Of a stretch of DNA of 64,000 bases, positions 1 through 64,000 are shown piece after piece (within the stretch, counting starts at the first letter, position 1; every line of letters begins with the position of its first letter). The position numbers were made by a program, and so were the translations under genes. The notes beneath the pieces were generated by a model that did not search any database, had not been told where the DNA came from, and was given only the letters and a program-made list of their open reading frames with translations. The DNA is from Rudanella paleaurantiibacter. GTDB lineage: Bacteria > Bacteroidota > Bacteroidia > Cytophagales > Spirosomataceae. The stretch lies in contig NZ_WELI01000005.1 of assembly GCF_009184635.1 (NCBI RefSeq), forward strand, positions 496,001 to 560,000. Direction: 5' to 3'.

Positions 1-196
1 CGTACATCGTGATCGTGTCAATGTCGGTCAACTCCGGTAAGCCAGTCTGGATGGGCTTACCCCGCACCTGCCCCTCCCGCAGGCCAATCATTTCGATTTC
101 GTGGCCATAGTTCAACAAAGAAGCTGCAGCCCGGTTGGCATATCGGTCGGTCTTCTCTGTGGCCCCCAAAATCAACGTTTTCCCTTTCTTGCTCAT
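1..196 (-). CDS. CoA-binding domain protein (YccU-like), 3' end outside window
   Basis: The first 65 residues of a protein read on the minus strand, starting at the ATG at 194-196 and running off the left edge. It opens with KKGKTLILGATEKTDRYANR, the Rossmann-type nucleotide-binding start of the CoA_binding_2 family, and continues with NYGHEIEMIGLREGQVRGKPI, which fits the second strand and following loop. Family members are small (about 120-140 residues), soluble and bind CoA; their cellular role is poorly defined. No -7 promoter element is obvious upstream. The family call is good, the function open. Confidence 0.75.
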   Translation of the reverse strand, partial: MSKKGKTLILGATEKTDRYANRAAASLLNYGHEIEMIGLREGQVRGKPIQTGLPELTDIDTITMY

Positions 197-376
197 TAGT
201 CTTATCAATTCAGAAGTGTATTTATCCGCTTTCTGATACCATTACGCTTACCAGCCCCCCAATGGTTCAACCAATTTACCCTACGAACAGATGGAGATAT
301 AGAATCTGTTTAACTATTATAGATAAAAATTAAACAGAACAAGAACAACAAAAGAAGGTTTGTGGAGGTTTAATCT

Positions 377-403
377 AAAAAAAGAGCCGAACTTTCGGCT
401 CTT
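377..403 (-). terminator. Orphan intrinsic terminator, minus strand
   Basis: A 9-bp stem (382-390 with 395-403) and a 4-base loop are followed, on the minus strand, by a run of T. It lies directly after the stop codon of a 27-codon reading frame (405-488) and more than 180 bases upstream of the CoA-binding gene. It therefore ends a minus-strand transcript that has no recognisable full gene. Confidence 0.6.
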
Positions 404-404
404 A

Positions 405-488
405 TCACCCATATACGTCGCCCATAGCCTTAAAAAGATCATATTCAGCATCTTTTAACTTGTATATCCTGACTATTGCGTTGTACAT
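405..488 (-). other. 27-codon ORF ending at a terminator; possible gene remnant or small RNA
   Basis: A minus-strand frame starting at the ATG at 486-488 encodes MYNAIVRIYKLKDAEYDLFK plus seven more residues, stops at 405-407, and runs straight into an intrinsic terminator. A stop codon lies two codons upstream of the ATG, so this is not simply the open end of a longer frame. It could be the decayed 3' end of a lost gene, a microprotein, or part of a small transcript. No ribosome-binding site is convincing. Apart from this and the terminator, nothing is seen in 197-551, which is AT-rich. Confidence 0.25.
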
Positions 489-551
489 TTGTTAAACAAC
501 ACTCAGCGCTAGACTAGGTAGACCTATAGTGCGGCACAAACGTCTTGGCAA

Positions 552-1121
552 ATGAATGACAAGAGAAACCAGAGTTTCTGGAATGAAAAGTGGGTGCCGA
601 TTGTATTCGATCAAATCGAAAACCCACCCCGGTACGAAGTATCAAACTATGGCCGTATCCGGAGCTTTCAATCAGGCAACGGAGAAGGTACAATTATTAA
701 AGGCTCGGTGATTCAGGGGTATCGGACACTGAACATTCGGGTATCGGGTAAAACGATCAACCGATACGTGCACAAGCTGGTAGCCGAGTATTTTCTGGAT
801 CGCGAGGAGGAGACGTGTTCGTATGTGATTCATCTGGATCACGATAAACACAACAACTATTACCAGAATCTGCGCTGGGTGACCAAAGACAGCATGATTG
901 AGCATAACCGGCATAATCCGAACATTAAACGCCCGGAGATTCCGCTACGCACCCGTAACTACAAGCTTACTGAAAGCAAAGTGAAGATCATCAAGAAGCT
1001 GCTTCGGAACGACAAGAACCGGTTGAAGATGATCGCGAAGCAGTTTGGTATCACGCACACCCAGTTGAACCGAATTCGTTCGGGTGAAAACTGGAAACAC
1101 GTAACCATCGATAACGAGTAA
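552..1121 (+). CDS. NUMOD4 motif / HNH endonuclease, free-standing homing-type nuclease
   Basis: The 189-residue protein begins with a NUMOD4 module (W at 14, then RYEVSNYGRIRSF near 28-39), which is a DNA-recognition unit of homing endonucleases. It continues into an HNH-like core with VIHLDHDKHNNYYQNLRWVT around 92-111, including the H and paired N residues of the fold. The last third (LTESKVKIIKKLLRNDKNRL, then QFGITHTQLNRIRSGENW) resembles the helix-turn-helix that often ends such proteins. It is not inside a visible intron or intein, so it appears free-standing. It converges on the large kinase gene, whose end is 17 bases away. Many members are selfish elements or relics, and activity cannot be judged here. 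Confidence 0.8.
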   Translation: MNDKRNQSFWNEKWVPIVFDQIENPPRYEVSNYGRIRSFQSGNGEGTIIKGSVIQGYRTLNIRVSGKTINRYVHKLVAEYFLDREEETCSYVIHLDHDKHNNYYQNLRWVTKDSMIEHNRHNPNIKRPEIPLRTRNYKLTESKVKIIKKLLRNDKNRLKMIAKQFGITHTQLNRIRSGENWKHVTIDNE

Positions 1122-1137
1122 ATTAGCTGGCTCGCTC

Positions 1138-4100
1138 TCAATTCGGGTTTGTACCAAGGGGATTAATCCCGATCGGTGCAGACCCGTTTTTTTTGGTTAT
1201 CACCGGTGTAAAATCGCCGGTAAGGGCACGGGCCGAACTAAACGTAGCCGGGTCTGTGAGGGGCAACGAGATAAAAAATGACGTACCAACATCTTCCGTC
1301 GTCTCGAACCAGATACTGCCCCCCGCATGGTCAATTCCCCGCTTGGCAATGGCTAATCCAAGACCTGAGCCTCCCTGTTTGGTACTGAAATTAGGCAGGA
1401 AAATCTTGTTCCGAATAGCCTCCGGGATACCCGCTCCGTTGTCGTGTACCTCGATATTGACCAGATCGTCGCTCGTGAACAGTTTAAGCTCAACCGTAGG
1501 CCGGCGTCCCGCAGGCACCGACTGAATCCCGTTGATAATCAGGTTAGTCAGAATCCGCCCCATCATGTGCCGGTCGCCCCGCACCATAATTGGGCCGGTT
1601 TGTACCTGCCGGGTAAGCGAAATTCGGGTATCGTCGGCATAGAGATCAGCCGCTTTGTTGAGCACCGACGAGATTTCGAACACCTCATTTTTGGGCATGG
1701 GCATCTTCGCAAACTCCGAAAACGAAGTAGCAATGTCGCTCAGGTTATCAATCTGTTCGAGCAGTGAATCGAAGGTCCGTTGCAAAATCCGGCGGGCACG
1801 GGTATCGCCTTCACCAGCGGGCAGCGTACGCTGAAGCTGTTGCAGCGTGAGCTTCATGGGTGTCAGCGGGTTTTTGATTTCGTGCACGACCTGCTTGGCC
1901 ATCTCGCGCCAGGCCGACTGTTTTTCGCTCTGTGACAAGGCCAACTTGCTATCCTGTAGCTTCACCAGCATGCGGTTGTACTCACCAATCAGCAACCCGA
2001 TTTCGTCGTCAGATTTCCACTCCAGGGGCTCATTGAGCTTATCCAGATTAGTCCGTCGGATTTTCTGCGTCAGAATTTTCAGGGGTCGGGTTAGCTTCCG
2101 TGAAGCCACATACGACAGAGCCATGAAAATGATGAACAGAAACATAAACACATTCAGCGCCGACGCAATAACCTCACTCACCTGCCGGTCGAGGTCGGGC
2201 CGGGCGTAGAAATACGGAATGCTCAACACCCCCAACTGCCGTCCATCGTACGAGCGGATGTTGGTGTAGGCCGTACGGTAGGGCTTGCTCCCCAGCGATT
2301 CGTCGAGCAGTACCTGATTTTCTTTGTTCTCAATCAGGTGAACGTACGCTTCAGGATTAATAAATTTCGAAAGGTGGCCCCCTTCGTAAATAAGCGGTCG
2401 CGACGAAGAGAATAACCGCCCTTTCGTGTCGAACAGGTTGATATCGACGCCAGCGTCGTGGGCAATCTTTTTCAGTTCTTCCTCCATAGCCGCCTTACTC
2501 CGGCGCTCCTGCGCGTACTCATCGAGGTAAGTCAGGAAATTAGCGGCAATGTTTCGGGTATTACTGATGTAGGTAGCTTCCTGATTCGCAATGTAGTTGG
2601 AGCTAATTACACTCAGAATAATGAGCACAACCAGCAGCAACGGCAGGAAAAAGGCCAGGTTGAGCAGAATCTGAATCCGGGTGGAGAGATTAATACTGAA
2701 CCGCGATAATCCGTACTTAACAGCATACACCGCAATCACAACGAGCACCGTAATAACCAGCACCAGAAACAGAAACGAGAAGTTAGACAACATGCTCTGA
2801 TACGGATAGTTGAGCGATGATACCACGACCGTCCGGCCATTTTTTCCTCTCAGGCCTACGTGCTTGTACTCATTAATGACCAGTCCACCGTTGTAAAGAG
2901 AGGCATTACTCAGGGCATTGACCGGTAATTTGCGGTCGTAATTGTACGGCCCATCGCTGTAAATCAGGCGACTTGGATTGGTTTGCCCCAGTGATGGGCG
3001 ACCGTAAATCGCGTAGCTATAATCCTGCGCTTCGGGGAGTTCGAAAAGTGGGTTATCAACCAGCAACTCGGGATACACATTCTTGGGCAAGCCTCCCCAG
3101 AGCCGCAACCGCAACACAATATGCCCAATAGTCGCGTTGGTTCGGGTTTTGCGAATCTCGATAAACTGCACGTATTGCTTGATAAACGTGCTACCTACTT
3201 CGTTGACAAAGAATAGGTTACTGTATTGGGTTTTGTAACGTTCCTGTCCGAATTGCTCGCGCAGTTGTTGCAGACTTTCGCCCGCCAAGGCCCGGTCAAT
3301 AGGATACCCATTGGCATCGAACGATAACACCTCGGTATCGTACTTGTTGAAATAGCGGTCGAGAATAGCGGTCTTGACGTGCTGCTGAATGCGACCGGGA
3401 GCCAGTAGCGTATCGTCCATGAACCGCTGAATATCAGGGTCCCGGCTGATCACCTCGGCTGATTTTTGGAGTAAAAACTCGCCAAAATCATCGTTTTCGG
3501 CCAGCAGCCGCATCCCAAATTCGTTTTTCTGGGCTATATCCTTCCGAATTTCCTGCTGATACACCACATACGTTGTCATACAGGCACACACGAGCGCCGA
3601 CAAAAACAGGTAGATCGACGTACGGTACTCAAACGCGTACAACGTACGGGGGAACCGGCTTAGGTACAGGAGCAGGAAAAACAGGCCGTTAATAACCCAG
3701 ATCGGATCATTGAAAGCGTCTACCGTATAGAAACCAATAGCGGCCAGTACACTGGCAATCCCGATGGCCAGCACGCCCAGCCAGGGCGTATCTACAAACC
3801 GGATGTACAGGCTTCCAAGCAGGTTCAGGGCCAGAAAATAGATGATCGAAATCGAGACGAAAACAAGCAAACTGGCTGCTTTGAGACCGTTAAACCGAAT
3901 ATTGAGGGTAATATCGAGTGTAAACTGCGACTTGACGTAGATGTTGTTCAGCTCCACGAAGCACGCGTAAAACGTAACGTAGCTGAGCAACACACAAACA
4001 AGCGCCAGGGCCCAGCGGGTCCACTGAGGAAAATGAATGAGCCGGTTGTACAGATGCGACCGGAAGTAGTACAGCACCAGATAAAGCAACAACACGGCTA

Positions 4101-4989
4101 CCACTACGCAGTTGAGAAGCAGGTCGCCCAACGACGGAGCTAAAAACGATGATGCATAGAACTTCGGGTTAAACAGCTCGGTCTCAAAAAACAGAAACGG
4201 CACGCCAAAATAAAGCATTACCCCCCGCAGAATGACAAAATACAACGCGAGTAGAGCAAAGCCAGCCCCGTAGTGTCGGCTCCGGCGTAAGCGTACAATT
4301 TGCAATCCTACGTAAAGACCCAGAAACAAAACAGCCAGTGACCCTAAAATAACGGTATTAACCGGTGTTGAGTCGTTCCGAAACGCATCCACGCGTGGCG
4401 GCACAACCGAGAACAGGAACCCCGCTTTGGGCTCGTAAATGTTCTGGTAGGCGGTTTGGCTTCGTACATTGTTGATCTGCTGTGGGTCGAGACGAAACAG
4501 GTTGACGTTATAGCCTGATTGCAGATAACTGCTGGATGTTTTGTACTGTCGGTAGATGTTAACGAGTGAGTAAACAGCCAGAACATCGGCCCCTTTACGT
4601 ACATTCAGCCGACTAACCAGGTACCGCCCCTGTTCAAAATCAACGAGCTGAGGCCGGTTTACGGATGCCACAGCCGCATAGTTTGGCACAAACTGGTAAT
4701 CGGACCAGAACAGGAGTTCACCGTTTTTGAAAATGAAATACGGGTAACGAGTTGGCTGTTGAAGCCCCGAAAAAGAGTAATCCTGAGCCAGTCGGACTTG
4801 TTCGCCAACCTGTTTCAACTCTTCGTTACTAATGGCCAATTCGGCCCGAACACGGTCACGTACCAACGACACATACTGCTCGTCGGTAGCACCGGGGGCT
4901 CCTCGTTCCAGCAAGGTGTAGCAAAGGGCCGACAGAACGACCAAAAGCACGGCCAGAATCAGGAAAATATGCTTCTCAATGTGTTTCAC
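1138..4989 (-). CDS. Very large NtrY-like sensor histidine kinase
   Basis: A 1283-residue membrane histidine kinase. Residues 8-27 form a first membrane segment, followed by an extracytoplasmic stretch to about 210, then a block of roughly seven to eight hydrophobic helices up to about 480. A second extracytoplasmic region follows. Another membrane segment near 750 leads to a third sensory region, a last membrane segment and a HAMP-like linker. The kinase core has an NtrY-type H-box (VVHEIKNPLTPMKLTLQQLQ, phospho-acceptor His near 1036), an N-box (LTNLIINGIQSV), and DNGAGIP and GGSGLGLAIAKRG motifs. It should autophosphorylate on an unknown external signal. No response regulator is adjacent. 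The IscA-like gene ends 47 bases upstream on the same strand, so the two may be co-transcribed. Confidence 0.85.
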   Translation of the reverse strand: MKHIEKHIFLILAVLLVVLSALCYTLLERGAPGATDEQYVSLVRDRVRAELAISNEELKQVGEQVRLAQDYSFSGLQQPTRYPYFIFKNGELLFWSDYQFVPNYAAVASVNRPQLVDFEQGRYLVSRLNVRKGADVLAVYSLVNIYRQYKTSSSYLQSGYNVNLFRLDPQQINNVRSQTAYQNIYEPKAGFLFSVVPPRVDAFRNDSTPVNTVILGSLAVLFLGLYVGLQIVRLRRSRHYGAGFALLALYFVILRGVMLYFGVPFLFFETELFNPKFYASSFLAPSLGDLLLNCVVVAVLLLYLVLYYFRSHLYNRLIHFPQWTRWALALVCVLLSYVTFYACFVELNNIYVKSQFTLDITLNIRFNGLKAASLLVFVSISIIYFLALNLLGSLYIRFVDTPWLGVLAIGIASVLAAIGFYTVDAFNDPIWVINGLFFLLLYLSRFPRTLYAFEYRTSIYLFLSALVCACMTTYVVYQQEIRKDIAQKNEFGMRLLAENDDFGEFLLQKSAEVISRDPDIQRFMDDTLLAPGRIQQHVKTAILDRYFNKYDTEVLSFDANGYPIDRALAGESLQQLREQFGQERYKTQYSNLFFVNEVGSTFIKQYVQFIEIRKTRTNATIGHIVLRLRLWGGLPKNVYPELLVDNPLFELPEAQDYSYAIYGRPSLGQTNPSRLIYSDGPYNYDRKLPVNALSNASLYNGGLVINEYKHVGLRGKNGRTVVVSSLNYPYQSMLSNFSFLFLVLVITVLVVIAVYAVKYGLSRFSINLSTRIQILLNLAFFLPLLLVVLIILSVISSNYIANQEATYISNTRNIAANFLTYLDEYAQERRSKAAMEEELKKIAHDAGVDINLFDTKGRLFSSSRPLIYEGGHLSKFINPEAYVHLIENKENQVLLDESLGSKPYRTAYTNIRSYDGRQLGVLSIPYFYARPDLDRQVSEVIASALNVFMFLFIIFMALSYVASRKLTRPLKILTQKIRRTNLDKLNEPLEWKSDDEIGLLIGEYNRMLVKLQDSKLALSQSEKQSAWREMAKQVVHEIKNPLTPMKLTLQQLQRTLPAGEGDTRARRILQRTFDSLLEQIDNLSDIATSFSEFAKMPMPKNEVFEISSVLNKAADLYADDTRISLTRQVQTGPIMVRGDRHMMGRILTNLIINGIQSVPAGRRPTVELKLFTSDDLVNIEVHDNGAGIPEAIRNKIFLPNFSTKQGGSGLGLAIAKRGIDHAGGSIWFETTEDVGTSFFISLPLTDPATFSSARALTGDFTPVITKKNGSAPIGINPLGTNPN

Positions 4990-5036
4990 AAGACAGGGTG
5001 AGGCTTCGGGGCTCTTCCCGCTAAAATCATGCCAAC

Positions 5037-5327
5037 TTACGCCTTTTCGACGGTGAATCCGCGCCCCTCTTCACCGGCTTCGAAACCAATTTGCGCCCCT
5101 AAAACATACAGAAGGTGTTTGCGGTCAATAATGACACGCACCCCTTCAACGTTATACACTTCGTCGGTTGGGCCGGGCGTATCAAAGCCCAGCAACCAGG
5201 AGGCCCCGCAGCCCCCTCCGCGTACGCCCACCCGAAGACCGTACTCGGCCGGAATCTTCTGATGGTTTAAGGTATTCTGAATCTGGTAGTGGGCTTCGGC
5301 CGTAATCCGAACGGGTTGATCAAGCAT
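5037..5327 (-). CDS. HesB/IscA family protein lacking the C-terminal Cys pair
   Basis: A 96-residue A-type iron-sulfur scaffold fold. It keeps the N-terminal beta region (ITAEAHYQIQNTL), GLRVGVRGGGCGASW with the first conserved Cys, and the GAQIGFEAGEEGRGF segment, but then stops after FTVEKA. Classical IscA/HesB proteins continue with N-x-(x)n-CGCG, supplying two further cluster-ligand cysteines; here there are none. The stop codon (TAA, complement of 5037-5039) is clear in the sequence. It may be a divergent paralogue that binds metal differently, or a degraded scaffold. It lies upstream of the giant kinase gene and no suf or isc genes are near. Confidence 0.8.
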   Translation of the reverse strand: MLDQPVRITAEAHYQIQNTLNHQKIPAEYGLRVGVRGGGCGASWLLGFDTPGPTDEVYNVEGVRVIIDRKHLLYVLGAQIGFEAGEEGRGFTVEKA

Positions 5328-5377
5328 AGGTATTTTTCCAGATGGCCTCCAAAACAGGCCTCCTAGTCAAAGTTATT

Positions 5378-5385
5378 TATTTTTG
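5378..5385 (+). promoter_or_regulatory. -7 promoter element (TATTTTTG)
   Basis: An exact TAnnTTTG match 22 bases before the chosen start of the following membrane protein gene. No clear -33 TTG is seen at 19-20 bases upstream, so only the -7 half supports it. Confidence 0.45.
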
Positions 5386-5407
5386 CCCAAACAAGCAGAC
5401 TGAACAA

Positions 5408-5932
5408 ATGGAGTTAATCGCTGACTTACTGAAGTTAACCATACCGGCCGCCCTGGTTTTGTACGGTATGTTTCTGACCGTTAAACTGTTACTGGAGCGC
5501 GAGGCTGCCCGATATCAGAACGACGTCAAGACCCGTTACACCGAAGCCGTGATTCCGATTCGATTGCAAGCCTATGAGCGAATGATTCTGTTTCTGGAGC
5601 GAATCAGCCCCAACCATTTGCTGGTGCGGCTCAACGGCAGCGCCACTACCGTACTCGACTTCCAGCAGCGCCTGCTGGCCGAAATCCGCGACGAGTACAA
5701 CCATAACCTCTCGCAGCAGGTGTACATGAGCGAGGCTGTCTGGGATCAGATTCAGATAGCGATGAACGAAGTGACGATGCTCATAAATCAGGCCTCCGGC
5801 GATACCTCTCCCGATGCTCCGGCTATCGACCTATCGAAACGAATTTTTGAGCGGATTGTCCAGCGCGATACGCAACCGACAGCTGCCGCTATTCGGGCGG
5901 TAAAGGAAGAAATTCAGCAGTTGTTCATGTAG
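5408..5932 (+). CDS. Small membrane-anchored protein of a Bacteroidota-restricted family (DUF7935-like)
   Basis: The chosen start (ATG at 5408, MELIADLLKLTIPAALVLYG) gives 174 residues; an earlier in-frame ATG at 5342 would add an unlikely leader that overlaps the -7 element. One N-terminal membrane helix (about 8-25) is followed by a mostly helical cytoplasmic domain with charged segments (LLEREAARYQNDVKTRYTEA, AYERMILFLERISP, YNHNLSQQVYMS). Such proteins are common in Bacteroidota and have no assigned function. It stands alone, divergent from the IscA-like gene. The family name is from memory and should be treated as tentative. Confidence 0.6.
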   Translation: MELIADLLKLTIPAALVLYGMFLTVKLLLEREAARYQNDVKTRYTEAVIPIRLQAYERMILFLERISPNHLLVRLNGSATTVLDFQQRLLAEIRDEYNHNLSQQVYMSEAVWDQIQIAMNEVTMLINQASGDTSPDAPAIDLSKRIFERIVQRDTQPTAAAIRAVKEEIQQLFM

Positions 5933-5957
5933 ACTAACGCAACTTACAGAATGGCCG

Positions 5958-6809
5958 TCAATGCGTTACCGGCCCAAATACGGCATTCGAAAGCCGCAGG
6001 GCCTCATCAAGCGCGGCCATATCGAGCCCATCGGACCCTACTAACGGGATAATCTCCTCGGTCGGGAGGTTGCCAGTGAGGTCGTCGGCAGCCATTGGGC
6101 ATCCCCCAAAACCGCGTAAAGCCCCGTCTATTCGAGCCACACCCGCCCGCCGGCAGGCATCTACTTTTGGGCCAGCCTCGCCCGGTCGGGTATGTAGGTG
6201 CGCTCCGAATTCCACGCCGGGGAATTGAGCCAGTAAATGCCGGAATAGCGACTCTATAGCCGCCGGTGTCGACGTTCCCACGGTATCCGACGGGGCAATG
6301 ATTCCCACGCCCAAATCGACCAGCTTCTGGGTAAATAAACCTACCCGTTCGGGGCTGTATGGGTCGCCATACGGGTTCCCGAAGCCCATAGACAGGTAAA
6401 CTACCAGCTGTTTTTGGGCCTGATCGGCCATACGTTGCATTTCGGCCACATCGGTCAGGGCCTGTTCGATACTTCGGTTCGTATTGCGTTGCTGAAACGT
6501 TTCGGATACCGACAATGGAAAGCCGATGTATCGGATTTGGTCGTGCGTGAGGGCCTCAGCGGCCCCGCGCAGGTTAGCAACAATTGCCAGCAAATGGGTG
6601 CGGGTTGTAGTCAGGTCAAGGCCCGCCAGCACATCAGCCGTGTCGGCCATTTGCGGAATAGCTCTGGGCGACACAAAACTACCAAAGTCGAGCGTGTGAA
6701 AACCGACCCGAAGCAGAACGTTCAGATAACGAATTTTCAGATCGGTAGGCACAAAATGTGGTAGGCCCTGCATGGCGTCGCGGGGGCACTCAACAAGGTG
6801 CATAGGCAA
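5958..6809 (-). CDS. Hydroxymethylglutaryl-CoA lyase
   Basis: A 283-residue HMGL-like TIM-barrel enzyme, expected to cleave 3-hydroxy-3-methylglutaryl-CoA into acetoacetate and acetyl-CoA, the last step of leucine breakdown. It starts with LVECPRDAMQG, the Bacteroidota form of the catalytic VEVGPRDGLQ motif with R and D kept. It has FGSFVSPRAIPQMAD, YLSMGFGNPYGDPYS, the metal-binding GAHLHTRPG histidines, and GFGGCPMAADDLTGNLPTE near the C-terminus with the catalytic Cys loop. It follows argB on the same strand with a 65-base gap, so it may share the arg transcript, though the pathways are unrelated. Confidence 0.85.
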   Translation of the reverse strand: MPMHLVECPRDAMQGLPHFVPTDLKIRYLNVLLRVGFHTLDFGSFVSPRAIPQMADTADVLAGLDLTTTRTHLLAIVANLRGAAEALTHDQIRYIGFPLSVSETFQQRNTNRSIEQALTDVAEMQRMADQAQKQLVVYLSMGFGNPYGDPYSPERVGLFTQKLVDLGVGIIAPSDTVGTSTPAAIESLFRHLLAQFPGVEFGAHLHTRPGEAGPKVDACRRAGVARIDGALRGFGGCPMAADDLTGNLPTEEIIPLVGSDGLDMAALDEALRLSNAVFGPVTH

Positions 6810-6874
6810 GCAACAGAAACAGGTGTAAGGTTTCTGCTCCTAAAACGGACAATCGACACAAAAAGTTAACCAGT

Positions 6875-7675
6875 TCAGGCAGGGGTTGGCAGGCGCAGGG
6901 TTGTACCTGCTCCCGCGCCGGTTACGGCAGCGGCTACCTCATCGGCGTGGCAAATAACCACCCGCGATACGCCCTTGTCGAGAGCATTAAAGGCGTTGTC
7001 GAGTTTCGGAATCATGCCTTTATTGATGGTTCCGGCCGCTTTATGTTCGGCGTACAGCTCGGGCGAAAGCTGGCCAATCACACTGTCATCGTCGTCGGGA
7101 TTGGCCAGCACGCCTTTCTTTTCAAAGCAGTACACCAATGAAACTGTAGCCCGCCCGGCCATGTCGACAGCAATAGTCGATGCCATCGTGTCGGCATTGG
7201 TATTGAGTATGTTACCCGCTTCGTCGTACGTCAGGGGAGCATACACAGGCGTAAGACCTTGCCGCAGGAAGTACAGAATCTGCCCCGAATCAACCTCAAC
7301 TACGTCGCCCACAAACCCATAATCAATCTCCTTAACGGGCCGCTTGCGGGCCAGTACCGTACCCGCATCGGCTCCGGTAAGGCCGATGGCGTTGACACCC
7401 AGTGCCTGTAATTGAGCAACCAGTTGCTTGTTAACAAGGCCACCGTAAACCATCGTCACTACGTCGAGCATCGGGCGGTCAGTAATCCGCCGACCATCAA
7501 CCATGGTCGTCTGCACGCCTAATTTTTCGGCTACCTGCGTTGCCACTTTCCCCCCACCATGAATCAGAATTTTATCGCCGGGCAACCCCGCAAACGCGGT
7601 CAGAAACCGTTTGAGTGCATCCGGATTGTCAATTACGTTACCGCCGATCTTGATTATAGTCAGTTGGGTACTCAT
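6875..7675 (-). CDS. argB: Acetylglutamate kinase (N-acyl-glutamate kinase)
   Basis: A 266-residue amino-acid-kinase-family enzyme that phosphorylates N-acetyl- (or N-succinyl-) glutamate, the second step of arginine synthesis. Visible signatures are IIKIGGNVIDN at the N-terminus (phosphate-binding Gly-Gly and Lys), ILIHGGGKVATQVAE, DGRRITDRPMLDVV, and ILNTNADTMASTIAVDM for the acyl-glutamate and nucleotide pocket. The length is normal. It belongs to a minus-strand group argD-argF'-argB. A 321-base gap with two hairpin repeats separates it from argF', so a simple tight operon is not assured. Confidence 0.92.
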   Translation of the reverse strand: MSTQLTIIKIGGNVIDNPDALKRFLTAFAGLPGDKILIHGGGKVATQVAEKLGVQTTMVDGRRITDRPMLDVVTMVYGGLVNKQLVAQLQALGVNAIGLTGADAGTVLARKRPVKEIDYGFVGDVVEVDSGQILYFLRQGLTPVYAPLTYDEAGNILNTNADTMASTIAVDMAGRATVSLVYCFEKKGVLANPDDDDSVIGQLSPELYAEHKAAGTINKGMIPKLDNAFNALDKGVSRVVICHADEVAAAVTGAGAGTTLRLPTPA

Positions 7676-7680
7676 GAAGG

Positions 7681-7752
7681 GTTTTGGGTTTATGGTTTAT
7701 GGTTTTTAGTTTGCCATGTATGGCAAACAAAACAAATGAACAATATACAATG
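7681..7752. repeat. Intergenic hairpin repeat, A/G-type words
   Basis: Built from variations of GGTTTATGG and GTTTTTAGTTT (7685-7712), a perfect 9-bp palindrome with a 2-base loop (7709-7728), and a tail with ACAATATACAATGAATAG (7740-7758). The first word matches the hairpin at 41.4 kb, the tail resembles the one at 11.2 kb. It lies just upstream of argB. Confidence 0.55.
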
Positions 7753-7864
7753 AATAGTGATTCACGCTGCTGATTATCAGTCCACTCACTCTGCATTGTA
7801 CCGTCAATTTTGACTTAGTCCTTTAGTCAAGCAGAATTAAACTGAAGTATTTCAAACAGACACT

Positions 7865-7937
7865 TTTGTCATTCCGACGCAGGAGGGATCTTACAGTCAG
7901 TCAATTAGAAAGATCCCTCCTTCGTCGGGATGACAAA
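7865..7937. repeat. Long imperfect inverted repeat, GTCATTCCGACG type
   Basis: Arms of about 28 bases (7865-7892 and 7910-7937) begin with TTTGTCATTCCGACG and close with CGTCGGGATGACAAA, with a loop of about 17 bases. From general memory this type of inverted repeat is common in Bacteroidota intergenic regions. It lies between argF' and argB and could stabilise or end the transcript. The rest of the 7676-7996 gap shows only AT-rich sequence and the preceding repeat. Confidence 0.7.
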
Positions 7938-7996
7938 CTAAAGTTTAAACTAATCCTGCTTTACTACTTAGTTAGGCGAAGCGTTTGGCGATGGAA

Positions 7997-8983
7997 TTAC
8001 AGCGTAAGCAGAATCTCTTTCAGTACAGCCTGTGCCGACCATTCGCGGTTGGCAGCCTGCTCAATCACCAGCGACTGTGGACTGTCGAGTACATCGTCGG
8101 ACACTTTTACGTTCCGGCGAACGGGCAGGCAGTGCATAAACTTACCGTTATTGGTCAGCTGCATCTTATCCATCGTAACCATCCAGGCCGGATTCTGCGT
8201 AAGCACCTGCCCATAATGCGTATACGAAGACCAGTTTTTGCCGTAAATAAAATCGGCACCCTCGAAGGCTTTCTCCTGATCGTACTCGACGCGTGCATTA
8301 CCGAGGTATTCGGGGGCCAGTTCGTAACCAGGAGGGTGAGTCACCACAAATTCAATTTCACCGGCATTGGCCAGCGGGTTCATCCATTCACAAAACGAGT
8401 TAGCCACCGCTTGTGGCAATGCCTTGAAGTGCGGAAGCCAGGTCAGTACCACCTTAGGGCGGGCCAGCATAGCATAGGCCGCTTTGGCCTCGGCAATCGT
8501 GATACAGTCGGCCAGCGACTGCAACGGGTGCCGGGTGGCCGACTCCAGATTCACAATCGGTACGCCGGCATACTTCCGAAACTGACTCATCACCAGCTCG
8601 CGGTAGTCTTTGTCGCGGTCTTTCAGCTCGGCAAAGGCCCGAATCCCGATCACGTCGCAGTAGCGCCCAATCACAGCAGCCGCTTCTTTTACGTGTTCAG
8701 CCTTGTCACCATTCATGATAACCGGGTGGCCTTCAATCATTTCTTCCATTTCCAGCCCCCAGCTATCCTGTCCTACGTTCATAATCATCACGTTCATACC
8801 CAGATTCTGAGCCGCTTTTTGGGTGCTCAGACGGGTACGCAGACTCGAATTGAAGAAGATCAGACCAATGGTTTTGTTTTTGCCCAGGTGCGCATCTTCA
8901 AACGGATTGGCTTTTACATACAGTCCCTGCTTAATGAGGGCGTGGATGTCAGTGACGTCGGTGGGGGAAATGAAATGCTGCAT
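7997..8983 (-). CDS. argF': N-acyl-L-ornithine transcarbamylase (acetyl- or succinylornithine)
   Basis: A 328-residue transcarbamylase of the argF' type, which carbamoylates N-acetyl- or N-succinylornithine rather than free ornithine. It has the carbamoyl-phosphate motif as SSLRTRLST (about 46-54), NVGQDSWGLEMEE, HPLQSLADCITIAEAK, the divergent TWLPHFKALPQAVANSF segment, and MHCLPVRRNVKVSDDVLDSP, where ordinary OTCases have HCLP. The loop after QDSW carries both a Glu (E79) and a Pro (P87). A Glu/Pro exchange in this area is reported to set acetyl versus succinyl preference, so the substrate is left open. The gene lies between argD and argB. Confidence 0.9.
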   Translation of the reverse strand: MQHFISPTDVTDIHALIKQGLYVKANPFEDAHLGKNKTIGLIFFNSSLRTRLSTQKAAQNLGMNVMIMNVGQDSWGLEMEEMIEGHPVIMNGDKAEHVKEAAAVIGRYCDVIGIRAFAELKDRDKDYRELVMSQFRKYAGVPIVNLESATRHPLQSLADCITIAEAKAAYAMLARPKVVLTWLPHFKALPQAVANSFCEWMNPLANAGEIEFVVTHPPGYELAPEYLGNARVEYDQEKAFEGADFIYGKNWSSYTHYGQVLTQNPAWMVTMDKMQLTNNGKFMHCLPVRRNVKVSDDVLDSPQSLVIEQAANREWSAQAVLKEILLTL

Positions 8984-9085
8984 ATTGAATCATGAACCCA
9001 GGAAGCGGGCCACCTATCAGCCACAAACCCGAAGGGTAGCCCGTGTTTTCCTGCGTTGATAAATGTTTTTTTGTCAGAAATATCG

Positions 9086-10219
9086 TTACGACTGCACGGC
9101 CAGGCAAACACTCAGAGCCTCCAGAAACTGATCGGCTTCGGCTTGCCCAACGGCCAGCGACGGCAACAAACGAACCGTATTCTTGCCCGCTACGCCCGTA
9201 AAAATATGATGATCGTACAAGAGCGTGTTCCGTAGCGACTCTACCGGAAAATCATACTCGATCCCGATCATAAGCCCGCGTCCGCGCAGCTCTTTATAGC
9301 CGCCAATCTGCCGGATACCGTTCATAAGGTAATCCCCCATGCGGGTAGCATTGTCGATCAGATTCTCGTCGCGCATGATGTCGAGAACCGCAATGGCTGC
9401 CGTACAGGCCAGGTGATTACCGCCAAACGTTGTACCCAACAACCCGTAGCTCGCCTTGAACTTGGGCGAAATGAGGATTCCTCCAATCGGGAAACCGTTG
9501 CCCATACCTTTGGCCATGGAAATAATATCGGCCTGAATGCCACTGAACTGATGCGAGAAAAATTTACCCGAGCGTCCGTAGCCACACTGCACACCATCCA
9601 GAATAAGTACGGCACCGGTTTCGTCGCAACGCTTCCGTAGCGTTTGCAGAAAAGCATCGGTAGCCACCTGAATACCTCCTACGCCCTGAATCCCTTCAAC
9701 AATCACCGCGCAGGCTTCGTCGGTAATGCCTTGCTGAGCCGCTTCGGCGTCGTTGAACGGCAAAAAGGTAACGTGTTCGCTGTAATTGACCGGAGCTACA
9801 ATAGCCTTATTGTCGGTAGCCGCAACGGCTCCGGCCGTACGACCGTGAAACGCCTTACTGAACGCAATCACTTTTTTGCGACCTGTATGAAACGACGCCA
9901 GTTTGAGGGCATTTTCGTTGGCCTCTGCCCCCGAATTACACAAAAACAGGGCGTAATCCGGATGTTCCGACATCTCGCCTAACTTATCGGCCAGCTCCTG
10001 CTGCAACGGAATCCTGACCGAGTTCGAATAAAACGAAATTCGGTTTAGCTGCTCCGTCAGGGCCTGTACATAGCGCGGATGCGTGTGCCCTACCGAAATC
10101 ACGGCGTGGCCACCGTACAAGTCCAGATAACGATCTCCCTTGGTATCCCAAAGGTAGCTGCCCAACGCCCGAACGGGTTCCACATCGTTCAGCGGGTACA
10201 CATTAAATAACTCAGCCAT
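9086..10219 (-). CDS. argD: Acetylornithine/succinylornithine aminotransferase
   Basis: A 377-residue class III PLP aminotransferase converting N-acyl-glutamate semialdehyde to N-acyl-ornithine. Motifs include DTKGDRYLDLYGGHAVISVG near the start, CNSGAEANENALKLA for PLP-phosphate binding, LILDGVQCGYGRSGKFFSHQ, and SMAKGMGNGFPIGG with the Schiff-base Lys. The length is slightly short but complete. It is the first gene of the minus-strand arg group; argF' starts about 100 bases downstream. No argC, argG or argH is in the window, so the rest of the pathway must be elsewhere. Confidence 0.9.
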   Translation of the reverse strand: MAELFNVYPLNDVEPVRALGSYLWDTKGDRYLDLYGGHAVISVGHTHPRYVQALTEQLNRISFYSNSVRIPLQQELADKLGEMSEHPDYALFLCNSGAEANENALKLASFHTGRKKVIAFSKAFHGRTAGAVAATDNKAIVAPVNYSEHVTFLPFNDAEAAQQGITDEACAVIVEGIQGVGGIQVATDAFLQTLRKRCDETGAVLILDGVQCGYGRSGKFFSHQFSGIQADIISMAKGMGNGFPIGGILISPKFKASYGLLGTTFGGNHLACTAAIAVLDIMRDENLIDNATRMGDYLMNGIRQIGGYKELRGRGLMIGIEYDFPVESLRNTLLYDHHIFTGVAGKNTVRLLPSLAVGQAEADQFLEALSVCLAVQS

Positions 10220-10324
10220 CGGCAGTAGAGGGCGTCAGCCGATCGTACGGCTGCGCTCATTTCATGTTTCGCAAAAAAAGAAGAACAAGATTACGGATTT
10301 TTAGGGGAATAAGGGCCAAAAAAA

Positions 10325-10357
10325 GCAAAAAGGAAGCGCTTGAGCCTCCTTTTTGTA
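10325..10357 (-). terminator. Probable terminator after the alpha/beta hydrolase gene
   Basis: An imperfect hairpin (CAAAAAGGA paired with TCCTTTTTG) is followed on the minus strand by a T-rich run. It lies 28 bases past the hydrolase stop codon and before argD. Confidence 0.45.
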
Positions 10358-10384
10358 AACTTGACAAGGCCATCCACCCCTCCC

Positions 10385-11116
10385 CTATACACGCACCAGA
10401 AACTCGCGCAGTATTCGAAGCGACTCCTCAGGTTGCTCGATCATGCCCAGATGCCTGGCATTTTCCAGCCCGACAAATACCCCTTTTTCATTGAGCAGAT
10501 CGGCCATTTGTATACTTTTCTCAAACGGAACGAGATTATCTTCTTTACCCGCAATCACGAGCACCGGAAAGGTAGCCCGTTGCAACACCGCCGAGCGGTC
10601 GGGTCGGGCAGCAATGGCACGTACACCCGCAGCCAGCGCATCCGGAGGCAGCTGGGCCCCAATTTCGATACGGTTAGCTACCAGTTCGTGGCGCTTTTCG
10701 CGGTGCGCGGGGGCCACCATTTTAGGGACCGTCTCTTCGACAAAGGCGCGGCTCCCCTGTTGCTGAATTTGTTCAATGGCAGCCTGCCGTTTGGCTTTCC
10801 GTTCTTCATCATCGGCAAACACCGTCGAATGAAACAAAACGAGCCCACTAACCAGATCAGGGTGATATTCAGCAAAGGCCAGCGCCACGTACCCACCCAT
10901 CGAATGCCCTACCAGCACCGCCTGATCAATTTGAGCCGCCTGTAGCATGCTGTACAGGTACTCGGCATAGGCTTCGATAGTCGTATGGTTGGCGAGGCCC
11001 GAGAAATCGGGTTTAACCAGCTGATAATCCTGAGCGAGTTCGGTGTACAAGGTGTCCCAGATCGACGAGTCGACCCCGTGGCCGTGCAGCAGAACAACCG
11101 TTTTTTTCTGATTCAT
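10385..11116 (-). CDS. Alpha/beta hydrolase
   Basis: The start chosen is the ATG at 11114-11116 (MNQKKTVVLLHGHGVDSSIW), giving 243 residues; the longer frame to 11182 reads through a hairpin repeat and is not credible. The protein has the HG oxyanion-hole motif (LLHGHG), the nucleophile elbow VGHSMGGYVAL (Ser near 84), a late Asp in IAGKEDNLVPFEKS and the catalytic His in ENARHLGMIEQPEE. This is the layout of small esterases or lipases of the RsbQ/BioH/3-oxoadipate-enol-lactonase type. No signal peptide. The substrate cannot be told. Confidence 0.85.
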   Translation of the reverse strand: MNQKKTVVLLHGHGVDSSIWDTLYTELAQDYQLVKPDFSGLANHTTIEAYAEYLYSMLQAAQIDQAVLVGHSMGGYVALAFAEYHPDLVSGLVLFHSTVFADDEERKAKRQAAIEQIQQQGSRAFVEETVPKMVAPAHREKRHELVANRIEIGAQLPPDALAAGVRAIAARPDRSAVLQRATFPVLVIAGKEDNLVPFEKSIQMADLLNEKGVFVGLENARHLGMIEQPEESLRILREFLVRV

Positions 11117-11125
11117 ACCGTTTTG

Positions 11126-11190
11126 ATTGAGTGATTGAGCAAATGAGCGATTGAGTGAATAGGGCCAGAGCGTTTCACACAATCATTCAC
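11126..11190. repeat. Intergenic hairpin repeat, GAATGAGCGAAT-type word
   Basis: Repeats of GATTGAGTGATTGAG, AATGAGCGATTGAGTGAAT and an opposite arm with AATCATTCACTCC. Same word family as the repeats at 19.35 and 36.4 kb. It lies directly upstream of the hydrolase start. Confidence 0.6.
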
Positions 11191-11199
11191 TCCATTATA

Positions 11200-11291
11200 A
11201 GTTAATGCACAATGAATAATGTACAATGGAAAAAGCTCAATGCGCTGGTCATCATCGTTTTCACTATTCATTCTACATTATACATTTCATT
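11200..11291. repeat. Intergenic hairpin repeat, AATGTACAATG-type word
   Basis: Left arm AATGCACAATGAATAATG (about 11203-11226), right arm CACTATTCATTCTACATTAT (about 11263-11289), separated by about 35 bases. The word recurs at 7.74 and 63.95 kb. Confidence 0.6.
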
Positions 11292-11310
11292 CCGATTCAG
11301 TACGTAAAAC

Positions 11311-11369
11311 ATACAAAAACAAAGCGCCGGGTGGCCGCACGAAGCCAATCTTCATGCGACCACCCGGCG
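11311..11369 (-). terminator. Strong GC-rich terminator after the lipoprotein gene
   Basis: A stem of about 20 bp (11325-11344 with 11350-11369), broken only by wobble pairs, has a 5-base loop and is followed on the minus strand by a T-rich run. It lies 57 bases past the lipoprotein stop. Confidence 0.65.
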
Positions 11370-11426
11370 GCTCACTCGTTGCTTTTTGGTCTTCAGACCG
11401 GCACGGTCGCGTGCCTGAGCCTTCGG

Positions 11427-12041
11427 TTATCGCAACAGATCAACCAAAATCAGCACCAGACCCACAATCAGGGCGATAATACCCAGCGGGCTGGCTACCC
11501 CCAGCAACATCAGAATCAAACCCGCAATGGCAATGATAGCCCCCAGTGTGAGCAGACTCTTCGCCATTGGCTGATCGGGAGCCATCTGCTTCTTGATCTT
11601 TTTATCGATCTTTTTCACCATGGTCCGCTCCATCAGGTTCATTTTCTTGGCGGCCGTGTTTGATACGGGTGCCATGGTTGCCTGCTGAGCGGTTGCGTCG
11701 AGCATGGCGTTGATCTTCGCCATTTTCTTCTGCACCCGCTTGTCGGCCATTACCTCTTTGTTGCTGGCCACAGCCTCGTTCAGCTGCGCCCGAACCGTAG
11801 CCAACTGCGCTTGTGGAGCCGGCGTAGCAGGTGTTTCCACTTCAGGCGTTGCTACCGGTGCCTGCACCGCTACCGGTGCTTCATTCTGAGCAGGTGCAAT
11901 GGTTTGTACAGCCTCCGACTTGGTAACCGTAGCAAACTTTTCGGCAGGGGTGCGCTGAACAGTTGCATACGGACGGCTGCAGGCAGTGAAAAGGGCCGTT
12001 CCGGCCACGAAAAGGGTGATTCGTTGGGCAAAAGTTTTCAT
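11427..12041 (-). CDS. Lipoprotein with Pro/Ala-rich linker and C-terminal membrane helices
   Basis: A 204-residue protein starting MKTFAQRITLFVAGTALFTAC: a signal peptide ending in an LFTAC lipobox with the lipidated Cys at 21. A Pro/Ala/Val-rich stretch (about 45-85) follows, then a helical region rich in K and M (MADKRVQKKMAKINAMLD, MVKKIDKKIKKQMAP), and finally two closely spaced hydrophobic segments (about 163-203) rich in Gly, Ile and Leu. Small Bacteroidota proteins with such a tail are annotated as hypothetical. Function is unknown. Confidence 0.7.
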   Translation of the reverse strand: MKTFAQRITLFVAGTALFTACSRPYATVQRTPAEKFATVTKSEAVQTIAPAQNEAPVAVQAPVATPEVETPATPAPQAQLATVRAQLNEAVASNKEVMADKRVQKKMAKINAMLDATAQQATMAPVSNTAAKKMNLMERTMVKKIDKKIKKQMAPDQPMAKSLLTLGAIIAIAGLILMLLGVASPLGIIALIVGLVLILVDLLR

Positions 12042-12157
12042 CAGATAACGTTTTTGTTTAATGGTGAACTACTCAGATTTCACCGGTCTAACAACGCCCT
12101 GATGACTTTGTTACTAACAAATGACGCAGTTCCGAAAAAGCGAGGAAACGGTCCAGA

Positions 12158-13408
12158 TTAGGCCGCAGCCGACGTATCGGACCACCGCAACATGCCCTGA
12201 AACTTCGAATCGCCAAATTTCTGCCGCGCATAGTCGAGCGACACCGTAAACTCCTTAACACCGGGTTGCGACGGTAGCTCGTACATAGCATCCAGAATGA
12301 TGGATTCACAGATCGAACGCAGGCCCCGCGCCCCCAGGTTATAGGTGAGCGCCTGATCAACGATAAAATCGAGCACTTCGTCGGTCCATTTCAGCTCAAT
12401 ACCTTCCATCGCAAACAGCTTGTTGTACTGTTTCGAAATGGCGTTTTTAGGTTCGGTCAGAATCTGAAGCAGAGCCTTGCGGTCGAGGGGTTCGAGGTGA
12501 GTCAGGATCGGCAAACGGCCGAGCAACTCAGGGATAAGACCGAACGATTTGAGATCCAGTGCCGATACGTACCGCATTAGGTACGATTTTTCGGAGCTCT
12601 CGTGGAGCCGACGCTCCCCCGAGAACCCAATGGGCCGCGCGTTGACCCGCTTGGCAATATGCCGCTCAATGCCATCGAATGCGCCCCCACAGATAAACAG
12701 AATGTTTTCGGTATTGAGGGCAATCATCCGCTGATCGGGGTGCTTACGGCCACCCTGCGGGGGCACATTCACCACCGACCCTTCGAGCAACTTAAGCAAG
12801 GCTTGTTGCACCCCTTCGCCACTAACATCGCGGGTGATTGAGGGATTGTCGGCCTTGCGGGCAATCTTATCGATCTCATCGATGTAGACGATACCCCGTT
12901 CGGCCGCGTCGACATCATAGTCGGCTGCCTGAAGCAGGCGGGTCAGAATGGTTTCCACATCTTCGCCCACGTATCCAGCCTCGGTAATCACGGTGGCATC
13001 GGCAATGCAGAAAGGAACTTCCAGAATCTTGGCAATCGTGCGGGCGAGGTACGTTTTACCGGTACCGGTTTCACCCACCATGAGAATGTTCGATTTTTCG
13101 ATCGTTACCTCATCCGCCGACTTCGGCTGCATCAGCCGCTTGTAGTGGTTATACACAGCCACCGTCAACGCTTTTTTGGCCTCGTCCTGCCCAATCACGT
13201 ACTGATCGAGGTGCTTTTTCATGTCGACCGGTTTGATCAACTTAATATCGACCTCTTTAGCCTCGGTCCGTTGCGGCTTCATTTCCTGCAACACCACCTG
13301 ATGTCCCTCTTCAATGCAATAATTGCAGATATGGGCATCCAGGCCAGAAAGTAGCAGCATGACCTCATTTTTGCGTCGGCCGCAGAACGAACAGTTTATA
13401 TTTGGCAT
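12158..13408 (-). CDS. clpX: ATP-dependent Clp protease ATP-binding subunit ClpX
   Basis: A 416-residue AAA+ unfoldase that feeds substrates to ClpP. The N-terminal zinc-binding domain has Cys at 6, 9, 28 and 31. Walker A is GETGTGKT at 112-119. The pore loop [10 protein letters not shown], Walker [14 protein letters not shown], the RKH loop [10 protein letters not shown] and sensor-2 [13 protein letters not shown] are all present, so the protein looks fully functional. In many bacteria clpX follows clpP directly; here lysoplasmalogenase, blh and rhodopsin genes lie between the two. Confidence 0.96.
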
Positions 13409-13484
13409 GAATACGTGTCTATTTCAAGTAGAAAAATGTGAAACGGTAACGGGGTGTTGATGGTGTTTGTTGACCGAAACCGCA

Positions 13485-13512
13485 CAAAAAAAGACTTGAC
13501 GCGAATCAAGTC
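13485..13512 (-). terminator. Terminator after the lysoplasmalogenase gene
   Basis: The stem GACTTGA/TCAAGTC with a 6-base loop is followed on the minus strand by a run of seven or eight T. It separates the lysoplasmalogenase gene from clpX. Confidence 0.7.
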
Positions 13513-13578
13513 ATAATGGGCTAACAAAAATAAAGGCATCGTGCCGAAAACCCAAGTGCCAGTTTATCCAAAGGACAG

Positions 13579-14289
13579 TTACTGAACAGCCACTTTGGCG
13601 TCCTCCACATCGATGGTTGCCTCTACCACTCCCGTCACAATCAGGTATTGCGCCACTGCATACGTACTCATGACAATCAGGTGGGCAGCAGGTAACGGAA
13701 ACGCAAATTTATTTAATGCGATGGCCGAGTCGGAGACCATAAACAGGACAGCCCCCGCCACTACTTGTTTATGATTGGCTTCGGTAACAGCCTCCCGGCG
13801 CATGGCCGCCATGATCCCCATCAGCGCAATACAAACGATATACCCCACAACGGGCCCAAGTAGCCCGGTTGTTTCCAACGGTTTGTACAGATACAGCAGA
13901 AATCCGGCCGAATACAACCCAAACGGAATGGCCCGAAGCGCAAACCGTCCCGCCGACAAACGCACGCCAACCTCACTCAATTGCCCCCAAAAAGCAGCTA
14001 TGTAGGCCAATTGCATCAGCAAAAACGACCCCAACCCCACCACAAACAGGTCAATTTCCCGAATCATCAGGAACACATCGCCGAGCAAGGCAAATACCAT
14101 CCCGACAAATAACCACCGAACCGGTCCGCTTTCCTGCCAATGTGCCCGTTTAAACACCACCCAGGTCATGAGCGAGAGCATAATGAGCGGCTTGCATACG
14201 TAATGTAACACAGGGATATGCAGCAGGTTACCCGTGATTTCGAGCGCTGTCACGAGAAACAACCAGATAAAAAGCGGACGAGAAACCAT
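13579..14289 (-). CDS. Lysoplasmalogenase-like membrane protein (YhhN/TMEM86 family)
   Basis: The start at the ATG at 14287-14289 (MVSRPLFIWLFLVTALEITG) gives 236 residues, the usual family length; longer in-frame starts add a polar leader. About eight hydrophobic helices are seen. Family hallmarks include CKPLIMLSLMTW, the GDVFLMIREIDLFVVGLGSF segment with conserved Asp and Gly, and VAGAVLFMVSDSAIALNKF with the late conserved Ser-Asp. YhhN-family enzymes hydrolyse the vinyl-ether bond of lysoplasmalogens. Here the gene is divergent from blh, and a link to the rhodopsin cassette is only positional. Confidence 0.8.
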   Translation of the reverse strand: MVSRPLFIWLFLVTALEITGNLLHIPVLHYVCKPLIMLSLMTWVVFKRAHWQESGPVRWLFVGMVFALLGDVFLMIREIDLFVVGLGSFLLMQLAYIAAFWGQLSEVGVRLSAGRFALRAIPFGLYSAGFLLYLYKPLETTGLLGPVVGYIVCIALMGIMAAMRREAVTEANHKQVVAGAVLFMVSDSAIALNKFAFPLPAAHLIVMSTYAVAQYLIVTGVVEATIDVEDAKVAVQ

Positions 14290-14402
14290 ATCGGCCAATG
14301 ATGAACAGTTGTGTAAGCCTGCAATTTGGGCCGATCTATCCATATAAACAACATGTCGTTTTTCCTGAGTCAATACTCGAAGTTCCGCCAATCTACCATC
14401 GT

Positions 14403-14526
14403 GCAAAAACGCTCAGTACTGGACATTAGATGTTGGACATTAGACGTTAGCCCTCCCTCTATAAAGGTAGTAAGTCTAACGTCCAGTGTCTGAAGTCCGA
14501 ATGTCCAGTACTGAGGCAAAAACGCT
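14403..14526. mobile_element. MITE-like element with 11-bp target-site duplication, copy 1
   Basis: The 102-bp body (14414-14515) starts CAGTACTGGACATTAGATG and ends AATGTCCAGTACTGAG, so its ends are inverted repeats; internally the word GGACATTAGA recurs. A perfect 11-bp direct repeat, GCAAAAACGCT, flanks it (14403-14413 and 14516-14526). A second copy with the same ends and its own 11-bp duplication lies at 53.4 kb in the opposite orientation. It carries no gene, so it must be moved by a protein coded elsewhere. It fills the gap between the lysoplasmalogenase and blh genes; beyond it, 14290-14402 and 14527-14591 show nothing clear. Confidence 0.8.
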
Positions 14527-14591
14527 TAAACATCCGGTTCTGTATTGAGTTTGAACAGATTAGTACCACGAACCAACCGTACACTTCACCA

Positions 14592-15557
14592 ATGATCCGC
14601 TTACTGACCGCCCGGGTTTGGTATCGCCTGTGCCAAACCCCCACCCTTCTGACCATTTTCGTTGGTCTTTTTTTGGTCACGTACCAGTTTGTAACAGGCT
14701 CGCTCCCCCAAACGCTTCAATTAGGTTTTTGCGCTTTTATGCTGGCTGTGGCAGGCATCCCGCATGGCGCCCTCGATCATTTGGTCGAGCACGAACGGTC
14801 CGTCCGGCTCAACAAACCTTTTTCGTTCAGGCGGTTTATCGCCAAATATTTACTTACCATGGGCCTCTATGCCATTGCGTGGCTGTTTGCGCCTGTGCCT
14901 TGCCTACTGGTTTTTCTTTTGATCTCATCCTGGCACTTCGGCGAAACCGACCTAAGCAATGCCCCCCAGACCCCGTATTGGCTTCTCGCCCGGCTTGCGG
15001 CTGGTGGCTTCGTTCTGGGGTTCGTTCTCTTAACACATGCCGACGAAACAAGCCCAATTCTGAGTCGTATCGTGCAGGCTGACGCTCAGGTTATGTCCGT
15101 TTGGCAATTTGTTGCGAACCGGGCAGGAGCGGTATTACGTGGGTGGGCCACCCTAATTTTAGTATTAACCATGCTGGCCTACAGCCACCATCCAATTCCA
15201 CTCAATGGGGCCCGGATGATTCGATTACTTAGTATCCTTTTACTGGCCTATTTCTTACCCCTACTGCCTTCGTTTATGTTGTACTTCGGTGGTTGGCACG
15301 CCCTCTCTTCGTTTGCTACCCTTCAGAATTTCCTGCCGGTTCACAACCAAAAACCGTACAGCGCTCTGAAACATATTTGGGTAAAATCACTGCCTCTTAC
15401 GCTGCTTTCAATCTTCTTTCTACTTCTTTTTACGGTTGGTTGGCAAACGATTTTCCCCAATTTCGACCCTTTACCCATTTTGTTTATCTTTTTATCCTTA
15501 ATCACTTTACCACACATTGAGGTTATGTACGGAATTGACAATAGTTCAACTAATTGA
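14592..15557 (+). CDS. blh: Brp/Blh-family beta-carotene 15,15'-dioxygenase
   Basis: A 321-residue polytopic membrane protein that would cleave beta-carotene to two retinals. The family signature GIPHGALDHLVEHE (about 57-70) supplies two conserved His, SWHFGETDLSN (about 116-126) a third, and YFGGWHALSSF (about 234-244) another; these bind the catalytic iron in the family. The rhodopsin gene follows 187 bases downstream on the same strand, the classic partner arrangement, since retinal is the rhodopsin chromophore. No carotenoid genes (crtE/B/I/Y) are in the window, so beta-carotene must be made from another locus. Confidence 0.9.
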   Translation: MIRLLTARVWYRLCQTPTLLTIFVGLFLVTYQFVTGSLPQTLQLGFCAFMLAVAGIPHGALDHLVEHERSVRLNKPFSFRRFIAKYLLTMGLYAIAWLFAPVPCLLVFLLISSWHFGETDLSNAPQTPYWLLARLAAGGFVLGFVLLTHADETSPILSRIVQADAQVMSVWQFVANRAGAVLRGWATLILVLTMLAYSHHPIPLNGARMIRLLSILLLAYFLPLLPSFMLYFGGWHALSSFATLQNFLPVHNQKPYSALKHIWVKSLPLTLLSIFFLLLFTVGWQTIFPNFDPLPILFIFLSLITLPHIEVMYGIDNSSTN

Positions 15558-15744
15558 TTTTCAATATCCTATACCAATAAATTCCAGAAATAATTGACTA
15601 AGTAAACAGATTTTACGTACCGTTGGATAAAAATATTGTTTAGTTTTTTCAGCAAAACTCTAAACAATAAAAATGAACAGCCTGTTGAGGTTTTAATAAT
15701 TAATTGCACTTTTTCAGTTTGTTCACTTTTTCACTTCAACTACA

Positions 15745-16500
15745 ATGCTTAGTCAACTTAACTCAATTTTGCTGGAAGTACTTCAGCCAGGTGATGTAAT
15801 CGGCTTCACGTTTTTCACCGGTTACATGTCAATGTTTGCCGCGTCGGTCTTCTTCTTCATGGAACGCGGTGAGGTAGATGGCAAATGGCGTACGTCTCTA
15901 TTAATCTCTGGTCTCATTACCATGATCGCAGCCGTGCATTATTTCTACATGCGTGGGGTATGGCTTGAGACCAAAACATCGCCCACCGAATTTCGCTACA
16001 TCGACTGGACCCTTACTGTACCACTGATGTGCGTTGAGTTTTACCTGCTGATCAAGCCCTACGGTGGCAAATCGTCAACCCTCTGGAAGCTGATTGGCTA
16101 CTCGGTATTCATGCTTGTAACGGGCTACATCGGTGAAGCAATTGACCCAAGTAACACCATTATCTGGGGGGCGGTATCAACGTTGGGCTACCTCGGCATT
16201 ATTTATGAAGCCACCCTGGGCGACGTAAAGAAGACAGCCGATGCTTCACCCAACCCAGAGGTAGCAAAAGCCGTGAAGCTGCTCCGCAATTTTGTGCTGA
16301 TCGGCTGGGGTATTTACCCAATCGGGTACATGGCTATGCCCGGTGGTTTACTCGGCGGCATGGGCCTCAACCTGGATCTCGTTTACAACATTGGTGATGC
16401 CATCAACAAAATCGGATTCGGTTTAGTCGTGTATGGAGCGGCAGTGGCATCTACTAAACACGAGTCGAAAGCTTCAAAGCTCGTATCGGCTACTGTTTAA
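15745..16500 (+). CDS. Proton-pumping rhodopsin (proteorhodopsin/xanthorhodopsin group)
   Basis: A 251-residue seven-helix retinal protein. Helix C reads RYIDWTLTVPLMCVEF: R84, proton acceptor D87, T91 and proton donor E98 give the DTE motif of outward proton pumps. H65 in helix B matches the His partner of the acceptor. D218 and K222 (NIGDAINK) in helix G are the counter-ion and Schiff-base Lys. M95, at the spectral tuning position, suggests green absorption. G142 in helix E (IIWGAVST) aligns with the small residue that opens a carotenoid-binding window in xanthorhodopsin-type pumps. Together with blh this forms a light-driven proton pump for extra membrane energy. Confidence 0.95.
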   Translation: MLSQLNSILLEVLQPGDVIGFTFFTGYMSMFAASVFFFMERGEVDGKWRTSLLISGLITMIAAVHYFYMRGVWLETKTSPTEFRYIDWTLTVPLMCVEFYLLIKPYGGKSSTLWKLIGYSVFMLVTGYIGEAIDPSNTIIWGAVSTLGYLGIIYEATLGDVKKTADASPNPEVAKAVKLLRNFVLIGWGIYPIGYMAMPGGLLGGMGLNLDLVYNIGDAINKIGFGLVVYGAAVASTKHESKASKLVSATV

Positions 16501-16569
16501 ACGTTTACAGAACAGTATGAGGTCTAAAACATTTACAGAACCATCATAGCATGGAGTAGAGTAGGATAA

Positions 16570-16607
16570 TTAAAAAAGGCAACCCCACTTGAGGTTGCCT
16601 TTTTTAA
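16570..16607. terminator. Bidirectional terminator between rhodopsin and clpP genes
   Basis: AAAAAAGGCAACC pairs with GGTTGCCTTTTTT around an 8-base loop, with A and T runs on either side. It can end both convergent transcripts. Confidence 0.85.
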
Positions 16608-16628
16608 TGACTCGTTGCAGACGAGAGC

Positions 16629-17303
16629 CTATCGCTCCCGGCGCAGCACTTCGTCGATCAAGCCGTATTCTTTCGCTTCGTCGGCGCGGAACCACTTATC
16701 CCGGTCTGAGTCACGCTCAATTTGCTCAACAGTTTTGCCGCAGTGGTCAGCCAGAATCGTGTACAGCTCTTCGCGCAGCTTGACAATCTCACGGGCCGTA
16801 ATCTCAATATCAACCGACTGTCCCTGCGCACCACCCGATGGCTGGTGAATCATGACGCGGGCATGGGGCAAGGCCGACCGCTTACCAGCGGCACCACCAG
16901 CCAGCAACACGGCTCCCATCGACGCAGCAAGGCTCGTACAAACCGTGGCTACATCAGGGCGCACATACTGCATGGTATCGTAAATCCCCAAACCGGCATA
17001 CACCGAACCGCCGGGGCTGTTGATGTACATCAGGATGTCTTTCTTCGGATCGGCCGACTCCAGAAAGAGCAACTGAGCCACAATGATGTTGGCAATGTTA
17101 TCATCTACCCCCATACCCATGAAGATGATGCGGTCGGCCATCAGGCGCGAAAACACATCGACTTCGCGGAAGTTCATGGGGCGCTCCTCAATCACAGAGC
17201 GGGTCATGTTCTCAACCGTGTGGTTCATGTAACCGTCCACCGTCAGGCCATTAAGACCCATGCCGTGTACGGCAAATTTTCTAAATTCTTGTCCGAAATT
17301 CAT
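16629..17303 (-). CDS. clpP: ATP-dependent Clp protease proteolytic subunit
   Basis: A 224-residue serine protease. The nucleophile is S128 in [14 protein letters not shown] and the catalytic His is H153 in [15 protein letters not shown]; the third residue should lie in the [10 protein letters not shown] stretch. [17 protein letters not shown], the oxyanion-forming segment, is intact. About 25 residues precede the conserved core, consistent with a propeptide. It would form the 14-mer chamber working with ClpX. It is divergent from the XRE regulator gene and convergent with the rhodopsin gene. Confidence 0.96.
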
Positions 17304-17486
17304 GGTAAGGTTTCCTTTGTTTAACTAACTAATCCCGATTCACAGAAGTTTCCAGAAACAACGTCCCGGTCATCGGCCTAAATCTTTCGTCACAAAAATG
17401 CGTTATGCAAACGAAAAGTATTGTCGGTCTGACTGTAGAAATTGTCAGCACAACTTGATTTCTTTACCACCTCAACCCCTTCTCGC

Positions 17487-17891
17487 ATGACCCTCAGCGA
17501 ACGAATCCGGCTCCAGCGCCTGCAACGGGGACTCTCGCAGGAAAACATGGCCGATCTGCTTCATTTGTCGACAACGGCTTATGGCGATATCGAACGCGGT
17601 AAAACCGACCTGACCTTGTCGCGACTGAGTCAGATTGCCGCCGTATTCGACATTTCGCCCGCAGCTCTGCTGACCGACGAAGAGCCGCTTACCCCCGCCG
17701 AGGCCGTGCCTGTATCCGACCCAAATCACGAACTGGAAACCTTACGGCTTACCGTGGAGAAGCAACAGCTGGAACTCGAAAAACTCCGGCTCGAAACCGA
17801 TTACTGGAAGCGCCGGTACGAAGACCGAATCGCCTTTGAATTAGCCCGTGCCCTGGGGCAGGAGCCCGTACGGGAGCGAATCGGCTTCTAG
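17487..17891 (+). CDS. XRE-family helix-turn-helix regulator with coiled-coil tail
   Basis: A Cro/C1-type helix-turn-helix spans roughly the first 60 residues (RIRLQRLQRGLSQENMADLL, TTAYGDIERGKTDLTLSRL). A Glu/Leu-rich segment (LETLRLTVEKQQLELEKLRL) then looks like a short coiled coil for dimerisation. The ATG at 17487 (MTLSERIRLQ) gives 134 residues and a typical family start; a TTG at 17442 would add 15 residues. It sits between clpP (divergent) and tig (convergent), so it could control clpP or itself, but no operator is evident. Confidence 0.8.
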   Translation: MTLSERIRLQRLQRGLSQENMADLLHLSTTAYGDIERGKTDLTLSRLSQIAAVFDISPAALLTDEEPLTPAEAVPVSDPNHELETLRLTVEKQQLELEKLRLETDYWKRRYEDRIAFELARALGQEPVRERIGF

Positions 17892-17914
17892 CGCCCACAC
17901 ACTCATCCATTAAC

Positions 17915-17950
17915 AAAAAAAGGCGAACCCGTTACGAGCTCGCCTTTTCT
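17915..17950. terminator. Bidirectional terminator between regulator and tig
   Basis: AAAAGGCGA pairs with TCGCCTTTT across a loop of about 13 bases, with A and T runs at the ends. It lies between the two convergent stop codons. Confidence 0.75.
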
Positions 17951-17965
17951 CTATTGTATAAACGC

Positions 17966-19330
17966 TTACCGGCCTTCGGCTACGGCTTTGAACTCGTCGA
18001 ATGAAGCAGGCTTCGATTCAACCGTTACCTGCGTTTTAGCGTATTCGATTACTTTGTCGTCGAACACACGGTTGAACAGGCTTGTGTAGTTCTGACCGTT
18101 GTTTTTCTCGTCCATCAGGTAGTTCCGGGCGATCTTGTCGATGGTTTTGTTCATCTCCTCGTCGTCGGTGTTGGTGAAGCCAAACTGCTCACGCACCATT
18201 TGCCGGGTCACTTCCATAATTTCTTCGAACTCAACTTTCACATCGGCCGTCTCAGCGATCTTGTTCTTGATGAGTTGCAGCTTCACCGACTTAGCAAACT
18301 CTTCGAACTCGGCATCAACCTGCTCGCGGCTTACTTTGCCTTCGTTGCTTTCGATGAGCCAGTTTTTCAGGAACTCCTCGGGCAACAGAATGGGAATATT
18401 GTTGAGCAACTCACGCTCAATGTCGTACCGCAACAGGGTGCTCGACTCGCGCTCGTAGTTTTTCGAAATTACCTCCGCAATTTTCGTCCGGAACTGCTCT
18501 TCACTTTCAACCTGACCAATGCCAAAGGTTTTATCGAACAGCTCCTGATTGATTTCGGCCGGCTGATGACGGGTTACGTCTTCAATTTCAAACGTAAACT
18601 CACCAGTCAGGTCAGCGGCTTCCTCTTTCTTCACGCCGGTAGCGTTGGCGCGGTCTTTCTCATTCGGGAAAACCGTCTCGATCGTGAACGTCACGACTTC
18701 GCCTTTCTTCTTACCGATGAAATCAGCTTTGGCTTCCTCCGCCATTTTGTTGGTTGGGAAAGCTGTTTTGCTGGCAAAGCCTGCTTCGGCACCTTCGGGG
18801 GCGTTCACCTGCTTCAGCTCACCGTAGATCGTGTCGCCATCGGCAACTTCGTCGGCGTGCTCATGCGTGTGGAACTGCTTCTGGAGGTTTTCGATCGTTT
18901 CGTTGATCTCCTTATCCGTTACCTCAATCTGATACTGCGTGAGGGCGGGCAACTGATCGAAATGAACGTCGAAGTCAGACGCCAAACCGAGCTCGTAGCT
19001 AAACTCAAACTGCTCCTGCGTATCCCAGTCGATAGCGTCGGCCTGTTCCCGGTTCGGAACGGGATCACCCACTACCTGCAGTTTGTTTTCGCGGATATAG
19101 TTAGAGACCGTCTTGCCCAGAATCGAGTTGATTTCTTCAACCAGAATTCCCTTGCCGTACATCTTTTTGATCAGAGCCGGGGGAACATGACCGGGGCGGA
19201 AGCCCTTCAGAGCAACGGTCTTACTGTATTGCTTCAGTTTTTTATCAACTTCCGGCTTGTAGTCGTCCGGTGTCAGCGTAATCCGTAGCGAGGCATTGGT
19301 CTCACTCGCTTTATCGAGAGCTATATCCAC
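17966..19330 (-). CDS. tig: Trigger factor, ribosome-associated chaperone
   Basis: A 454-residue trigger factor. The N-terminal ribosome-binding domain ends its conserved loop as KGFRPGHVPPALIKKMYGKG (around 42-61; the GFRPG-x-x-P signature docks on the ribosome). A degenerate FKBP-like middle domain (about 155-245) and a long helical C-terminal arm region follow. The length matches Bacteroidota homologues. tRNA-Leu lies upstream on the same strand with only a hairpin repeat between, and no separate promoter is seen, so the two may share a transcript. tig, clpP and clpX are a common neighbourhood. Confidence 0.93.
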   Translation of the reverse strand: MDIALDKASETNASLRITLTPDDYKPEVDKKLKQYSKTVALKGFRPGHVPPALIKKMYGKGILVEEINSILGKTVSNYIRENKLQVVGDPVPNREQADAIDWDTQEQFEFSYELGLASDFDVHFDQLPALTQYQIEVTDKEINETIENLQKQFHTHEHADEVADGDTIYGELKQVNAPEGAEAGFASKTAFPTNKMAEEAKADFIGKKKGEVVTFTIETVFPNEKDRANATGVKKEEAADLTGEFTFEIEDVTRHQPAEINQELFDKTFGIGQVESEEQFRTKIAEVISKNYERESSTLLRYDIERELLNNIPILLPEEFLKNWLIESNEGKVSREQVDAEFEEFAKSVKLQLIKNKIAETADVKVEFEEIMEVTRQMVREQFGFTNTDDEEMNKTIDKIARNYLMDEKNNGQNYTSLFNRVFDDKVIEYAKTQVTVESKPASFDEFKAVAEGR

Positions 19331-19349
19331 AATTGTGATTGTTTATTAA

Positions 19350-19432
19350 GTGAATGAGCGAATGGATGAATAGGTGAATAAAAGCGGCTCGAGAGACATT
19401 CGCCAATTCACTCATTCACTCATTCGCTCATT
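19350..19432. repeat. Intergenic hairpin repeat, GAATGAGCGAAT-type word
   Basis: Left arm TGAATGAGCGAATGGATGAA (from 19351), right arm CACTCATTCACTCATTCGCT (19410-19429), loop around 20 bases. Both arms consist of the word GAATGAGC/GAATGAGT in variants. It lies between the tRNA-Leu 3' end and tig. Confidence 0.7.
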
Positions 19433-19441
19433 GTACTGTTG

Positions 19442-19523
19442 TACGGGCGGAGGGACTCGAACCCCCATGCCTTGCGGCACCAGATCCTAAGTCTGGCACG
19501 TCTACCAATTTCGCCACGCCCGC
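19442..19523 (-). tRNA. tRNA-Leu (anticodon TAG)
   Basis: Read on the minus strand, the 5' acceptor strand GCGGGCG (19517-19523) pairs with CGCCCGT at the 3' end. The D-loop AATTGGTAGACG, anticodon loop CTTAGGA between CCAGA and TCTGG, the long class II variable arm TGCCGCAAGGCAT and the T-arm GGTTCGAGTCC are all clear. The discriminator is A and CCA is not encoded. Confidence 0.95.
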
Positions 19524-19609
19524 AGAGTGGCCAGTTATCGGGGTAAGATGTTCGCGTAAGCAGGTGCTTTTGCGTTTCTCCAACCCCTAAAGCTTACTGG
19601 TTTGGCCCG

Positions 19610-19639
19610 CAAAAGTACGAATAAGATTGAATAGCGCAA
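19610..19639 (-). promoter_or_regulatory. Promoter for tRNA-Leu (TTG-N19-TACTTTTG)
   Basis: On the minus strand the -7 element TACTTTTG occupies 19610-19617 and a TTG lies at 19637-19639, giving a 19-base spacer, the expected Bacteroidota layout. The tRNA 5' end is 87 bases downstream. Confidence 0.6.
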
Positions 19640-19736
19640 TAGTTAGCCACCAATAAATAGGAACAAATTCTGTACCTACGCCCCAAAGAAGCCTGTTTGG
19701 GCGCTTTTCCAGGTCGCAAACGGCCTCTGTTTGAGG

Positions 19737-21248
19737 TCATTTGCGATCGCTGCCGCGTACCGATTCGAGTAACTGCCTCAGTTCATCAACCAGATGGGGT
19801 TGCTCTCCAGCCCGGTTTTTGAGTTCACCCACATCCGCATTCAGGTTGTACAGTTGCGGTTGCGGAGCATTTCCTAACTCGGTATTGGTGTTTTTCTCCA
19901 GGGCCGGGCCGTTGCTCGGCTCAATATATTTCCAGTCGCCCCGAACAATGGCAAGGGTGTTGTTCAGCGCCTGCTCGATCACGTACGCGCGACCTTTGTT
20001 CTCTTTCCCCAGCAGCGCATCCAACGTATTGAAACTGTCGGGGACTTCGCCCGGTGCTGGTTTCTGCCCCACCAAAGCAGCCAATGACGCCGGCAAATCG
20101 ACCTGACTCATCAGTGCCTCGGAGGTGCCCGCCTTAACCTGGCCCGGCCAGCGTACAATAAACGGAACCCGTGTGCCCGCTTCAAACGCGCTGTATTTGC
20201 CGCCCCGGAGCGGTCCCGCCGGGCGGTGACTACCCAGTTTGGTAACGGCCTCATCCTGATACCCATCGTCGATGACCGGGCCGTTGTCGCTGCTGATAAT
20301 CACGAGCGTATTTTGTTTCAGCCCGAGCCGGTCAAGGGTTTTCATCACCTCGCCCACGCACCAGTCGAGCTGCAGAATAACGTCGCCACGGGGCCCCATG
20401 CCACTTTTTCCGGCAAACCGCGAATGAGGCATACGGGGCACATGAATGTCGTGGGTAGAAAAGTAGAGAAAGAAAGGGGCTTTGTGGTTCGTTTGGATAA
20501 AGGCCGTTGCCTTTTGGGTAAGCACATCGGCCATGTCTTCATCCACCCAGCGGGCAGCTTTTCCGCCCGTCATATACCCAATCCGCCCTACGCCATTGAT
20601 GATGGTTTGATTGTGCCCGTGCGAATGCTTCATTTTTAAGCGCTCAGGGTTGTCTTTACCCGTTGGCTCGGCACCTACCGGCTCCCGATAGCTAACCTGC
20701 ACTGGGTCGGTTGGATCGAGGCCCACGATGCGGCCGTTTTCGACATACACACACGGCACCCGGTCGCCGGTAGCGGGCAGCAGAAACGAGTAGTTGAACC
20801 CGATTTCGAGCGGGCCGGGTTTAATGTCGCCGTTCCAATCGGGGCCACCTTTGGGACCGAGACCCAGGTGCCATTTGCCCACTACCCCCGTTTGGTAACC
20901 GGCCCGTTGCAGCAACCGAGGCAGCGTGGCCCGGTCGGTTGGGATGAGTAGGGCTGCATCGCCCGGTGCGATACCCGTACCGGTTTTGCGCCAGGCATAT
21001 TGCCCGGTCATGAGTGTGTAGCGCGAGGGCGTGCAGGTAGCGGCCGTTGCGTGGGCGCGGCTGAAACGCAATCCCTCGGCGGCTACCTTGTCAATATTTG
21101 GGGTTCTGAGGGCTTTGGCTCCGTAACAGCTCAGATCCCCGTAGCCCAAGTCATCGGCGTAAATCAAAACAATATTAGGCTTTTGCTGAGCTACCCCTAC
21201 AAGCGCAAGCAAAACACCCCAAAAAGTAAGTACAATCGATTTGGTCAT
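19737..21248 (-). CDS. Secreted arylsulfatase-type sulfatase
   Basis: A 503-residue sulfatase with a signal peptide (about 1-21, ending GVAQQ). The active-site Cys, C72 in CTPSRYTLMTGQ, fits the CxPSR signature matured to formylglycine by an FGE enzyme. Metal ligands are visible in YADDLGYGDLSCYG at the N-terminus and in IISSDNGPV; KWHLGLGP follows the usual family pattern. It should hydrolyse sulfate esters outside the cytoplasm, probably on polysaccharides. No SusCD pair or partner glycoside hydrolase is nearby, and no FGE gene is in the window. Confidence 0.9.
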   Translation of the reverse strand: MTKSIVLTFWGVLLALVGVAQQKPNIVLIYADDLGYGDLSCYGAKALRTPNIDKVAAEGLRFSRAHATAATCTPSRYTLMTGQYAWRKTGTGIAPGDAALLIPTDRATLPRLLQRAGYQTGVVGKWHLGLGPKGGPDWNGDIKPGPLEIGFNYSFLLPATGDRVPCVYVENGRIVGLDPTDPVQVSYREPVGAEPTGKDNPERLKMKHSHGHNQTIINGVGRIGYMTGGKAARWVDEDMADVLTQKATAFIQTNHKAPFFLYFSTHDIHVPRMPHSRFAGKSGMGPRGDVILQLDWCVGEVMKTLDRLGLKQNTLVIISSDNGPVIDDGYQDEAVTKLGSHRPAGPLRGGKYSAFEAGTRVPFIVRWPGQVKAGTSEALMSQVDLPASLAALVGQKPAPGEVPDSFNTLDALLGKENKGRAYVIEQALNNTLAIVRGDWKYIEPSNGPALEKNTNTELGNAPQPQLYNLNADVGELKNRAGEQPHLVDELRQLLESVRGSDRK

Positions 21249-21495
21249 TATCTTCAGAATCAGCGATCAAAATCCGTTTAGCTGGTCACGTATGTTCCAA
21301 ACAACAATAGGGTACGGTTTCTAACCGGTAAGACTGTAGGACAAACGAAATCGCAGCGGGGCCTCCCCAGACGTGAACGACGAAAAATTGCTGGACAGAC
21401 AAATCAGATTTTTTGTGATCGGAGCAGGCGGTTAATTTGTTTTTATCCCGTAACTTGAACGACAGAGTACAACGTAACGAGATGATAAATTACCT

Positions 21496-23745
21496 ATGAA
21501 TGATGTAGTCGAACCCGTCATTGATCTGGAACTGGAACGCCAGGAGATTCTGAAACGCTACCGACGTCTACTCCGGGCGGCCAAACCTCTGTTGAAGGAA
21601 AATGACGCTAAACTGATCAAGAAGGCGTTTAACACCTCGGCCGAAGCGCACAAGAACATGCGTCGCCGGTCGGGCGAACCGTATATCTACCACCCGCTCG
21701 CCGTGGCCCAGATTGCCGTGGAAGAAATTGGGTTGGGCACTACATCAATCGTAGCCGCTCTGTTGCACGATGTGGTCGAAGACACCGACATGACCATCCC
21801 CGATATTGATCGGCTGTTTGGCGCAAAGGTGGCCCGCATCATCGACGGATTGACCAAAATCTCCGGCATTTTTGAGTACGGCACCTCGCAGCAGGCCGAG
21901 AATTTCCGCAAAATGCTCCTGACTTTGTCGGACGATGTGCGCGTGATTCTGATCAAACTCGCCGACCGACTGCACAACATGCGGACGCTCGACTCGATGC
22001 CCCGCGACAAGCAGCTCAAGATTGCGTCGGAGACCATCTACATCTACGCCCCGCTGGCCCACCGGCTCGGTTTGTACGCGATCAAGTCGGAGCTGGAAGA
22101 TCTGTACCTAAAATACGTAGAGCCCGAAGCGTACAAAGACGTAGCCCGGAAGCTCCGCGAAACGAAGGCCGGCCGCGACCGGTTCATCAGCAAGTTTATC
22201 GAGCCAATTGAAGAGAGTTTGCAGTCGACCGGCTACAAATACGTGGTTCGGGGCCGTCCTAAGTCGATCTATTCCATCTGGAATAAACTGAGCAAGTCGA
22301 AAAAGCCGTTTGAGGAGATTTACGATTTGTTTGCCGTTCGGATCATTCTGGACGTGCCACCGCAACAGGAAAAAGCGGCCTGTTGGCGGGCGTACTCTAT
22401 CGTTACGGATCATTACAAGCCCAACCCCGACCGACTTAAAGACTGGATCAGTACCCCGCGCGCCAACGGCTACGAATCACTGCATACCACGGTGATGAGC
22501 AAAACCGGGCAATGGGTTGAGGTGCAGATTCGGACGGAGCGGATGAACGAAATTGCCGAGAAAGGGTACGCGGCCCACTGGAAATACAAGGGCAACGATA
22601 CACAAACAGGCCGTGGCATCGACCTCTGGATCAGTCAGGTTCGCGACATGATCGAGACAACTGAGAAAGGCGAAAAAGCCGGGGCCATTGAGTTTCTGGA
22701 TGACTTCCGCAGCAACCTTTACAGCGAAGAGGTCTTCGTATTCACGCCCAAAGGCGACCTCAAAGTACTCCAACGGGGGGCCACCGCGCTCGATTTTGCC
22801 TTCGACATTCACACCCAAATTGGGGCTAAGTGCATGGCGGCCAAAGTCAACAATGTGCTCGTACCGCTGAGCCACGTACTGCAAAACGGCGATCAGGTCG
22901 AGGTCATCACCTCCAACAAACAGAAGCCCAACGAAGACTGGCTCCGGTTCGTGGTAACATCCAAGGCCCGTACCAAGATCAAAGACCTCATAAAAGAGGA
23001 AAACAAGCGGTACGTGACCGATGGCCGCGATATGGTAGCCAAGAAGTTGAAAACGCTCCGGCTCGACATGACCAATGAGCTGCTGAACCAGCTGCGGGCG
23101 TTTTTCGGCTCAAAAACCACGGCCGACTTTTTCTACCGGGTCGGAAAAGGGCATATTGAAACCAAAGAAATTGTTCGGTTCAAGTCGGAGAAGGAAGCCA
23201 AGGAAAACCGGCAACACAAACTCAATACCGACAATATTGCCGACGGCAAGAGCTTCACCAAAGAGCTCAAGAAGATGCACGGCGACCGGGCCGATGCCGA
23301 CATGCTCCTGATTGGGGAAGACATGGACAAGATCGACTACACACTCTCCAAGTGCTGTAACCCAATCTCGGGCGACGATGTGTTTGGGTTTGTGACCATC
23401 AACGACGGCATCAAGATTCACCGGGTATCGTGCCCCAACGCCGTCGAACTGATGTCGAACCACGGTAATCGGATTATCAAAGCCAAATGGACCTCACAAC
23501 GCGACCTGGCGTTTCTGGCGGGGTTACGCATTACAGGTACCGACCGCGTCGGGCTGGTTAACGACGTAACCCGGATCATCAGCAACGAGCTCAGCATCAA
23601 TATGCGCTCGGTCACAATTGATTCGAAAGACGGCATTTTCGAGGGCAAAATTAAGCTCTATGTCCACGACACGGCCCACCTTGAAACCCTCATGAAGAAG
23701 CTCGACAACGTCGACGGGGTGTACGAAGTAGTACGCTTCGACTAA
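21496..23745 (+). CDS. rsh: Bifunctional (p)ppGpp synthetase/hydrolase (RelA/SpoT homologue)
   Basis: A 749-residue long Rsh protein. An HD hydrolase domain (HPLAVAQIAVEEIG, ALLHDVVEDTDMT, KLADRLHNMRTL) comes first, then the synthetase domain (GRPKSIYSIWNKL, IYDLFAVRIIL, ESLHTTVMS, EIAEKGYAAHWKYKG). A TGS domain follows (VFTPKGDLKVLQRGATALDF), then the helical and zinc-finger-like region (SKCCNPISGDDVFGF) and a C-terminal ACT domain. Both catalytic halves look intact, so it should both make and degrade (p)ppGpp. It leads a plus-strand group with the Fur-like gene and purA; ppGpp inhibits PurA in some bacteria, so the neighbourhood is suggestive. Confidence 0.93.
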   Translation: MNDVVEPVIDLELERQEILKRYRRLLRAAKPLLKENDAKLIKKAFNTSAEAHKNMRRRSGEPYIYHPLAVAQIAVEEIGLGTTSIVAALLHDVVEDTDMTIPDIDRLFGAKVARIIDGLTKISGIFEYGTSQQAENFRKMLLTLSDDVRVILIKLADRLHNMRTLDSMPRDKQLKIASETIYIYAPLAHRLGLYAIKSELEDLYLKYVEPEAYKDVARKLRETKAGRDRFISKFIEPIEESLQSTGYKYVVRGRPKSIYSIWNKLSKSKKPFEEIYDLFAVRIILDVPPQQEKAACWRAYSIVTDHYKPNPDRLKDWISTPRANGYESLHTTVMSKTGQWVEVQIRTERMNEIAEKGYAAHWKYKGNDTQTGRGIDLWISQVRDMIETTEKGEKAGAIEFLDDFRSNLYSEEVFVFTPKGDLKVLQRGATALDFAFDIHTQIGAKCMAAKVNNVLVPLSHVLQNGDQVEVITSNKQKPNEDWLRFVVTSKARTKIKDLIKEENKRYVTDGRDMVAKKLKTLRLDMTNELLNQLRAFFGSKTTADFFYRVGKGHIETKEIVRFKSEKEAKENRQHKLNTDNIADGKSFTKELKKMHGDRADADMLLIGEDMDKIDYTLSKCCNPISGDDVFGFVTINDGIKIHRVSCPNAVELMSNHGNRIIKAKWTSQRDLAFLAGLRITGTDRVGLVNDVTRIISNELSINMRSVTIDSKDGIFEGKIKLYVHDTAHLETLMKKLDNVDGVYEVVRFD

Positions 23746-23748
23746 GAC

Positions 23749-23854
23749 AATGAACAACGAACAGTGACCAACGAATAACAACCAGCATCCACTGTTTACT
23801 GCTCGTTGTTCGTTGGTCACTGTTCATTGTTCGTTGGTCACTGTTCGTTGTTCA
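23749..23854. repeat. Intergenic hairpin repeat, GTTCGTTGGTCACT word
   Basis: The right half contains GTTCGTTGGTCACTGTTC twice in tandem with a 21-base period (about 23808-23850). The left half (AATGAACAACGAACAGTGAC) is its inverted counterpart. This word is not seen elsewhere in the window. It fills the gap between the rsh and Fur-like genes. Confidence 0.7.
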
Positions 23855-23865
23855 CCCATAACTGT

Positions 23866-23873
23866 TAACTTTG
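23866..23873 (+). promoter_or_regulatory. -7 element TAACTTTG immediately before the Fur-like start codon
   Basis: An exact TAnnTTTG lies 4 bases before the ATG at 23878. Initiation about 7 bases downstream would place the transcript start at or inside the start codon, i.e. a leaderless mRNA. The -33 half is not clear. Confidence 0.5.
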
Positions 23874-23877
23874 CCTC

Positions 23878-24411
23878 ATGCCTGCGCCGAAACAAACGAA
23901 TTTAGACGCTGCCCGGACGATTTTTACAGCCTATCTGGAGCGGAAGGGCCTGCGCAAAACGCCCGAACGGTTTGCCATACTCGAAGAGATTTACAACCGC
24001 GAAGACCACTTCGACGTCGATGAGTTGTACATCTCCATGAAAAATAAAAAGTACCAGGTTAGCCGCGCCACCGTGTACAACACCCTCGACGTGTTGGTGG
24101 ATTGCGATCTGGTTACGAAGCATCAGTTTGGCCGGAATCTGGCCCAGTACGAGAAATCGTACGGCTACAAACAGCACGATCACCTGATCTGTACCGATTG
24201 CCACAAGGTCATGGAGTTTTGCGACCCACGGGTGCAGAACATCCAGAACATGGTTGGCGATATGCTGAAGTTCAACGTGATGCACCACTCGCTTATTTTT
24301 TACGGCTCCTGTACCCGCGAACACTGCGAAAACCGAACGCACCCGGCCCATGCCGAAGAGCCGGAAGGGCAACAGGGCACCCTCGAATACCCGGCCGATG
24401 TCCGCGACTGA
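23878..24411 (+). CDS. Fur-family metal-dependent transcriptional regulator
   Basis: A 177-residue Fur/PerR/Zur-type repressor. The winged helix spans about 20-95 ([39 protein letters not shown]). The metal and dimerisation domain shows [18 protein letters not shown] with a CxxC pair and a late CTREHCENR, giving four Cys for a structural zinc site. It runs about 25 residues beyond typical Fur, with a polar tail. Which metal it senses cannot be told. It follows rsh across a hairpin repeat but probably has its own promoter, and it is followed by a strong terminator. Confidence 0.88.
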
Positions 24412-24422
24412 GCCGACCTTTT

Positions 24423-24464
24423 GCCGGTCGGGTGGGATGACCCACCCGACCGGCATTTAAGTTT
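24423..24464 (+). terminator. Strong terminator after the Fur-like gene
   Basis: A perfect 14-bp stem (24423-24436 with 24441-24454) with the 4-base loop ATGA is followed shortly by a T run near 24460. It separates the regulator from purA. Confidence 0.75.
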
Positions 24465-24616
24465 TTGTACTGTCCCGGTCCATACCGGCTTTTTATAACG
24501 TAATACGCTTAAACAAATAGTTTGCCGTTGGCTGTTTGCGGGGGTTGCGTCTGAGTTGTGGAGCAATCACTTACTTTCGGAAACGATGGGCTATAAACAC
24601 TGAAGTTTTTAGTTTT

Positions 24617-25909
24617 ATGGTTGATGTTTTATTAGGCCTCCAATGGGGCGATGAAGGAAAAGGTAAAATTGTGGACGTACTGGCACCACAATACGAAGTA
24701 GTAGCCCGGTTCCAGGGTGGTCCCAACGCGGGCCATACGCTGGAGTTCGACGGGATTAAACACGTTCTCCACCAGATTCCCTCGGGCATTTTCCGGCCCG
24801 ACATTCAGAACATTATCGGCAACGGCGTGGTGCTCGACCCCATCGTGTTCCGGCGTGAAATTGACGGGTTGGGCAAGTTCAATCTGGACCTGAGCCGTAA
24901 CCTGACCATCTCGAAAAAGGCGTCGATTATCATCCCAACGCACCGGCTTCTGGATGCAGCGTATGAGCAGGCCAAGGGTGAATCAAAAATTGGCTCTACC
25001 CTGCGCGGTATCGGGCCAGCCTATCAGGACAAAGTAGCCCGGCAGGGATTGCGGGTGGGCGATATTCTGTCGCCTAATTTCCACGACAAATACAACAAAC
25101 TCGTTAGTCTGCACAAAGTCACGCTCGACCATTACGGGTTCGACTACGCATCGGTGCTTCCCGAGGCCGAAACCGACTTCTTCGCGGCTGTAGCCTTTAT
25201 GAAGCAGTTCCGGTTGACTGATAGCGAGTACGCGATTAACGAAGCCCTCAGCAGCGGCAAAAAGATCCTGGCCGAAGGGGCACAGGGCTCGTTGCTCGAT
25301 ATCGACTTTGGTTCGTACCCGTTTGTTACCAGCTCAAACACCATGACCGCCGGTGCCTGCACCGGTCTGGGCATTGCCCCTCGGCAGATTGGCGAGGTGT
25401 TCGGTATTTTTAAAGCATACTGCACCCGCGTTGGTAGCGGCCCCTTCCCAACCGAACTGTTCGACGAAACCGGCGAACAGATGCGGGCCGAAGGCCGTGA
25501 GTTTGGCGCAACAACCGGACGCCCCCGGCGGTGCGGCTGGCTCGATTTGCCCGCCCTTAAATACGCCATCATGCTCAACGGGGTTACCCAGCTGATTATG
25601 ATGAAAGTCGATGTGCTGAATATCTTCGACGAAATCAAGGTGTGTACCCACTATGAGCTTCCGAACGGCGGCCCCACAACCGATCAGCTTCCGTATGATC
25701 TGGTTGATGCCGATGTGACGCCCGTGTACAAAACCTTCAAAGGTTGGAAAACCTCGCTCGAACCATTCCATTCGTTTGACGATATCCCGGCTGAACTGAC
25801 GCAATACATCGAATTCCTCGAAGAATCGCTGGGTATTCCGATCAGCTTTATCTCAACCGGCCCCGACCGCGAAGCCGTCATTCACCGGCGTTCGCTGGTT
25901 TCTGAATAG
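24617..25909 (+). CDS. purA: Adenylosuccinate synthetase
   Basis: The ATG at 24617 (MVDVLLGLQWGDEGKGKIVD) gives the standard 430 residues; the frame stays open upstream to 24536 but that leader is not family-like. GLQWGDEGKGK is the IMP/GTP-binding signature with the catalytic Asp; GGPNAGHTL, GSTLRGIGPAYQDK, EGAQGSLLDIDFGSYPFVTS and TTGRPRRCGWLD are all present. It makes adenylosuccinate from IMP, Asp and GTP, the committed step to AMP. It lies downstream of rsh and the Fur-like gene, after a terminator, so separate transcription is likely. Confidence 0.96.
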   Translation: MVDVLLGLQWGDEGKGKIVDVLAPQYEVVARFQGGPNAGHTLEFDGIKHVLHQIPSGIFRPDIQNIIGNGVVLDPIVFRREIDGLGKFNLDLSRNLTISKKASIIIPTHRLLDAAYEQAKGESKIGSTLRGIGPAYQDKVARQGLRVGDILSPNFHDKYNKLVSLHKVTLDHYGFDYASVLPEAETDFFAAVAFMKQFRLTDSEYAINEALSSGKKILAEGAQGSLLDIDFGSYPFVTSSNTMTAGACTGLGIAPRQIGEVFGIFKAYCTRVGSGPFPTELFDETGEQMRAEGREFGATTGRPRRCGWLDLPALKYAIMLNGVTQLIMMKVDVLNIFDEIKVCTHYELPNGGPTTDQLPYDLVDADVTPVYKTFKGWKTSLEPFHSFDDIPAELTQYIEFLEESLGIPISFISTGPDREAVIHRRSLVSE

Positions 25910-25976
25910 GCTCATAATCAGGGGGTAGAGGGGTGCCATAAGCACTTTATTTAACACCCTTTTAAATCACTGCTGA

Positions 25977-26007
25977 TTGACATCGTATTCATGCGTTTCT
26001 ATATTTG
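25977..26007 (+). promoter_or_regulatory. Promoter (TTG-N20-TATATTTG) for the DUF2892 gene
   Basis: The -33 TTG at 25977-25979 and an exact -7 element TATATTTG at 26000-26007 are 20 bases apart; the start codon is 23 bases downstream. Confidence 0.65.
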
Positions 26008-26030
26008 TTTTTCTCTTCCATTCACGCGCT

Positions 26031-26255
26031 ATGAGCTTTGTTAAAAACGTAGGATTTGTGGACCAAATGGTTCGCGCTTTGCTGATTATTGATATTTTAG
26101 TAGCGTATCTGATGGGCTTTATCACCGGCCTGAGTGCGTTTATGCTCGCTGCACTGGCGCTGGTTCTGACGGTGACCTGTCTGATGGGCTATTGTCCGGT
26201 TTACCGGTTGCTTGGCCTCTCAACCCGGCACGAAGAGCAGAACACACGTCTGTAA
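26031..26255 (+). CDS. DUF2892 (YgaP-like) two-helix membrane protein
   Basis: Starting at the ATG at 26031 (MSFVKNVGFVDQMVRALLII), the protein has 74 residues, two hydrophobic helices (about 14-31 and 34-53) and the short CLMGYCPVYRLLG motif with two Cys after the second helix. This is the DUF2892 pattern, found alone or fused to rhodanese domains. The upstream in-frame ATG at 25989 overlaps the promoter and is rejected. Function is unknown; the Cys pair suggests sulfur or redox handling but that is inference. Confidence 0.8.
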   Translation: MSFVKNVGFVDQMVRALLIIDILVAYLMGFITGLSAFMLAALALVLTVTCLMGYCPVYRLLGLSTRHEEQNTRL

Positions 26256-26282
26256 GCGGTACACCAAAATCATACCCTCACC

Positions 26283-26313
26283 AACGGAGCAGGCAACCCC
26301 TGCTCCGTTTTTT
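26283..26313 (+). terminator. Terminator 5 bases before the next start codon
   Basis: An 11-bp stem (26283-26293 with 26299-26309) and 5-base loop are followed by six T. It ends the DUF2892 transcript and sits directly against the BtuF-like gene start. Confidence 0.8.
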
Positions 26314-26318
26314 CGTCT

Positions 26319-27062
26319 ATGAAAACGTCGCAACGGATTATTTCGCTGGTACCCTCACTGACCGAGCTCCTGTTTGACTTAGGGCTCGATGAAGAGATTG
26401 TGGGGTTGACCAGATTCTGTATTCACCCGGCCGACAAGGTGAAGAATCGACCGATAGTAGGCGGCACCAAACAGGTCGATTTTGAGAAGATTGCGGCCCT
26501 CGCCCCCACGCTGATTCTGGCGAACAAGGAGGAAAACACCAAAGTGGATGTTGAGCAACTGGCCCAAACATACCCGGTTTTAGTGACCGATGTTGTGACC
26601 GTTGACGATGCCCTATCCATGATTCGAACGGTGGGCCAACACGTAGACCGCCCCGAAGAAGCCGACACGCTGGCTAACCAAATTGGGGCTTCGTTGGCAT
26701 CACTCCCCCTCACCCCGACACCTCTGCGGGCTGCTTACCTGATCTGGCGAAAACCCTGGATGGTGGCAGGAAGCGAGACGTTTATCCATGCCATGCTGCC
26801 CCTGGCAGGCTTCAGCAATGTGTTTGCCGACCGCCCTCGGTATCCGGTAGTTACCCCCGACGATCTGCAACAGGCCGCACCCGAAGTAGTTCTGCTTTCG
26901 TCGGAGCCCTACCCATTCGGGCCGAAACACATTGACGAGCTTCGGGCCATTTGTCCGCAGGCCCGGATCGAACTGGTCGATGGGGAACTGTTTAGCTGGT
27001 ACGGCAGCCGAATTGCCCATTCGGCCGATTATTTCCGAACGCTCTGCAAGCGGATGGCCTAA
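26319..27062 (+). CDS. BtuF-like helical-backbone metal-receptor protein without signal peptide
   Basis: A 247-residue protein of the class III periplasmic-binding fold. RIISLVPSLTELLFDLGLDE at the N-terminus, GLTRFCIHPAD, IVGGTKQVDFEKIAALAPTL and LILANKEENTKVDVEQLAQ are typical of BtuF and related cobalamin or haem binders. There is no signal peptide or lipobox after the ATG at 26319, so it appears cytoplasmic. No ABC permease or ATPase is next to it. A cytoplasmic cobalamin-binding role is possible, since B12-dependent IcmF is coded in the same window, but unproven. Confidence 0.75.
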   Translation: MKTSQRIISLVPSLTELLFDLGLDEEIVGLTRFCIHPADKVKNRPIVGGTKQVDFEKIAALAPTLILANKEENTKVDVEQLAQTYPVLVTDVVTVDDALSMIRTVGQHVDRPEEADTLANQIGASLASLPLTPTPLRAAYLIWRKPWMVAGSETFIHAMLPLAGFSNVFADRPRYPVVTPDDLQQAAPEVVLLSSEPYPFGPKHIDELRAICPQARIELVDGELFSWYGSRIAHSADYFRTLCKRMA

Positions 27063-27145
27063 TGGCGTAATCGGGAGTTGGGTTTATGGGCGGCCAGCGT
27101 TCTGGTTTCGGGCTGACCCATTCGTGCGCTAAACCCAAAGCCGTT

Positions 27146-27661
27146 CTACAACTGTAGCTTGCTTTTAATGTCGCGAATGCGGTCGTTAAAGACCAGCTCA
27201 TCAAACGTAATGTTGGGCTCGCAGGTGGCCTCCAGGAGTTCCATCACAGCCGGATGATGCGGCACGCGCTTACCGGTACGCACGCTGATGTATTTCGACG
27301 TTACCCAGAGCACATTTTTCAGCTGCCGCCCGGCATCGTCGGTCATGTAGTATTCGGTTACGGTGGTATCTTCGGTAAAATGAATCACGCGGGATACAAT
27401 CCGTACCCATTCGCTCACCAACGCCGGCCGGATGTAAGCAATCTGATGCTGATACACCACCCAGCTCGTCCCAAACTCCCGAAACAACTGACCGGGGTTG
27501 AAGTCGTACAGCTTGGCTACCTGATCTTCGCGGGCATTGAAATAGTAATCAAAGTATTTGGCGTTGTTGAGGTGCTGAAGCGGGTCGCAGTCCTGAAACC
27601 GAATAATCATGCGCGATTCGGTTTCGGTCGGGTAACTTTTATAGGGGTCGCGTTTGAACAT
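27146..27661 (-). CDS. Acyl-CoA thioesterase, hotdog fold (4HBT type)
   Basis: A protein of 171 residues from the ATG at 27659-27661 (MFKRDPYKSYPTETES); an ATG six codons earlier (27679) is equally in frame. The motif IRFQDCDPLQHLNNAKYFDY carries the catalytic Asp and the HLNN helix of 4-hydroxybenzoyl-CoA-thioesterase-like enzymes, and VVYQHQIAYIRPAL continues the fold. It likely hydrolyses a medium or aromatic acyl-CoA. It is convergent with the BtuF-like gene and stands alone. Confidence 0.8.
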   Translation of the reverse strand: MFKRDPYKSYPTETESRMIIRFQDCDPLQHLNNAKYFDYYFNAREDQVAKLYDFNPGQLFREFGTSWVVYQHQIAYIRPALVSEWVRIVSRVIHFTEDTTVTEYYMTDDAGRQLKNVLWVTSKYISVRTGKRVPHHPAVMELLEATCEPNITFDELVFNDRIRDIKSKLQL

Positions 27662-27771
27662 GAACGAAGTTTTTCGCAAGATTAACCACTCTATACGTTG
27701 TTCAGCACATTTTAGGGCCGGATATTTGCGTTAGTACAATAAAACAAACAAAAAACCATAATTTTCGACGC

Positions 27772-28230
27772 ATGAGTGTTTTAACCCGCATGGCTTTCCT
27801 TTTCATTTTTATCGGCCTGTTTTCGTCGTTCCGAACCCTTTCCGTAGCCGACAATCCCGACGCTGTAGTCGGCACCTGGCTCAACGGCACCAAGCGTGGG
27901 CATGTGCAAATCTATAAGCAGGGCAACAAGTACTACGGGAAACTGATCTGGCTGAAAGAGCCCAACGACCCGGCCACCAACAAACCGAAGCTCGACAGCA
28001 AAAACCCGGATGCCAAGATGCAGTCGCGACCACTGATGGGCCTGAACATCATGAACGATTTTCAGTTCGATGGCGGCAATGTGTGGGACGAAGGGAAGAT
28101 TTATAACCCCGAAGATGGCAAAACGTACAGCTGCAAAATGACGCTCAAAGACGCCAACACGCTCGATGTACGGGGTTACGTGGGCATCTCGCTCATCGGT
28201 AAAACCCAAACCTGGACACGAATTAAATAA
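27772..28230 (+). CDS. Secreted DUF2147 protein
   Basis: A 152-residue protein with an N-terminal hydrophobic signal (about 7-24) and then the DUF2147 pattern: VVGTWLNGTKRGHVQIYKQG, KYYGKLIWLKEP, MGLNIMNDFQFDGGNVWDEG, IYNPEDGKTYSCKMTLKD and a final LDVRGYVGISLIGKTQTW. Members are small lipocalin-like beta-rich exported proteins of unknown function. The next gene starts 20 bases later, so the two are probably co-transcribed. Confidence 0.85.
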   Translation: MSVLTRMAFLFIFIGLFSSFRTLSVADNPDAVVGTWLNGTKRGHVQIYKQGNKYYGKLIWLKEPNDPATNKPKLDSKNPDAKMQSRPLMGLNIMNDFQFDGGNVWDEGKIYNPEDGKTYSCKMTLKDANTLDVRGYVGISLIGKTQTWTRIK

Positions 28231-28250
28231 GCAGTGCTGCGTTTGGCTGA

Positions 28251-29396
28251 ATGACACACTCAACTCTAATTATCGGTGCTGGTCCGGCCGGACTCGCTAT
28301 GGCGGGTCAGCTGGCCCACCGGAACCCCACCCAACCGACGTTTACCGTTCTCGAAGCGAGCGAATATGTGGGGGTTGCCTGGCGTAACCATTACGACCGG
28401 CTTCACCTGCATACGGTAAAAGAACATTCGGCTCTGCCCCACCTACCCTACCCGAGTACGTACCCTACGTATGTTTCGCGGCTGGAGTTTGTCGAATATC
28501 TAGAACAATACGCCGAGCATTTTCGAATCCAGCCCCTGTTCAACCAACCGGTGCAGCGGATAAGCCGGTTAGCAAACGGACACTGGCAGGTGGCCACACC
28601 GACCGACACTTTTGAGGCCGAGCGCGTGGTGGTAGCCACCGGCTATAACCGAATACCCAACAAACCTGACCTACCCGGCCTGCGCGACTTCCGTGGCATT
28701 GTCTGGCACAGCCACGAATACCGCAACGGGGCCGCTTTTTCCGACGAAAACGTGCTCGTGATTGGCATGGGCAACACGGGGGCCGAGGTGGCCCTCGACC
28801 TGCTCGAACACGGCGCCCGACCCACCATATCGGTGCGAGGGCCCATCAGCATTGTCCGGCGCGATATGTTCGGAAAACCCACTCAGCCGTCGGCTATTTT
28901 TCTCAACAAATTCCCCAACTGGTTTTACGATTTTGTGGCGGGACTGTCGCAACGGCTCACCGTGGGCGATTTGTCGGCTTACGGGCTGGGCAAGCCTACG
29001 CACCCGCCCTCGTACCTGATTCGGGAAAAGGGCCGGATTCCGGTCATCGATCAGGGCACACTCGCCGAGATCAAAGCCGGACGCATTGCCGTGGCCCCGA
29101 GTATCGAGCGCATCAACGCCCGAACGGTCACGTTTAGTGACGGGTCGGAGCGGCCGTTTGATGCTATTGTGCTGGCTACCGGCTACCGGCCGGGGCTGCA
29201 ACCGGTGTTGGGCGAGGCCCTCTGCGCCAACGTTCTGAACGAACGGGGCTACCCAAAATCGCTCTGGTTCGATGAACCCGAACTGAAGGGTTTGTATTTT
29301 TTGGGCTTCAAAACACCGCTGACGGGCATTCTCCGCAGTCTCAATATCGATTCGGGTCAGATTGCCGCGCACATTCAAAAGCAAATGAAGGCGTAG
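28251..29396 (+). CDS. Flavin-containing monooxygenase-like NAD(P)/FAD oxidoreductase
   Basis: A 381-residue two-dinucleotide-fold enzyme. GAGPAG near the N-terminus (about 8-13) binds FAD and IGMGNTGAEVALDL in the middle binds NADPH. WHSHEYRN resembles the FMO fingerprint FxGxxxHxxxY, and DAIVLATGYRPGL is the late family motif. This is the layout of YUCCA-like and Trk-like monooxygenases acting on soft nucleophiles or ketones. The substrate is not evident. It follows the DUF2147 gene closely. Confidence 0.82.
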   Translation: MTHSTLIIGAGPAGLAMAGQLAHRNPTQPTFTVLEASEYVGVAWRNHYDRLHLHTVKEHSALPHLPYPSTYPTYVSRLEFVEYLEQYAEHFRIQPLFNQPVQRISRLANGHWQVATPTDTFEAERVVVATGYNRIPNKPDLPGLRDFRGIVWHSHEYRNGAAFSDENVLVIGMGNTGAEVALDLLEHGARPTISVRGPISIVRRDMFGKPTQPSAIFLNKFPNWFYDFVAGLSQRLTVGDLSAYGLGKPTHPPSYLIREKGRIPVIDQGTLAEIKAGRIAVAPSIERINARTVTFSDGSERPFDAIVLATGYRPGLQPVLGEALCANVLNERGYPKSLWFDEPELKGLYFLGFKTPLTGILRSLNIDSGQIAAHIQKQMKA

Positions 29397-29477
29397 ACCC
29401 GGCCATTTTCGGTTAGTTATGGGTATTAGACTGGGGTTTTTGGTTGATGGCGGGTGCGCCATTCTTCACAATCCCCG

Positions 29478-29485
29478 TACCTTTG
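29478..29485 (+). promoter_or_regulatory. -7 element TACCTTTG directly before the TatD start codon
   Basis: An exact TAnnTTTG match ends 4 bases before the ATG at 29490, the same spacing as at the Fur-like gene, again implying a leaderless or nearly leaderless transcript. Confidence 0.5.
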
Positions 29486-29489
29486 CGGC

Positions 29490-30332
29490 ATGATTTTTAT
29501 CGACACGCACGCGCACATCTACGATAAACAGTTCGGGGCCGAACGCTACCCCGGCGGGCCCGAAGGTATGTTGCAAACCGCCCGTAGTCAGCAGGTAGAG
29601 CAAATCTGGATGCCCAACTGCGATTCGGAGACCATTCCGGGCATGATGGCTCTGGCGCAGGCCTTCCCCGAGCGGTGTCTGCCCATGATGGGCCTGCACC
29701 CCACCTACGTCAACGAGACGATGGACACCGAACTGGCCGAGATGGAAAAGCAGTTGAATAGCTATCCGTTCATGGCCGTGGGCGAAATTGGCCTCGACTT
29801 TTATTGGGACATGACCCATGTAGACCGGCAGTTCGAAGCCTTTCGGATTCAGTTGGGCTGGGCCTCGGCCCAAAACCGATTTGTGTCGATGCACACCCGC
29901 TCCGGGCACGACCGTAACGCCTTCGCCGAAGCCGCCGACCTGATTGAGTCGTTGGCTCTGCCTAACCTGACGGGTATTTTCCACTGCTTTGTGGGTACGC
30001 TCGACGAAGCTCGACGCGCCATTGACCTGGGCTTTCTGCTGGGTATTGGCGGAGTGGCAACGTTTAAAAATGGGGGACTCGATAAAGTCCTGCCCTACAT
30101 TGGCCCCGAACACATTGTGCTCGAAACCGATAGCCCGTACCTGGCGCCGATTCCGTACCGGGGCAAGCGCAATGAACCCGCCTACATTCCGCTGGTAGCC
30201 GCCCGAGTTGCCGAGCTGATGAACCTGCCGCTCACCGAGATTGCGCGGCACACCACCGCCAACGCCAACCGGTTGCGGCAGCCAAGTCAGGCATCGATCA
30301 ACGCTACTTCTGAGGCCACCTCTGACCGCTAA
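29490..30332 (+). CDS. TatD-family metal-dependent hydrolase (DNase-like)
   Basis: From the ATG at 29490 (MIFIDTHAHIYDKQF) the protein has 280 residues; a start 12 codons upstream would include the -7 element. The TIM-barrel metal site is visible: DTHAHI, AVGEIGLDFYWD with the bridging Glu, MHTRSGHD, GIFHCFVGT and ETDSPYLAPIPYRGKRNEP. TatD proteins act as 3'-5' exonucleases in DNA repair or degradation. It precedes the asparaginase gene by 45 bases and is likely co-transcribed with it. Confidence 0.92.
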   Translation: MIFIDTHAHIYDKQFGAERYPGGPEGMLQTARSQQVEQIWMPNCDSETIPGMMALAQAFPERCLPMMGLHPTYVNETMDTELAEMEKQLNSYPFMAVGEIGLDFYWDMTHVDRQFEAFRIQLGWASAQNRFVSMHTRSGHDRNAFAEAADLIESLALPNLTGIFHCFVGTLDEARRAIDLGFLLGIGGVATFKNGGLDKVLPYIGPEHIVLETDSPYLAPIPYRGKRNEPAYIPLVAARVAELMNLPLTEIARHTTANANRLRQPSQASINATSEATSDR

Positions 30333-30377
30333 CGGGTGTGCCGAATTCTGTTTTTAGTTCAATACACTTCATCCGTC

Positions 30378-31439
30378 ATGATTCGAATTAACCCGGCCCT
30401 GCCGCACAAGCCCCGCGTGTCGGTGCTGGTCATTTATACCGGTGGCACCCTCGGTATGGTGTACGACCATCCGACTGGTCAACTGGTTCCGTTCAACTTT
30501 GAGCAGGTACTCGACCGTGTACCCGAAATTCACCGGCTCGATTTTGAAATCGACCTGATTACCCTGCCCACCATCATCGATTCGTCGAACATGACCCCGG
30601 CCATCTGGGCCGAACTGGCGGGATTAGTGCATACCCATTACAGCACCTACGATAGCTTCGTGATTCTGCACGGCACCGACACAATGGCCTACACGGCTTC
30701 GGCGCTCAGTTTTATGCTCTGCAATTTGCAGAAACCCGTGATTCTGACGGGGGCACAACTCCCGATTGGGGTGGCCCGCACCGACGCTCGTGAAAACTTT
30801 ATAACGGCCCTCGAAATTGCGGCTGCCCTCGACACCGAGGGGCAACCGATGGTGCCTGAGGTGAGTGTCTATTTCAACTCGGTACTGCTGCGGGGCAACC
30901 GGGCTACCAAACAGGAGAGCGTTCATTTCAACGCGTTCCACTCTGAAAACTACCCGCATCTGGCTATGGCTGGGGTTCGGATTGAGTATAACCGACCGTT
31001 TATCCGCCGGCTTCAGCCCGACGTTGACCTCACCATCCAGACCGAGATGGACGCCAACGTGGCCATTCTGAAGCTATTCCCAGGCATTACCGAACCGGTC
31101 GTAAAGGCCATTCTGGAAATGCCCGGCCTGCGCGGGGTGGTACTCGAAACCTTCGGGGCGGGCAATGCCCCCACCGAACGCTGGTTTCTGGATGCCCTGA
31201 AAACAGCCAACGACCGGGGCATTGTTCTGTTCAACGTGTCGCAGTGCGAGGGCGGACGCGTAACGCAGGGGCAGTACCAAACGAGTACCCGCATGGGCGA
31301 AATCGGGGTAATCAGCGGAGCCGACATTACCACCGAGGCCGCCATTACCAAACTGATGTACCTGTTGGGGCAGGAAACCGACCCGGCCCGGCTGCGGCAT
31401 CGGCTGGGCGAACCGCTTTGTGGCGAAATGAGTCTATGA
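30378..31439 (+). CDS. ansA: Type I (cytoplasmic) L-asparaginase
   Basis: The chosen ATG at 30378 gives 353 residues and no signal peptide. The two catalytic threonine motifs are seen: IYTGGTLGMV near 20-29 and LHGTDTMAYTASALSFML near 100, which includes the Thr-Asp pair. PVILTGAQLPI and the late LFNVSQCEGGRV match the family. It converts Asn to Asp and ammonia. Its stop codon overlaps the ATG of the next small gene (ATGA), a sign of coupled translation. Confidence 0.9.
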   Translation: MIRINPALPHKPRVSVLVIYTGGTLGMVYDHPTGQLVPFNFEQVLDRVPEIHRLDFEIDLITLPTIIDSSNMTPAIWAELAGLVHTHYSTYDSFVILHGTDTMAYTASALSFMLCNLQKPVILTGAQLPIGVARTDARENFITALEIAAALDTEGQPMVPEVSVYFNSVLLRGNRATKQESVHFNAFHSENYPHLAMAGVRIEYNRPFIRRLQPDVDLTIQTEMDANVAILKLFPGITEPVVKAILEMPGLRGVVLETFGAGNAPTERWFLDALKTANDRGIVLFNVSQCEGGRVTQGQYQTSTRMGEIGVISGADITTEAAITKLMYLLGQETDPARLRHRLGEPLCGEMSL

Positions 31440-31669
31440 CAACCTCGCCCCGGCCCCACTCATTTTTCATTCGGCTACTCCGGTTTGTACTGGCGGTTAC
31501 CATGACCGGCGTAGTACTGGTTACGGCAGTAGGCTGCTTTTTCGCCACCAACTGGTGGGGCACCCTCAGTATCGTGGTGACCGGACTAGGCATTAACATC
31601 GTGTTGGCTTTACTGCACAGCTGGCTCAAACACTACCCCCGCCCCTGGGCCGAATGGCGCGAATGGTAA
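31436..31669 (+). CDS. Small two-helix membrane protein coupled to asparaginase
   Basis: A 77-residue frame starting at the ATG that overlaps the ansA stop codon. Two hydrophobic helices (about 12-34 and 40-60) are joined by a short loop with NWWGT, followed by a basic and Trp-rich end (HYPRPWAEWREW). The overlap and the intrinsic terminator shortly after support expression as the last gene of the tatD-like/ansA unit. Not recognised as a known family. Confidence 0.6.
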   Translation: MTTSPRPHSFFIRLLRFVLAVTMTGVVLVTAVGCFFATNWWGTLSIVVTGLGINIVLALLHSWLKHYPRPWAEWREW

Positions 31670-31709
31670 GCCACACAGCGCGTCATCAATCCGTTTAGTT
31701 ATCCCGAAC

Positions 31710-31736
31710 AGCCCGTTACCCAACGGGCTTTTTTAT
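31710..31736 (+). terminator. Terminator after the small membrane protein gene
   Basis: AGCCCGTT pairs with AACGGGCT around a short loop and is followed by six T, 40 bases past the stop codon. Confidence 0.8.
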
Positions 31737-31830
31737 TGCGGGTAACCGACTGAGTATTTGACCCGGACACCCGGCTTTATCGGGTACAAGTCGACCCGCA
31801 ACGTTTTGCCCCAAGCCCCGGATTCCAATC

Positions 31831-34401
31831 ATGGTTAAGCCCGCTTTTTACCCGCTGCTTCTGGCCACCGGCCTGCTGAGTATGGTCAGCTTCACGACGA
31901 ACCTCAGCCCTGCCTACGACGACACCTCGCCCATACTCACGCCCGCGCAGGAAGAAGCTACGTTTCAGCTTGAACCCGGCCTGAGCATACAGCTGGTAGC
32001 CGCCGAACCGCTGGTACAAGCCCCGGTCGTGATTAACTTCGATGCCGATGGCCGACTTTGGGTCGTTGAAATGCGGGGGTATATGTCGACGATCGACGCG
32101 AGCAAGGAAAGCAAGCCAAGCGGGCGGGTATCGGTGCTGGAAGACACAAACAGCGACGGGCAGATGGACAAAGCGACGGTGTACCTCGATAGTCTCATCA
32201 TGCCCCGGGCGATGGCGTTTGCGCCCGATGGCGTTCTGGTGGCCGAAAACGGGGCTTTGTGGCTTACCAAAGACCATAACGGCGACCTGAAAGCCGACAC
32301 TAAAACCCTCATTGATAAAGACTATGCCGGGAGTGCCCTGCCCGAACATGCAGGCAACGGCCTTTGGCGCGGGCTTGACAACTGGTACTACAACGCTAAA
32401 TCGCGGTTTCGGTACCGGCACACAAACGGCACCTGGCAACGCGATTCCACCGAGTTTCGGGGGCAATGGGGTTTGAGTCACGACAATCAGGGACGGCTGC
32501 ACTACAACTACAACTGGTCGCAGCTACACGCCGACCTGGTGCCGCCTAATTACCTCAGCGCCAACCGGAACCATACGCCTACCACGGGTATCGACCACGG
32601 GCTGACGGTCGAGCGGCAGATTTACCCTATCCGGTCGAACCCAGCCGTGAACCGGGGCTACATTCCGGGAACACTCGACAAAAACAACCGTCTGCTCGAA
32701 TTTACGGCGGCCTGTTCGCCCCTTGTGTACCGGGGCACCGCACTCCCCGCCGAGTTTTCCAATAATGTGTTTGTCTGCGAACCGGCGGGTAACCTGGTCA
32801 AACGCAACGTTGTCACGGCTAATGGCCCGGTGCTGGCAGCCCGCGACTCTCACCCCGGCCGCGAATTTCTGGCATCCACCGACGAACGGTTCCGGCCGGT
32901 ACACATGGCAACCGGCCCCGATGGGTCGCTGTACGTAGCCGATATGTACCGGGGCATTATTCAACACGCGGCCTACATGACGCCTTACCTCAAGGAACAA
33001 ACGCTGGCCCGTAACCTGACGCAGCCCATTGACCGGGGGCGTATCTGGCGAATTGTTCCGAAAAACTGGCAGGCCGCCCCCACCCAGAAACTAAGCCGGG
33101 CCACTACCGATGAACTGATTCAGGCATTGAACAGCCCCGACGGCTGGCACCGCGATATGGCGCAGCACCTGCTGGTGGCCCGCAACAACGCCGACGCTCG
33201 CTCCGCCCTAAACGCACTGGCGCAGAAAGGAACCAACCCATTCGGACGGGCGCAGGCCCTCTGGACACTCGACGGACTGAAACAAAACCGGCCCGATGTG
33301 TTGCTCAGTCTGCTGACCGATGCGCATCCGTTTGTGCAGACTACCGCCCTCCGGTTGCTGGAGCCGTTTGCGCAAACCGATGCCACCGTGCGGGCTAAAC
33401 TCGCTGACGAGTTGCTAAAAAGCGTCAACACGGCCCCGGCCGACGTTTGTTTGCAAATGGCCCTGTCGGCGCGGGTTCTCGACCGCCCGGCGGCCCATGC
33501 CTTGCTGGAGGCCATAGTCAGCCGCCCGCTTCTGCGAGAGCCGCTGATGCGGGATGCCGTGCTGAGTAGCCTTTCTAACAGCGAATGGGCCTTTTTGAAC
33601 CGACTTTGGAAAGCCCCCCGTTGGCAAACCACCGACCCCGCCCGCGAGATTTTTGTAGAAATGCTGGGGACTTCGGTAGTTAGAAAGGGTGCTGCCGAAG
33701 AGCTTTCAGCCCTGCTAACCCTGCTCGACAATCCGGCCAAACCCTTCGGGTGGCGCGAAAAAGCCTTGCTTTCGGGCCTGACCGTAGGTAGCTCGGCCAC
33801 TAAAACTACCGCTGTCCGGCTGGCCAAAGCCCCGCGTTTGCTCAATCGGCCGAATCACCCGCTTACGGCCGCACAAACAGGAGCCCTCACAAACCTGTAC
33901 GATTGGCCCGGCAAAACACAACGTCTACCAGGAACCGCTTCGGCCGGACAAAAAGCGAACGCCCTGTCGGCCGATGACCAGAAACTCTTTGCCACCGGTC
34001 GGCAGATGTACCTGAGCACCTGTTCGGGTTGCCACGGCACCAACGGGGCAGGTATGGCCCGCTTTGCCCCGCCCCTCATCAACTCCGACTGGGTACTGGG
34101 CGACGGTAAGCGCCTGGCGCTCATCTTGCTGCACGGCATGGAAGGCCCGGTGAATGTAGCGGGAAAGGTGTATAACGCCCCCGATATTCTGCCGGTTATG
34201 CCCGCCCACTCAACCCTCGACGACAACGCCATTGCGGCCATTCTGACCTACATCCGCAACGAATGGGGCCACAACGCCGGTCCTGTAAGTCGGCGGTTGG
34301 TGGGCATGACCCGCGTGACCTCGCAGGGGCGCGTGGTACCCTGGACCGTTAAAGACCTAAACGAGTATATGCTTCAAAACGGGGCAGAGTCGGGCAAATA
34401 G
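31831..34401 (+). CDS. Membrane-bound/secreted dehydrogenase with cytochrome c domain (PVC-type)
   Basis: An 856-residue exported protein with a signal peptide (about 1-28). Residues 45-420 form a beta-propeller of the glucose/sorbosone-dehydrogenase-like type (VEMRGYMSTIDASKES, MPRAMAFAPDGVLVAENGAL, HMATGPDGSLYVADMYRG). A helical HEAT-repeat-like region spans about 430-690. The C-terminal cytochrome c domain binds haem through CSGCHG (about 730) and has a later Met-rich loop with VMPAHS. Such proteins oxidise sugars or related alcohols in the periplasm and pass electrons to the respiratory chain. It is the first gene of a plus-strand catabolic cluster. Confidence 0.82.
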   Translation: MVKPAFYPLLLATGLLSMVSFTTNLSPAYDDTSPILTPAQEEATFQLEPGLSIQLVAAEPLVQAPVVINFDADGRLWVVEMRGYMSTIDASKESKPSGRVSVLEDTNSDGQMDKATVYLDSLIMPRAMAFAPDGVLVAENGALWLTKDHNGDLKADTKTLIDKDYAGSALPEHAGNGLWRGLDNWYYNAKSRFRYRHTNGTWQRDSTEFRGQWGLSHDNQGRLHYNYNWSQLHADLVPPNYLSANRNHTPTTGIDHGLTVERQIYPIRSNPAVNRGYIPGTLDKNNRLLEFTAACSPLVYRGTALPAEFSNNVFVCEPAGNLVKRNVVTANGPVLAARDSHPGREFLASTDERFRPVHMATGPDGSLYVADMYRGIIQHAAYMTPYLKEQTLARNLTQPIDRGRIWRIVPKNWQAAPTQKLSRATTDELIQALNSPDGWHRDMAQHLLVARNNADARSALNALAQKGTNPFGRAQALWTLDGLKQNRPDVLLSLLTDAHPFVQTTALRLLEPFAQTDATVRAKLADELLKSVNTAPADVCLQMALSARVLDRPAAHALLEAIVSRPLLREPLMRDAVLSSLSNSEWAFLNRLWKAPRWQTTDPAREIFVEMLGTSVVRKGAAEELSALLTLLDNPAKPFGWREKALLSGLTVGSSATKTTAVRLAKAPRLLNRPNHPLTAAQTGALTNLYDWPGKTQRLPGTASAGQKANALSADDQKLFATGRQMYLSTCSGCHGTNGAGMARFAPPLINSDWVLGDGKRLALILLHGMEGPVNVAGKVYNAPDILPVMPAHSTLDDNAIAAILTYIRNEWGHNAGPVSRRLVGMTRVTSQGRVVPWTVKDLNEYMLQNGAESGK

Positions 34402-34427
34402 CCCATTTTCCTAAACCCTTTCCGGCC

Positions 34428-35486
34428 ATGAACAGACGTGCGTTTTTACAACAGGCTTCGGCCGGTGCCGTAGTATTATCCCTGCCCGAACTACCCTCAT
34501 TGGCCCGTCAGGAGCGAATGGGTATAGTGGTACACTCCTACGCGCACCGCTGGAACGCCAAAACCCCCAGTACCCGTTACCCGGCCCTCACGAGCGCCCT
34601 CGACTTGCTCGACCACTGCCAGCAAGTAGGCGGAGGTGGTATTCAGGTGGTGGTGAATAACTGGGCCGACGATTTTGCCCGCAACGTACGCGACTGGCGC
34701 GAAAAACTTGGGCTTTACCTCGAAGGCTCAGTAGCAACGCCCAAAACCCCAGCCGATGTGGCCGCTTTTGAGCGCAACGTGATAGCCGCCAAAGAAGCCG
34801 GTGCCCGTATTCTCCGAACGGTTTGTTCGAGCGGACGCCGGTACGAGATTCTGCGGTCGGCCGAGGGGTTTGATGAAATGCGTAAAAATGCGCTCGCTTC
34901 GCTTCAGCTGGCCGAGCCCATTTTACGCAAACATGGCGTAAAACTGGCCGTTGAAAACCATAAAGACTGGCGCGCGCCTGAGTTGGCCGCCATGATGAAG
35001 AGCCTCAGCAGCGAATGGCTTGGCGTAACTATCGACTTTGGTAACAACCTTGCCTTGCTCGAAGATTCGACCGAGGTGGTACAGACCCTGGCCCCCTACG
35101 TGTTGTCGACCCATGTGAAAGACATGGCGCTCGAACCGTATGCCGACGGGTTTCTGTTGTCGGAAGTGCCTCTTGGCAAAGGGATTCTGGACTTGCCAAC
35201 CCTGTTTGCTCTCTGCCGAAAACATAACCCGGCCGTGACTTTCAACCTCGAAATGATTACCCGCGACCCGCTCGAAATTCCGTGCCTGAAACCGGAGTAC
35301 TGGGCTACATTTGCGCAGGTGCCCGGCTCCGACCTGGCCCGAACGCTGCGGCAGGTCAACGGCCCCAAAACAGCGGAAAAACTGCCCCGCATTTCGCCCC
35401 TTAGCCCGGAGGAACGGCTGGCTGCCGAACAGGAGAATATTGTGGCCTGCATACAGTACAGCCAGAAAACACTCGGGCTCCGCTGA
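34428..35486 (+). CDS. Sugar phosphate isomerase/epimerase-like TIM-barrel protein with Tat-like signal
   Basis: A 352-residue xylose-isomerase-like TIM barrel. The start MNRRAFLQQASAGAVVLSLP is a twin-arginine signal, so it is exported folded. Metal-site residues are visible in KLAVENHKDWRAPELAAM, GVTIDFGNNLAL, LSTHVKDMAL and FNLEMITRDP. It would isomerise or epimerise a sugar or keto-sugar. It starts 27 bases after the dehydrogenase gene, so the pair probably act on the same exported substrate. Confidence 0.8.
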   Translation: MNRRAFLQQASAGAVVLSLPELPSLARQERMGIVVHSYAHRWNAKTPSTRYPALTSALDLLDHCQQVGGGGIQVVVNNWADDFARNVRDWREKLGLYLEGSVATPKTPADVAAFERNVIAAKEAGARILRTVCSSGRRYEILRSAEGFDEMRKNALASLQLAEPILRKHGVKLAVENHKDWRAPELAAMMKSLSSEWLGVTIDFGNNLALLEDSTEVVQTLAPYVLSTHVKDMALEPYADGFLLSEVPLGKGILDLPTLFALCRKHNPAVTFNLEMITRDPLEIPCLKPEYWATFAQVPGSDLARTLRQVNGPKTAEKLPRISPLSPEERLAAEQENIVACIQYSQKTLGLR

Positions 35487-35579
35487 GCCAATTAAGCAAT
35501 TTCCGGTTTACCGACAGGCCACGTTCACAGCGGCTGATTGTCGGCAAACCGTTTCAATCACTTTCTTACCAAAACCTGA

Positions 35580-36365
35580 ATGACCAACGAACGATTACCC
35601 GGTATTTCCCAATTTGATCTGAGCGGCCGTGCGGCCATAATCACGGGCGGCTCCAAAGGGCTGGGGCTGGCGATGGCGGCCGGACTGGCCTCGGCTGGCG
35701 CTAACCTTTTACTCGTAAACCGCAATGCCGACGAGGGCATCCAAGCCGCCGAAGCCCTCAGCCGCGAATACGGCGTACAGGCCAAGGCGTTTGCCGCCGA
35801 CGTGACCGATCAGACACAGACCGAAGCGATGGCCCAAGCCGCTATGGATGCTTTTGGCCGAATCGACATTCTAATCAACAGTGCCGGTATCAATATTCGG
35901 GGGGCCATCGACGAGCTATCATCGGCCGAATTCCAACAGGTGATGAGCATCAACGTGCACGGCACCTGGCTATGTTGCCGGGCCGTCACGCCGTTTATGA
36001 AGGCGGCCGGCAAGGGCAAAATTATCAACCTGGCCAGCACCCTCGGACTGGTGGGGCTGGCCAACCGAACGCCCTACACGTCGAGCAAAGGGGCTGTGGT
36101 GCAAATGACCCGAGCTCTGGGTCTGGAGCTGGCTCCGTTCAACATCAACGTCAATGCGATCTGCCCCGGCCCGTTTCTGACGGCCATGAACATACCCATT
36201 GCCGATACTGAAGAAGGTAAAAAGTTTGTGGTGGGCGCCACGGCCCTCGGCCGCTGGGGCGAACTGCGCGAAATTCAGGGAGCTGCTATTTTTCTGGCGA
36301 GCGATGCGGGCAGCTACATGGTTGGCTCTATGCTCACCGTAGACGGCGGCTGGACAGCCCGGTAA
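35580..36365 (+). CDS. Short-chain dehydrogenase (gluconate 5-dehydrogenase-like)
   Basis: A 261-residue classical SDR with GGSKGLGLAMA as the NAD(P)-binding Gly motif, NSAGIN as the structural motif and LASTLGLVGLANRTPYTSSKG carrying the catalytic Ser, Tyr and Lys. CPGPFLTAMNIPIAD and a final VDGGWTAR are typical. It is likely cytoplasmic and reduces or oxidises a sugar acid or polyol. It lies between the TIM-barrel gene and the MFS transporter, fitting a pathway in which an oxidised sugar is imported and reduced. Confidence 0.85.
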   Translation: MTNERLPGISQFDLSGRAAIITGGSKGLGLAMAAGLASAGANLLLVNRNADEGIQAAEALSREYGVQAKAFAADVTDQTQTEAMAQAAMDAFGRIDILINSAGINIRGAIDELSSAEFQQVMSINVHGTWLCCRAVTPFMKAAGKGKIINLASTLGLVGLANRTPYTSSKGAVVQMTRALGLELAPFNINVNAICPGPFLTAMNIPIADTEEGKKFVVGATALGRWGELREIQGAAIFLASDAGSYMVGSMLTVDGGWTAR

Positions 36366-36366
36366 A

Positions 36367-36472
36367 CGAAGAATGAGCGAAAGAGTGAATGTCTGACGCG
36401 TAATCTCACTCCCCGACAGCCCACTCTTTCACCCCTTCACTCTCTCAGTCTTTCACTCTTTCACTCTTTTTC
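36367..36472. repeat. Intergenic hairpin repeat, GAATGAGCGAAA-type word
   Basis: Left arm GAATGAGCGAAAGAGTGAAT (36371-36390); right arm about 36420-36470 with CACTCTTTC repeated several times. Same word family as 11.1 and 19.35 kb. It ends 2 bases before the MFS start codon, so it lies in the leader of that gene. Confidence 0.65.
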
Positions 36473-36474
36473 CA

Positions 36475-37791
36475 ATGAAAACGACCCGCGTACGCTACGG
36501 GATGCTGGCCCTTGTGTTTGTCAACGTCGTGATTAACTACCTCGACCGGAGTAACATTTCGGTGGCCGGCCCGGCCCTGAGCAAAGACCTTAACCTGTCG
36601 TCGGTCGATTTGGGGTATATTTTCTCGGCCTTCGGGTGGACCTACGCCCTGCTACAAATACCGGGGGGCCTCGTAGCCGACCGATTTGGGCCACGGGTGC
36701 TGTACGCGTTTTGTCTGGCTACCTGGTCGCTGTCGACGGTGTTTCAGGGCTTCGCGCGGGGTTTTGCCTCCTTGTTTGCCCTTCGGCTGGCCACGGGTGC
36801 CTTCGAAGCCCCCTCCTACCCAATCAACAACCGGATTGTAACAAGCTGGTTTCCCGACAACGAGCGGGCGTCGGCCATTGCGCTTTATGTATCGGGGCAG
36901 TTTATCGGGCTGGCGTTTCTGACGCCTATTCTGGTCACGATTCAGCACTACGCGGGCTGGCAGGGACTTTTCATAACAACGGGACTTGTGGGACTGGTAT
37001 GGGCCATTGTGTGGTACGCTCTCTACCGCGACCCGCTCGACCACAAAACCGTCAGCGACGCCGAACTGGCGCATATCGAAGCGGGCGGGGGGCATTTTCG
37101 GGGGCAAACCGCCAAAACCGATGGCACGTCTATTTGGCAGTGGGTCAACCTGAAACAGGTGTTCTCGCGCCGGACGCTTTGGGGCGTGTACATCGGTCAG
37201 TTTTCGGTCAACGCCATGCTCTGGTTTTTCCTGACGTGGTTCCCCACGTATCTGGTCAAATACCGGGGGCTCGATTTTATCAAGTCGGGGTATCTGGCGT
37301 CGGTGCCGTTTCTGGCCGCCTGCGCGGGGCTGTTGCTTTCGGGCTTTGTGTCGGACCGGCTTGTGCAGCAGGGCCGCTCGGTGGGGGCCGCTCGCAAAAC
37401 GCCCATTATTATCGGGATGCTGCTCTCGGTAAGCATTGTCGGGGCCAACTACACCGACGATACCGCCCTGATTATCTTCTTCATGTCGCTGGCGTTTTTT
37501 GGGTCGGGCATGGCGCTCATTTCGTGGGTGTTCGTCTCGTTGCTGTCGCCCCGGCACCTGATTGGCCTCACGGGTGGGGTGTTCAACTTCATGGGCAACC
37601 TGGCGTCGATTATTGTCCCGATTGTGATCGGGTATCTGGCCAAAGATGGCGACTTCAAACCCGCGCTCGTGTTTATTGCCGTACTTGGTTTTATCGGGGC
37701 CTGCTCATACAGTTTTTTGGTCGGCAAGGTCGAGCGGGGCACGGTGACGCCTGCGTCAGATACAGCGGCTTTATTGTCGGAGCGGGAGTGA
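36475..37791 (+). CDS. MFS transporter, anion:cation symporter (sugar acid) type
   Basis: A 438-residue 12-helix carrier. The N-terminal helix ends in NYLDRSNISVAGPAL, the ACS-family motif seen in glucarate, galactonate and tartrate transporters, followed by GWTYALLQIPGGLVADRFG (the MFS motif A region) and RLATGAFEAPSYPINNRIV. The second half starts around residue 220. It would import a sugar acid with protons, the probable substrate of the neighbouring dehydrogenases. It closes the plus-strand cluster. Confidence 0.87.
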   Translation: MKTTRVRYGMLALVFVNVVINYLDRSNISVAGPALSKDLNLSSVDLGYIFSAFGWTYALLQIPGGLVADRFGPRVLYAFCLATWSLSTVFQGFARGFASLFALRLATGAFEAPSYPINNRIVTSWFPDNERASAIALYVSGQFIGLAFLTPILVTIQHYAGWQGLFITTGLVGLVWAIVWYALYRDPLDHKTVSDAELAHIEAGGGHFRGQTAKTDGTSIWQWVNLKQVFSRRTLWGVYIGQFSVNAMLWFFLTWFPTYLVKYRGLDFIKSGYLASVPFLAACAGLLLSGFVSDRLVQQGRSVGAARKTPIIIGMLLSVSIVGANYTDDTALIIFFMSLAFFGSGMALISWVFVSLLSPRHLIGLTGGVFNFMGNLASIIVPIVIGYLAKDGDFKPALVFIAVLGFIGACSYSFLVGKVERGTVTPASDTAALLSERE

Positions 37792-37796
37792 TGCTA

Positions 37797-37857
37797 CGTA
37801 AGTGAGCGCATAAGTGAAAGTGAGTACAAAAAAACACTCCACTTCTCAAATTTTTTG
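37797..37857. repeat. Weak intergenic repeat, AAGTGAGCGCATAAGTG word
   Basis: AAGTGAGCGCATAAGTGAAA (from about 37800) faces CACTCCACTTCTC (about 37839-37851). It resembles the GAATGAGCGAAT family but is more degraded. The rest of the 142-base gap is AT-rich. Confidence 0.35.
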
Positions 37858-37933
37858 CGTGTCTGACTACTTAAAAGCATAGCTTAGTCAACCATTTTTA
37901 AAAAACCTTTGTAAAACTTATTCTTCAATCCAC

Positions 37934-39019
37934 ATGGACTTTAAAGACCAAATAAAACAGTTAAGCGACAGAGTAAGCAAATTGAAAGATAACATCCAGA
38001 CCGAGGAAGCGACCAAAACGGCATTCATAATGCCGTTCTTACAATGTCTGGGATATGATGTTTTCAACCCTCTTGAGGTTGTACCTGAATTTATAAGTGA
38101 CATAGGTACTAAAAAGGGCGAAAAGGTTGATTATGCAATAATGCAAGAAAACGGAGAACCTTGCATGCTAATTGAGTGTAAACATTGGGCTCAAAGTTTG
38201 ACCCTGCATGATAATCAGTTGTTACGATACTTTCACGTTACGAAAGCCCGTTTCGGTGTCTTGACCAATGGCATTATTTATAAATTCTATACGGATCTTG
38301 TTGAGCCTAACAAGATGGATGAGAAGCCATTTCTCGAAATCAACATGCTTGATTTACGCGAACCTTTGGTTGAGGAACTCAAGAAATTCCATAAATCATA
38401 CTTTGACGTTGAACAAATTATCAGCACAGCAAGCGAATTAAAGTACACAGCAGAGTTAAAATCATTGATTCACAATGAGATGACTAACCCTTCTGATGCT
38501 CTCGTTCGCCATTTTGCGAAGCAAGTGTATGGAGGGATGCTTAATGCAAGAATGATGGATTACTTCACAACATTAGTTCGAAAGTCATTCGCCCATTACG
38601 TGTCCGACCAGATTACAGACCGACTCAAAACAGCTTTGGGACAAGAGACAGAAATACCTCAGCCTGTTATCAATCAAGACCTTGTAGAACCTACCATTAA
38701 AGCGCCCTCAGTAGTTACTACTGCGGAAGAGTTGGAAGGTTACTACATTGTACGCTCAATGCTTAGACCCCATATTGAGGCCAGTCGAATTGTTCATCGG
38801 GACGCTCAAAGCTACTTTGCTATACTCTTGGACGATAACAATAGGAAGCCTGTTTGCCGCCTTCATTTTAACGGTGGAAAAAAATACGTTGGCTTTGTTG
38901 GGGATGACAAAAAGGAGATCAGATACGAAATTCAATCTCTCGATGATTTATACCAATATGAGGGGCAATTGGCTCAATCAGTCAAACAATACGACAAAAC
39001 TTCTGGCTCTATCTCGTAA
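37934..39019 (+). CDS. Stand-alone HsdR-N-like (type I restriction) nuclease protein
   Basis: A 361-residue protein with the HsdR N-terminal domain: MPFLQCLGYDVFNPLEVVPE, KKGEKVDYAIM and CMLIECKHW, giving the PD-(D/E)xK catalytic set (D, E, K) at about 73-93. The helicase part of HsdR is absent, and no hsdM or hsdS is near. Such single-domain proteins are widespread, of unproven role, and usually noted as defence-associated or orphan. The DNA is clearly AT-richer and its codon use differs from neighbours, and the 3' end lies 16 bases before tRNA-Ser, all consistent with horizontal gain. Confidence 0.82.
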   Translation: MDFKDQIKQLSDRVSKLKDNIQTEEATKTAFIMPFLQCLGYDVFNPLEVVPEFISDIGTKKGEKVDYAIMQENGEPCMLIECKHWAQSLTLHDNQLLRYFHVTKARFGVLTNGIIYKFYTDLVEPNKMDEKPFLEINMLDLREPLVEELKKFHKSYFDVEQIISTASELKYTAELKSLIHNEMTNPSDALVRHFAKQVYGGMLNARMMDYFTTLVRKSFAHYVSDQITDRLKTALGQETEIPQPVINQDLVEPTIKAPSVVTTAEELEGYYIVRSMLRPHIEASRIVHRDAQSYFAILLDDNNRKPVCRLHFNGGKKYVGFVGDDKKEIRYEIQSLDDLYQYEGQLAQSVKQYDKTSGSIS

Positions 39020-39024
39020 CTTTG
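39017..39024 (+). promoter_or_regulatory. -7 element TAACTTTG before tRNA-Ser, overlapping a stop codon
   Basis: An exact TAnnTTTG whose first three bases are the stop codon of the HsdR-N-like gene; the tRNA 5' end is 12 bases downstream. A -33 TTG is not evident. Confidence 0.5.
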
Positions 39025-39035
39025 CCCCTGCAAAC

Positions 39036-39123
39036 AGAGAGGTGTCCGAGCGGTTGAAGGAGCACGCCTGGAAAGTGTGTATACGTCTCAAGCGTATCGA
39101 GGGTTCGAATCCCTTCCTCTCTG
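39036..39123 (+). tRNA. tRNA-Ser (anticodon GGA)
   Basis: The acceptor strand AGAGAGG (39036-39042) pairs with CCTCTCT (39116-39122) and the discriminator is G. The D-arm has GTCCGAGCGGTTGAAGG, the anticodon loop is CTGGAAA with GGA, a long class II variable arm follows (around 39080-39100), and the T-arm reads GGGTTCGAATCCC. CCA is not encoded. Confidence 0.95.
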
Positions 39124-39183
39124 CCGCTTACTTTAACCCCACCGTTCGGTGGGGTTTTGTTTTCTGGACGTTGGAAAAGGCCT

Positions 39184-39191
39184 TATCTTTG
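39184..39191 (+). promoter_or_regulatory. -7 element TATCTTTG for the GT51 gene
   Basis: An exact TAnnTTTG 23 bases before the chosen start at 39215. TTTG at 39156-39159 could be the -33 half, but its spacer (24 bases) is long. Confidence 0.45.
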
Positions 39192-39214
39192 GGCTTTCGA
39201 CTCAAACACACAGA

Positions 39215-41419
39215 ATGACTGCTGGTCAACGTAAAGCACTCCGCATCACCGGCTGGACTTTGTTGGGACTCTTTTTGCTGGGAGCCATTGGCGCGGGATA
39301 CGCTTTCACCAAACGCGAAGCCCTCCTTCAGATTGCCCTCAAACGAGCCACCCAAAAAGCCAAACGCGATTATAAACTGGACCTGAAAATTGGCTCGGCT
39401 ACCTTTACCGGCCTCAGTTCCGTCGCTTTTTCCAATATTTCCATCGTTCCCGAACAACGCGACAGCCTCGCCCGTATCAACCGGGCCGAAGTGGGCGTGC
39501 GGCTTTGGCCTATGCTTCTGGGTCAGATTGCCCTGTCGGACCTCGCCCTTGAAAACGGTATGGTGCAGGTGGTTCGGCGCGATTCGCTGACCAACATCGA
39601 CTTTATCCTCCGGCGCAAACGCGATTCCACCGCTACTAAATCGACCCGACGGGTGGATTTGGCCGATGTGGCCGAAAACCTCATCGACGAGCTTTTGTCT
39701 AAAATTCCAGACAATATGAACGTCCGTAACCTCGATTTTCGGGTGATCGATTCGGACCGCGACACTACGCAGCGGCTCTCGTTGCTCACCGAGCAGGCTA
39801 CGATTGAGGATGAGGCCGTCTCGTCGACGTTGCGGCTCAACGGTAACGAGGCCACCTGGCACATCTCCGGCACCGCCGACCCTGCCGACCGTGAGTACGA
39901 CCTCTCGCTCTATGCCGATGGCAAACCCCTCGAACTCAAATACCTCGAAAACCGGTACAAGCTGAAACTTCAGGCCGATACACTCCACGCCGAACTCAAA
40001 GATGTGGATCGGGCTGGGGGCGAATTTCGGATGGAGGGCGTCGGGTCGGTGCGTAACCTGCGCATTAATCACCCCGCCATTGCCCGCACCGATGTGTTTG
40101 TAGACCGGGCGGCTATGGACGCTAACCTCTTCGTAGGCGAAAACTACGTGGGAATCGACAGTTCGTCGGTGGTATATCTGGGTCAGGTGAGCGGTCGGCC
40201 GTTTGTGAAATACACCCTCTCACCTACCAAAACCTACGAAGTCGAGCTGCATACCGACATGATGAATGCGCAGGCGTTGTTCAATTCGTTTCCGCAGGGG
40301 TTGTTCGAGTCACTCGAAGGGATGCAGGTGACGGGAGGGCTGAAATACGATATGTCGTTTCAGCTTGACGAAGCTTTGCCCGATTCGGTCAAGTTCAACT
40401 CGGGGCTGACGTCCGATAATTTCAAGATTGTCCGCATGGGCCGCGTTGATTTTGGTAAGATCAACAACTCGTTTGTGTACACGCCTTACGAGAAAGATAA
40501 GCCGGTTCGTGACATTGTGATTGGCCCTGAAAACCCGGACTTCACCCCTCTCTCGGCTATTTCGCCCGAGTTACGCAACGCCGTTCTGACCTCCGAAGAC
40601 TACAACTTCATGACCCACAAGGGGTTCAATGAGAAGGCGTTCCGAGTTTCGATTGCGACCAATTTCAAGGAAAAGAAATTCAAGCGGGGCGCCAGTACCA
40701 TCTCGATGCAGCTGGTCAAAAACGTGTACCTCAACCGCAACAAAACTCTCTCCCGCAAGGTCGAGGAGATTCTGATTGTGTGGCTGATGGAAAACGGGCG
40801 ACTCGTACCCAAAGAACGCATGTACGAGGTGTACCTCAACCTGATTGAGTGGGGCCGCAATATTTACGGCATTGGCGAGGCTGCCCGGTACTACTTTGGC
40901 AAGTCGCCGTCGGAACTGGATCTGGGCGAAAGTATTTTTCTGGCGTTTGTGATTCCAAGCCCCAAACGCGCCCTCAACTGGTTCAACCCCGACGGGACAC
41001 TTCAGGTACGCAATGTGCGGGGGTATTTCCGAATTATTGGCCGGATTATGGCCCGGCGGGGCCTCACTGAGCCCGACAGCGGAGCTTACGGGTTTTATAA
41101 CGTTCGATTACGCGAGGGCTTGCGTCAACAGGTGGCCCCCATCGACAGTATGCAGTCGGATAGTTTGATGAATGATACCGACGAAGGCGGTGGCATCGAC
41201 GATTTCTTCAAACGGCTCTTCAACGGGAACCGCGACCGAGACGACGAAAAAGAAGAAACCGAAAACGTACAAACCCAATCGGAATCAAACAACCCAGCCG
41301 CGCCGAATGTCTCCTCGGGCGATACCGTAAAAACACGCCGTCAGCTCAGACAGGAACGACGCGAGCGCAAGCGTCGGGAACGCGAGGAACGGCAACAGCA
41401 GGATGACACCAACCGGTAA
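39215..41419 (+). CDS. GT51 peptidoglycan glycosyltransferase fused to an AsmA-like N-terminal region
   Basis: Starting at the ATG at 39215 (MTAGQRKALRITGWTLL) the protein has 734 residues: one membrane helix (about 9-32), an extracytoplasmic region of about 400 residues with AsmA/DUF748-like features (IGSATFTGLSSVAFSNISI, ALENGMVQVVRRDSLTNIDF), then a GT51 domain (about 440-620). GT51 motifs are TSEDYNFMTHKGF with the catalytic Glu, GASTISMQLVKNVYLNR and the EVYLNLIEWGRNIYGIGEAA segment. No transpeptidase domain follows; the end is a charged, basic low-complexity tail. It should polymerise lipid II glycan strands. Confidence 0.85.
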   Translation: MTAGQRKALRITGWTLLGLFLLGAIGAGYAFTKREALLQIALKRATQKAKRDYKLDLKIGSATFTGLSSVAFSNISIVPEQRDSLARINRAEVGVRLWPMLLGQIALSDLALENGMVQVVRRDSLTNIDFILRRKRDSTATKSTRRVDLADVAENLIDELLSKIPDNMNVRNLDFRVIDSDRDTTQRLSLLTEQATIEDEAVSSTLRLNGNEATWHISGTADPADREYDLSLYADGKPLELKYLENRYKLKLQADTLHAELKDVDRAGGEFRMEGVGSVRNLRINHPAIARTDVFVDRAAMDANLFVGENYVGIDSSSVVYLGQVSGRPFVKYTLSPTKTYEVELHTDMMNAQALFNSFPQGLFESLEGMQVTGGLKYDMSFQLDEALPDSVKFNSGLTSDNFKIVRMGRVDFGKINNSFVYTPYEKDKPVRDIVIGPENPDFTPLSAISPELRNAVLTSEDYNFMTHKGFNEKAFRVSIATNFKEKKFKRGASTISMQLVKNVYLNRNKTLSRKVEEILIVWLMENGRLVPKERMYEVYLNLIEWGRNIYGIGEAARYYFGKSPSELDLGESIFLAFVIPSPKRALNWFNPDGTLQVRNVRGYFRIIGRIMARRGLTEPDSGAYGFYNVRLREGLRQQVAPIDSMQSDSLMNDTDEGGGIDDFFKRLFNGNRDRDDEKEETENVQTQSESNNPAAPNVSSGDTVKTRRQLRQERRERKRREREERQQQDDTNR

Positions 41420-41420
41420 A

Positions 41421-41545
41421 TGGGGTTTATCGTTTTTAGTTTATCGTTTCTGGTTGTGCGGGGCAAGTTGCCCGTGAACCGGAACTTGCTTAACTGAGCG
41501 GAAGCCCCCAAGAACTACAAACCAAAAACCATAAACTAAAAACGC
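41421..41545. repeat. Intergenic hairpin repeat, TTTATCGTTTTTAG word
   Basis: Left arm TTTATCGTTTTTAGTTTATC (41426-41445), right arm around 41516-41544 ending CATAAACTAAAAACG, with about 70 bases between the arms. The word matches the start of the 7.68 kb repeat. It lies between the GT51 gene and the trmD terminator. Confidence 0.65.
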
Positions 41546-41596
41546 TGTAAGCCGAACGGGCGGGGTTTCAACCCCGCCCGTTCGGCTTACAGCGTT
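41543..41596. terminator. Very long perfect-stem bidirectional terminator
   Basis: The 25-base arms (41545-41569 and 41572-41596) are perfectly complementary and almost abut each other. It lies between convergent genes, and the right arm touches the last base of the trmD stop codon. Confidence 0.75.
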
Positions 41597-42273
41597 TATT
41601 CACCCAGTAAATCGGGCCGTCGGGCACGAGTACGGGCCAAAGCCTGTTCGTAGCGCCATTCATCAATTTTAGCTTCGTGCCCCGACAGCAGAATATCGGG
41701 CACCTTCATCCCCTCCCACTCAGCCGGGCGTGTGTACACAGGTGGGGCCAACAGATCGTCCTGAAACGAATCGGTCAGGGCCGAAGTCTCATCGTTGAGT
41801 ACTCCCGGTATCAGACGGATAATGGCATCGGACAGCACAGCCGCCGGCAACTCACCGCCCGACAACACAAAGTCGCCGATACTAACTTCCCGCGTGATGA
41901 ACCGCTCCCGAATCCGCTCGTCGACACCTTTGTAATGCCCGCACAGAATAATCAGATTCTGCTTCAGTGAGAACGTATTGACCGTCTGCTGATTAAGCCG
42001 TTGCCCATCGGGGGTCATGTAAATCACCTCATCGTAGGTACGTTCGGCCTGCAAAGCACGGATACAGCGGGCAATGGGTTCGATCTGCATCACCATACCG
42101 GCTCCTCCGCCAAACATGTAATCATCGACCCGCCGGTGCTTGTCGAGGGTATAGTCGCGCAGGTCGTGCACCACCACTTCGGCGTGTCCGGCCTGTTGCG
42201 CCCGCTGCAAAATAGAGTGGGCAAAGTAGCTATCGAGCAGGCGCGGCAGGCAGGTAATAATATCAATCCTCAT
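41596..42273 (-). CDS. trmD: tRNA (guanine-N1)-methyltransferase
   Basis: A 225-residue SPOUT methyltransferase that makes m1G37 in tRNAs. [18 protein letters not shown] is the substrate-binding motif, [17 protein letters not shown] and [16 protein letters not shown] build the trefoil-knot AdoMet site. Family length is normal. It overlaps the end of rimM by 11 bases, the classic rpsP-rimM-trmD order, but rplS does not follow here. Confidence 0.95.
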
Positions 42274-42856
42274 CGGTATCGTCAGCTTCTTCGTCGCCGT
42301 CTACTTCGGGCTTATCGTTGCCGGTATCGCTCGTGTAAATTTCCAACAGGCCCTCCGGCAACACCACATTGATCTGGTTTTGGGCCCGATTCACCGAAGG
42401 CACAATATCACTATTGATCGGAATAAGCACCTCATGCCCTGCGTAGTCCATGGCGATCAGGTCCTGTGTAGCCATCGTGTACACCGCTGTCACGGTGCCA
42501 AGCGGTCCTTTTTCGGCATCGAGCACCCGAAATCCGATAATCTCGTGAAAGTAAAACCGGGTTTCGTCGTCAATCGGCTCCAGGTTCGCGAGGGGTAACC
42601 ACAAGCCCGACCCGATGAACCGCTCAGCCTGCTCAATGGTTTCGACGTCTTCGAGCGCTACAATCGCCCGGCTGCCTTTAACAATTGAGATGGATTCAAT
42701 AAAATAAGGCGTCAATTGACCTTTCACTTCGATCAGGATTGAGTCAATATCGGCGTATTCTTTCGCGTCATCGACGTCCAAGAAAAAGACCAGTTCACCG
42801 TTTACGCCATGCGTTTTGGTGATGTGGCCAACCTGATAACAATCGTCTTTTGTCAC
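42263..42856 (-). CDS. rimM: Ribosome maturation factor RimM
   Basis: A 197-residue assembly factor for the 30S head. The N-terminal domain opens with [20 protein letters not shown], and the PRC-barrel domain shows [13 protein letters not shown] and [11 protein letters not shown]. The C-terminal tail is acidic ([16 protein letters not shown]), common in Bacteroidota. It overlaps trmD, suggesting coupled translation, and is separated from rpsP by a terminator-like hairpin. Confidence 0.92.
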
Positions 42857-42921
42857 GCTTTTACAGAGTTTACTCGTTTCGGGCGGCCGTAGGGGCGTGC
42901 CTGAAACCGTTAGATACCTAC

Positions 42922-42950
42922 AAAAAGAGCCTGCTCAAACGAACAGGCTC
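42922..42950 (-). terminator. Terminator or attenuator between rpsP and rimM
   Basis: GAGCCTG pairs with CAGGCTC around a 10-base loop and is followed on the minus strand by TTTTTG. It lies just past the rpsP stop, so only part of the transcription may pass into rimM-trmD. Confidence 0.6.
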
Positions 42951-42972
42951 CTTACATACCGAACCAGCGTGC

Positions 42973-43521
42973 TTATTCAGCAGCGGGGGTTTCCGTTGCG
43001 TCAGCAGATGCTTCCGGTGCTTCTTCAGCAGCAGGAGCCTCTTCGGCGGGCGTTTCTTCAACCACAACGTTTTTCTTAGCAATGGCCTCAGCGCGGGCTT
43101 CATTCACCTTACGCTCGGCTTCCAGACGCTCCTGACGAGCCTTGTCTTTTGCTTGTTGCTTGGCGTCAGCAGAGTCGGACTTGCGGCCTTCTTTGCCTTC
43201 TTTCCAGGATGTAAACTTCTCATCAGCCTGCTCCTGCGTGATAGCGCCTTTGTTTACGCCAACCTGCAGGTGCTTTTTCAGCATGACGCCTTCGTGCGAC
43301 AGAATTGAACGAGCGGTGTCGGTGGGTTGAGCACCAACCATCAGCCAGTACAAAGCCCGCTCCGACTTCAACACTACGGTTGAGGGGTCTGTGTTGGGGT
43401 TGTAAGAACCGATTTTCTCGATGAATGCGCCATCACGGCCAGCTTGAGAAGGAGCTACGACGATGTCATACATCGCCATTTTCTTGCGTCCACGACGCGC
43501 TAAACGAATTTTAACAGCCAT
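42973..43521 (-). CDS. rpsP: 30S ribosomal protein S16 with long acidic tail
   Basis: The first 80 or so residues are S16 ([60 protein letters not shown]). The remaining 100 are an extension: a Lys/Ala/Arg-rich helix (about 115-160) and then a Glu/Ala/Pro-rich disordered end ([17 protein letters not shown]). Extended S16 tails are usual in Bacteroidota. It starts the rpsP-rimM-trmD unit from a promoter with an exact -7 element. Confidence 0.95.
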
Positions 43522-43575
43522 TTTGCTTGCTTGTTTTCAATGGAGGGAACCCGTCCCCCCGGAGAAACGTGGGCG

Positions 43576-43583
43576 CAAAGGTA
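43576..43583 (-). promoter_or_regulatory. -7 element TACCTTTG for rpsP
   Basis: An exact TAnnTTTG on the minus strand, 54 bases upstream of the rpsP start codon. No clear -33 TTG at the expected distance. Confidence 0.5.
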
Positions 43584-43644
43584 GTATTTTTTTCGCAGTA
43601 TCTCTACCGTACGGGTCAGATTTTCGGAAAGAGTTTGCCTGTCG

Positions 43645-45150
43645 CTACTTTCTGAACCCAGCCGGATACCGCGAGCGCATGTCGCTCATGGGTTCAATCC
43701 GAATCTCAACCCGTCGGTTAGCCTGCAACCCGGTGCGAGTCGAGTTTGGGGCAGCGGGCCGTATTTCGCCGTAATATTCAAGAGTGATCCGGCTCGGGTC
43801 GTTCAGGCCAGCCCGCGTCATAAACCGCTTGACGGCCTCCACCCGGCGTTTAGAGAGCTGTACGTTGTAGGCGTCCGAAGCGCGCGCATCGGCATGACCT
43901 ACCACAATAGCCCGGCAATTAGGCCGCTCGTTGAGCAACTCAGTTACCTGCCGCAGCAGTGCCTGCGAGGTTGGCCGAAGGGTCGCTTTATCGGTATCGA
44001 ACTCGACGTTGCTGAACACGTCAACACATTCGCCAGCCTCCCGTTCGGTTTTGGGCCGGGCCAGTAAACTATCCAGATTCATGGCAACGCCCGCCCCCGA
44101 CACGACACTCCCAGCCGGCGTCCGGGGCTGCTTATCAAACAGGTCGGCCACGCCATCGTTGTCCGAGTCGGTGTACAAGCGCGGGTCTACGGGCTGAGGC
44201 ATGTTAGCCTTGGCAATGGAGTCAGCCTCGGTTACAGAGGGGTTGTAGGCCGGTTTCACCAGATCGGCAGGATCGGCCCAGCGCAAATGATACCGGCCTT
44301 TATCGGCATCGTACCGGCCATCGCGACCGACACGCAGGGGCGCACGACCCAGTTTGTACGTAATCGACAATCCCACAGCCCCGTATTTGTCGAGGGCCGA
44401 TTGCCCCTTGCGGAACAGGTAAATATTGGCCGGATTGTTATTGTAAGCCGGGTCTGTTGACCCAACGGTCATATCCAGCTTTTCGGTATTGACGTTGTTG
44501 TACACAAAATCAAGTCCAATATCGAACCGAGGGCTTAACTCGTAATGAAACGCCGTTCCGACCGGTACCACGAGTTCGCGGGTAAACACGGAGCCGTTGC
44601 CTTCCCACCGGCCTGACGTGACGGAATTAAAATTATCCCGGTCGTTGCTGTACCGAACAAGCCGATTGGTTGTCAGGTCATACACGCGCGCATCGAACCA
44701 GATACCGCCAATACCGCCGTACACGTCCCATTTCAGGCGCTTGAGCCGTTTGGCACCCAGCAATAACGATTTTACGTTGACCGATGCCAGCAACGCCCCT
44801 TGCAGATAATTCGTCCGAAAATACGCGTTGTAGATGGGTTTCTTGGAGCCGCTGAGCATACCACCATTGGCCTGCACCGATACGCCGAAGAGGTGGCTCA
44901 GCTGTTTGTTGACTGCCAGCCCTACCCCACCGGTCAGAATTTCTTTCTCACCAAGCTCAGGCACGCCCCGGTACACGCCGTACGACAAATCCCCAAAAAA
45001 GCGGGTAAGCTGCGGGGTTACCGAAATCGACCAGGTGTTGAGGGGATAATCGCCGTCGTAGGAACGATTGGGCACGCGGGTGGGCGGTGATTGTGCCCAG
45101 GCGTTGCCCATTACCCAGACGCAGAGAAAGGCGAAAAAGCTATTTTTCAT
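43645..45150 (-). CDS. OmpA-family outer membrane protein
   Basis: From the ATG at 45148-45150 (MKNSFFAFLCVWVMGNAWAQ, a signal peptide) the protein has 501 residues. Residues about 25-290 form a beta-barrel (alternating strands with final aromatic residues). A short calcium-binding-like repeat (TDSDNDGVADLFD) then leads to the OmpA peptidoglycan-binding domain (about 370-490; VEFDTDKATLRPTSQALLRQ, VVGHADARASDAYNVQLSKR, RRVEIRIEP). It would anchor the outer membrane to peptidoglycan. The longer in-frame start at 45207 is rejected, as it would bury the signal peptide. The gene starts 58 bases downstream of the rnpB 3' end. Confidence 0.88.
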   Translation of the reverse strand: MKNSFFAFLCVWVMGNAWAQSPPTRVPNRSYDGDYPLNTWSISVTPQLTRFFGDLSYGVYRGVPELGEKEILTGGVGLAVNKQLSHLFGVSVQANGGMLSGSKKPIYNAYFRTNYLQGALLASVNVKSLLLGAKRLKRLKWDVYGGIGGIWFDARVYDLTTNRLVRYSNDRDNFNSVTSGRWEGNGSVFTRELVVPVGTAFHYELSPRFDIGLDFVYNNVNTEKLDMTVGSTDPAYNNNPANIYLFRKGQSALDKYGAVGLSITYKLGRAPLRVGRDGRYDADKGRYHLRWADPADLVKPAYNPSVTEADSIAKANMPQPVDPRLYTDSDNDGVADLFDKQPRTPAGSVVSGAGVAMNLDSLLARPKTEREAGECVDVFSNVEFDTDKATLRPTSQALLRQVTELLNERPNCRAIVVGHADARASDAYNVQLSKRRVEAVKRFMTRAGLNDPSRITLEYYGEIRPAAPNSTRTGLQANRRVEIRIEPMSDMRSRYPAGFRK

Positions 45151-45208
45151 GAATCGTTGACAGGCGGAATGACCGGGTAAATAGTCCAGTAATTCTATAG
45201 CCAACATC

Positions 45209-45745
45209 GTGCCAACCGGAGCAATACCGGCCTATAAGCCGGATTCTGTCACTGGATTATCGGTAAAACCGACGCACCGGGTCTTATCATTTATCTGGGA
45301 TCGCCGTCACCGACGACCTCTATCGACCTACCCGCGACAGCATCGGCCAGCCGAAGCCAACCTACAGGAACGAGCCGCCCCTAATCTGCCGCATATTTGG
45401 TCTTTCAGCCCATAAGGTTTATCCTGCCCCGTCGGTCACCCGCCGGGCGGTAGGCCCTTACCCCACCTTTTCACCCTTACCCGAAAACAGTTTACAGTTT
45501 GTTGTTTACAGTTTATAGTTGGCTTACGCAGGCAAGACTGCTTCGCGGAACTGCAAGCTATAAACAGAAAACTGTAAACTGTTTTCTGGCGGTATATTTT
45601 CTGTGACACTGGCTGTCAGACGGCCGTTCCCAGCCGCCTGCCTTCCCGTTAGGAAGTATGGTGCTCTGCGCTGTCCGGACTTTCCTCCAACCCAGTTCGG
45701 GTCAGCGATAAGACAACCGGCACCGCTCCGATTGGCACGCGTTGG
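45209..45745 (-). ncRNA. rnpB: RNase P RNA with an inserted hairpin in P12
   Basis: Read on the minus strand: the 5' P1 strand GTGCCAATCGGAGC pairs with GCTCCGGTTGGCAC at the 3' end. The universal GAGGAAAGTCCGGAC, ACAGAAAATATACCGCC, GGTAAGGGTGAAAAGGTG and ACAGAATCCGGCTTATAGGCC blocks are in order. It is the catalytic RNA that trims tRNA 5' ends. At the P12 position, between ACCGCC and GGTAAGGGTG, lies a 104-base hairpin repeat (45483-45586) in place of the usual stem of about 20 bases. A -7 promoter element is 6 bases upstream of the given 5' end. Confidence 0.95.
45483..45586. repeat. Hairpin repeat inside RNase P RNA, CAGTTTACAGTTT word
   Basis: Outer arms GAAAACAGTTTACAGTTT (from 45483) and AAACTGTAAACTGTTTTC (to 45586) are fully complementary. 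Inside are a second copy of the word (GTTTACAGTTTATAG) and its partner CTATAAACAGAAAAC, then a small hairpin. Its construction is like that of the intergenic repeats, but it is transcribed as part of rnpB and would fold as a long P12 helix. Confidence 0.8.
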
Positions 45746-45750
45746 CCTGC

Positions 45751-45758
45751 CAAAGATA
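45751..45758 (-). promoter_or_regulatory. -7 element TATCTTTG for rnpB
   Basis: An exact TAnnTTTG on the minus strand, ending 6 bases before the inferred rnpB 5' end, the right distance for initiation. No clear -33 TTG. Confidence 0.6.
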
Positions 45759-45842
45759 GCACAACTTTAGGGTTTCTGGCCTAACGACCCGGTTTCTGAT
45801 CTAGTCAGGACCTTTCTGGCCCTGCGGCAGCCATCAGACCCG

Positions 45843-47285
45843 CTATTGCAGTCCCTCAACTTTTACATCCACTTTTCCTTTGGCGAAAACCACCGCCAGA
45901 ATCGCCGTTGGCGTCAGATACACCCCGTCGGGCCAGATTTCGTCGATTTGGCCATTGAGCACGACACCCTTAGCCAACTGATTATTTTTGAGCTGGGTCT
46001 GCACCGAACGCTGAATCTCCGTGATCTGATCGCCGACCGGAATGGTAAACTGCTTTTCGAGCATCCGGGCGAGGGTTCCCTTAAGCAACCAGCTGGCGGT
46101 GCGCTGGAGCCAACTACTCGTTTCGAGGTCGTATTGCAAGTCTTTGAGAGCCACCGTTTTCGTTTCGGGATCGTAGTACGGGCGGCCTTTCAGGTAGATA
46201 TTACCTGTTACACTCCCCGACAGACCGGCTTTGATAATCAGGTTGTCGTTCTGCCCGTACAGGTCAATGTCTTCAATAGTAACGTGGTAGCGGCCCTCCT
46301 GAAAGTCGAAGCGTTTCCCGACAAACGTTTGGCCAGCTAGTTTGGCGGCTTCTTCGTAGGTAGCTTCGTTCAGAATACCCACCTGAAAATCGTCTTTGAT
46401 CGTCGGCACCACCACCAGATCGGGTAGGGATACGGCCGGTTTAACAGCGGGTTTGTTCCCCACACTTGTCAGCGTGTACCCTTCCAGACCAATTTGGGTG
46501 CGAATCACGTTGCCCTCGAATCGGAGCGGGGTAATAAGCACCCGGCGGGGCACCACCTGTAGCCACGTTTTGTACTGATCCGACAGCAGGTATGGGGTAC
46601 GAACCGTGTTCCAGGCCTCCAGAACCGGCGTTCGGAGGTCAATCTGTTTACGGACTTCTGCATCCAGCGATTTGGTGATCGTGCCCAGATTCCGGTCGAT
46701 GATCCGGCTCACAAGGCCCGTAATGGGAATGGCAAATCCGCCCAGCCGAACCGAGGGCTTGGTACCCCATTCGTAGCCCTCGGCCGTGGTTTGGGTATTG
46801 ACGGCCCAATTGGGGTCGATACTGAACCGGGTAGCAAACTTGAGCGTGATTTCGAATTCGGTATCGGCACTCTGCATAAAACCCAGAATCCGTTTGCCGG
46901 CCTTCGCCCAAATTTTGAGCGGCACCACAAACCGAAACAGGCTATCGGCCCCGCCCGCAGCCGACACACCGATGGGCGCCCGTTTCCAGACTTTCAGGTG
47001 GATGGGGTCGCTGCCGTCGGGCGCGGGCGTATCGAAGGTGTTACTCTCAAAAATAAGTCCGTTAACCTGCTTGTTGATCTGCTGCTCTACGTCGCGGAGT
47101 GCTATGCGAACGGGCACATTGACCGTCGACAGGTAGGTTTCGTTACGGACTTCCATAGTGGTTCGGGTGTAGGCTTCTTTCGGCGCTTTCGGATTGAGCG
47201 TGCCCGCTCCGGGCCTCCCGGATGGGACTTTGCTACACCCGACAAAAATAAACAGCAGGGCAACAGATACCAGCTTTGCTCTCAT
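45843..47285 (-). CDS. DUF4403 lipoprotein
   Basis: The ATG at 47283-47285 (MRAKLVSVALLFIFVGCSKV) gives a 480-residue lipoprotein with lipobox FVGC. The longer frame to 47381 overlaps the upstream Smr gene. The mature part shows the DUF4403 pattern: STVNVPVRIALRDVEQQINK, KVWKRAPIGVSAAG, FATRFSIDPNWAVNTQT and a C-terminal VEKQFTIPVGDQITEIQRSV-like stretch. Two related lipid-binding-like halves are typical of this family of exported proteins; function is unknown. It lies 44 bases after the Smr gene and is likely its operon partner. Confidence 0.8.
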   Translation of the reverse strand: MRAKLVSVALLFIFVGCSKVPSGRPGAGTLNPKAPKEAYTRTTMEVRNETYLSTVNVPVRIALRDVEQQINKQVNGLIFESNTFDTPAPDGSDPIHLKVWKRAPIGVSAAGGADSLFRFVVPLKIWAKAGKRILGFMQSADTEFEITLKFATRFSIDPNWAVNTQTTAEGYEWGTKPSVRLGGFAIPITGLVSRIIDRNLGTITKSLDAEVRKQIDLRTPVLEAWNTVRTPYLLSDQYKTWLQVVPRRVLITPLRFEGNVIRTQIGLEGYTLTSVGNKPAVKPAVSLPDLVVVPTIKDDFQVGILNEATYEEAAKLAGQTFVGKRFDFQEGRYHVTIEDIDLYGQNDNLIIKAGLSGSVTGNIYLKGRPYYDPETKTVALKDLQYDLETSSWLQRTASWLLKGTLARMLEKQFTIPVGDQITEIQRSVQTQLKNNQLAKGVVLNGQIDEIWPDGVYLTPTAILAVVFAKGKVDVKVEGLQ

Positions 47286-47328
47286 GTACGGTGGTGAATG
47301 TGGGGGCTGGGTACGACTCCCAGACCTC

Positions 47329-48324
47329 TTACTTAATGAAAACTTTTGTAGCCCCGTAGCCGAATTTCTGCTTCTGGGCATCTTCGAAGTATTTCACGTG
47401 TGGGTGCCGACCCAATCGGCGGTGTAGTTCGGTCCGTAAGGTGCCGGTGCCAACGCCGTGGATAAACGTAATCTCGCTCATACCGGTGGCAATGGCGTTT
47501 TCAAGCAGCTTTTCGAACGTTTCGAGTTGCAGGTCGAGTAGCTCGCCCGGCTGCCGACCTCCGGGGCCTTTGGGCAGCAGCACATCAATGTGCAGATCGA
47601 CTACCGACGAGGGACGCTCGAAACTGGGCGGAATGGCCGGGTTATTTTTGGCTTTCAGCATTTCTTCTTTCAATTCCTGCGGGCTGAGCGGTACGGTTGG
47701 CAGGGGCATAAGAGCCTCGGCCGGGGCTTCTTTCTCATCGGCATCGAGCTGGTACAAATGGCCTTGCTGATTGAGCACCGGCACCGTTTTTTTGCTCACA
47801 TGGAAGGTCTGAGCCCGGCATTTCAGCCGTTTCACCAACGGCGACCGGAAGCTCACCTTGGCCGCCCGGAACCAAAGCCCCTGAAACAGAAAGGTGGGCC
47901 AGCTATCGAGCGTTGAGAACGAGTAATAGTCGTTCAGCTTGGCCGACGACCGGGGCTTGAGCACCCCACTTTGCAGTCCATTGAGGGTAGTACCCCGCTC
48001 TTCGGCAAGGGTATAGGGCATATCCCAGTCGGTATTATTTACCAGATGGACGGCAAACTCGCGGTCGTTCTGGGCCACAAATGCCATGTAAATACCCTGA
48101 TTTGCCAGAATAACCGGCCCGGTTGGGCGCGGAGGTTGGGCATTACCCGAAGGGCGCAGGAGCCGTTCGGCCTCCAGGGGCGACACAACTACCAGTTCGG
48201 AGCGGAGTACCGGAATCCGAAAGCCGTCTTCTATTTCAATTTCAACCTGATTGCCACTCAAAAAGCGCGTCACCACGCCCTGTTCTTTGGCCCGTATCAT
48301 ACGGACTTTATCGCCAATGTTCAT
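47329..48324 (-). CDS. DUF2027 protein with C-terminal Smr domain
   Basis: A 331-residue protein. The N-terminal part (MNIGDKVRMIRAKEQGVVTR, NQVEIEIEDGFRIPVLRSEL) is a small beta domain and the DUF2027 core follows. The last 95 residues are an Smr nuclease-like domain: VVDLHIDVLLPKG, LDLQLETFEKLLENAI and the HGVGTGTLRTELHRRL signature. Smr domains bind or cleave DNA or RNA and in several systems act on stalled ribosomes. This combination is typical of Bacteroidota. It precedes the DUF4403 gene. Confidence 0.85.
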   Translation of the reverse strand: MNIGDKVRMIRAKEQGVVTRFLSGNQVEIEIEDGFRIPVLRSELVVVSPLEAERLLRPSGNAQPPRPTGPVILANQGIYMAFVAQNDREFAVHLVNNTDWDMPYTLAEERGTTLNGLQSGVLKPRSSAKLNDYYSFSTLDSWPTFLFQGLWFRAAKVSFRSPLVKRLKCRAQTFHVSKKTVPVLNQQGHLYQLDADEKEAPAEALMPLPTVPLSPQELKEEMLKAKNNPAIPPSFERPSSVVDLHIDVLLPKGPGGRQPGELLDLQLETFEKLLENAIATGMSEITFIHGVGTGTLRTELHRRLGRHPHVKYFEDAQKQKFGYGATKVFIK

Positions 48325-48422
48325 TGCTGTTCAGGCCCGGAATGGCCGGGCTTCTGGAGAAACCAACCCGAATCCGGGCCGAAAAGTTACGTTTGCAGCC
48401 CACTCTGATGGACTTTACCGGA

Positions 48423-50567
48423 TCAGTACCCGCCGAAATACTTGCGGGTGCCCCATTCGAGGGTTGCCAGGGCCAGAATCATGAAAAAGAGCCACCGCCA
48501 GTTGATCAGCTCATTCAGCTCTTCGGTGCTGCTCAGGCGGGCGGGCGTTTCGCGGCTGCTCAGGTCGCGCACGAGGTTAGCCACCGAGGCCGTGTTGTAA
48601 AACTTACCCCCGGTCTGCGAGGCCAGTTGCCGCAGCAAGCCGTGGTCGGCCGTGGTGTTGAGGGCTTCGAGTTGCAGATCGCGCACAATAAACTGCCCTT
48701 CCGAAACTTCATTCTTACCACTTAAGTTGGTGGTTGCGCGGAAGCGGTAGGCTCCTTCGGGCAGGCGGCTGATTTCGAACCGGCTATTATCGCTTGTTGG
48801 GGTGTAGTTGAAACTACGTGTGATACCGCGCTCGTCCAGAATACTCAGGTTAACGGGCTTGTCGTAGATTCGCTCGTAAATATCGTTGTAAAGCTCCGTC
48901 TCAAAAATGACCTTTTCGCCCGCTACAAACTCATTTCGGATGGGGTACACGCGCAGCTTGCGCCGGTCTTCTTTCACCGAAATAAGCTGAATAACCTTTT
49001 GCAGCATTTCGTCGATCACCTCCTGTTTGTCGGTCAGGTCAAACTCTTCCATGCGCCATTGCCAAAGGCCTTCGCCCGCCAGCACAGCCGCCTTACGCGG
49101 ACGGTCGGGCGAGCCGGCCGTTACGTTGAGCGCAAGCAGGGGTTTCTGGGTTTGTACGCTGCCCACCTGCTGCCAAAGCACCACCTGACTGCCGGGCAAC
49201 AGCCGAAACTCACCGTAAGGCACCGACATGGGCGGCATCTTGGTGATAATATCGAGCCGGGCTGCATCCAGGTTCAATTGTTTGTAGGCATCGTTGTAGC
49301 GGGCAGTTACCTTATCGCTCTGACCGGGCAGGGCCGTTACCTGCATTACGGGGTTCAGCGTATTGAACGGCCCCATAGCCGACTGGTTCCCCAGCACAAA
49401 CAGCACTGGGGTGGTGTTGTTACGCGCCAGCAGTTGTTGCACCGAGGCCGTACTGGCCCCACCATTGTCGGGAATCTGGTGGAGAATGATAAGGTCGTAT
49501 TTCTTATCGGTAGGCGGTGGCCCTTCGATGCCGTTAATCATCCGAACGTCGAGCTCGTAATTCTGATTTCGTTCGAGCATACTCCGAATCGCCTTCACGT
49601 CGGGGTGCGGAGCCAGAGCCAGTAAGAGAACCTTCTCGCGCCCGTCGATCACGTCGATGTACACGTCCTGCCGGTTGTTTCGGGTGCTGAACTCGCCCGG
49701 CTGCGGCACCACCTCAACGGTAAACCGCTGAACGCCTTTCTGGGTAGCTGTGGTCTGAAACGTCACCGAACCAAAGGTCTGGTTCTGCCCGAAAGATACG
49801 CTTTGCCGACCCACCTCTTTGCCGCCCTGCCGCAGCACCACAATACCGGCCCGGCCGCTAAAACCGTTACTCGTCACTTCCACCTGAATCGGAAACTGGT
49901 TGTTCAGATACGCAATCCGGTTAGCTACGATGCCTTTGATAGCAATGTCGCGCTTCGGAATGGTGTCGCCGAGCCCCACAGCATGCACCGAAAATGGATA
50001 TTGCCCAAACGTAGGCGAAAGCCCCTGATTGAAGATACCATCGGAGATAAGCACCACATCGGTAAGATGCCGACCTTCGTAATCTGACCGGATACCCGAC
50101 AGCAATCCCGACAGGTTGGTCGACCGCTGGGTAAATGGAATCTGGGTCAGGTCTGTCCCTTCGGTCATAGCCGAGTCGCTCAGGGTCCGTACTGATACAT
50201 CCAATCCGGCACTGCTCAGTTGCTGCTGCAAGGCTTGCAGATTGCTGAGAGCAGTGGTGAGCGCGGGCCGTCCGGCAGCGGCTACCGACTCCGAGTTGTC
50301 TACGGCCAGTACCACTTTCGGTTTTTCGGTGAGCGTCTGTACACTGCGGATGAGCGGATTCACCAGCAGAAAACAGAGTAAGCTCACAACCAAAAACCGA
50401 ACGGCCGCCAGTGCATAGCGGACGTTGCGATCCCAGAACGAAACAGAGTCAGAAACACCGGTACTCAGCCGTGCTGGCAGCGGTTGATACAATGCCGCTG
50501 CGTACAGCGCCCCTACCAGCAAACAGACCAGCACCCACCAGGGTGAGGATTGGAAAATGACGTTCAT
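48423..50567 (-). CDS. Membrane protein with internal VWA-like domain (BatA-like)
   Basis: The start at 50565-50567 (MNVIFQSSPWWVLVCLLVGA) gives 714 residues; the longer frame to 50621 lies in a hairpin repeat. There are two N-terminal membrane helices (about 9-26 and 50-72). A VWA-like fold then starts at VVLAVDNSESVAAAG (a MIDAS-like DxSxS) with VVLISDGIFNQG later. A long beta-rich extracytoplasmic region (about 270-660) and a final membrane helix (RWLFFMILALATLEWGTRKY) complete it. It resembles the long BatA/GATase-associated VWA proteins of Bacteroidota; function is unknown. No MoxR or DUF58 gene is adjacent. Confidence 0.78.
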   Translation of the reverse strand: MNVIFQSSPWWVLVCLLVGALYAAALYQPLPARLSTGVSDSVSFWDRNVRYALAAVRFLVVSLLCFLLVNPLIRSVQTLTEKPKVVLAVDNSESVAAAGRPALTTALSNLQALQQQLSSAGLDVSVRTLSDSAMTEGTDLTQIPFTQRSTNLSGLLSGIRSDYEGRHLTDVVLISDGIFNQGLSPTFGQYPFSVHAVGLGDTIPKRDIAIKGIVANRIAYLNNQFPIQVEVTSNGFSGRAGIVVLRQGGKEVGRQSVSFGQNQTFGSVTFQTTATQKGVQRFTVEVVPQPGEFSTRNNRQDVYIDVIDGREKVLLLALAPHPDVKAIRSMLERNQNYELDVRMINGIEGPPPTDKKYDLIILHQIPDNGGASTASVQQLLARNNTTPVLFVLGNQSAMGPFNTLNPVMQVTALPGQSDKVTARYNDAYKQLNLDAARLDIITKMPPMSVPYGEFRLLPGSQVVLWQQVGSVQTQKPLLALNVTAGSPDRPRKAAVLAGEGLWQWRMEEFDLTDKQEVIDEMLQKVIQLISVKEDRRKLRVYPIRNEFVAGEKVIFETELYNDIYERIYDKPVNLSILDERGITRSFNYTPTSDNSRFEISRLPEGAYRFRATTNLSGKNEVSEGQFIVRDLQLEALNTTADHGLLRQLASQTGGKFYNTASVANLVRDLSSRETPARLSSTEELNELINWRWLFFMILALATLEWGTRKYFGGY

Positions 50568-50579
50568 AAAGAAAGTAGT

Positions 50580-50673
50580 GAGGAGACAGAAGCGAGGAGC
50601 GAGGAGAAAAGGGTTGCTCACGAATAAGTAACGTCGGGCTCCGTTTTCTCCTCACTCCTCGCTTCTGCCTCCT
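50580..50673. repeat. Intergenic hairpin repeat, GCGAGGAG purine word
   Basis: Left arm AGGAGACAGAAGCGAGGAGC (50581-50600) with GGAGCGAGGAGAAAA continuing; right arm TTTTCTCCTCACTCCTCGCT (50644-50663) with TCTGCCTCCT after it. The loop is about 28 bases. Related purine-rich tracts occur in frame within icmF. It fills the gap between fabG and the VWA gene. Confidence 0.7.
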
Positions 50674-50678
50674 ATATC

Positions 50679-51425
50679 CTAAGTAAGCATTCCCCCGTCT
50701 ACCTGGAGCACCTGCCCCGTAGTGTAGCGGGATAAATCAGAAGCCAGGAATACGCAGGTATCGGCTACCTCTTCGGGTTGGCCGCCCCGCTTGAGCGGGA
50801 TCTGCTGCTTCCATTCTTCTACGGCTTTTTCGTTGATCTCGCCGGTCATTTCGGTTTCGATGAAGCCCGGAGCCACGGCATTGGAGCGGATATTCCGCGA
50901 GCCCAGTTCGAGAGCCACCGACTTGGTAAAGCCGATAATACCTGATTTAGAGGCTGCGTAGTTGGCCTGACCCGCGTTGCCCCGGATACCTACTACCGAC
51001 GTCAGGTTGATAATCGACCCGGCCTTCGCTTTCATCATGGGTTTGATGGCGGCTTTGGTCAGGTTGAAGACCGACTTAAGGTTAACGTTGATAACCACGT
51101 CCCATTGTTCTTCGGACATGCGCATCAGCAAACCATCTTTGGTAATGCCGGCATTGTTGACGAGCACGTCAATCGAACCGAAATCAGCCAGTACGGCGGC
51201 TACCAGTTCTTCGGCCGCTTTATAATCCGAGGCATCTGACCGGTATCCTTTGGCCGTAATCCCGAACGCCTTCAGCTCGTCTTCCAGCGCCTGCCCTTTT
51301 TCTACGCTCGACAGGTACGTAAACGCCACCTGAGCACCTTCCTGCGCGAAACGCTGGGCAATAGCCCGACCAATTCCGCGTGAGGCACCCGTAATGAGCG
51401 CCACTTTTCCTTTCAATAAATCCAT
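50679..51425 (-). CDS. fabG: 3-oxoacyl-ACP reductase
   Basis: A 248-residue SDR reductase of fatty-acid elongation. TGASRGIGRAIAQRF binds NADPH, NNAGITKDGLLMRM is the classic FabG loop, INLTSVVGIRGNAGQANYAASKSG holds the catalytic Ser, Tyr and Lys, and NAVAPGFIETEMT and a final QVLQVDGGMLT complete it. Length and all active-site residues are standard, so it is probably the housekeeping FabG. It heads a minus-strand pair with the VWA gene across a hairpin repeat. Confidence 0.93.
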   Translation of the reverse strand: MDLLKGKVALITGASRGIGRAIAQRFAQEGAQVAFTYLSSVEKGQALEDELKAFGITAKGYRSDASDYKAAEELVAAVLADFGSIDVLVNNAGITKDGLLMRMSEEQWDVVINVNLKSVFNLTKAAIKPMMKAKAGSIINLTSVVGIRGNAGQANYAASKSGIIGFTKSVALELGSRNIRSNAVAPGFIETEMTGEINEKAVEEWKQQIPLKRGGQPEEVADTCVFLASDLSRYTTGQVLQVDGGMLT

Positions 51426-51628
51426 TGGCTACAAAATACCCTCTTAATCTGGAGAGAGCTTGGTTTTTGACTGGCTCAAAAATAGCCTTTAAGCGGGGAA
51501 TGACAATAGTGACGTAGCATCTTCTCCAGAAAGAATATACCTTTCCGGGCCACCTTCAGGCCAGAATAGTCAAAAGCCATTTGCCGCCCGCCATCAGACC
51601 GGGCCGTGCCAATTCGAAAGCCAAATAC

Positions 51629-51794
51629 GGCTTCGGCCCCAAGTGAACATAGCGCGCCGGTAGCAACTACTTTGAGGTTGTTACGTACCGAACGCTCAGA
51701 CCGCTCCCCAGCCTTGCCCACAAATTGGCCGCCTGAGATTGGTTGGACCTATCGTACCACAGACCCCGATACGAGGCTGAGGCCAGGGGCCGTT
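51629..51794 (-). pseudogene. C-terminal remnant of a beta-barrel protein gene; left copy of a 165-bp direct repeat
   Basis: On the minus strand this encodes SYRGLWYDRSNQSQAANLW, then ARLGSGLSVRYVTTSK and a stop (51667-51669), almost identical to the last 40 residues of the beta-barrel protein at 56.3 kb. Homology runs on past the stop codon to 51629 and stops abruptly at 51794. About 15 differences in 166 bases are counted by eye against 56220-56384, in the same orientation. No start or upstream part of the gene is present. Confidence 0.8.
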
Positions 51795-52062
51795 GCTCAC
51801 ATCCTGCCGGGCTTGATGCCTGCCTGGTTTACCCCAAAACTCCGTCGGTATTCATTCGCAAAACAGATGGCTACTAGCTGCTTAAGTCATTACTAACGTT
51901 TTAAGTATTTTCTGAAAAACACACATTATATCCCTAAAATCGGGTTTCTATCCCTAAAAAATTAAGATCTCTAAACAGAAAAATAGCTTTGGACTCAATC
52001 AAAAAGCAGGCAGCCGAAAATGCTGATCAGAGTAGGCACCATAAATAATTTGACTTATTACG
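51795..52062. other. AT-rich region without recognised gene
   Basis: Between the remnant and the collagen-like lipoprotein gene the sequence becomes AT-rich and shows no family motif on either strand. The stretch 51426-51628, between fabG and the remnant, also holds nothing recognisable. Confidence 0.5.
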
Positions 52063-52629
52063 TTGAAACGAAGTCTTCTCTTCTCGTTGGCAATGTCGCT
52101 CTTAGGGGCGCTTTGCATCGTCCAACTGTCGTGTAAAGGCCCCCAAGGGGACGTAGGTCCGGCAGGACCAGCAGGCCCGGCCGGACCAGCAGGAGCAACC
52201 GGCCCGGCGGGTGTGTCGGGAGTTAGTGGCAATGCCAATGTGGTTCAATTCACATTCGCCAACCAATCATTTGCTAACACGGTCGGATTGGTCACCACGT
52301 TGTCGTTGCCTAATACCACAACGCAGGTTGCGGCTTCCAGTGCTTTCTTTACCTATTTAGGATTCGTTGATGGCACAACACCCATGAACTGGTTTATCAT
52401 TCCCGGAAGTATTCCCCCGAGTAGTGGCTCCTTCTCAACATGGCTCTTCAACGATGCTAAGCCACAGATTGCTATTCGTCGGGAAACGCTTGCGACAGCA
52501 AACGGCCCCATACGTTTCACCCCGCGTGTCGTGATGATTCCGGCCAATGACCTCCGTAATGGCCGCCAAGCCGCCCTTGACTTCACAGATTACAATGCCG
52601 TGAAAGCGTTCTATAAGCTGCCTGATTGA
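52063..52629 (+). CDS. Lipoprotein with collagen-like Gly-Pro-Ala repeats
   Basis: A 188-residue protein using a TTG start (52063-52065), with signal peptide and lipobox LSC (Cys near 24). Directly after it comes a collagen-like run of Gly-x-y triplets (GPAGPAGPAGPAGATGPAG, about 30-50), then a beta-rich globular domain of about 130 residues (NVVQFTFANQSF, MNWFIIPGSIPPSSGSFSTW). This layout, a lipid anchor, a stalk of collagen triplets and a small domain, is common in Bacteroidota surface lipoproteins. Function is unknown. It belongs to the AT-richer 51.6-57.4 kb block. Confidence 0.7.
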   Translation: MKRSLLFSLAMSLLGALCIVQLSCKGPQGDVGPAGPAGPAGPAGATGPAGVSGVSGNANVVQFTFANQSFANTVGLVTTLSLPNTTTQVAASSAFFTYLGFVDGTTPMNWFIIPGSIPPSSGSFSTWLFNDAKPQIAIRRETLATANGPIRFTPRVVMIPANDLRNGRQAALDFTDYNAVKAFYKLPD

Positions 52630-52776
52630 AGCTTGAAAAGGCCTTGCTAATGGCCGGAAGTCTTTTTTAATAAAAAATGCGATCAGATTGAGCGGAAAGA
52701 ACGCATGACTAATCGCGCAGTCGACAGGCAGAGTGCCTGTGCTTACCATCTTTAACAAATCCCATTACACTTACAC

Positions 52777-53316
52777 ATGAAAAATATTGCATACTCATTA
52801 ATGCTGGTTACTTTGTTCAGTACCGTAGCTATGGCCCAGTTTGATCCGAACTACAAAGGGTACTATCGGCTGAAGACTGTCTTTCAGGGACAAGAAGTGT
52901 GCCTGGAAGGTAATCAGGCATCTGCGAAAACGAAAAAAGGGTTGGCTTTTATGGACAAAAAAGCAAATTCTCAGGGCCAATTCTGGACAATAGAAGCCTC
53001 AGATAAAAGTGGCTATTATATACTAAAGAACCTATTCCGGGGCGCAGGTGAATGCTTAGACATTACAAATGCCAATGATGCTTCGAGACCTGGCTTACTG
53101 GCCGCTCAGATGCGGAAAGCTGAAAAACGGACCGGCCAGTACTGGATGATTGAGCCAGTAGGAAATGATACGTATCGTCTAAAAACACTCTACACGGGGA
53201 ACAACAAATGCCTGGAAGGAAATGCAGCCTGGACTGGAGCTAAAGACGGCATTACTTTTATGGACGATTGCAAAAATGTGACGGGCCAACTTTGGAAGTT
53301 TGAGCGCATCAAATAG
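52777..53316 (+). CDS. Secreted ricin-type beta-trefoil lectin-like protein
   Basis: A 179-residue protein with a signal peptide (about 1-20, ending AMAQ). Three repeats of about 45-50 residues follow, each with a similar opening (YYRLKTVFQGQEVCLEGN; YYILKNLFRGAGECLDITN; TYRLKTLYTGNNKCLEGN) and a closing Q-F/Y/L-W motif (QGQFWTIE; TGQYWMIE; TGQLWKFE). This is the QxW beta-trefoil of RICIN domains, which bind sugars. Catalytic domains are absent. An intrinsic terminator follows. Confidence 0.85.
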   Translation: MKNIAYSLMLVTLFSTVAMAQFDPNYKGYYRLKTVFQGQEVCLEGNQASAKTKKGLAFMDKKANSQGQFWTIEASDKSGYYILKNLFRGAGECLDITNANDASRPGLLAAQMRKAEKRTGQYWMIEPVGNDTYRLKTLYTGNNKCLEGNAAWTGAKDGITFMDDCKNVTGQLWKFERIK

Positions 53317-53366
53317 TAAGGCTCTCAAAAGCAAACCGTTAGCAGAAACTTTCACTACCTGACCCG

Positions 53367-53406
53367 GCCCAGTCTGCCTATCAAACCAGACTGGGCTTCC
53401 TTTTTT
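53367..53406 (+). terminator. Terminator after the lectin-like gene
   Basis: GCCCAGTCTG pairs with CAGACTGGGC around a 10-base loop, followed by TTCC and a run of T. The mobile element next to it duplicates part of this tail. Confidence 0.8.
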
Positions 53407-53489
53407 CAGTACTGGACATTAGACTTACTAGCTCTATATATGAGAGGTCTAATGTCCAACATCTAATGTCCAGTACTGGGCTTCCTTTT
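53394..53489. mobile_element. MITE-like element with 11-bp target-site duplication, copy 2 (inverted)
   Basis: The 74-bp body (53405-53478) starts TTCAGTACTGGACATTAG and ends CATCTAATGTCCAGTACTG. Its reverse complement matches copy 1 at 14.4 kb over both ends, including the extra two bases (AA here, AG there) next to one duplication; the middle differs and is shorter. A perfect 11-bp direct repeat, GGCTTCCTTTT, flanks it (53394-53404 and 53479-53489). It has inserted in the tail of the lectin gene terminator. The rest of 53490-53660 shows nothing clear. Confidence 0.8.
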
Positions 53490-53660
53490 ATTCGTTGTGG
53501 CCTAAAAGCGGTAATTAGGGTAGTTTGTTTTCGTTGGTACCAGGTTCAAAAAAATCGATGTTTTTGTGACATTTGAGGGTAGCAAAAAAGCCTAGGCGAT
53601 CTGAACAATGGGAAAGCTGCGAAAGGATACGAGACGGCGATTATCGTAAAACACCGAATC

Positions 53661-55469
53661 ATGAAATTGCTAGTTGCATTCATAGGGTCAATTCTGATCG
53701 GAATAGCTACATCTGGATATAGCCAACCCCTCAGTCTGACTACCCAGGAGGTCGAAACGTTGAAGCAAAAACTGGCGGTATCTACAGAAGATACCAGTAA
53801 AGTGCTCAGCTTATGGCGTTTGGCCCGGTATCATACCATGACGGAGCCCCAACAAGCTTTGGTCTACGCTACGGAGTCAATTGCCCTGGCCCGAAAACTT
53901 ACCTATACCTATGGGGAACTGGTTTCATTACAGGCGTTAAGCTTTGTCGCAACCATAACCGGTGATTGGCAAACGGGTATGCGGACCGCTTACGAAGGGC
54001 TACGAATAAGCCAGGCAAAGTACCCGGATCTAATCATCGTTTTTTATAATCTGATTGCACTCGTCTACGAAAAACAGCAAGATAGCCGACAACGCCTGGA
54101 ATGGCTGTTGAAGGCCTATCATGACCCTAAGCTTGCATCACTGCCCAATAATGGAAAATGGCTGATATACCACAACATTGGCGAGGCCTATGAAAATCTA
54201 AATGTGTTAGACTCTGCTATGTATTTTGCTAAATCAATCGATGTGCATTGCCGACGATTGAACATTCCCATTGAGGTGTCCTACGCCAATGCAATTATGG
54301 GCAGGGTTGAAAAAAAACGAGGGCATTATCCGTTGGCGTTGAACCACTTAAGAATCGCGATTCGTTTTGCGAGGCAATCGGGCAATCTGTTTTTAGAGTC
54401 CGAACAGTCGGTGGATTTAGCCGGTGTTTTTCAGGCAATGGGCCAATCGGATTCGGCTCTCGTGTATGCGGGCAGGGCATTAGATGGCGGCAGAAAATTT
54501 AAGAACCTTGTTCTGACAGCGAGTGCAGCCAAACTGCTGGCCCAACTTTACGAGCCTGTAAATCCGGCCAAAGCCATTGCTTACTTGAAGCTATTGAATG
54601 CTACGGATGACAGCCTGTACACGACCACACGAATTATTCAAACGCAAAACATTATCAAATCCGAACAACAGCGTGAACGCGATTTGATAGACGCTAAAAA
54701 AGAGTACGATTATGCCATCAGGCAGAAAACACTCATTGGCCTACTCATTTTTTTAGGATTCATGTCGGTGGTCTTATTCCACAATAACCGTCAAAAACAA
54801 AAGGGGAACGCTGTTTTGCTGGCGAAAAACAGGGAGATAAGCCGTCAAAAAGATGAGATTGCAAAAACGGCTGAACAAAAACAGATTCTTCTTTCGGAGT
54901 TGCAACATCGGGTGAAGAACAATTTACAATACGTCATCAGCCTGCTGGAAATTCAGAAAGAGTCGGTCAGTTTCAGCACGATCGATGATCTGATTCGTAA
55001 CAACCAAAACCGAATTCATTCGATCGCCTTGCTGCATAAGAAATTGAATGTTGACGAGGGCGTCAAGGATGTGGATTTGAAACGGTATGTCACTGAGCTC
55101 GCCGAACTTGTGAAAGATTCGTACGATACGAGGGAGACTCATGTAAGTCTGTTCACCACTTGCGAAATCGACACATTATCCATCGCCAAAGCATTACCAT
55201 TAGGGCTCATCATTGTGGAATTGATTAGCAACAGTATGAAACATGCTTTCGCCAACCAGCCCGATGGCCTCATCAATATTGAAATCAAGCAACAAAAAAA
55301 TACAAAGACAAATTACTTGGGCTACATTGATAACGGTACAGGTTTCGACTTTAATCAACTACAAACCAAAGGATTAGGTATAGAAATCATTAAAGGGTTG
55401 ATCGACCAGCTAAACGGCAGAGTTGAGACCAGGTCTACAAAGGGGTTTGAACTAAAACTGTATTTTTAA
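53661..55469 (+). CDS. TPR sensor histidine kinase (HisKA_2/HWE-like type)
   Basis: A 602-residue sensor with a signal peptide (about 1-21), a periplasmic region of TPR-like helical repeats (about 30-330, e.g. AYENLNVLDSAMYFAKS, NHLRIAIRFARQSGNLFLES), one membrane helix (LIGLLIFLGFMSVVLF), a short coiled coil and the kinase core. The acceptor is H416 in LQHRVKNNLQYVISLLEI, the HisKA_2 H-box, followed by an ATP domain with LGLIIVELISNSMKHAF (N-box) and DNGTGFDFNQLQTKGLGIEI. The response regulator gene follows with no gap, so the two are a pair. Confidence 0.88.
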   Translation: MKLLVAFIGSILIGIATSGYSQPLSLTTQEVETLKQKLAVSTEDTSKVLSLWRLARYHTMTEPQQALVYATESIALARKLTYTYGELVSLQALSFVATITGDWQTGMRTAYEGLRISQAKYPDLIIVFYNLIALVYEKQQDSRQRLEWLLKAYHDPKLASLPNNGKWLIYHNIGEAYENLNVLDSAMYFAKSIDVHCRRLNIPIEVSYANAIMGRVEKKRGHYPLALNHLRIAIRFARQSGNLFLESEQSVDLAGVFQAMGQSDSALVYAGRALDGGRKFKNLVLTASAAKLLAQLYEPVNPAKAIAYLKLLNATDDSLYTTTRIIQTQNIIKSEQQRERDLIDAKKEYDYAIRQKTLIGLLIFLGFMSVVLFHNNRQKQKGNAVLLAKNREISRQKDEIAKTAEQKQILLSELQHRVKNNLQYVISLLEIQKESVSFSTIDDLIRNNQNRIHSIALLHKKLNVDEGVKDVDLKRYVTELAELVKDSYDTRETHVSLFTTCEIDTLSIAKALPLGLIIVELISNSMKHAFANQPDGLINIEIKQQKNTKTNYLGYIDNGTGFDFNQLQTKGLGIEIIKGLIDQLNGRVETRSTKGFELKLYF

Positions 55470-56141
55470 ATGAATTCAGAAGTGATTTTAGTGGTCGAGG
55501 ACGATTTTCTGAACCGAAGGCTAACGAAAAAAATTTTGTTGGAGAATGGTTACCACGTTTTAGAAGCAAAGAATGCTGATGAAGCGATGATGACGCTCCA
55601 AAACGAATCGGTCGACCTTGTCATTCTCGACATCAACCTGGGTGATGGAGAGATGGATGGTATTCACTTAGGTAAACTGATTCAGGCCAAACAAAAAACC
55701 CCGTTTATTTATCTTACTGCTTACGAAAACGCCAGGGTGATCAGCGAAGCAGTTGCCACTTCACCCTATTCATATCTGACCAAACCGTTCAAAAATAGCG
55801 ATTTGGTCGCTTCGGTAAAATTGGCCATCATTAAATCGGCCAAGGAAGACCGCATCAAACCAACCATAGCAGTAAAAGATGGGGCTTACCAAGTCGACTT
55901 GCCGTTAGAAGCAATTAATTACATTGAATCGGAGGGAAACTATCTGCTCTTTCACACCGATGTGAAAATTTTCAAATCTCGCTCGACGATCTCTCGTATT
56001 CTGGAATCGTTACCTGCCACACAATTTATTCAAACACACCGGGCCTATATCGTCAATAAGGAAAAGATTCAGAAATACCGTTCTAAAAGTGTGATTATTG
56101 GCAACACAGAAATCCCACTATCGAAAAAAGATCTCCTTTGA
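55470..56141 (+). CDS. LytTR-type response regulator
   Basis: A 223-residue regulator whose ATG directly follows the kinase stop codon. The receiver domain (about 1-120) has the acidic pair DD near 11-12, the phospho-acceptor D54 in LVILDINLGDGEMDG and LTKPFKN with the conserved Lys. The LytTR DNA-binding domain (about 130-223) is marked by INYIESEGNYLLFHT, QFIQTHRAYIVNKE and PLSKKDL. It should bind direct-repeat promoter sites when phosphorylated; the likely targets, unknown, could be the surface genes beside it. Confidence 0.9.
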   Translation: MNSEVILVVEDDFLNRRLTKKILLENGYHVLEAKNADEAMMTLQNESVDLVILDINLGDGEMDGIHLGKLIQAKQKTPFIYLTAYENARVISEAVATSPYSYLTKPFKNSDLVASVKLAIIKSAKEDRIKPTIAVKDGAYQVDLPLEAINYIESEGNYLLFHTDVKIFKSRSTISRILESLPATQFIQTHRAYIVNKEKIQKYRSKSVIIGNTEIPLSKKDLL

Positions 56142-56257
56142 CGAGTGCCTTTCCATTTTCTGCTTCTATTCTCCTTCTTGAGTAGTCGGATTCAGCGGCT
56201 CACACTACCGGTGCATCTGGGCTTCGGCCCCAAGTGAACAAAGTGCGCGAGTAGCGA

Positions 56258-57403
56258 CTACTTTGAGGCTATTACGTACCGAACACTCAGACCGCTCCCC
56301 AGCCTTGCCGATAAATTGGCCGCCTGAGATTGGTTAGACCTATCGTACCACAGATTCTGATACGAGGCTGAGGCCAGGGCCGTTTCGATGAGAAACCGGT
56401 TGGTCAGTCGGTAGGCTAATCCCAATCGCATAGCCCCACTCAGTGAATGGGTTCGATAGTCCATTCGGGTGGGGCCGCTATTGCTGTACTCGACCGAAGC
56501 CCTTACAAAAGGAGTTAGCCGACGGCTGGTTAAATAACGTTGCACAAACGGGCTGACTGAATACGTCTGAAACGGGCCAGACACCGGCGTCGATCCCTCT
56601 TTTTGCGAGGAGAATCCCAGGCCAACTCCCACTAATGTATTCGTAGCAACAAAACGACCGATAGAGGCATTAATCGCCAATTGGTTGATGTTGCGTACCG
56701 GATTCCCATTAGAGTTGATATTCTCTTCGCGGATAAAATTATGGCTGAAGCCACCCTCAATTACCCAGTTACCCGCTTGTGTGGTGGTAAGCTCCGTTTC
56801 GGCGTTGGTTCGGCCTGTTCCCGATGCCCCCGTCCAATACACAAGGCCTAACCCAACCGTACTGGCGGGAATAGGCAAGCTCGTTCCGCTGATAGTCCCC
56901 TGCAACCCCAGGCGATTACTCAAAAAATAGGTACCACCAACCTCAAACGTTGGTTTGACTGAAACATTGGTATTCCGATACCTTAAATTGGAGCTGAATT
57001 GTCGATACAAATGATTGAGTGAAGTTTCAACACCAGCCCCGGCAAACAGCACTACCGGCCCCACAGACCAGTACCGCCGGAAAAAGGGGTTTATAGAAGC
57101 ATCTGTAGCATTATCCCGAGTACTTACCTTATTTCCGGGGTTAAACAAACTCTTGGTAAACCTACCTGAATACCCAACGCCAACACCAAGCAACCAATTG
57201 TCGGCAACGAACCGCCCAATCTGTACATTTATTTGGGGTCTTGTAGAGGGTACTTCAAACGATTCATTATTGGCATTTGTCACGCTCTGCACGTCATAGC
57301 CTAGGCCAATTCCCCCGCTCAGTATTCCGTTTCCTTTTTGGGTTTGCGCCTGAGCCCCGAATACCCCCAGCAGCGAAGCCGCCAGTACAATTGTCTTTTT
57401 CAT
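56258..57403 (-). CDS. Outer-membrane beta-barrel protein with internal duplication
   Basis: The start at 57401-57403 (MKKTIVLAASLLGVFGAQAQ, a signal peptide) gives 381 residues. The protein consists of two similar halves of about 170 residues: QINVQIGRFVADNWLLGVGV and QLAINASIGRFVATNTLVGVGLGF mark the same point in each. Each half has alternating short strands ending in aromatic residues, as in eight-stranded barrels. It looks like a tandem duplication of a barrel unit. Its C-terminal 40 codons and following bases recur as a remnant at 51.6 kb. No ligand or function is evident. Confidence 0.75.
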   Translation of the reverse strand: MKKTIVLAASLLGVFGAQAQTQKGNGILSGGIGLGYDVQSVTNANNESFEVPSTRPQINVQIGRFVADNWLLGVGVGYSGRFTKSLFNPGNKVSTRDNATDASINPFFRRYWSVGPVVLFAGAGVETSLNHLYRQFSSNLRYRNTNVSVKPTFEVGGTYFLSNRLGLQGTISGTSLPIPASTVGLGLVYWTGASGTGRTNAETELTTTQAGNWVIEGGFSHNFIREENINSNGNPVRNINQLAINASIGRFVATNTLVGVGLGFSSQKEGSTPVSGPFQTYSVSPFVQRYLTSRRLTPFVRASVEYSNSGPTRMDYRTHSLSGAMRLGLAYRLTNRFLIETALASASYQNLWYDRSNQSQAANLSARLGSGLSVRYVIASK

Positions 57404-57702
57404 GAAATGGTTGTGTGTAAATGAACAGCCAAAGAAAAGCGACAAATAGAGGTTTACAAATGAAAAAACAAAACTTTTTTAATTGGCATCGAAATCTACC
57501 TTTCGTCTACATTAGGTATCCGCATCGCATTTGATCATAGACAAACTACCCTACCCCTTTACCCTATTGTAAATCAGTACCTTACACAGCAATTTGTACA
57601 AATTTTATATTAAAATTGTAGAAAAAACACCTCATTTGTTTGGCATTTATTCCACAACGGGGCTATTTTCGCTCACGATACTTGAAACTTAACCTATTTG
57701 AA
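57404..57702. other. AT-rich divergent intergenic region
   Basis: About 300 bases between the divergent beta-barrel and NlpC/P60 genes, rich in A and T with several short T runs. Start regions of both genes lie here, but no exact TAnnTTTG with a correctly spaced -33 element was found for either. Nothing else is recognised. Confidence 0.4.
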
Positions 57703-58221
57703 ATGATTAAGAAAATGCTCCTGACGGTGCTTTTTGCCGTCTCGTTTAGCACGATTCAAGCTCAGTCAGTACCCGCCGAAACTTCGTCAACAGAGACCTC
57801 CTTTTACGACCAGATACCCCTTGTTGGTGAGGTTATCAACTACGCCAAAAAGCATCTCTCTATCCGCTACCGCTCCGGTGGCACTACGCCCAGAGGGTTC
57901 GATTGCTCAGGCTTTACCCGGTTCTGTTTCAGCAAATTTGGGATTCAATTACCCCACTCCAGTGCCGCACAGGGTAACGTTGGCCAACCGGTTGACAAAG
58001 AAGAAGCCAAACCCGGTGATCTTATTTTCTTCAAAGGCCATTCGGCCGGCGGTAGCCGGATTGGGCACGTGGGAATGATTACCGAGGTAGTGGGCGACAA
58101 AATCAAGTTTATTCATTCGGCCTGGAACGGTGGTATTCGTTACGATTACCTGCATGCCGATTATTACCAGCGTCGATTTGTGGGCGTCCGTCGGGTAGTG
58201 ACGCTCTTAGCCGAGAAGTAA
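57703..58221 (+). CDS. NlpC/P60 (C40) peptidoglycan endopeptidase
   Basis: The ATG at 57703 (MIKKMLLTVLFAVSFSTIQA) gives 172 residues with a signal peptide. The NlpC/P60 catalytic Cys is C68 in RGFDCSGFTRFCFSKF; the His follows in SRIGHVGMITEVVGD, and a third polar residue comes in the IHSAWNGGIRYDY part. LPHSSAAQGNVGQPV and KPGDLIFFKG match the family. It should cleave peptide bonds in peptidoglycan stems. The earlier ATG at 57640 is rejected because it would bury the signal peptide. Confidence 0.9.
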   Translation: MIKKMLLTVLFAVSFSTIQAQSVPAETSSTETSFYDQIPLVGEVINYAKKHLSIRYRSGGTTPRGFDCSGFTRFCFSKFGIQLPHSSAAQGNVGQPVDKEEAKPGDLIFFKGHSAGGSRIGHVGMITEVVGDKIKFIHSAWNGGIRYDYLHADYYQRRFVGVRRVVTLLAEK

Positions 58222-58235
58222 TAACATAACCAACC

Positions 58236-58272
58236 AAAAAAGCCGGAAAGCGAATCGCTCTCCGGCTTTTTT
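58236..58272. terminator. Bidirectional terminator between NlpC/P60 gene and icmF
   Basis: AAAAAAGCCGGA pairs with TCCGGCTTTTTT, with an inner GAGCG-like stem (about 58236-58272). It ends both convergent genes. Confidence 0.85.
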
Positions 58273-58292
58273 GGTTTATCGAGGCTTCACCT

Positions 58293-61200
58293 TTACATAT
58301 TCCGGCGGTACTGCCCCCCCACGGCGTACAGGGCCTTGCTGAGTTGACCCAACGTACATACTTTGGCGGCTTCCATGAGGCTTTCAAAAATATTGCCCCC
58401 CGCCAGAGCCGTTTGCTGCAACTGCGCCAGCGCCTGCTCGGCCTCGGACCGGTGCCGCTCCTGAAACGCCCGGCACGAATCGACCTGATACCGGCGCTCC
58501 TCTTCGGTCGAGCGGATAACCTCGGCCGGGGTGATCGTTGGCGAACCGTTCGGGTCGAGGAAGGTGTTGACACCCACGATCGGGAGTTGACCGTTGTGCT
58601 TGAGGGTTTCGTAATACATCGACTCCTCCTGAATCTTGCTCCGCTGATACATACGCTCCATAGCCCCCAAAACGCCCCCACGCTCGTTAATAGCCAAAAA
58701 CTCGGCGTAAACAGCCTCCTCAACCAAATCGGTCAGCTCTTCAACCACAAACGAGCCCTGCAACGGGTTTTCGTTTTTGGTCAGCCCAAACTCCCGATTA
58801 ATGATGAGCTGAATAGCCATGGCCCGCCGAACCGACTCTTCGGTGGGGGTTGTAATGGCTTCGTCGTAGGCGTTGGTGTGCAGCGAGTTAGTGTTGTCGT
58901 AAATAGCCAGCAGCGCCTGCAACGTCGTTCGGATGTCGTTGAACGCAATTTCCTGCGCGTGCAGGCTACGGCCCGACGTTTGAATGTGGTATTTCAGTTT
59001 CTGACTCCGGTCGTTGCCTTTATATTTGTGTTTCATGGCCTTCGCCCAGATCCGACGCGCCACCCGACCCAGCACGGTGTACTCCGGGTCCATACCGTTG
59101 GAAAAGAAAAACGACAGGTTGGGCGCGAAATCGTCGATTTTCAGGCCCCGGCTGAGGTAGTACTCCACAAACGTAAACCCATTGGACAGCGTAAAGGCCA
59201 GTTGGGAAATCGGGTTGGCCCCGGCCTCGGCAATGTGATACCCCGAAATCGATACCGAATAGAAATTCTGCACCCGGTTGTGGGTGAAGTACTCCTGAAT
59301 GTCACCCATCATTCGAAGCGCAAACTCCGTCGAGAAAATACAGGTGTTCTGCGCCTGATCTTCCTTCAGAATATCGGCCTGAACAGTGCCCCGGACAGTA
59401 CGTAAGGTTTCGGCCTTTATACGTTCGTACACGTCGCGCGGAATCACTTTATCACCGGTCGTACCCAGCAAGGCCAGGCCCAGGCCATCGTTTCCTTCGG
59501 GTAGGGAGCCATTGTAAGAAGGCAGGGGCGAAGTAGAAGAAGCGCCTGCCCCATTCTCCTTTCCTCCTTTCTCCCTTTCCTCCCTATTTAGCCACTTCTC
59601 ACACTGCTGATCAATGGCTGCGTTGAGGAAAAACGCCAGAAGCATAGGCGCAGGCCCGTTGATGGTCATGGACACCGAGGTGCTGGGGTCGCATAAATCA
59701 AAGCCCGAATAGAGTTTCTTGGCATCATCGAGGGTGCAGATACTGACCCCTGAGTTACCTACTTTCCCGAAAATGTCGGGCCGAAGTGCCGGGTCTTCGC
59801 CGTAAAGTGTCACCGAGTCGAAAGCCGTCGAAAGCCGCTTGGCGGGCATATTTTTCGAGACGTAGTGGAACCGGCGGTTGGTGCGCTCGGGTCCACCCTC
59901 GCCCGCAAACATCCGGGTGGGGTCTTCGCCCGCCCGTTTGAGCGGAAACACACCCGCCGTGTACGGGAACTCACCCGGCACGTTCTCGGTCAGGAGCCAA
60001 CGGAGCACATCGCCCCAATCATGGTATTTGGGCAGGCTTACCTTCGGCATTTTCAGGTGCGAAAGGGTTTCGGTGTAGAGCGGCTGCCGAATCACCTTGT
60101 CACGCACTTTGTATTCGTAAAACTCGGCCGTGTACCGCTGTTGCATGGCGGGCCACTGCTGCAACAGCGCCCGGCAGTCGGCGTGCAGGCGACTTTCGAG
60201 CGTACTGTATATCTGGCCCAGTTCGTCTTTCAACGGCCCGTCGGGCAGGATTTTCAGCGTACCGTCGATCTGGTAAAGCTGCCGGGCCAAGGCCGACTGT
60301 TCGGTCACAAAATCGCCGTACCGGCGGCTTTCTTCCACAATTTCGGCCAAATACCGCACCCGGTCGGCCGGGATAATAGCCTGCGGGCGGGCATCGGTTC
60401 TCTCGGTGTTTGTACCAGGCATCTGAATACCCAATACCCCCATAAGTCGTTCGAAAAGGGCGTTCATCCCCCCATCGTTGAACTGAGCCGCAATGGTGCC
60501 CAGAATCGGGAGTTCGTCGTCAGGAGCATCCCAGTTGTTGTGGTTCCGGCGGTACTGCTTCCGCACATCGCGCAGGGCATCGAGAGAACCCCGCTTATCG
60601 AACTTATTGATGGCAATCACGTCGGCAAAATCGAGCATATCGATTTTTTCGAGCTGCGTAGCGGCCCCGTATTCTGAGGTCATTACGTACAGCGTTTTAT
60701 CGGCGTGTTCGGTGATTTCGGTATCCGACTGCCCAATACCCGACGTTTCTACAATAATCAGATCGAAATGAGCGGCTTTGCACACGTCGATGGCTTCCTG
60801 TACGTGCCGACTCAGCGCCAGATTCGACTGCCGCGTTGCCAGCGAGCGCATGTACACACGCGACGCCCCGTTGTGGTTGTGGATGGCGTTCATCCGAATC
60901 CGGTCGCCGAGTAGGGCCCCGCCGGTCTTCCGTTTCGACGGATCGACGGAGATGATGGCCAGCGTTTTGTCGGGAAACGTCCGCAGATACCGCAGCACCA
61001 ACTCATCTACGAGCGACGATTTGCCCGCCCCGCCCGTGCCCGTGATGCCCAAAACAGGGGAGGAAGAGGAGGAAGGGAGAAAGGGAGGAAGGGATTGGGT
61101 AGGGTTGTTTTCGGCCATGGTAATCAGGCGCGGCACCTCGTCGGTAGTTACCTGATCGACCTTATTTAAAGCGGGCAGTTCAAAATCGCACTGCCGCAAC

Positions 61201-61637
61201 AAATCATCAATCATTCCCTGTAAGCCCATAGCCCGGCCATCGTCGGGGCTGTAGATACGGGCAATGCCATACCCGTGAAGCTCTTCGATTTCGGAAGGCA
61301 GAATGGTACCTCCGCCCCCACCAAAAATCTTGATATGCCCGGCCCCGCGCTCATTAAGCAGGTCGTACATATACTTGAAAAACTCAACGTGCCCCCCCTG
61401 ATAGCTGGTGATGGCAATTCCCTGTACGTCTTCCTGAATGGCGCACTCGACAATTTCGGCCACCGACCGGTTATGCCCCAGGTGAATTACTTCCGCCCCG
61501 GATGCCTGCATAAGCCGACGCATCAGGTTGATGGCGGCATCGTGCCCGTCGAACAGGGAGGCCGCTGTTACAATTCGTACTTTATGGGTCAGCCCCGTCG
61601 TCGTCGAGGATTGGGGCTGAACGTCGGTTGTCGTCAT
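58293..61637 (-). CDS. icmF: Fused isobutyryl-CoA mutase IcmF (B12 domain, G-protein chaperone, mutase)
   Basis: An 1114-residue adenosylcobalamin enzyme interconverting isobutyryl-CoA and n-butyryl-CoA (or related acyls). The B12 domain has [16 protein letters not shown], then [14 protein letters not shown] (about 26-60). The MeaI-like GTPase has [17 protein letters not shown] (Walker A, about 195-211) and [12 protein letters not shown]. The mutase part spans about 520-1114 ([13 protein letters not shown]-like [40 protein letters not shown]). Two linkers carry purine-tract-coded insertions: [12 protein letters not shown] before the GTPase and a [18 protein letters not shown]-like stretch inside the mutase. 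The other domains look intact. Confidence 0.92.
59552..59588 (-). repeat. Pyrimidine/purine tract inside icmF, second linker
   Basis: On the plus strand this reads as repeated CTCC/TTTCC words; its reverse complement has GGGAGGAAAGGGAGAAAGG. It closely matches, in opposite orientation, the tract at 61056-61095 and encodes the charged low-complexity linker in the mutase. Confidence 0.55.
61056..61095 (-). repeat. Purine tract inside icmF, first linker
   Basis: Plus-strand repeated GGAGGAAGGGAG words encode, on the minus strand, the [12 protein letters not shown] linker between the B12 and GTPase domains. It is an inverted copy of the tract at 59.57 kb and resembles the GAGGAG word of the 50.6 kb hairpin. 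Confidence 0.55.
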
Positions 61638-61678
61638 GGCGCTGTTGAAAAATGGATTTCGGTTGATGAAGTTTTGGA

Positions 61679-61686
61679 CAAAAATA
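61679..61686 (-). promoter_or_regulatory. -7 element TATTTTTG for icmF
   Basis: An exact TAnnTTTG on the minus strand 41 bases upstream of the icmF start codon. No -33 TTG is clear. Confidence 0.45.
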
Positions 61687-61788
61687 CGGAAACCGACGAA
61701 ACCCGGATGGCTTCGGGCGGTATTCCCTTCTCACCAAGTAGGCCCGGTTCGTTTTAGCATTTGGTAACAAACGAGCCCTTTTCAAACC

Positions 61789-63039
61789 ATGTTCCGCTTT
61801 CTCTGCCTTTTACTGAGTCTGACAGCCCCGCTGCTGTCGGCTGCCCAGCCCACTTTTGTCGCTAACTACGACGAGAGCAAGGTAGGCTCCTACCCCCTGC
61901 CCGACCCACTCATGCCCCCCAATGGCGCCCGCATCACTTCGGCCAAAGCGTGGGAAGCCAGCCGGGGCTACTGGCTCAATCAGTTTGCAGCCCACGTGTA
62001 CGGGCAAACCCCGACGCGCCCGGTGCGGTTGCGGTTCCAGCCCGGCGAGGTGGTACCCAGTGCCCTCGGCGGCAAGGCCACTCGCAAGCAGGTGGCTATT
62101 TACTTTGCCGACTACCCTGCTTTACCGCCCATCAACGTGCTGATATACGTGCCCAACAACGCCCGCAAGGCAGCTCCGGCGTTTCTGAACCTGAATTTCT
62201 GCGGCAACCACTGCATCAGCACTGAAGCCGACCTGCCCCTCTCCGACCGCTGGGTGGCGAGCACCGCCGACAATCACCGGGCTACCGAGAAAAGCCGGGG
62301 GGCGCAGGCCCGGCGTTGGCCGCTTGATACAATTGTGGCACGGGGATACGCCATCGTGACGGCGTACTATGGCGATATTGAACCCGACCACCCGGCGGGC
62401 TGGAAAACGGGTATCCGGTCGGTGCTGGGCGATACTACCCGCACCGACAATTGGGGGGCCATTGGAGCCTGGGCCTGGGGTATGAGCCGTATTCTCGACT
62501 ACTTACAAACCGACCCGACCATCGACGCTAAACGGGTTATTGCTATGGGGCATTCCCGCATTGGCAAGGCGGCTCTGTGGGCGGCTGCTCAGGATAAACG
62601 GTTTGTAGCGGCCATTTCCAACGAAGCCGGTGAGGGAGGGGCCTCACTTGCCCGGCGTACCTACGGCGAAACTGTGGGGCGGCTCAACTACGCCTTTCCG
62701 CACTGGTTTGCGCGGCAGTACCGAAGCTACAACGAAAACGTACCGGCTCTGCCCGTCGACCAGCATATTCTGCTCAGTTTGATAGCCACCCGACCCCTGT
62801 ACGTAGCCAGTGCGGAAGAAGACCGCTGGTCGGACCCACGCGGGGAGTTTTTGAGCGCCAAAGCTACTGAGCCTGTATATGGTTTGTACCGAAAAACGGG
62901 CCTTGGGCCAGCAGAATACCCGGCAGTGAACACGAGCGTGGGCAAGAATGTGCGCTACCATGTACGTACCGGCCCGCACGATGTACAGCCATTCGACTGG
63001 TGGCAGTATCTGAATTTTGCCGATGCGTTGGTAAAGTGA
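61789..63039 (+). CDS. Glucuronoyl esterase (CE15-like) alpha/beta hydrolase
   Basis: A 416-residue exported esterase (signal peptide about 1-19). The nucleophile is S256 in MGHSRIGKAALWAAA, the CE15 form of the elbow; NEAGEGGASLARR with the conserved Glu follows, and the catalytic His comes in YHVRTGPHDVQPFDWWQYLN. INVLIYVPNNARKAAPAFLN and AWAWGMSRILDYLQ are typical. CE15 enzymes cleave ester links between lignin and glucuronic acid side chains of xylan. No xylanase or SusCD pair is in the window, so it stands alone. Confidence 0.87.
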   Translation: MFRFLCLLLSLTAPLLSAAQPTFVANYDESKVGSYPLPDPLMPPNGARITSAKAWEASRGYWLNQFAAHVYGQTPTRPVRLRFQPGEVVPSALGGKATRKQVAIYFADYPALPPINVLIYVPNNARKAAPAFLNLNFCGNHCISTEADLPLSDRWVASTADNHRATEKSRGAQARRWPLDTIVARGYAIVTAYYGDIEPDHPAGWKTGIRSVLGDTTRTDNWGAIGAWAWGMSRILDYLQTDPTIDAKRVIAMGHSRIGKAALWAAAQDKRFVAAISNEAGEGGASLARRTYGETVGRLNYAFPHWFARQYRSYNENVPALPVDQHILLSLIATRPLYVASAEEDRWSDPRGEFLSAKATEPVYGLYRKTGLGPAEYPAVNTSVGKNVRYHVRTGPHDVQPFDWWQYLNFADALVK

Positions 63040-63057
63040 CAGGCATGGTTATCTTTG
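63028..63057 (+). promoter_or_regulatory. Promoter (TTG-N19-TATCTTTG) for the TraB/GumN gene
   Basis: The -33 TTG at 63028-63030 and an exact -7 element TATCTTTG at 63050-63057 are 19 bases apart; the start codon is 23 bases downstream. The -33 half lies in the last codons of the esterase gene. Confidence 0.65.
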
Positions 63058-63079
63058 GGTAACTATCAACCATTTAGCC

Positions 63080-63940
63080 ATGAAAAAAGGGTTTCTCTCC
63101 CTATGTGCGGCCATTTTGTGCAGCACAAGCGCCATTGCTCAGGACAATTCACTGCTGTATGAGGTTACGGGTAACGGGCTTACTCAACCGTCGTACCTCT
63201 ACGGCACATTTCACCTGGTTTGCCCCAATGATCTGGTTCTGACCGAAGCCACTAAAAAAGCCGTTGCCGATACCAAGCAGCTGTATCTGGAAATTGACAT
63301 GGATGACCCCGCCCTGCAATCGTCTATGATGCGGAGTATGATGCTTACCGGCGGCAAAACCCTTAAAGACTACCTGCCTGCCGACGATTACACCCTGCTC
63401 GACAATCACCTGAAGGCCACTTCGGGTATGGGGCTGGCGCAGGTGGGTGGCCTGAAACCCATTGCTATTTACTCGTTTATGACCATGGGGGCGCTGGGTT
63501 GTCAACCCGCGTCGTACGATATGACGCTCATGCAGATGGCGGCTAACGACAAAAAAGAGATTCTCGGCCTGGAAAAACTGGAAGATCAGCTCGCCATTTT
63601 CGACAAAATCCCGATGGAAAAGCAGGTGACCATGCTGGCCGATATGGCCCGTAAACCGGGCGAGGTAAAAGCCGAACTGGATAAGCTGTTGGCGGCTTAC
63701 AAGAGTCAGGACCTGACGGCGATGATGAAGCAAATGAAGGAAAGTAAGTACGACGGCGGTCTCGACGATTTCGAAGCCGACCTACTCGATAAGCGTAACC
63801 AAAACTGGATTCCGGTGATCGAAAAAGCCGTGAAAGACAAACCGACGCTGTTTGCATTTGGAGCCGGTCACCTCGGGGGCGACAAGGGCGTAATCAATCT
63901 CCTCCGCCAGAAAGGCTATACCGTAAAAGGCATTCGGTAA
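63080..63940 (+). CDS. TraB/GumN family exported protein
   Basis: A 286-residue protein with a signal peptide (about 1-20, AIAQ). The TraB/GumN pattern opens with LLYEVTGNGLTQPSYLYGTF and LVCPNDLVLTEATKKAVADT, includes QLYLEIDMDDPALQSS with the conserved Glu, and ends with FAFGAGHLGGDKGVINLLRQ, the GAGHL signature. The family includes metal-dependent proteases (Tiki-like), but the role in Bacteroidota is unknown. It has its own promoter. Confidence 0.87.
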   Translation: MKKGFLSLCAAILCSTSAIAQDNSLLYEVTGNGLTQPSYLYGTFHLVCPNDLVLTEATKKAVADTKQLYLEIDMDDPALQSSMMRSMMLTGGKTLKDYLPADDYTLLDNHLKATSGMGLAQVGGLKPIAIYSFMTMGALGCQPASYDMTLMQMAANDKKEILGLEKLEDQLAIFDKIPMEKQVTMLADMARKPGEVKAELDKLLAAYKSQDLTAMMKQMKESKYDGGLDDFEADLLDKRNQNWIPVIEKAVKDKPTLFAFGAGHLGGDKGVINLLRQKGYTVKGIR

Positions 63941-64000
63941 CGGAGCCAAATTAAATGTGTAATGAACAATGTATAATTAAAAGTCTGGCTACCAGCAGGC
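63941..64000. repeat. Start of an intergenic repeat, AATGAACAATGTATAAT word, cut by window end
   Basis: GTGTAATGAACAATGTATAA (63957-63976) resembles the repeats at 7.74 and 11.2 kb. Only one arm is visible before the window ends. Confidence 0.35.

Follow-up and report, generated by a model that had tools for sequence, protein, structure and literature searches.

The RNase P RNA gene of Rudanella paleaurantiibacter carries, in the P12 helix of its product, a member of a family of quasi-palindromic repeats that is dispersed through the genome. The insert is present in two species of the genus and lacking in a third, and more distant relatives have the same arrangement built from other words. 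As these relatives have other repeats at the same P12 site, an essential ribozyme has repeatedly hosted repeat DNA. It is likely that dispersed word-built hairpins recurrently enter P12, or are rewritten there, the ribozyme being tolerant of a long helix at this place.

The RNase P RNA gene and its P12 insert

The 64,000-nt stretch of R. paleaurantiibacter DNA that was analysed (the window) holds a class A RNase P RNA gene, rnpB (Table 1), which matches RF00010 across all 367 model positions (249.1 bits against a gathering score of 100), the extra bases being located in the P12 block; the rest of the RNA keeps its conserved blocks, as the initial annotation had claimed. This is the sole RF00010 match found in a genome that is 99.93% complete, and the working RNase P RNA must therefore come from this gene, whose product, judging from that single-match status, would be catalytically active in vivo. 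Elsewhere in the window an Rfam DUF805b RNA motif is found at 52004-52038 (40.4 bits).

P12 is a terminal helix of the specificity domain of RNase P RNA. Its role is described in passages of PMC2858038 as variable and sometimes dispensable, for example in cyanobacteria. In the window gene the sequence between ACCGCC and GGTAAGGGTG had been described as one word arranged in a long inverted repeat, and this agrees with the inverted repeat found there, whose 41-nt arms are 83% complementary. Folded alone as RNA, P12 reached -49.0 kcal/mol, whereas its shuffles averaged -22.7 (z -7.48) and none of 200 did as well. Its helix has 18 consecutive outer base pairs, with further pairs inside, both in R. 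paleaurantiibacter (G000) and in its sister species (G001), and when the full 506-nt RNA is folded, its minimum-energy structure retains the hairpin in the two species alike. The sequence of the arms recurs every 7 nt (identity 0.63 at that lag, a value reached by 0 of 2000 dinucleotide shuffles) through words such as AGTTTAC, AGTTTTC, and GGTTTAC, and the loop is of the GCGCGAAGCGGTYTG...GCGTAAGCC type. With up to two mismatches, CAGTTTACAGTTT occurs six times in the window, five of these inside P12 (shuffle mean 1.4), so that P12 holds almost every occurrence in the window, and the word's other copies lie elsewhere in the genome.

The P12 hairpin had also been said to be built like the intergenic repeats of the window. 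This is correct as to build, for five other hairpins (Table 1), all placed at gene junctions by the ORF list, have a significant period of 7 or 8 nt (0 of 2000 shuffles in each case), but not as to content, since their words differ from those of P12. Two control inverted repeats, at 7865-7937 and 41540-41597, had neither a 7- nor an 8-nt period.

Table 1. The RNase P RNA gene, the parts of its P12 insert, and the other word-built hairpins (positions are those of the window)
Feature	Position	Strand	Evidence or setting
rnpB, class A RNase P RNA gene	45219-45724	minus	RF00010, 249.1 bits, model 1-367
P12 insert, quasi-palindrome of 7-nt words, member of dispersed family	45483-45586	minus	inverted repeat, genome copies, period, fold
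P12 hairpin, 5' arm (RNA sense)	45549-45589	minus	inverted-repeat search
P12 loop region, CCGCGAAGC...GCGTAAGCC type, common to part of the family	45521-45548	minus	inverted repeat and loop test
P12 hairpin, 3' arm (RNA sense)	45480-45520	minus	inverted-repeat search
Word hairpin, 8-nt period	19349-19432		flanked by an ORF and a tRNA gene (19442-19523, minus)
Word hairpin, 7-nt period	23747-23854		between two codirectional ORFs; 2 nt past the stop of 21496-23745
Word hairpin, 8-nt period	36372-36469		occupies the gap between ORFs 35580-36365 and 36475-37791
Word hairpin, 7-nt period	41431-41544		between convergent ORFs
Word hairpin, 7-nt period	50581-50673		where ORFs 48423-50621 and 50679-51425 meet; overlapped by the GTG start listed for the former

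Copies in the genome and in congeners

A search of G000 with P12 as query returned 85 HSPs at E <= 10 and, once strands and overlaps had been merged by hand, 23 other places at E <= 0.001, the best three of which match P12 at 79-80% over about 90 nt, arms and loop included. P12 is thus a member of a dispersed element family that shares both arms and loop, and the word proposed for a genome-wide search does have copies elsewhere. By a simple ORF caller, 22 of the 23 places lie outside ORFs of at least 70 aa and the remaining one overlaps an ORF of 100 aa; by the same caller, 18 of the 22 places with neighbours on both sides sit between codirectional ORFs, and several of them directly adjoin stop or start codons. 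The P12 loop is matched, in either orientation, by 12 of 43 elements of G000 and G001 (p < 0.01), some of which are mutually orthologous and hence not all independent.

The sister species has the P12 insert in a form that is 91% identical. The two rnpB genes differ at 14 of 506 positions, nine of them among the 107 of the insert and five among the 399 elsewhere (Fisher p 4.8e-4), which indicates that the insert drifts faster than the ribozyme. A second congener (G002) has a minimal P12, CC AATT GG with a 4-nt loop, and its genome yielded no match to the G000 element at E <= 0.001; no rnpB was found in a third (G003, 71% complete). About 25 nt from the 5' end of its rnpB, G002 has a 7-nt-word hairpin with a different word, AGTGAACAGAGATCAGCCAACAG (locus L030, 1926-2007).

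P12 across the Spirosomataceae

An rnpB gene was found in 188 of 200 sampled genomes of the family, and 73 loci were examined: three from the genus, the 30 from the family that scored best, and 40 picked by hand (30 for great length, 10 short), a choice by which long P12s are over-represented in the set. P12 could be delimited in 66 of the 73 loci and in six more, all of these long. Its length (three stem bases included) was 8-38 nt in 50 of the 66 and 77-120 nt in the other 16. A significant 7- or 8-nt period was present in 21 of the 22 long P12s, the exception being that of G049. The words vary even among close species (AATGAGTG, AATGAATAATGG, GTGAAGAGTGAAG, GTCGTAAG, TTAGGGCTTAGGGG), and the family-wide comparison revealed no single P12 sequence common to relatives. 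One P12 shared by all relatives, with no copies elsewhere, is the pattern that would mark an ordinary lineage-specific helix; the P12s differ, and the G000 element is found in 23 other places, observations that together support the proposal that an essential ribozyme carries a repeat-derived helix. On an rnpB tree of 66 rows, from which P12 was left out, a minimum of nine changes between long and short is needed, eight of them forced by starred branches, a count that pools gains and losses and depends on the choice of rows.

One locus (L082, in G132) stands outside the P12 counts. Its P12 is short, and a 7-nt-word hairpin (AGTGAACAGTTATCAGTAAACAG...) begins directly after the CCAAATA block, from about base 401, in what we take to be the P16/P17 region. 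Word hairpins thus enter RNase P RNA at a variable helix other than P12 as well.

Expansion of P12 words in their own genomes

Six of the 22 long P12s (those of G000, G028, G130, G169, G067, and G076) were searched in the same 20 genomes (E <= 0.001); the HSP counts include self and reverse-complement matches, and the high ones are lower bounds. The G000 word gave at least 26 HSPs at home and at least 31 in G001, against 0-5 in the other 18 genomes, and that of G028 at least 50 at home against 0-3 in the others. The G130 word was found at least 27 times in G130, at least 57 times in G154, and at least 22 times in G000, followed by G001 (15), G040 (9), G169 (7), and the rest (0-2); that of G169 gave five HSPs at home, 15 in G154, three in G040, two in G130, and none in the rest. 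The G067 word matched only itself in G067 and was present in G076 (7), G044 (4), G169 (3), G040 (2), and G002, G142, and G130 (one each), and the G076 word matched only itself in G076, with one HSP in G053. The match between P12 word and own genome is therefore strong for G000/G001 and for G028, fair for G130, weak for G169, and absent for G067 and G076; that is, three of the six words are clearly expanded at home, one is weakly so, and two are without expansion.

P12 beyond the family

A pattern scan of named genomes for P12s of 80-110 nt returned 43 contigs, eight of them from Spirosoma or Fibrisoma. Among the other 35, eight show a 7- or 8-nt period that is significant (p < 0.025 at either lag; binomial p 2.7e-4), and the word-built P12s outside the family include those of MAGs of Brocadiaceae, Nitrospinota, Desulfobacteraceae, and Kiritimatiellota. 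The own-genome search outside the family covered one of these eight, the Brocadiaceae MAG, whose P12 gave at least 73 HSPs at home (2.2 Mb) and had no match in the eight further genomes tested, so that this member of the Planctomycetota is an independent example of a P12 word matching its own genome. The remaining 27 of the 35 (among loci L138-L179, from Acidobacteria, Gammaproteobacteria, Lachnospiraceae, and other MAGs) are without such words, which indicates that P12 also lengthens in other ways.

Turnover of the elements

Six element sites of G000 were followed in congeners. The same element was present at all six in G001; at the same sites G002 has a different hairpin in four and none in two, and at the three that could be traced in G003 there is a different hairpin in one and none in two. 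Other junctions of G002 (gaps of at least 40 nt at nine loci) hold a hairpin in about 5 of 12 cases, counted by hand, and two of five such junction hairpins of G002 and G003 are clearly word-built. The idea that orthologous junctions are specially conserved hairpin sites was not adopted, as four of six in G002 is no clear excess over about five of 12 among other gaps; because so many ordinary junctions also hold hairpins, fast turnover rather than a special site is indicated. Between G000 and G001 one element (L012/L186) has switched orientation in place, with collinear flanks. Inspection by eye revealed no target-site duplication, as a MITE would leave, either at P12 (G000 compared with G002) or at L017, a site that is empty in both G002 and G003, in a comparison limited by flank divergence.

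Origin of the insert and its alternatives

The reading favoured here is that of recurrent entry, or rewriting, of dispersed hairpins. The genome contains a family of non-coding quasi-palindromes of about 90-105 nt, in which arms made of 7-nt words enclose some 28 nt of loop, and one copy lies in P12. Copies would settle, or an existing hairpin would be rewritten, where extra self-folding DNA is harmless, namely at the junctions of genes and the end of the P12 helix; the length of P12 being free, the RNA would fold the insert into a longer P12 and keep working. P12 thus appears to be a tolerated landing or rewriting site. Several findings count against this reading: at E <= 0.001 neither the G067 word nor the G076 word has a further copy at home, that of G067 is commoner elsewhere, that of G130 is commoner in G154 than at home, only 12 of the 43 elements clearly share the P12 loop, 27 of the 35 long P12s outside the family lack such words, and no movement of an element was caught. 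A bolder version, which we put forward tentatively as a possibility, is that quasi-palindromes with 7- or 8-nt words form a class of DNA, as yet without a name, that spreads by itself in several phyla, swaps its words by lineage, and keeps re-entering P12, which would then act as a trap recording each genome's current word; certain hosts may even cleave the RNA at this point and use it as two fragments.

Cutting has also been considered as an explanation in its own right, in which the insert would be an intervening sequence whose long P12 helix is cleaved by RNase III, leaving the RNase P RNA to function as two pieces. The cutting reading is compatible with a repeat origin, since the two differ only in the fate of the RNA. 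The uninterrupted outer pairing of P12 in G000 and G001 and the existence of selfish intervening sequences that interrupt 23S rRNA (PMC4990558) speak for it; yet a literature search returned no fragmented bacterial RNase P RNA among the matches listed. In addition, many class A RNAs have a moderately long P12, and we know of no cutting in them. Cleavage is viewed as unlikely.

A somewhat less probable view holds that P12 hairpins are selected structures for the assembly, stability, or regulation of RNase P, with sequence free to change. Across 175 pairs in four P12 comparisons (a Spirosoma trio of G178, G148, and G163, the pair G169/G040, and G000/G001), two double changes that keep pairing were found where 0.16 were expected. 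Against this, none of the nine changes between the G000 and G001 inserts is compensatory and four of 43 pairs are broken, and there are close species without the long helix altogether. Moreover, eight intergenic elements also have double changes of this kind, eight against 3.9 expected, with half of them from the one inverted element, so the effect need not concern RNase P. The excess of double changes would fit either arm-to-arm correction or weak selection on the hairpin.

It is very improbable that the insert is an ordinary lineage-specific P12 grown by local duplication, and that it resembles intergenic repeats because one and the same mutational process acts at both kinds of site, with nothing passing between them. 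The G067 and G076 words, with no copies at home, and the quasi-palindromic build common to all these hairpins would be expected from such growth, but the G000 P12 matches other sites across arms and loop alike, and a loop shared with scattered copies is not predicted by convergence. For the window species ordinary P12 drift was rejected on account of the 23 genome copies and the shared loop.

Least credible of all is that RAYT (TnpA-REP) transposases mobilise the elements as REPs, even though Y1_Tnp genes were present in 11 of 11 genomes searched (some as weak matches only) and Bacteroidetes subclass 2.6 genes are, in passages of PMC6006769, flanked by atypical hairpins with copies elsewhere, because the element does not flank the Y1 genes at the 20 loci inspected (nine genomes, within 1.3 kb): the inverted repeats listed there are mostly perfect palindromes (GTCGCTAACGCGAC, GTGCCGTAGGTACGC, and others), none read by eye was a CAGTTTAC-type hairpin, and the two purine-rich word-like repeats near Y1 genes lie 840 and 992 nt away (L207, L210). 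The perfect palindromes that accompany Y1 genes at L208, L211, L217, L219, and other loci are perhaps cognate REPs.

What recurrent entry or rewriting would mean for RNase P is that an essential ribozyme has repeatedly carried repeat-derived helices, and P12 therefore offers a constant and readily located position for tracking, in different phyla, how repeats of an otherwise elusive class are gained, lost, and altered in their words. Two further questions become directly open to experiment, namely the size of foreign helix that RNase P can accommodate and the ability of a bacterium to live with an RNase P RNA in two pieces.

Comparison with known systems

Rickettsia palindromic elements are likewise palindromes of about 100 nt that settle in genes. 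They are known mainly inside protein genes, whereas the G000 elements lie nearly all between genes, and a literature search found no passage on rnpB for them. REP/RAYT systems, including those of Bacteroidetes subclass 2.6 as portrayed in part of PMC6006769, are similarly palindromic, intergenic, and multi-copy; the P12 elements are longer and word-built, no fixed tag was seen in them, and they are not beside the 20 Y1 genes inspected. The intervening sequences of 23S rRNA offer another parallel, in that a foreign hairpin resides in a peripheral helix of an essential RNA, but these are cut out, and the example described in PMC4990558 carries an ORF.

Heptameric intergenic repeats share with the P12 elements the 7-nt word in intergenic DNA. 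Two reports describe TAACTGA in Beggiatoaceae, cyanobacteria, and five Bacteroidetes (PMC4679880), and GGGAATC in Xanthomonas, sometimes in convergent (inverted) pairs (PMC4692102); as presented there, each has one fixed word, in contrast to the P12 elements, and the term RNase P was absent from the texts of both. No report of repeats in the P12 of Bacteroidetes was found in open-licence literature searched by title and abstract, which is weak evidence given that most subscription papers fall outside that scope.

The closest precedent is cyanobacterial, and it had been invoked in the initial annotation. Vioque is said to have described, in 1997, STRR (short tandemly repeated repetitive) sequences in the rnpB of heterocyst-forming cyanobacteria. 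STRRs are direct head-to-tail tandem repeats of one 7-nt word. Like them, the P12 elements consist of 7-nt words, have copies elsewhere in the genome, and lie inside the RNase P RNA gene; unlike them, the P12 words are not head-to-tail repeats but are set in a long inverted repeat, vary within an arm and between species, and occur in other phyla. The cyanobacterial parallel holds as a precedent, though it seems to belong to something more general, since P12s made of 7-nt words occur in other phyla too. Repeats in RNase P RNA have their precedent in cyanobacterial STRRs, and it is the breadth of their spread here that is unexpected.
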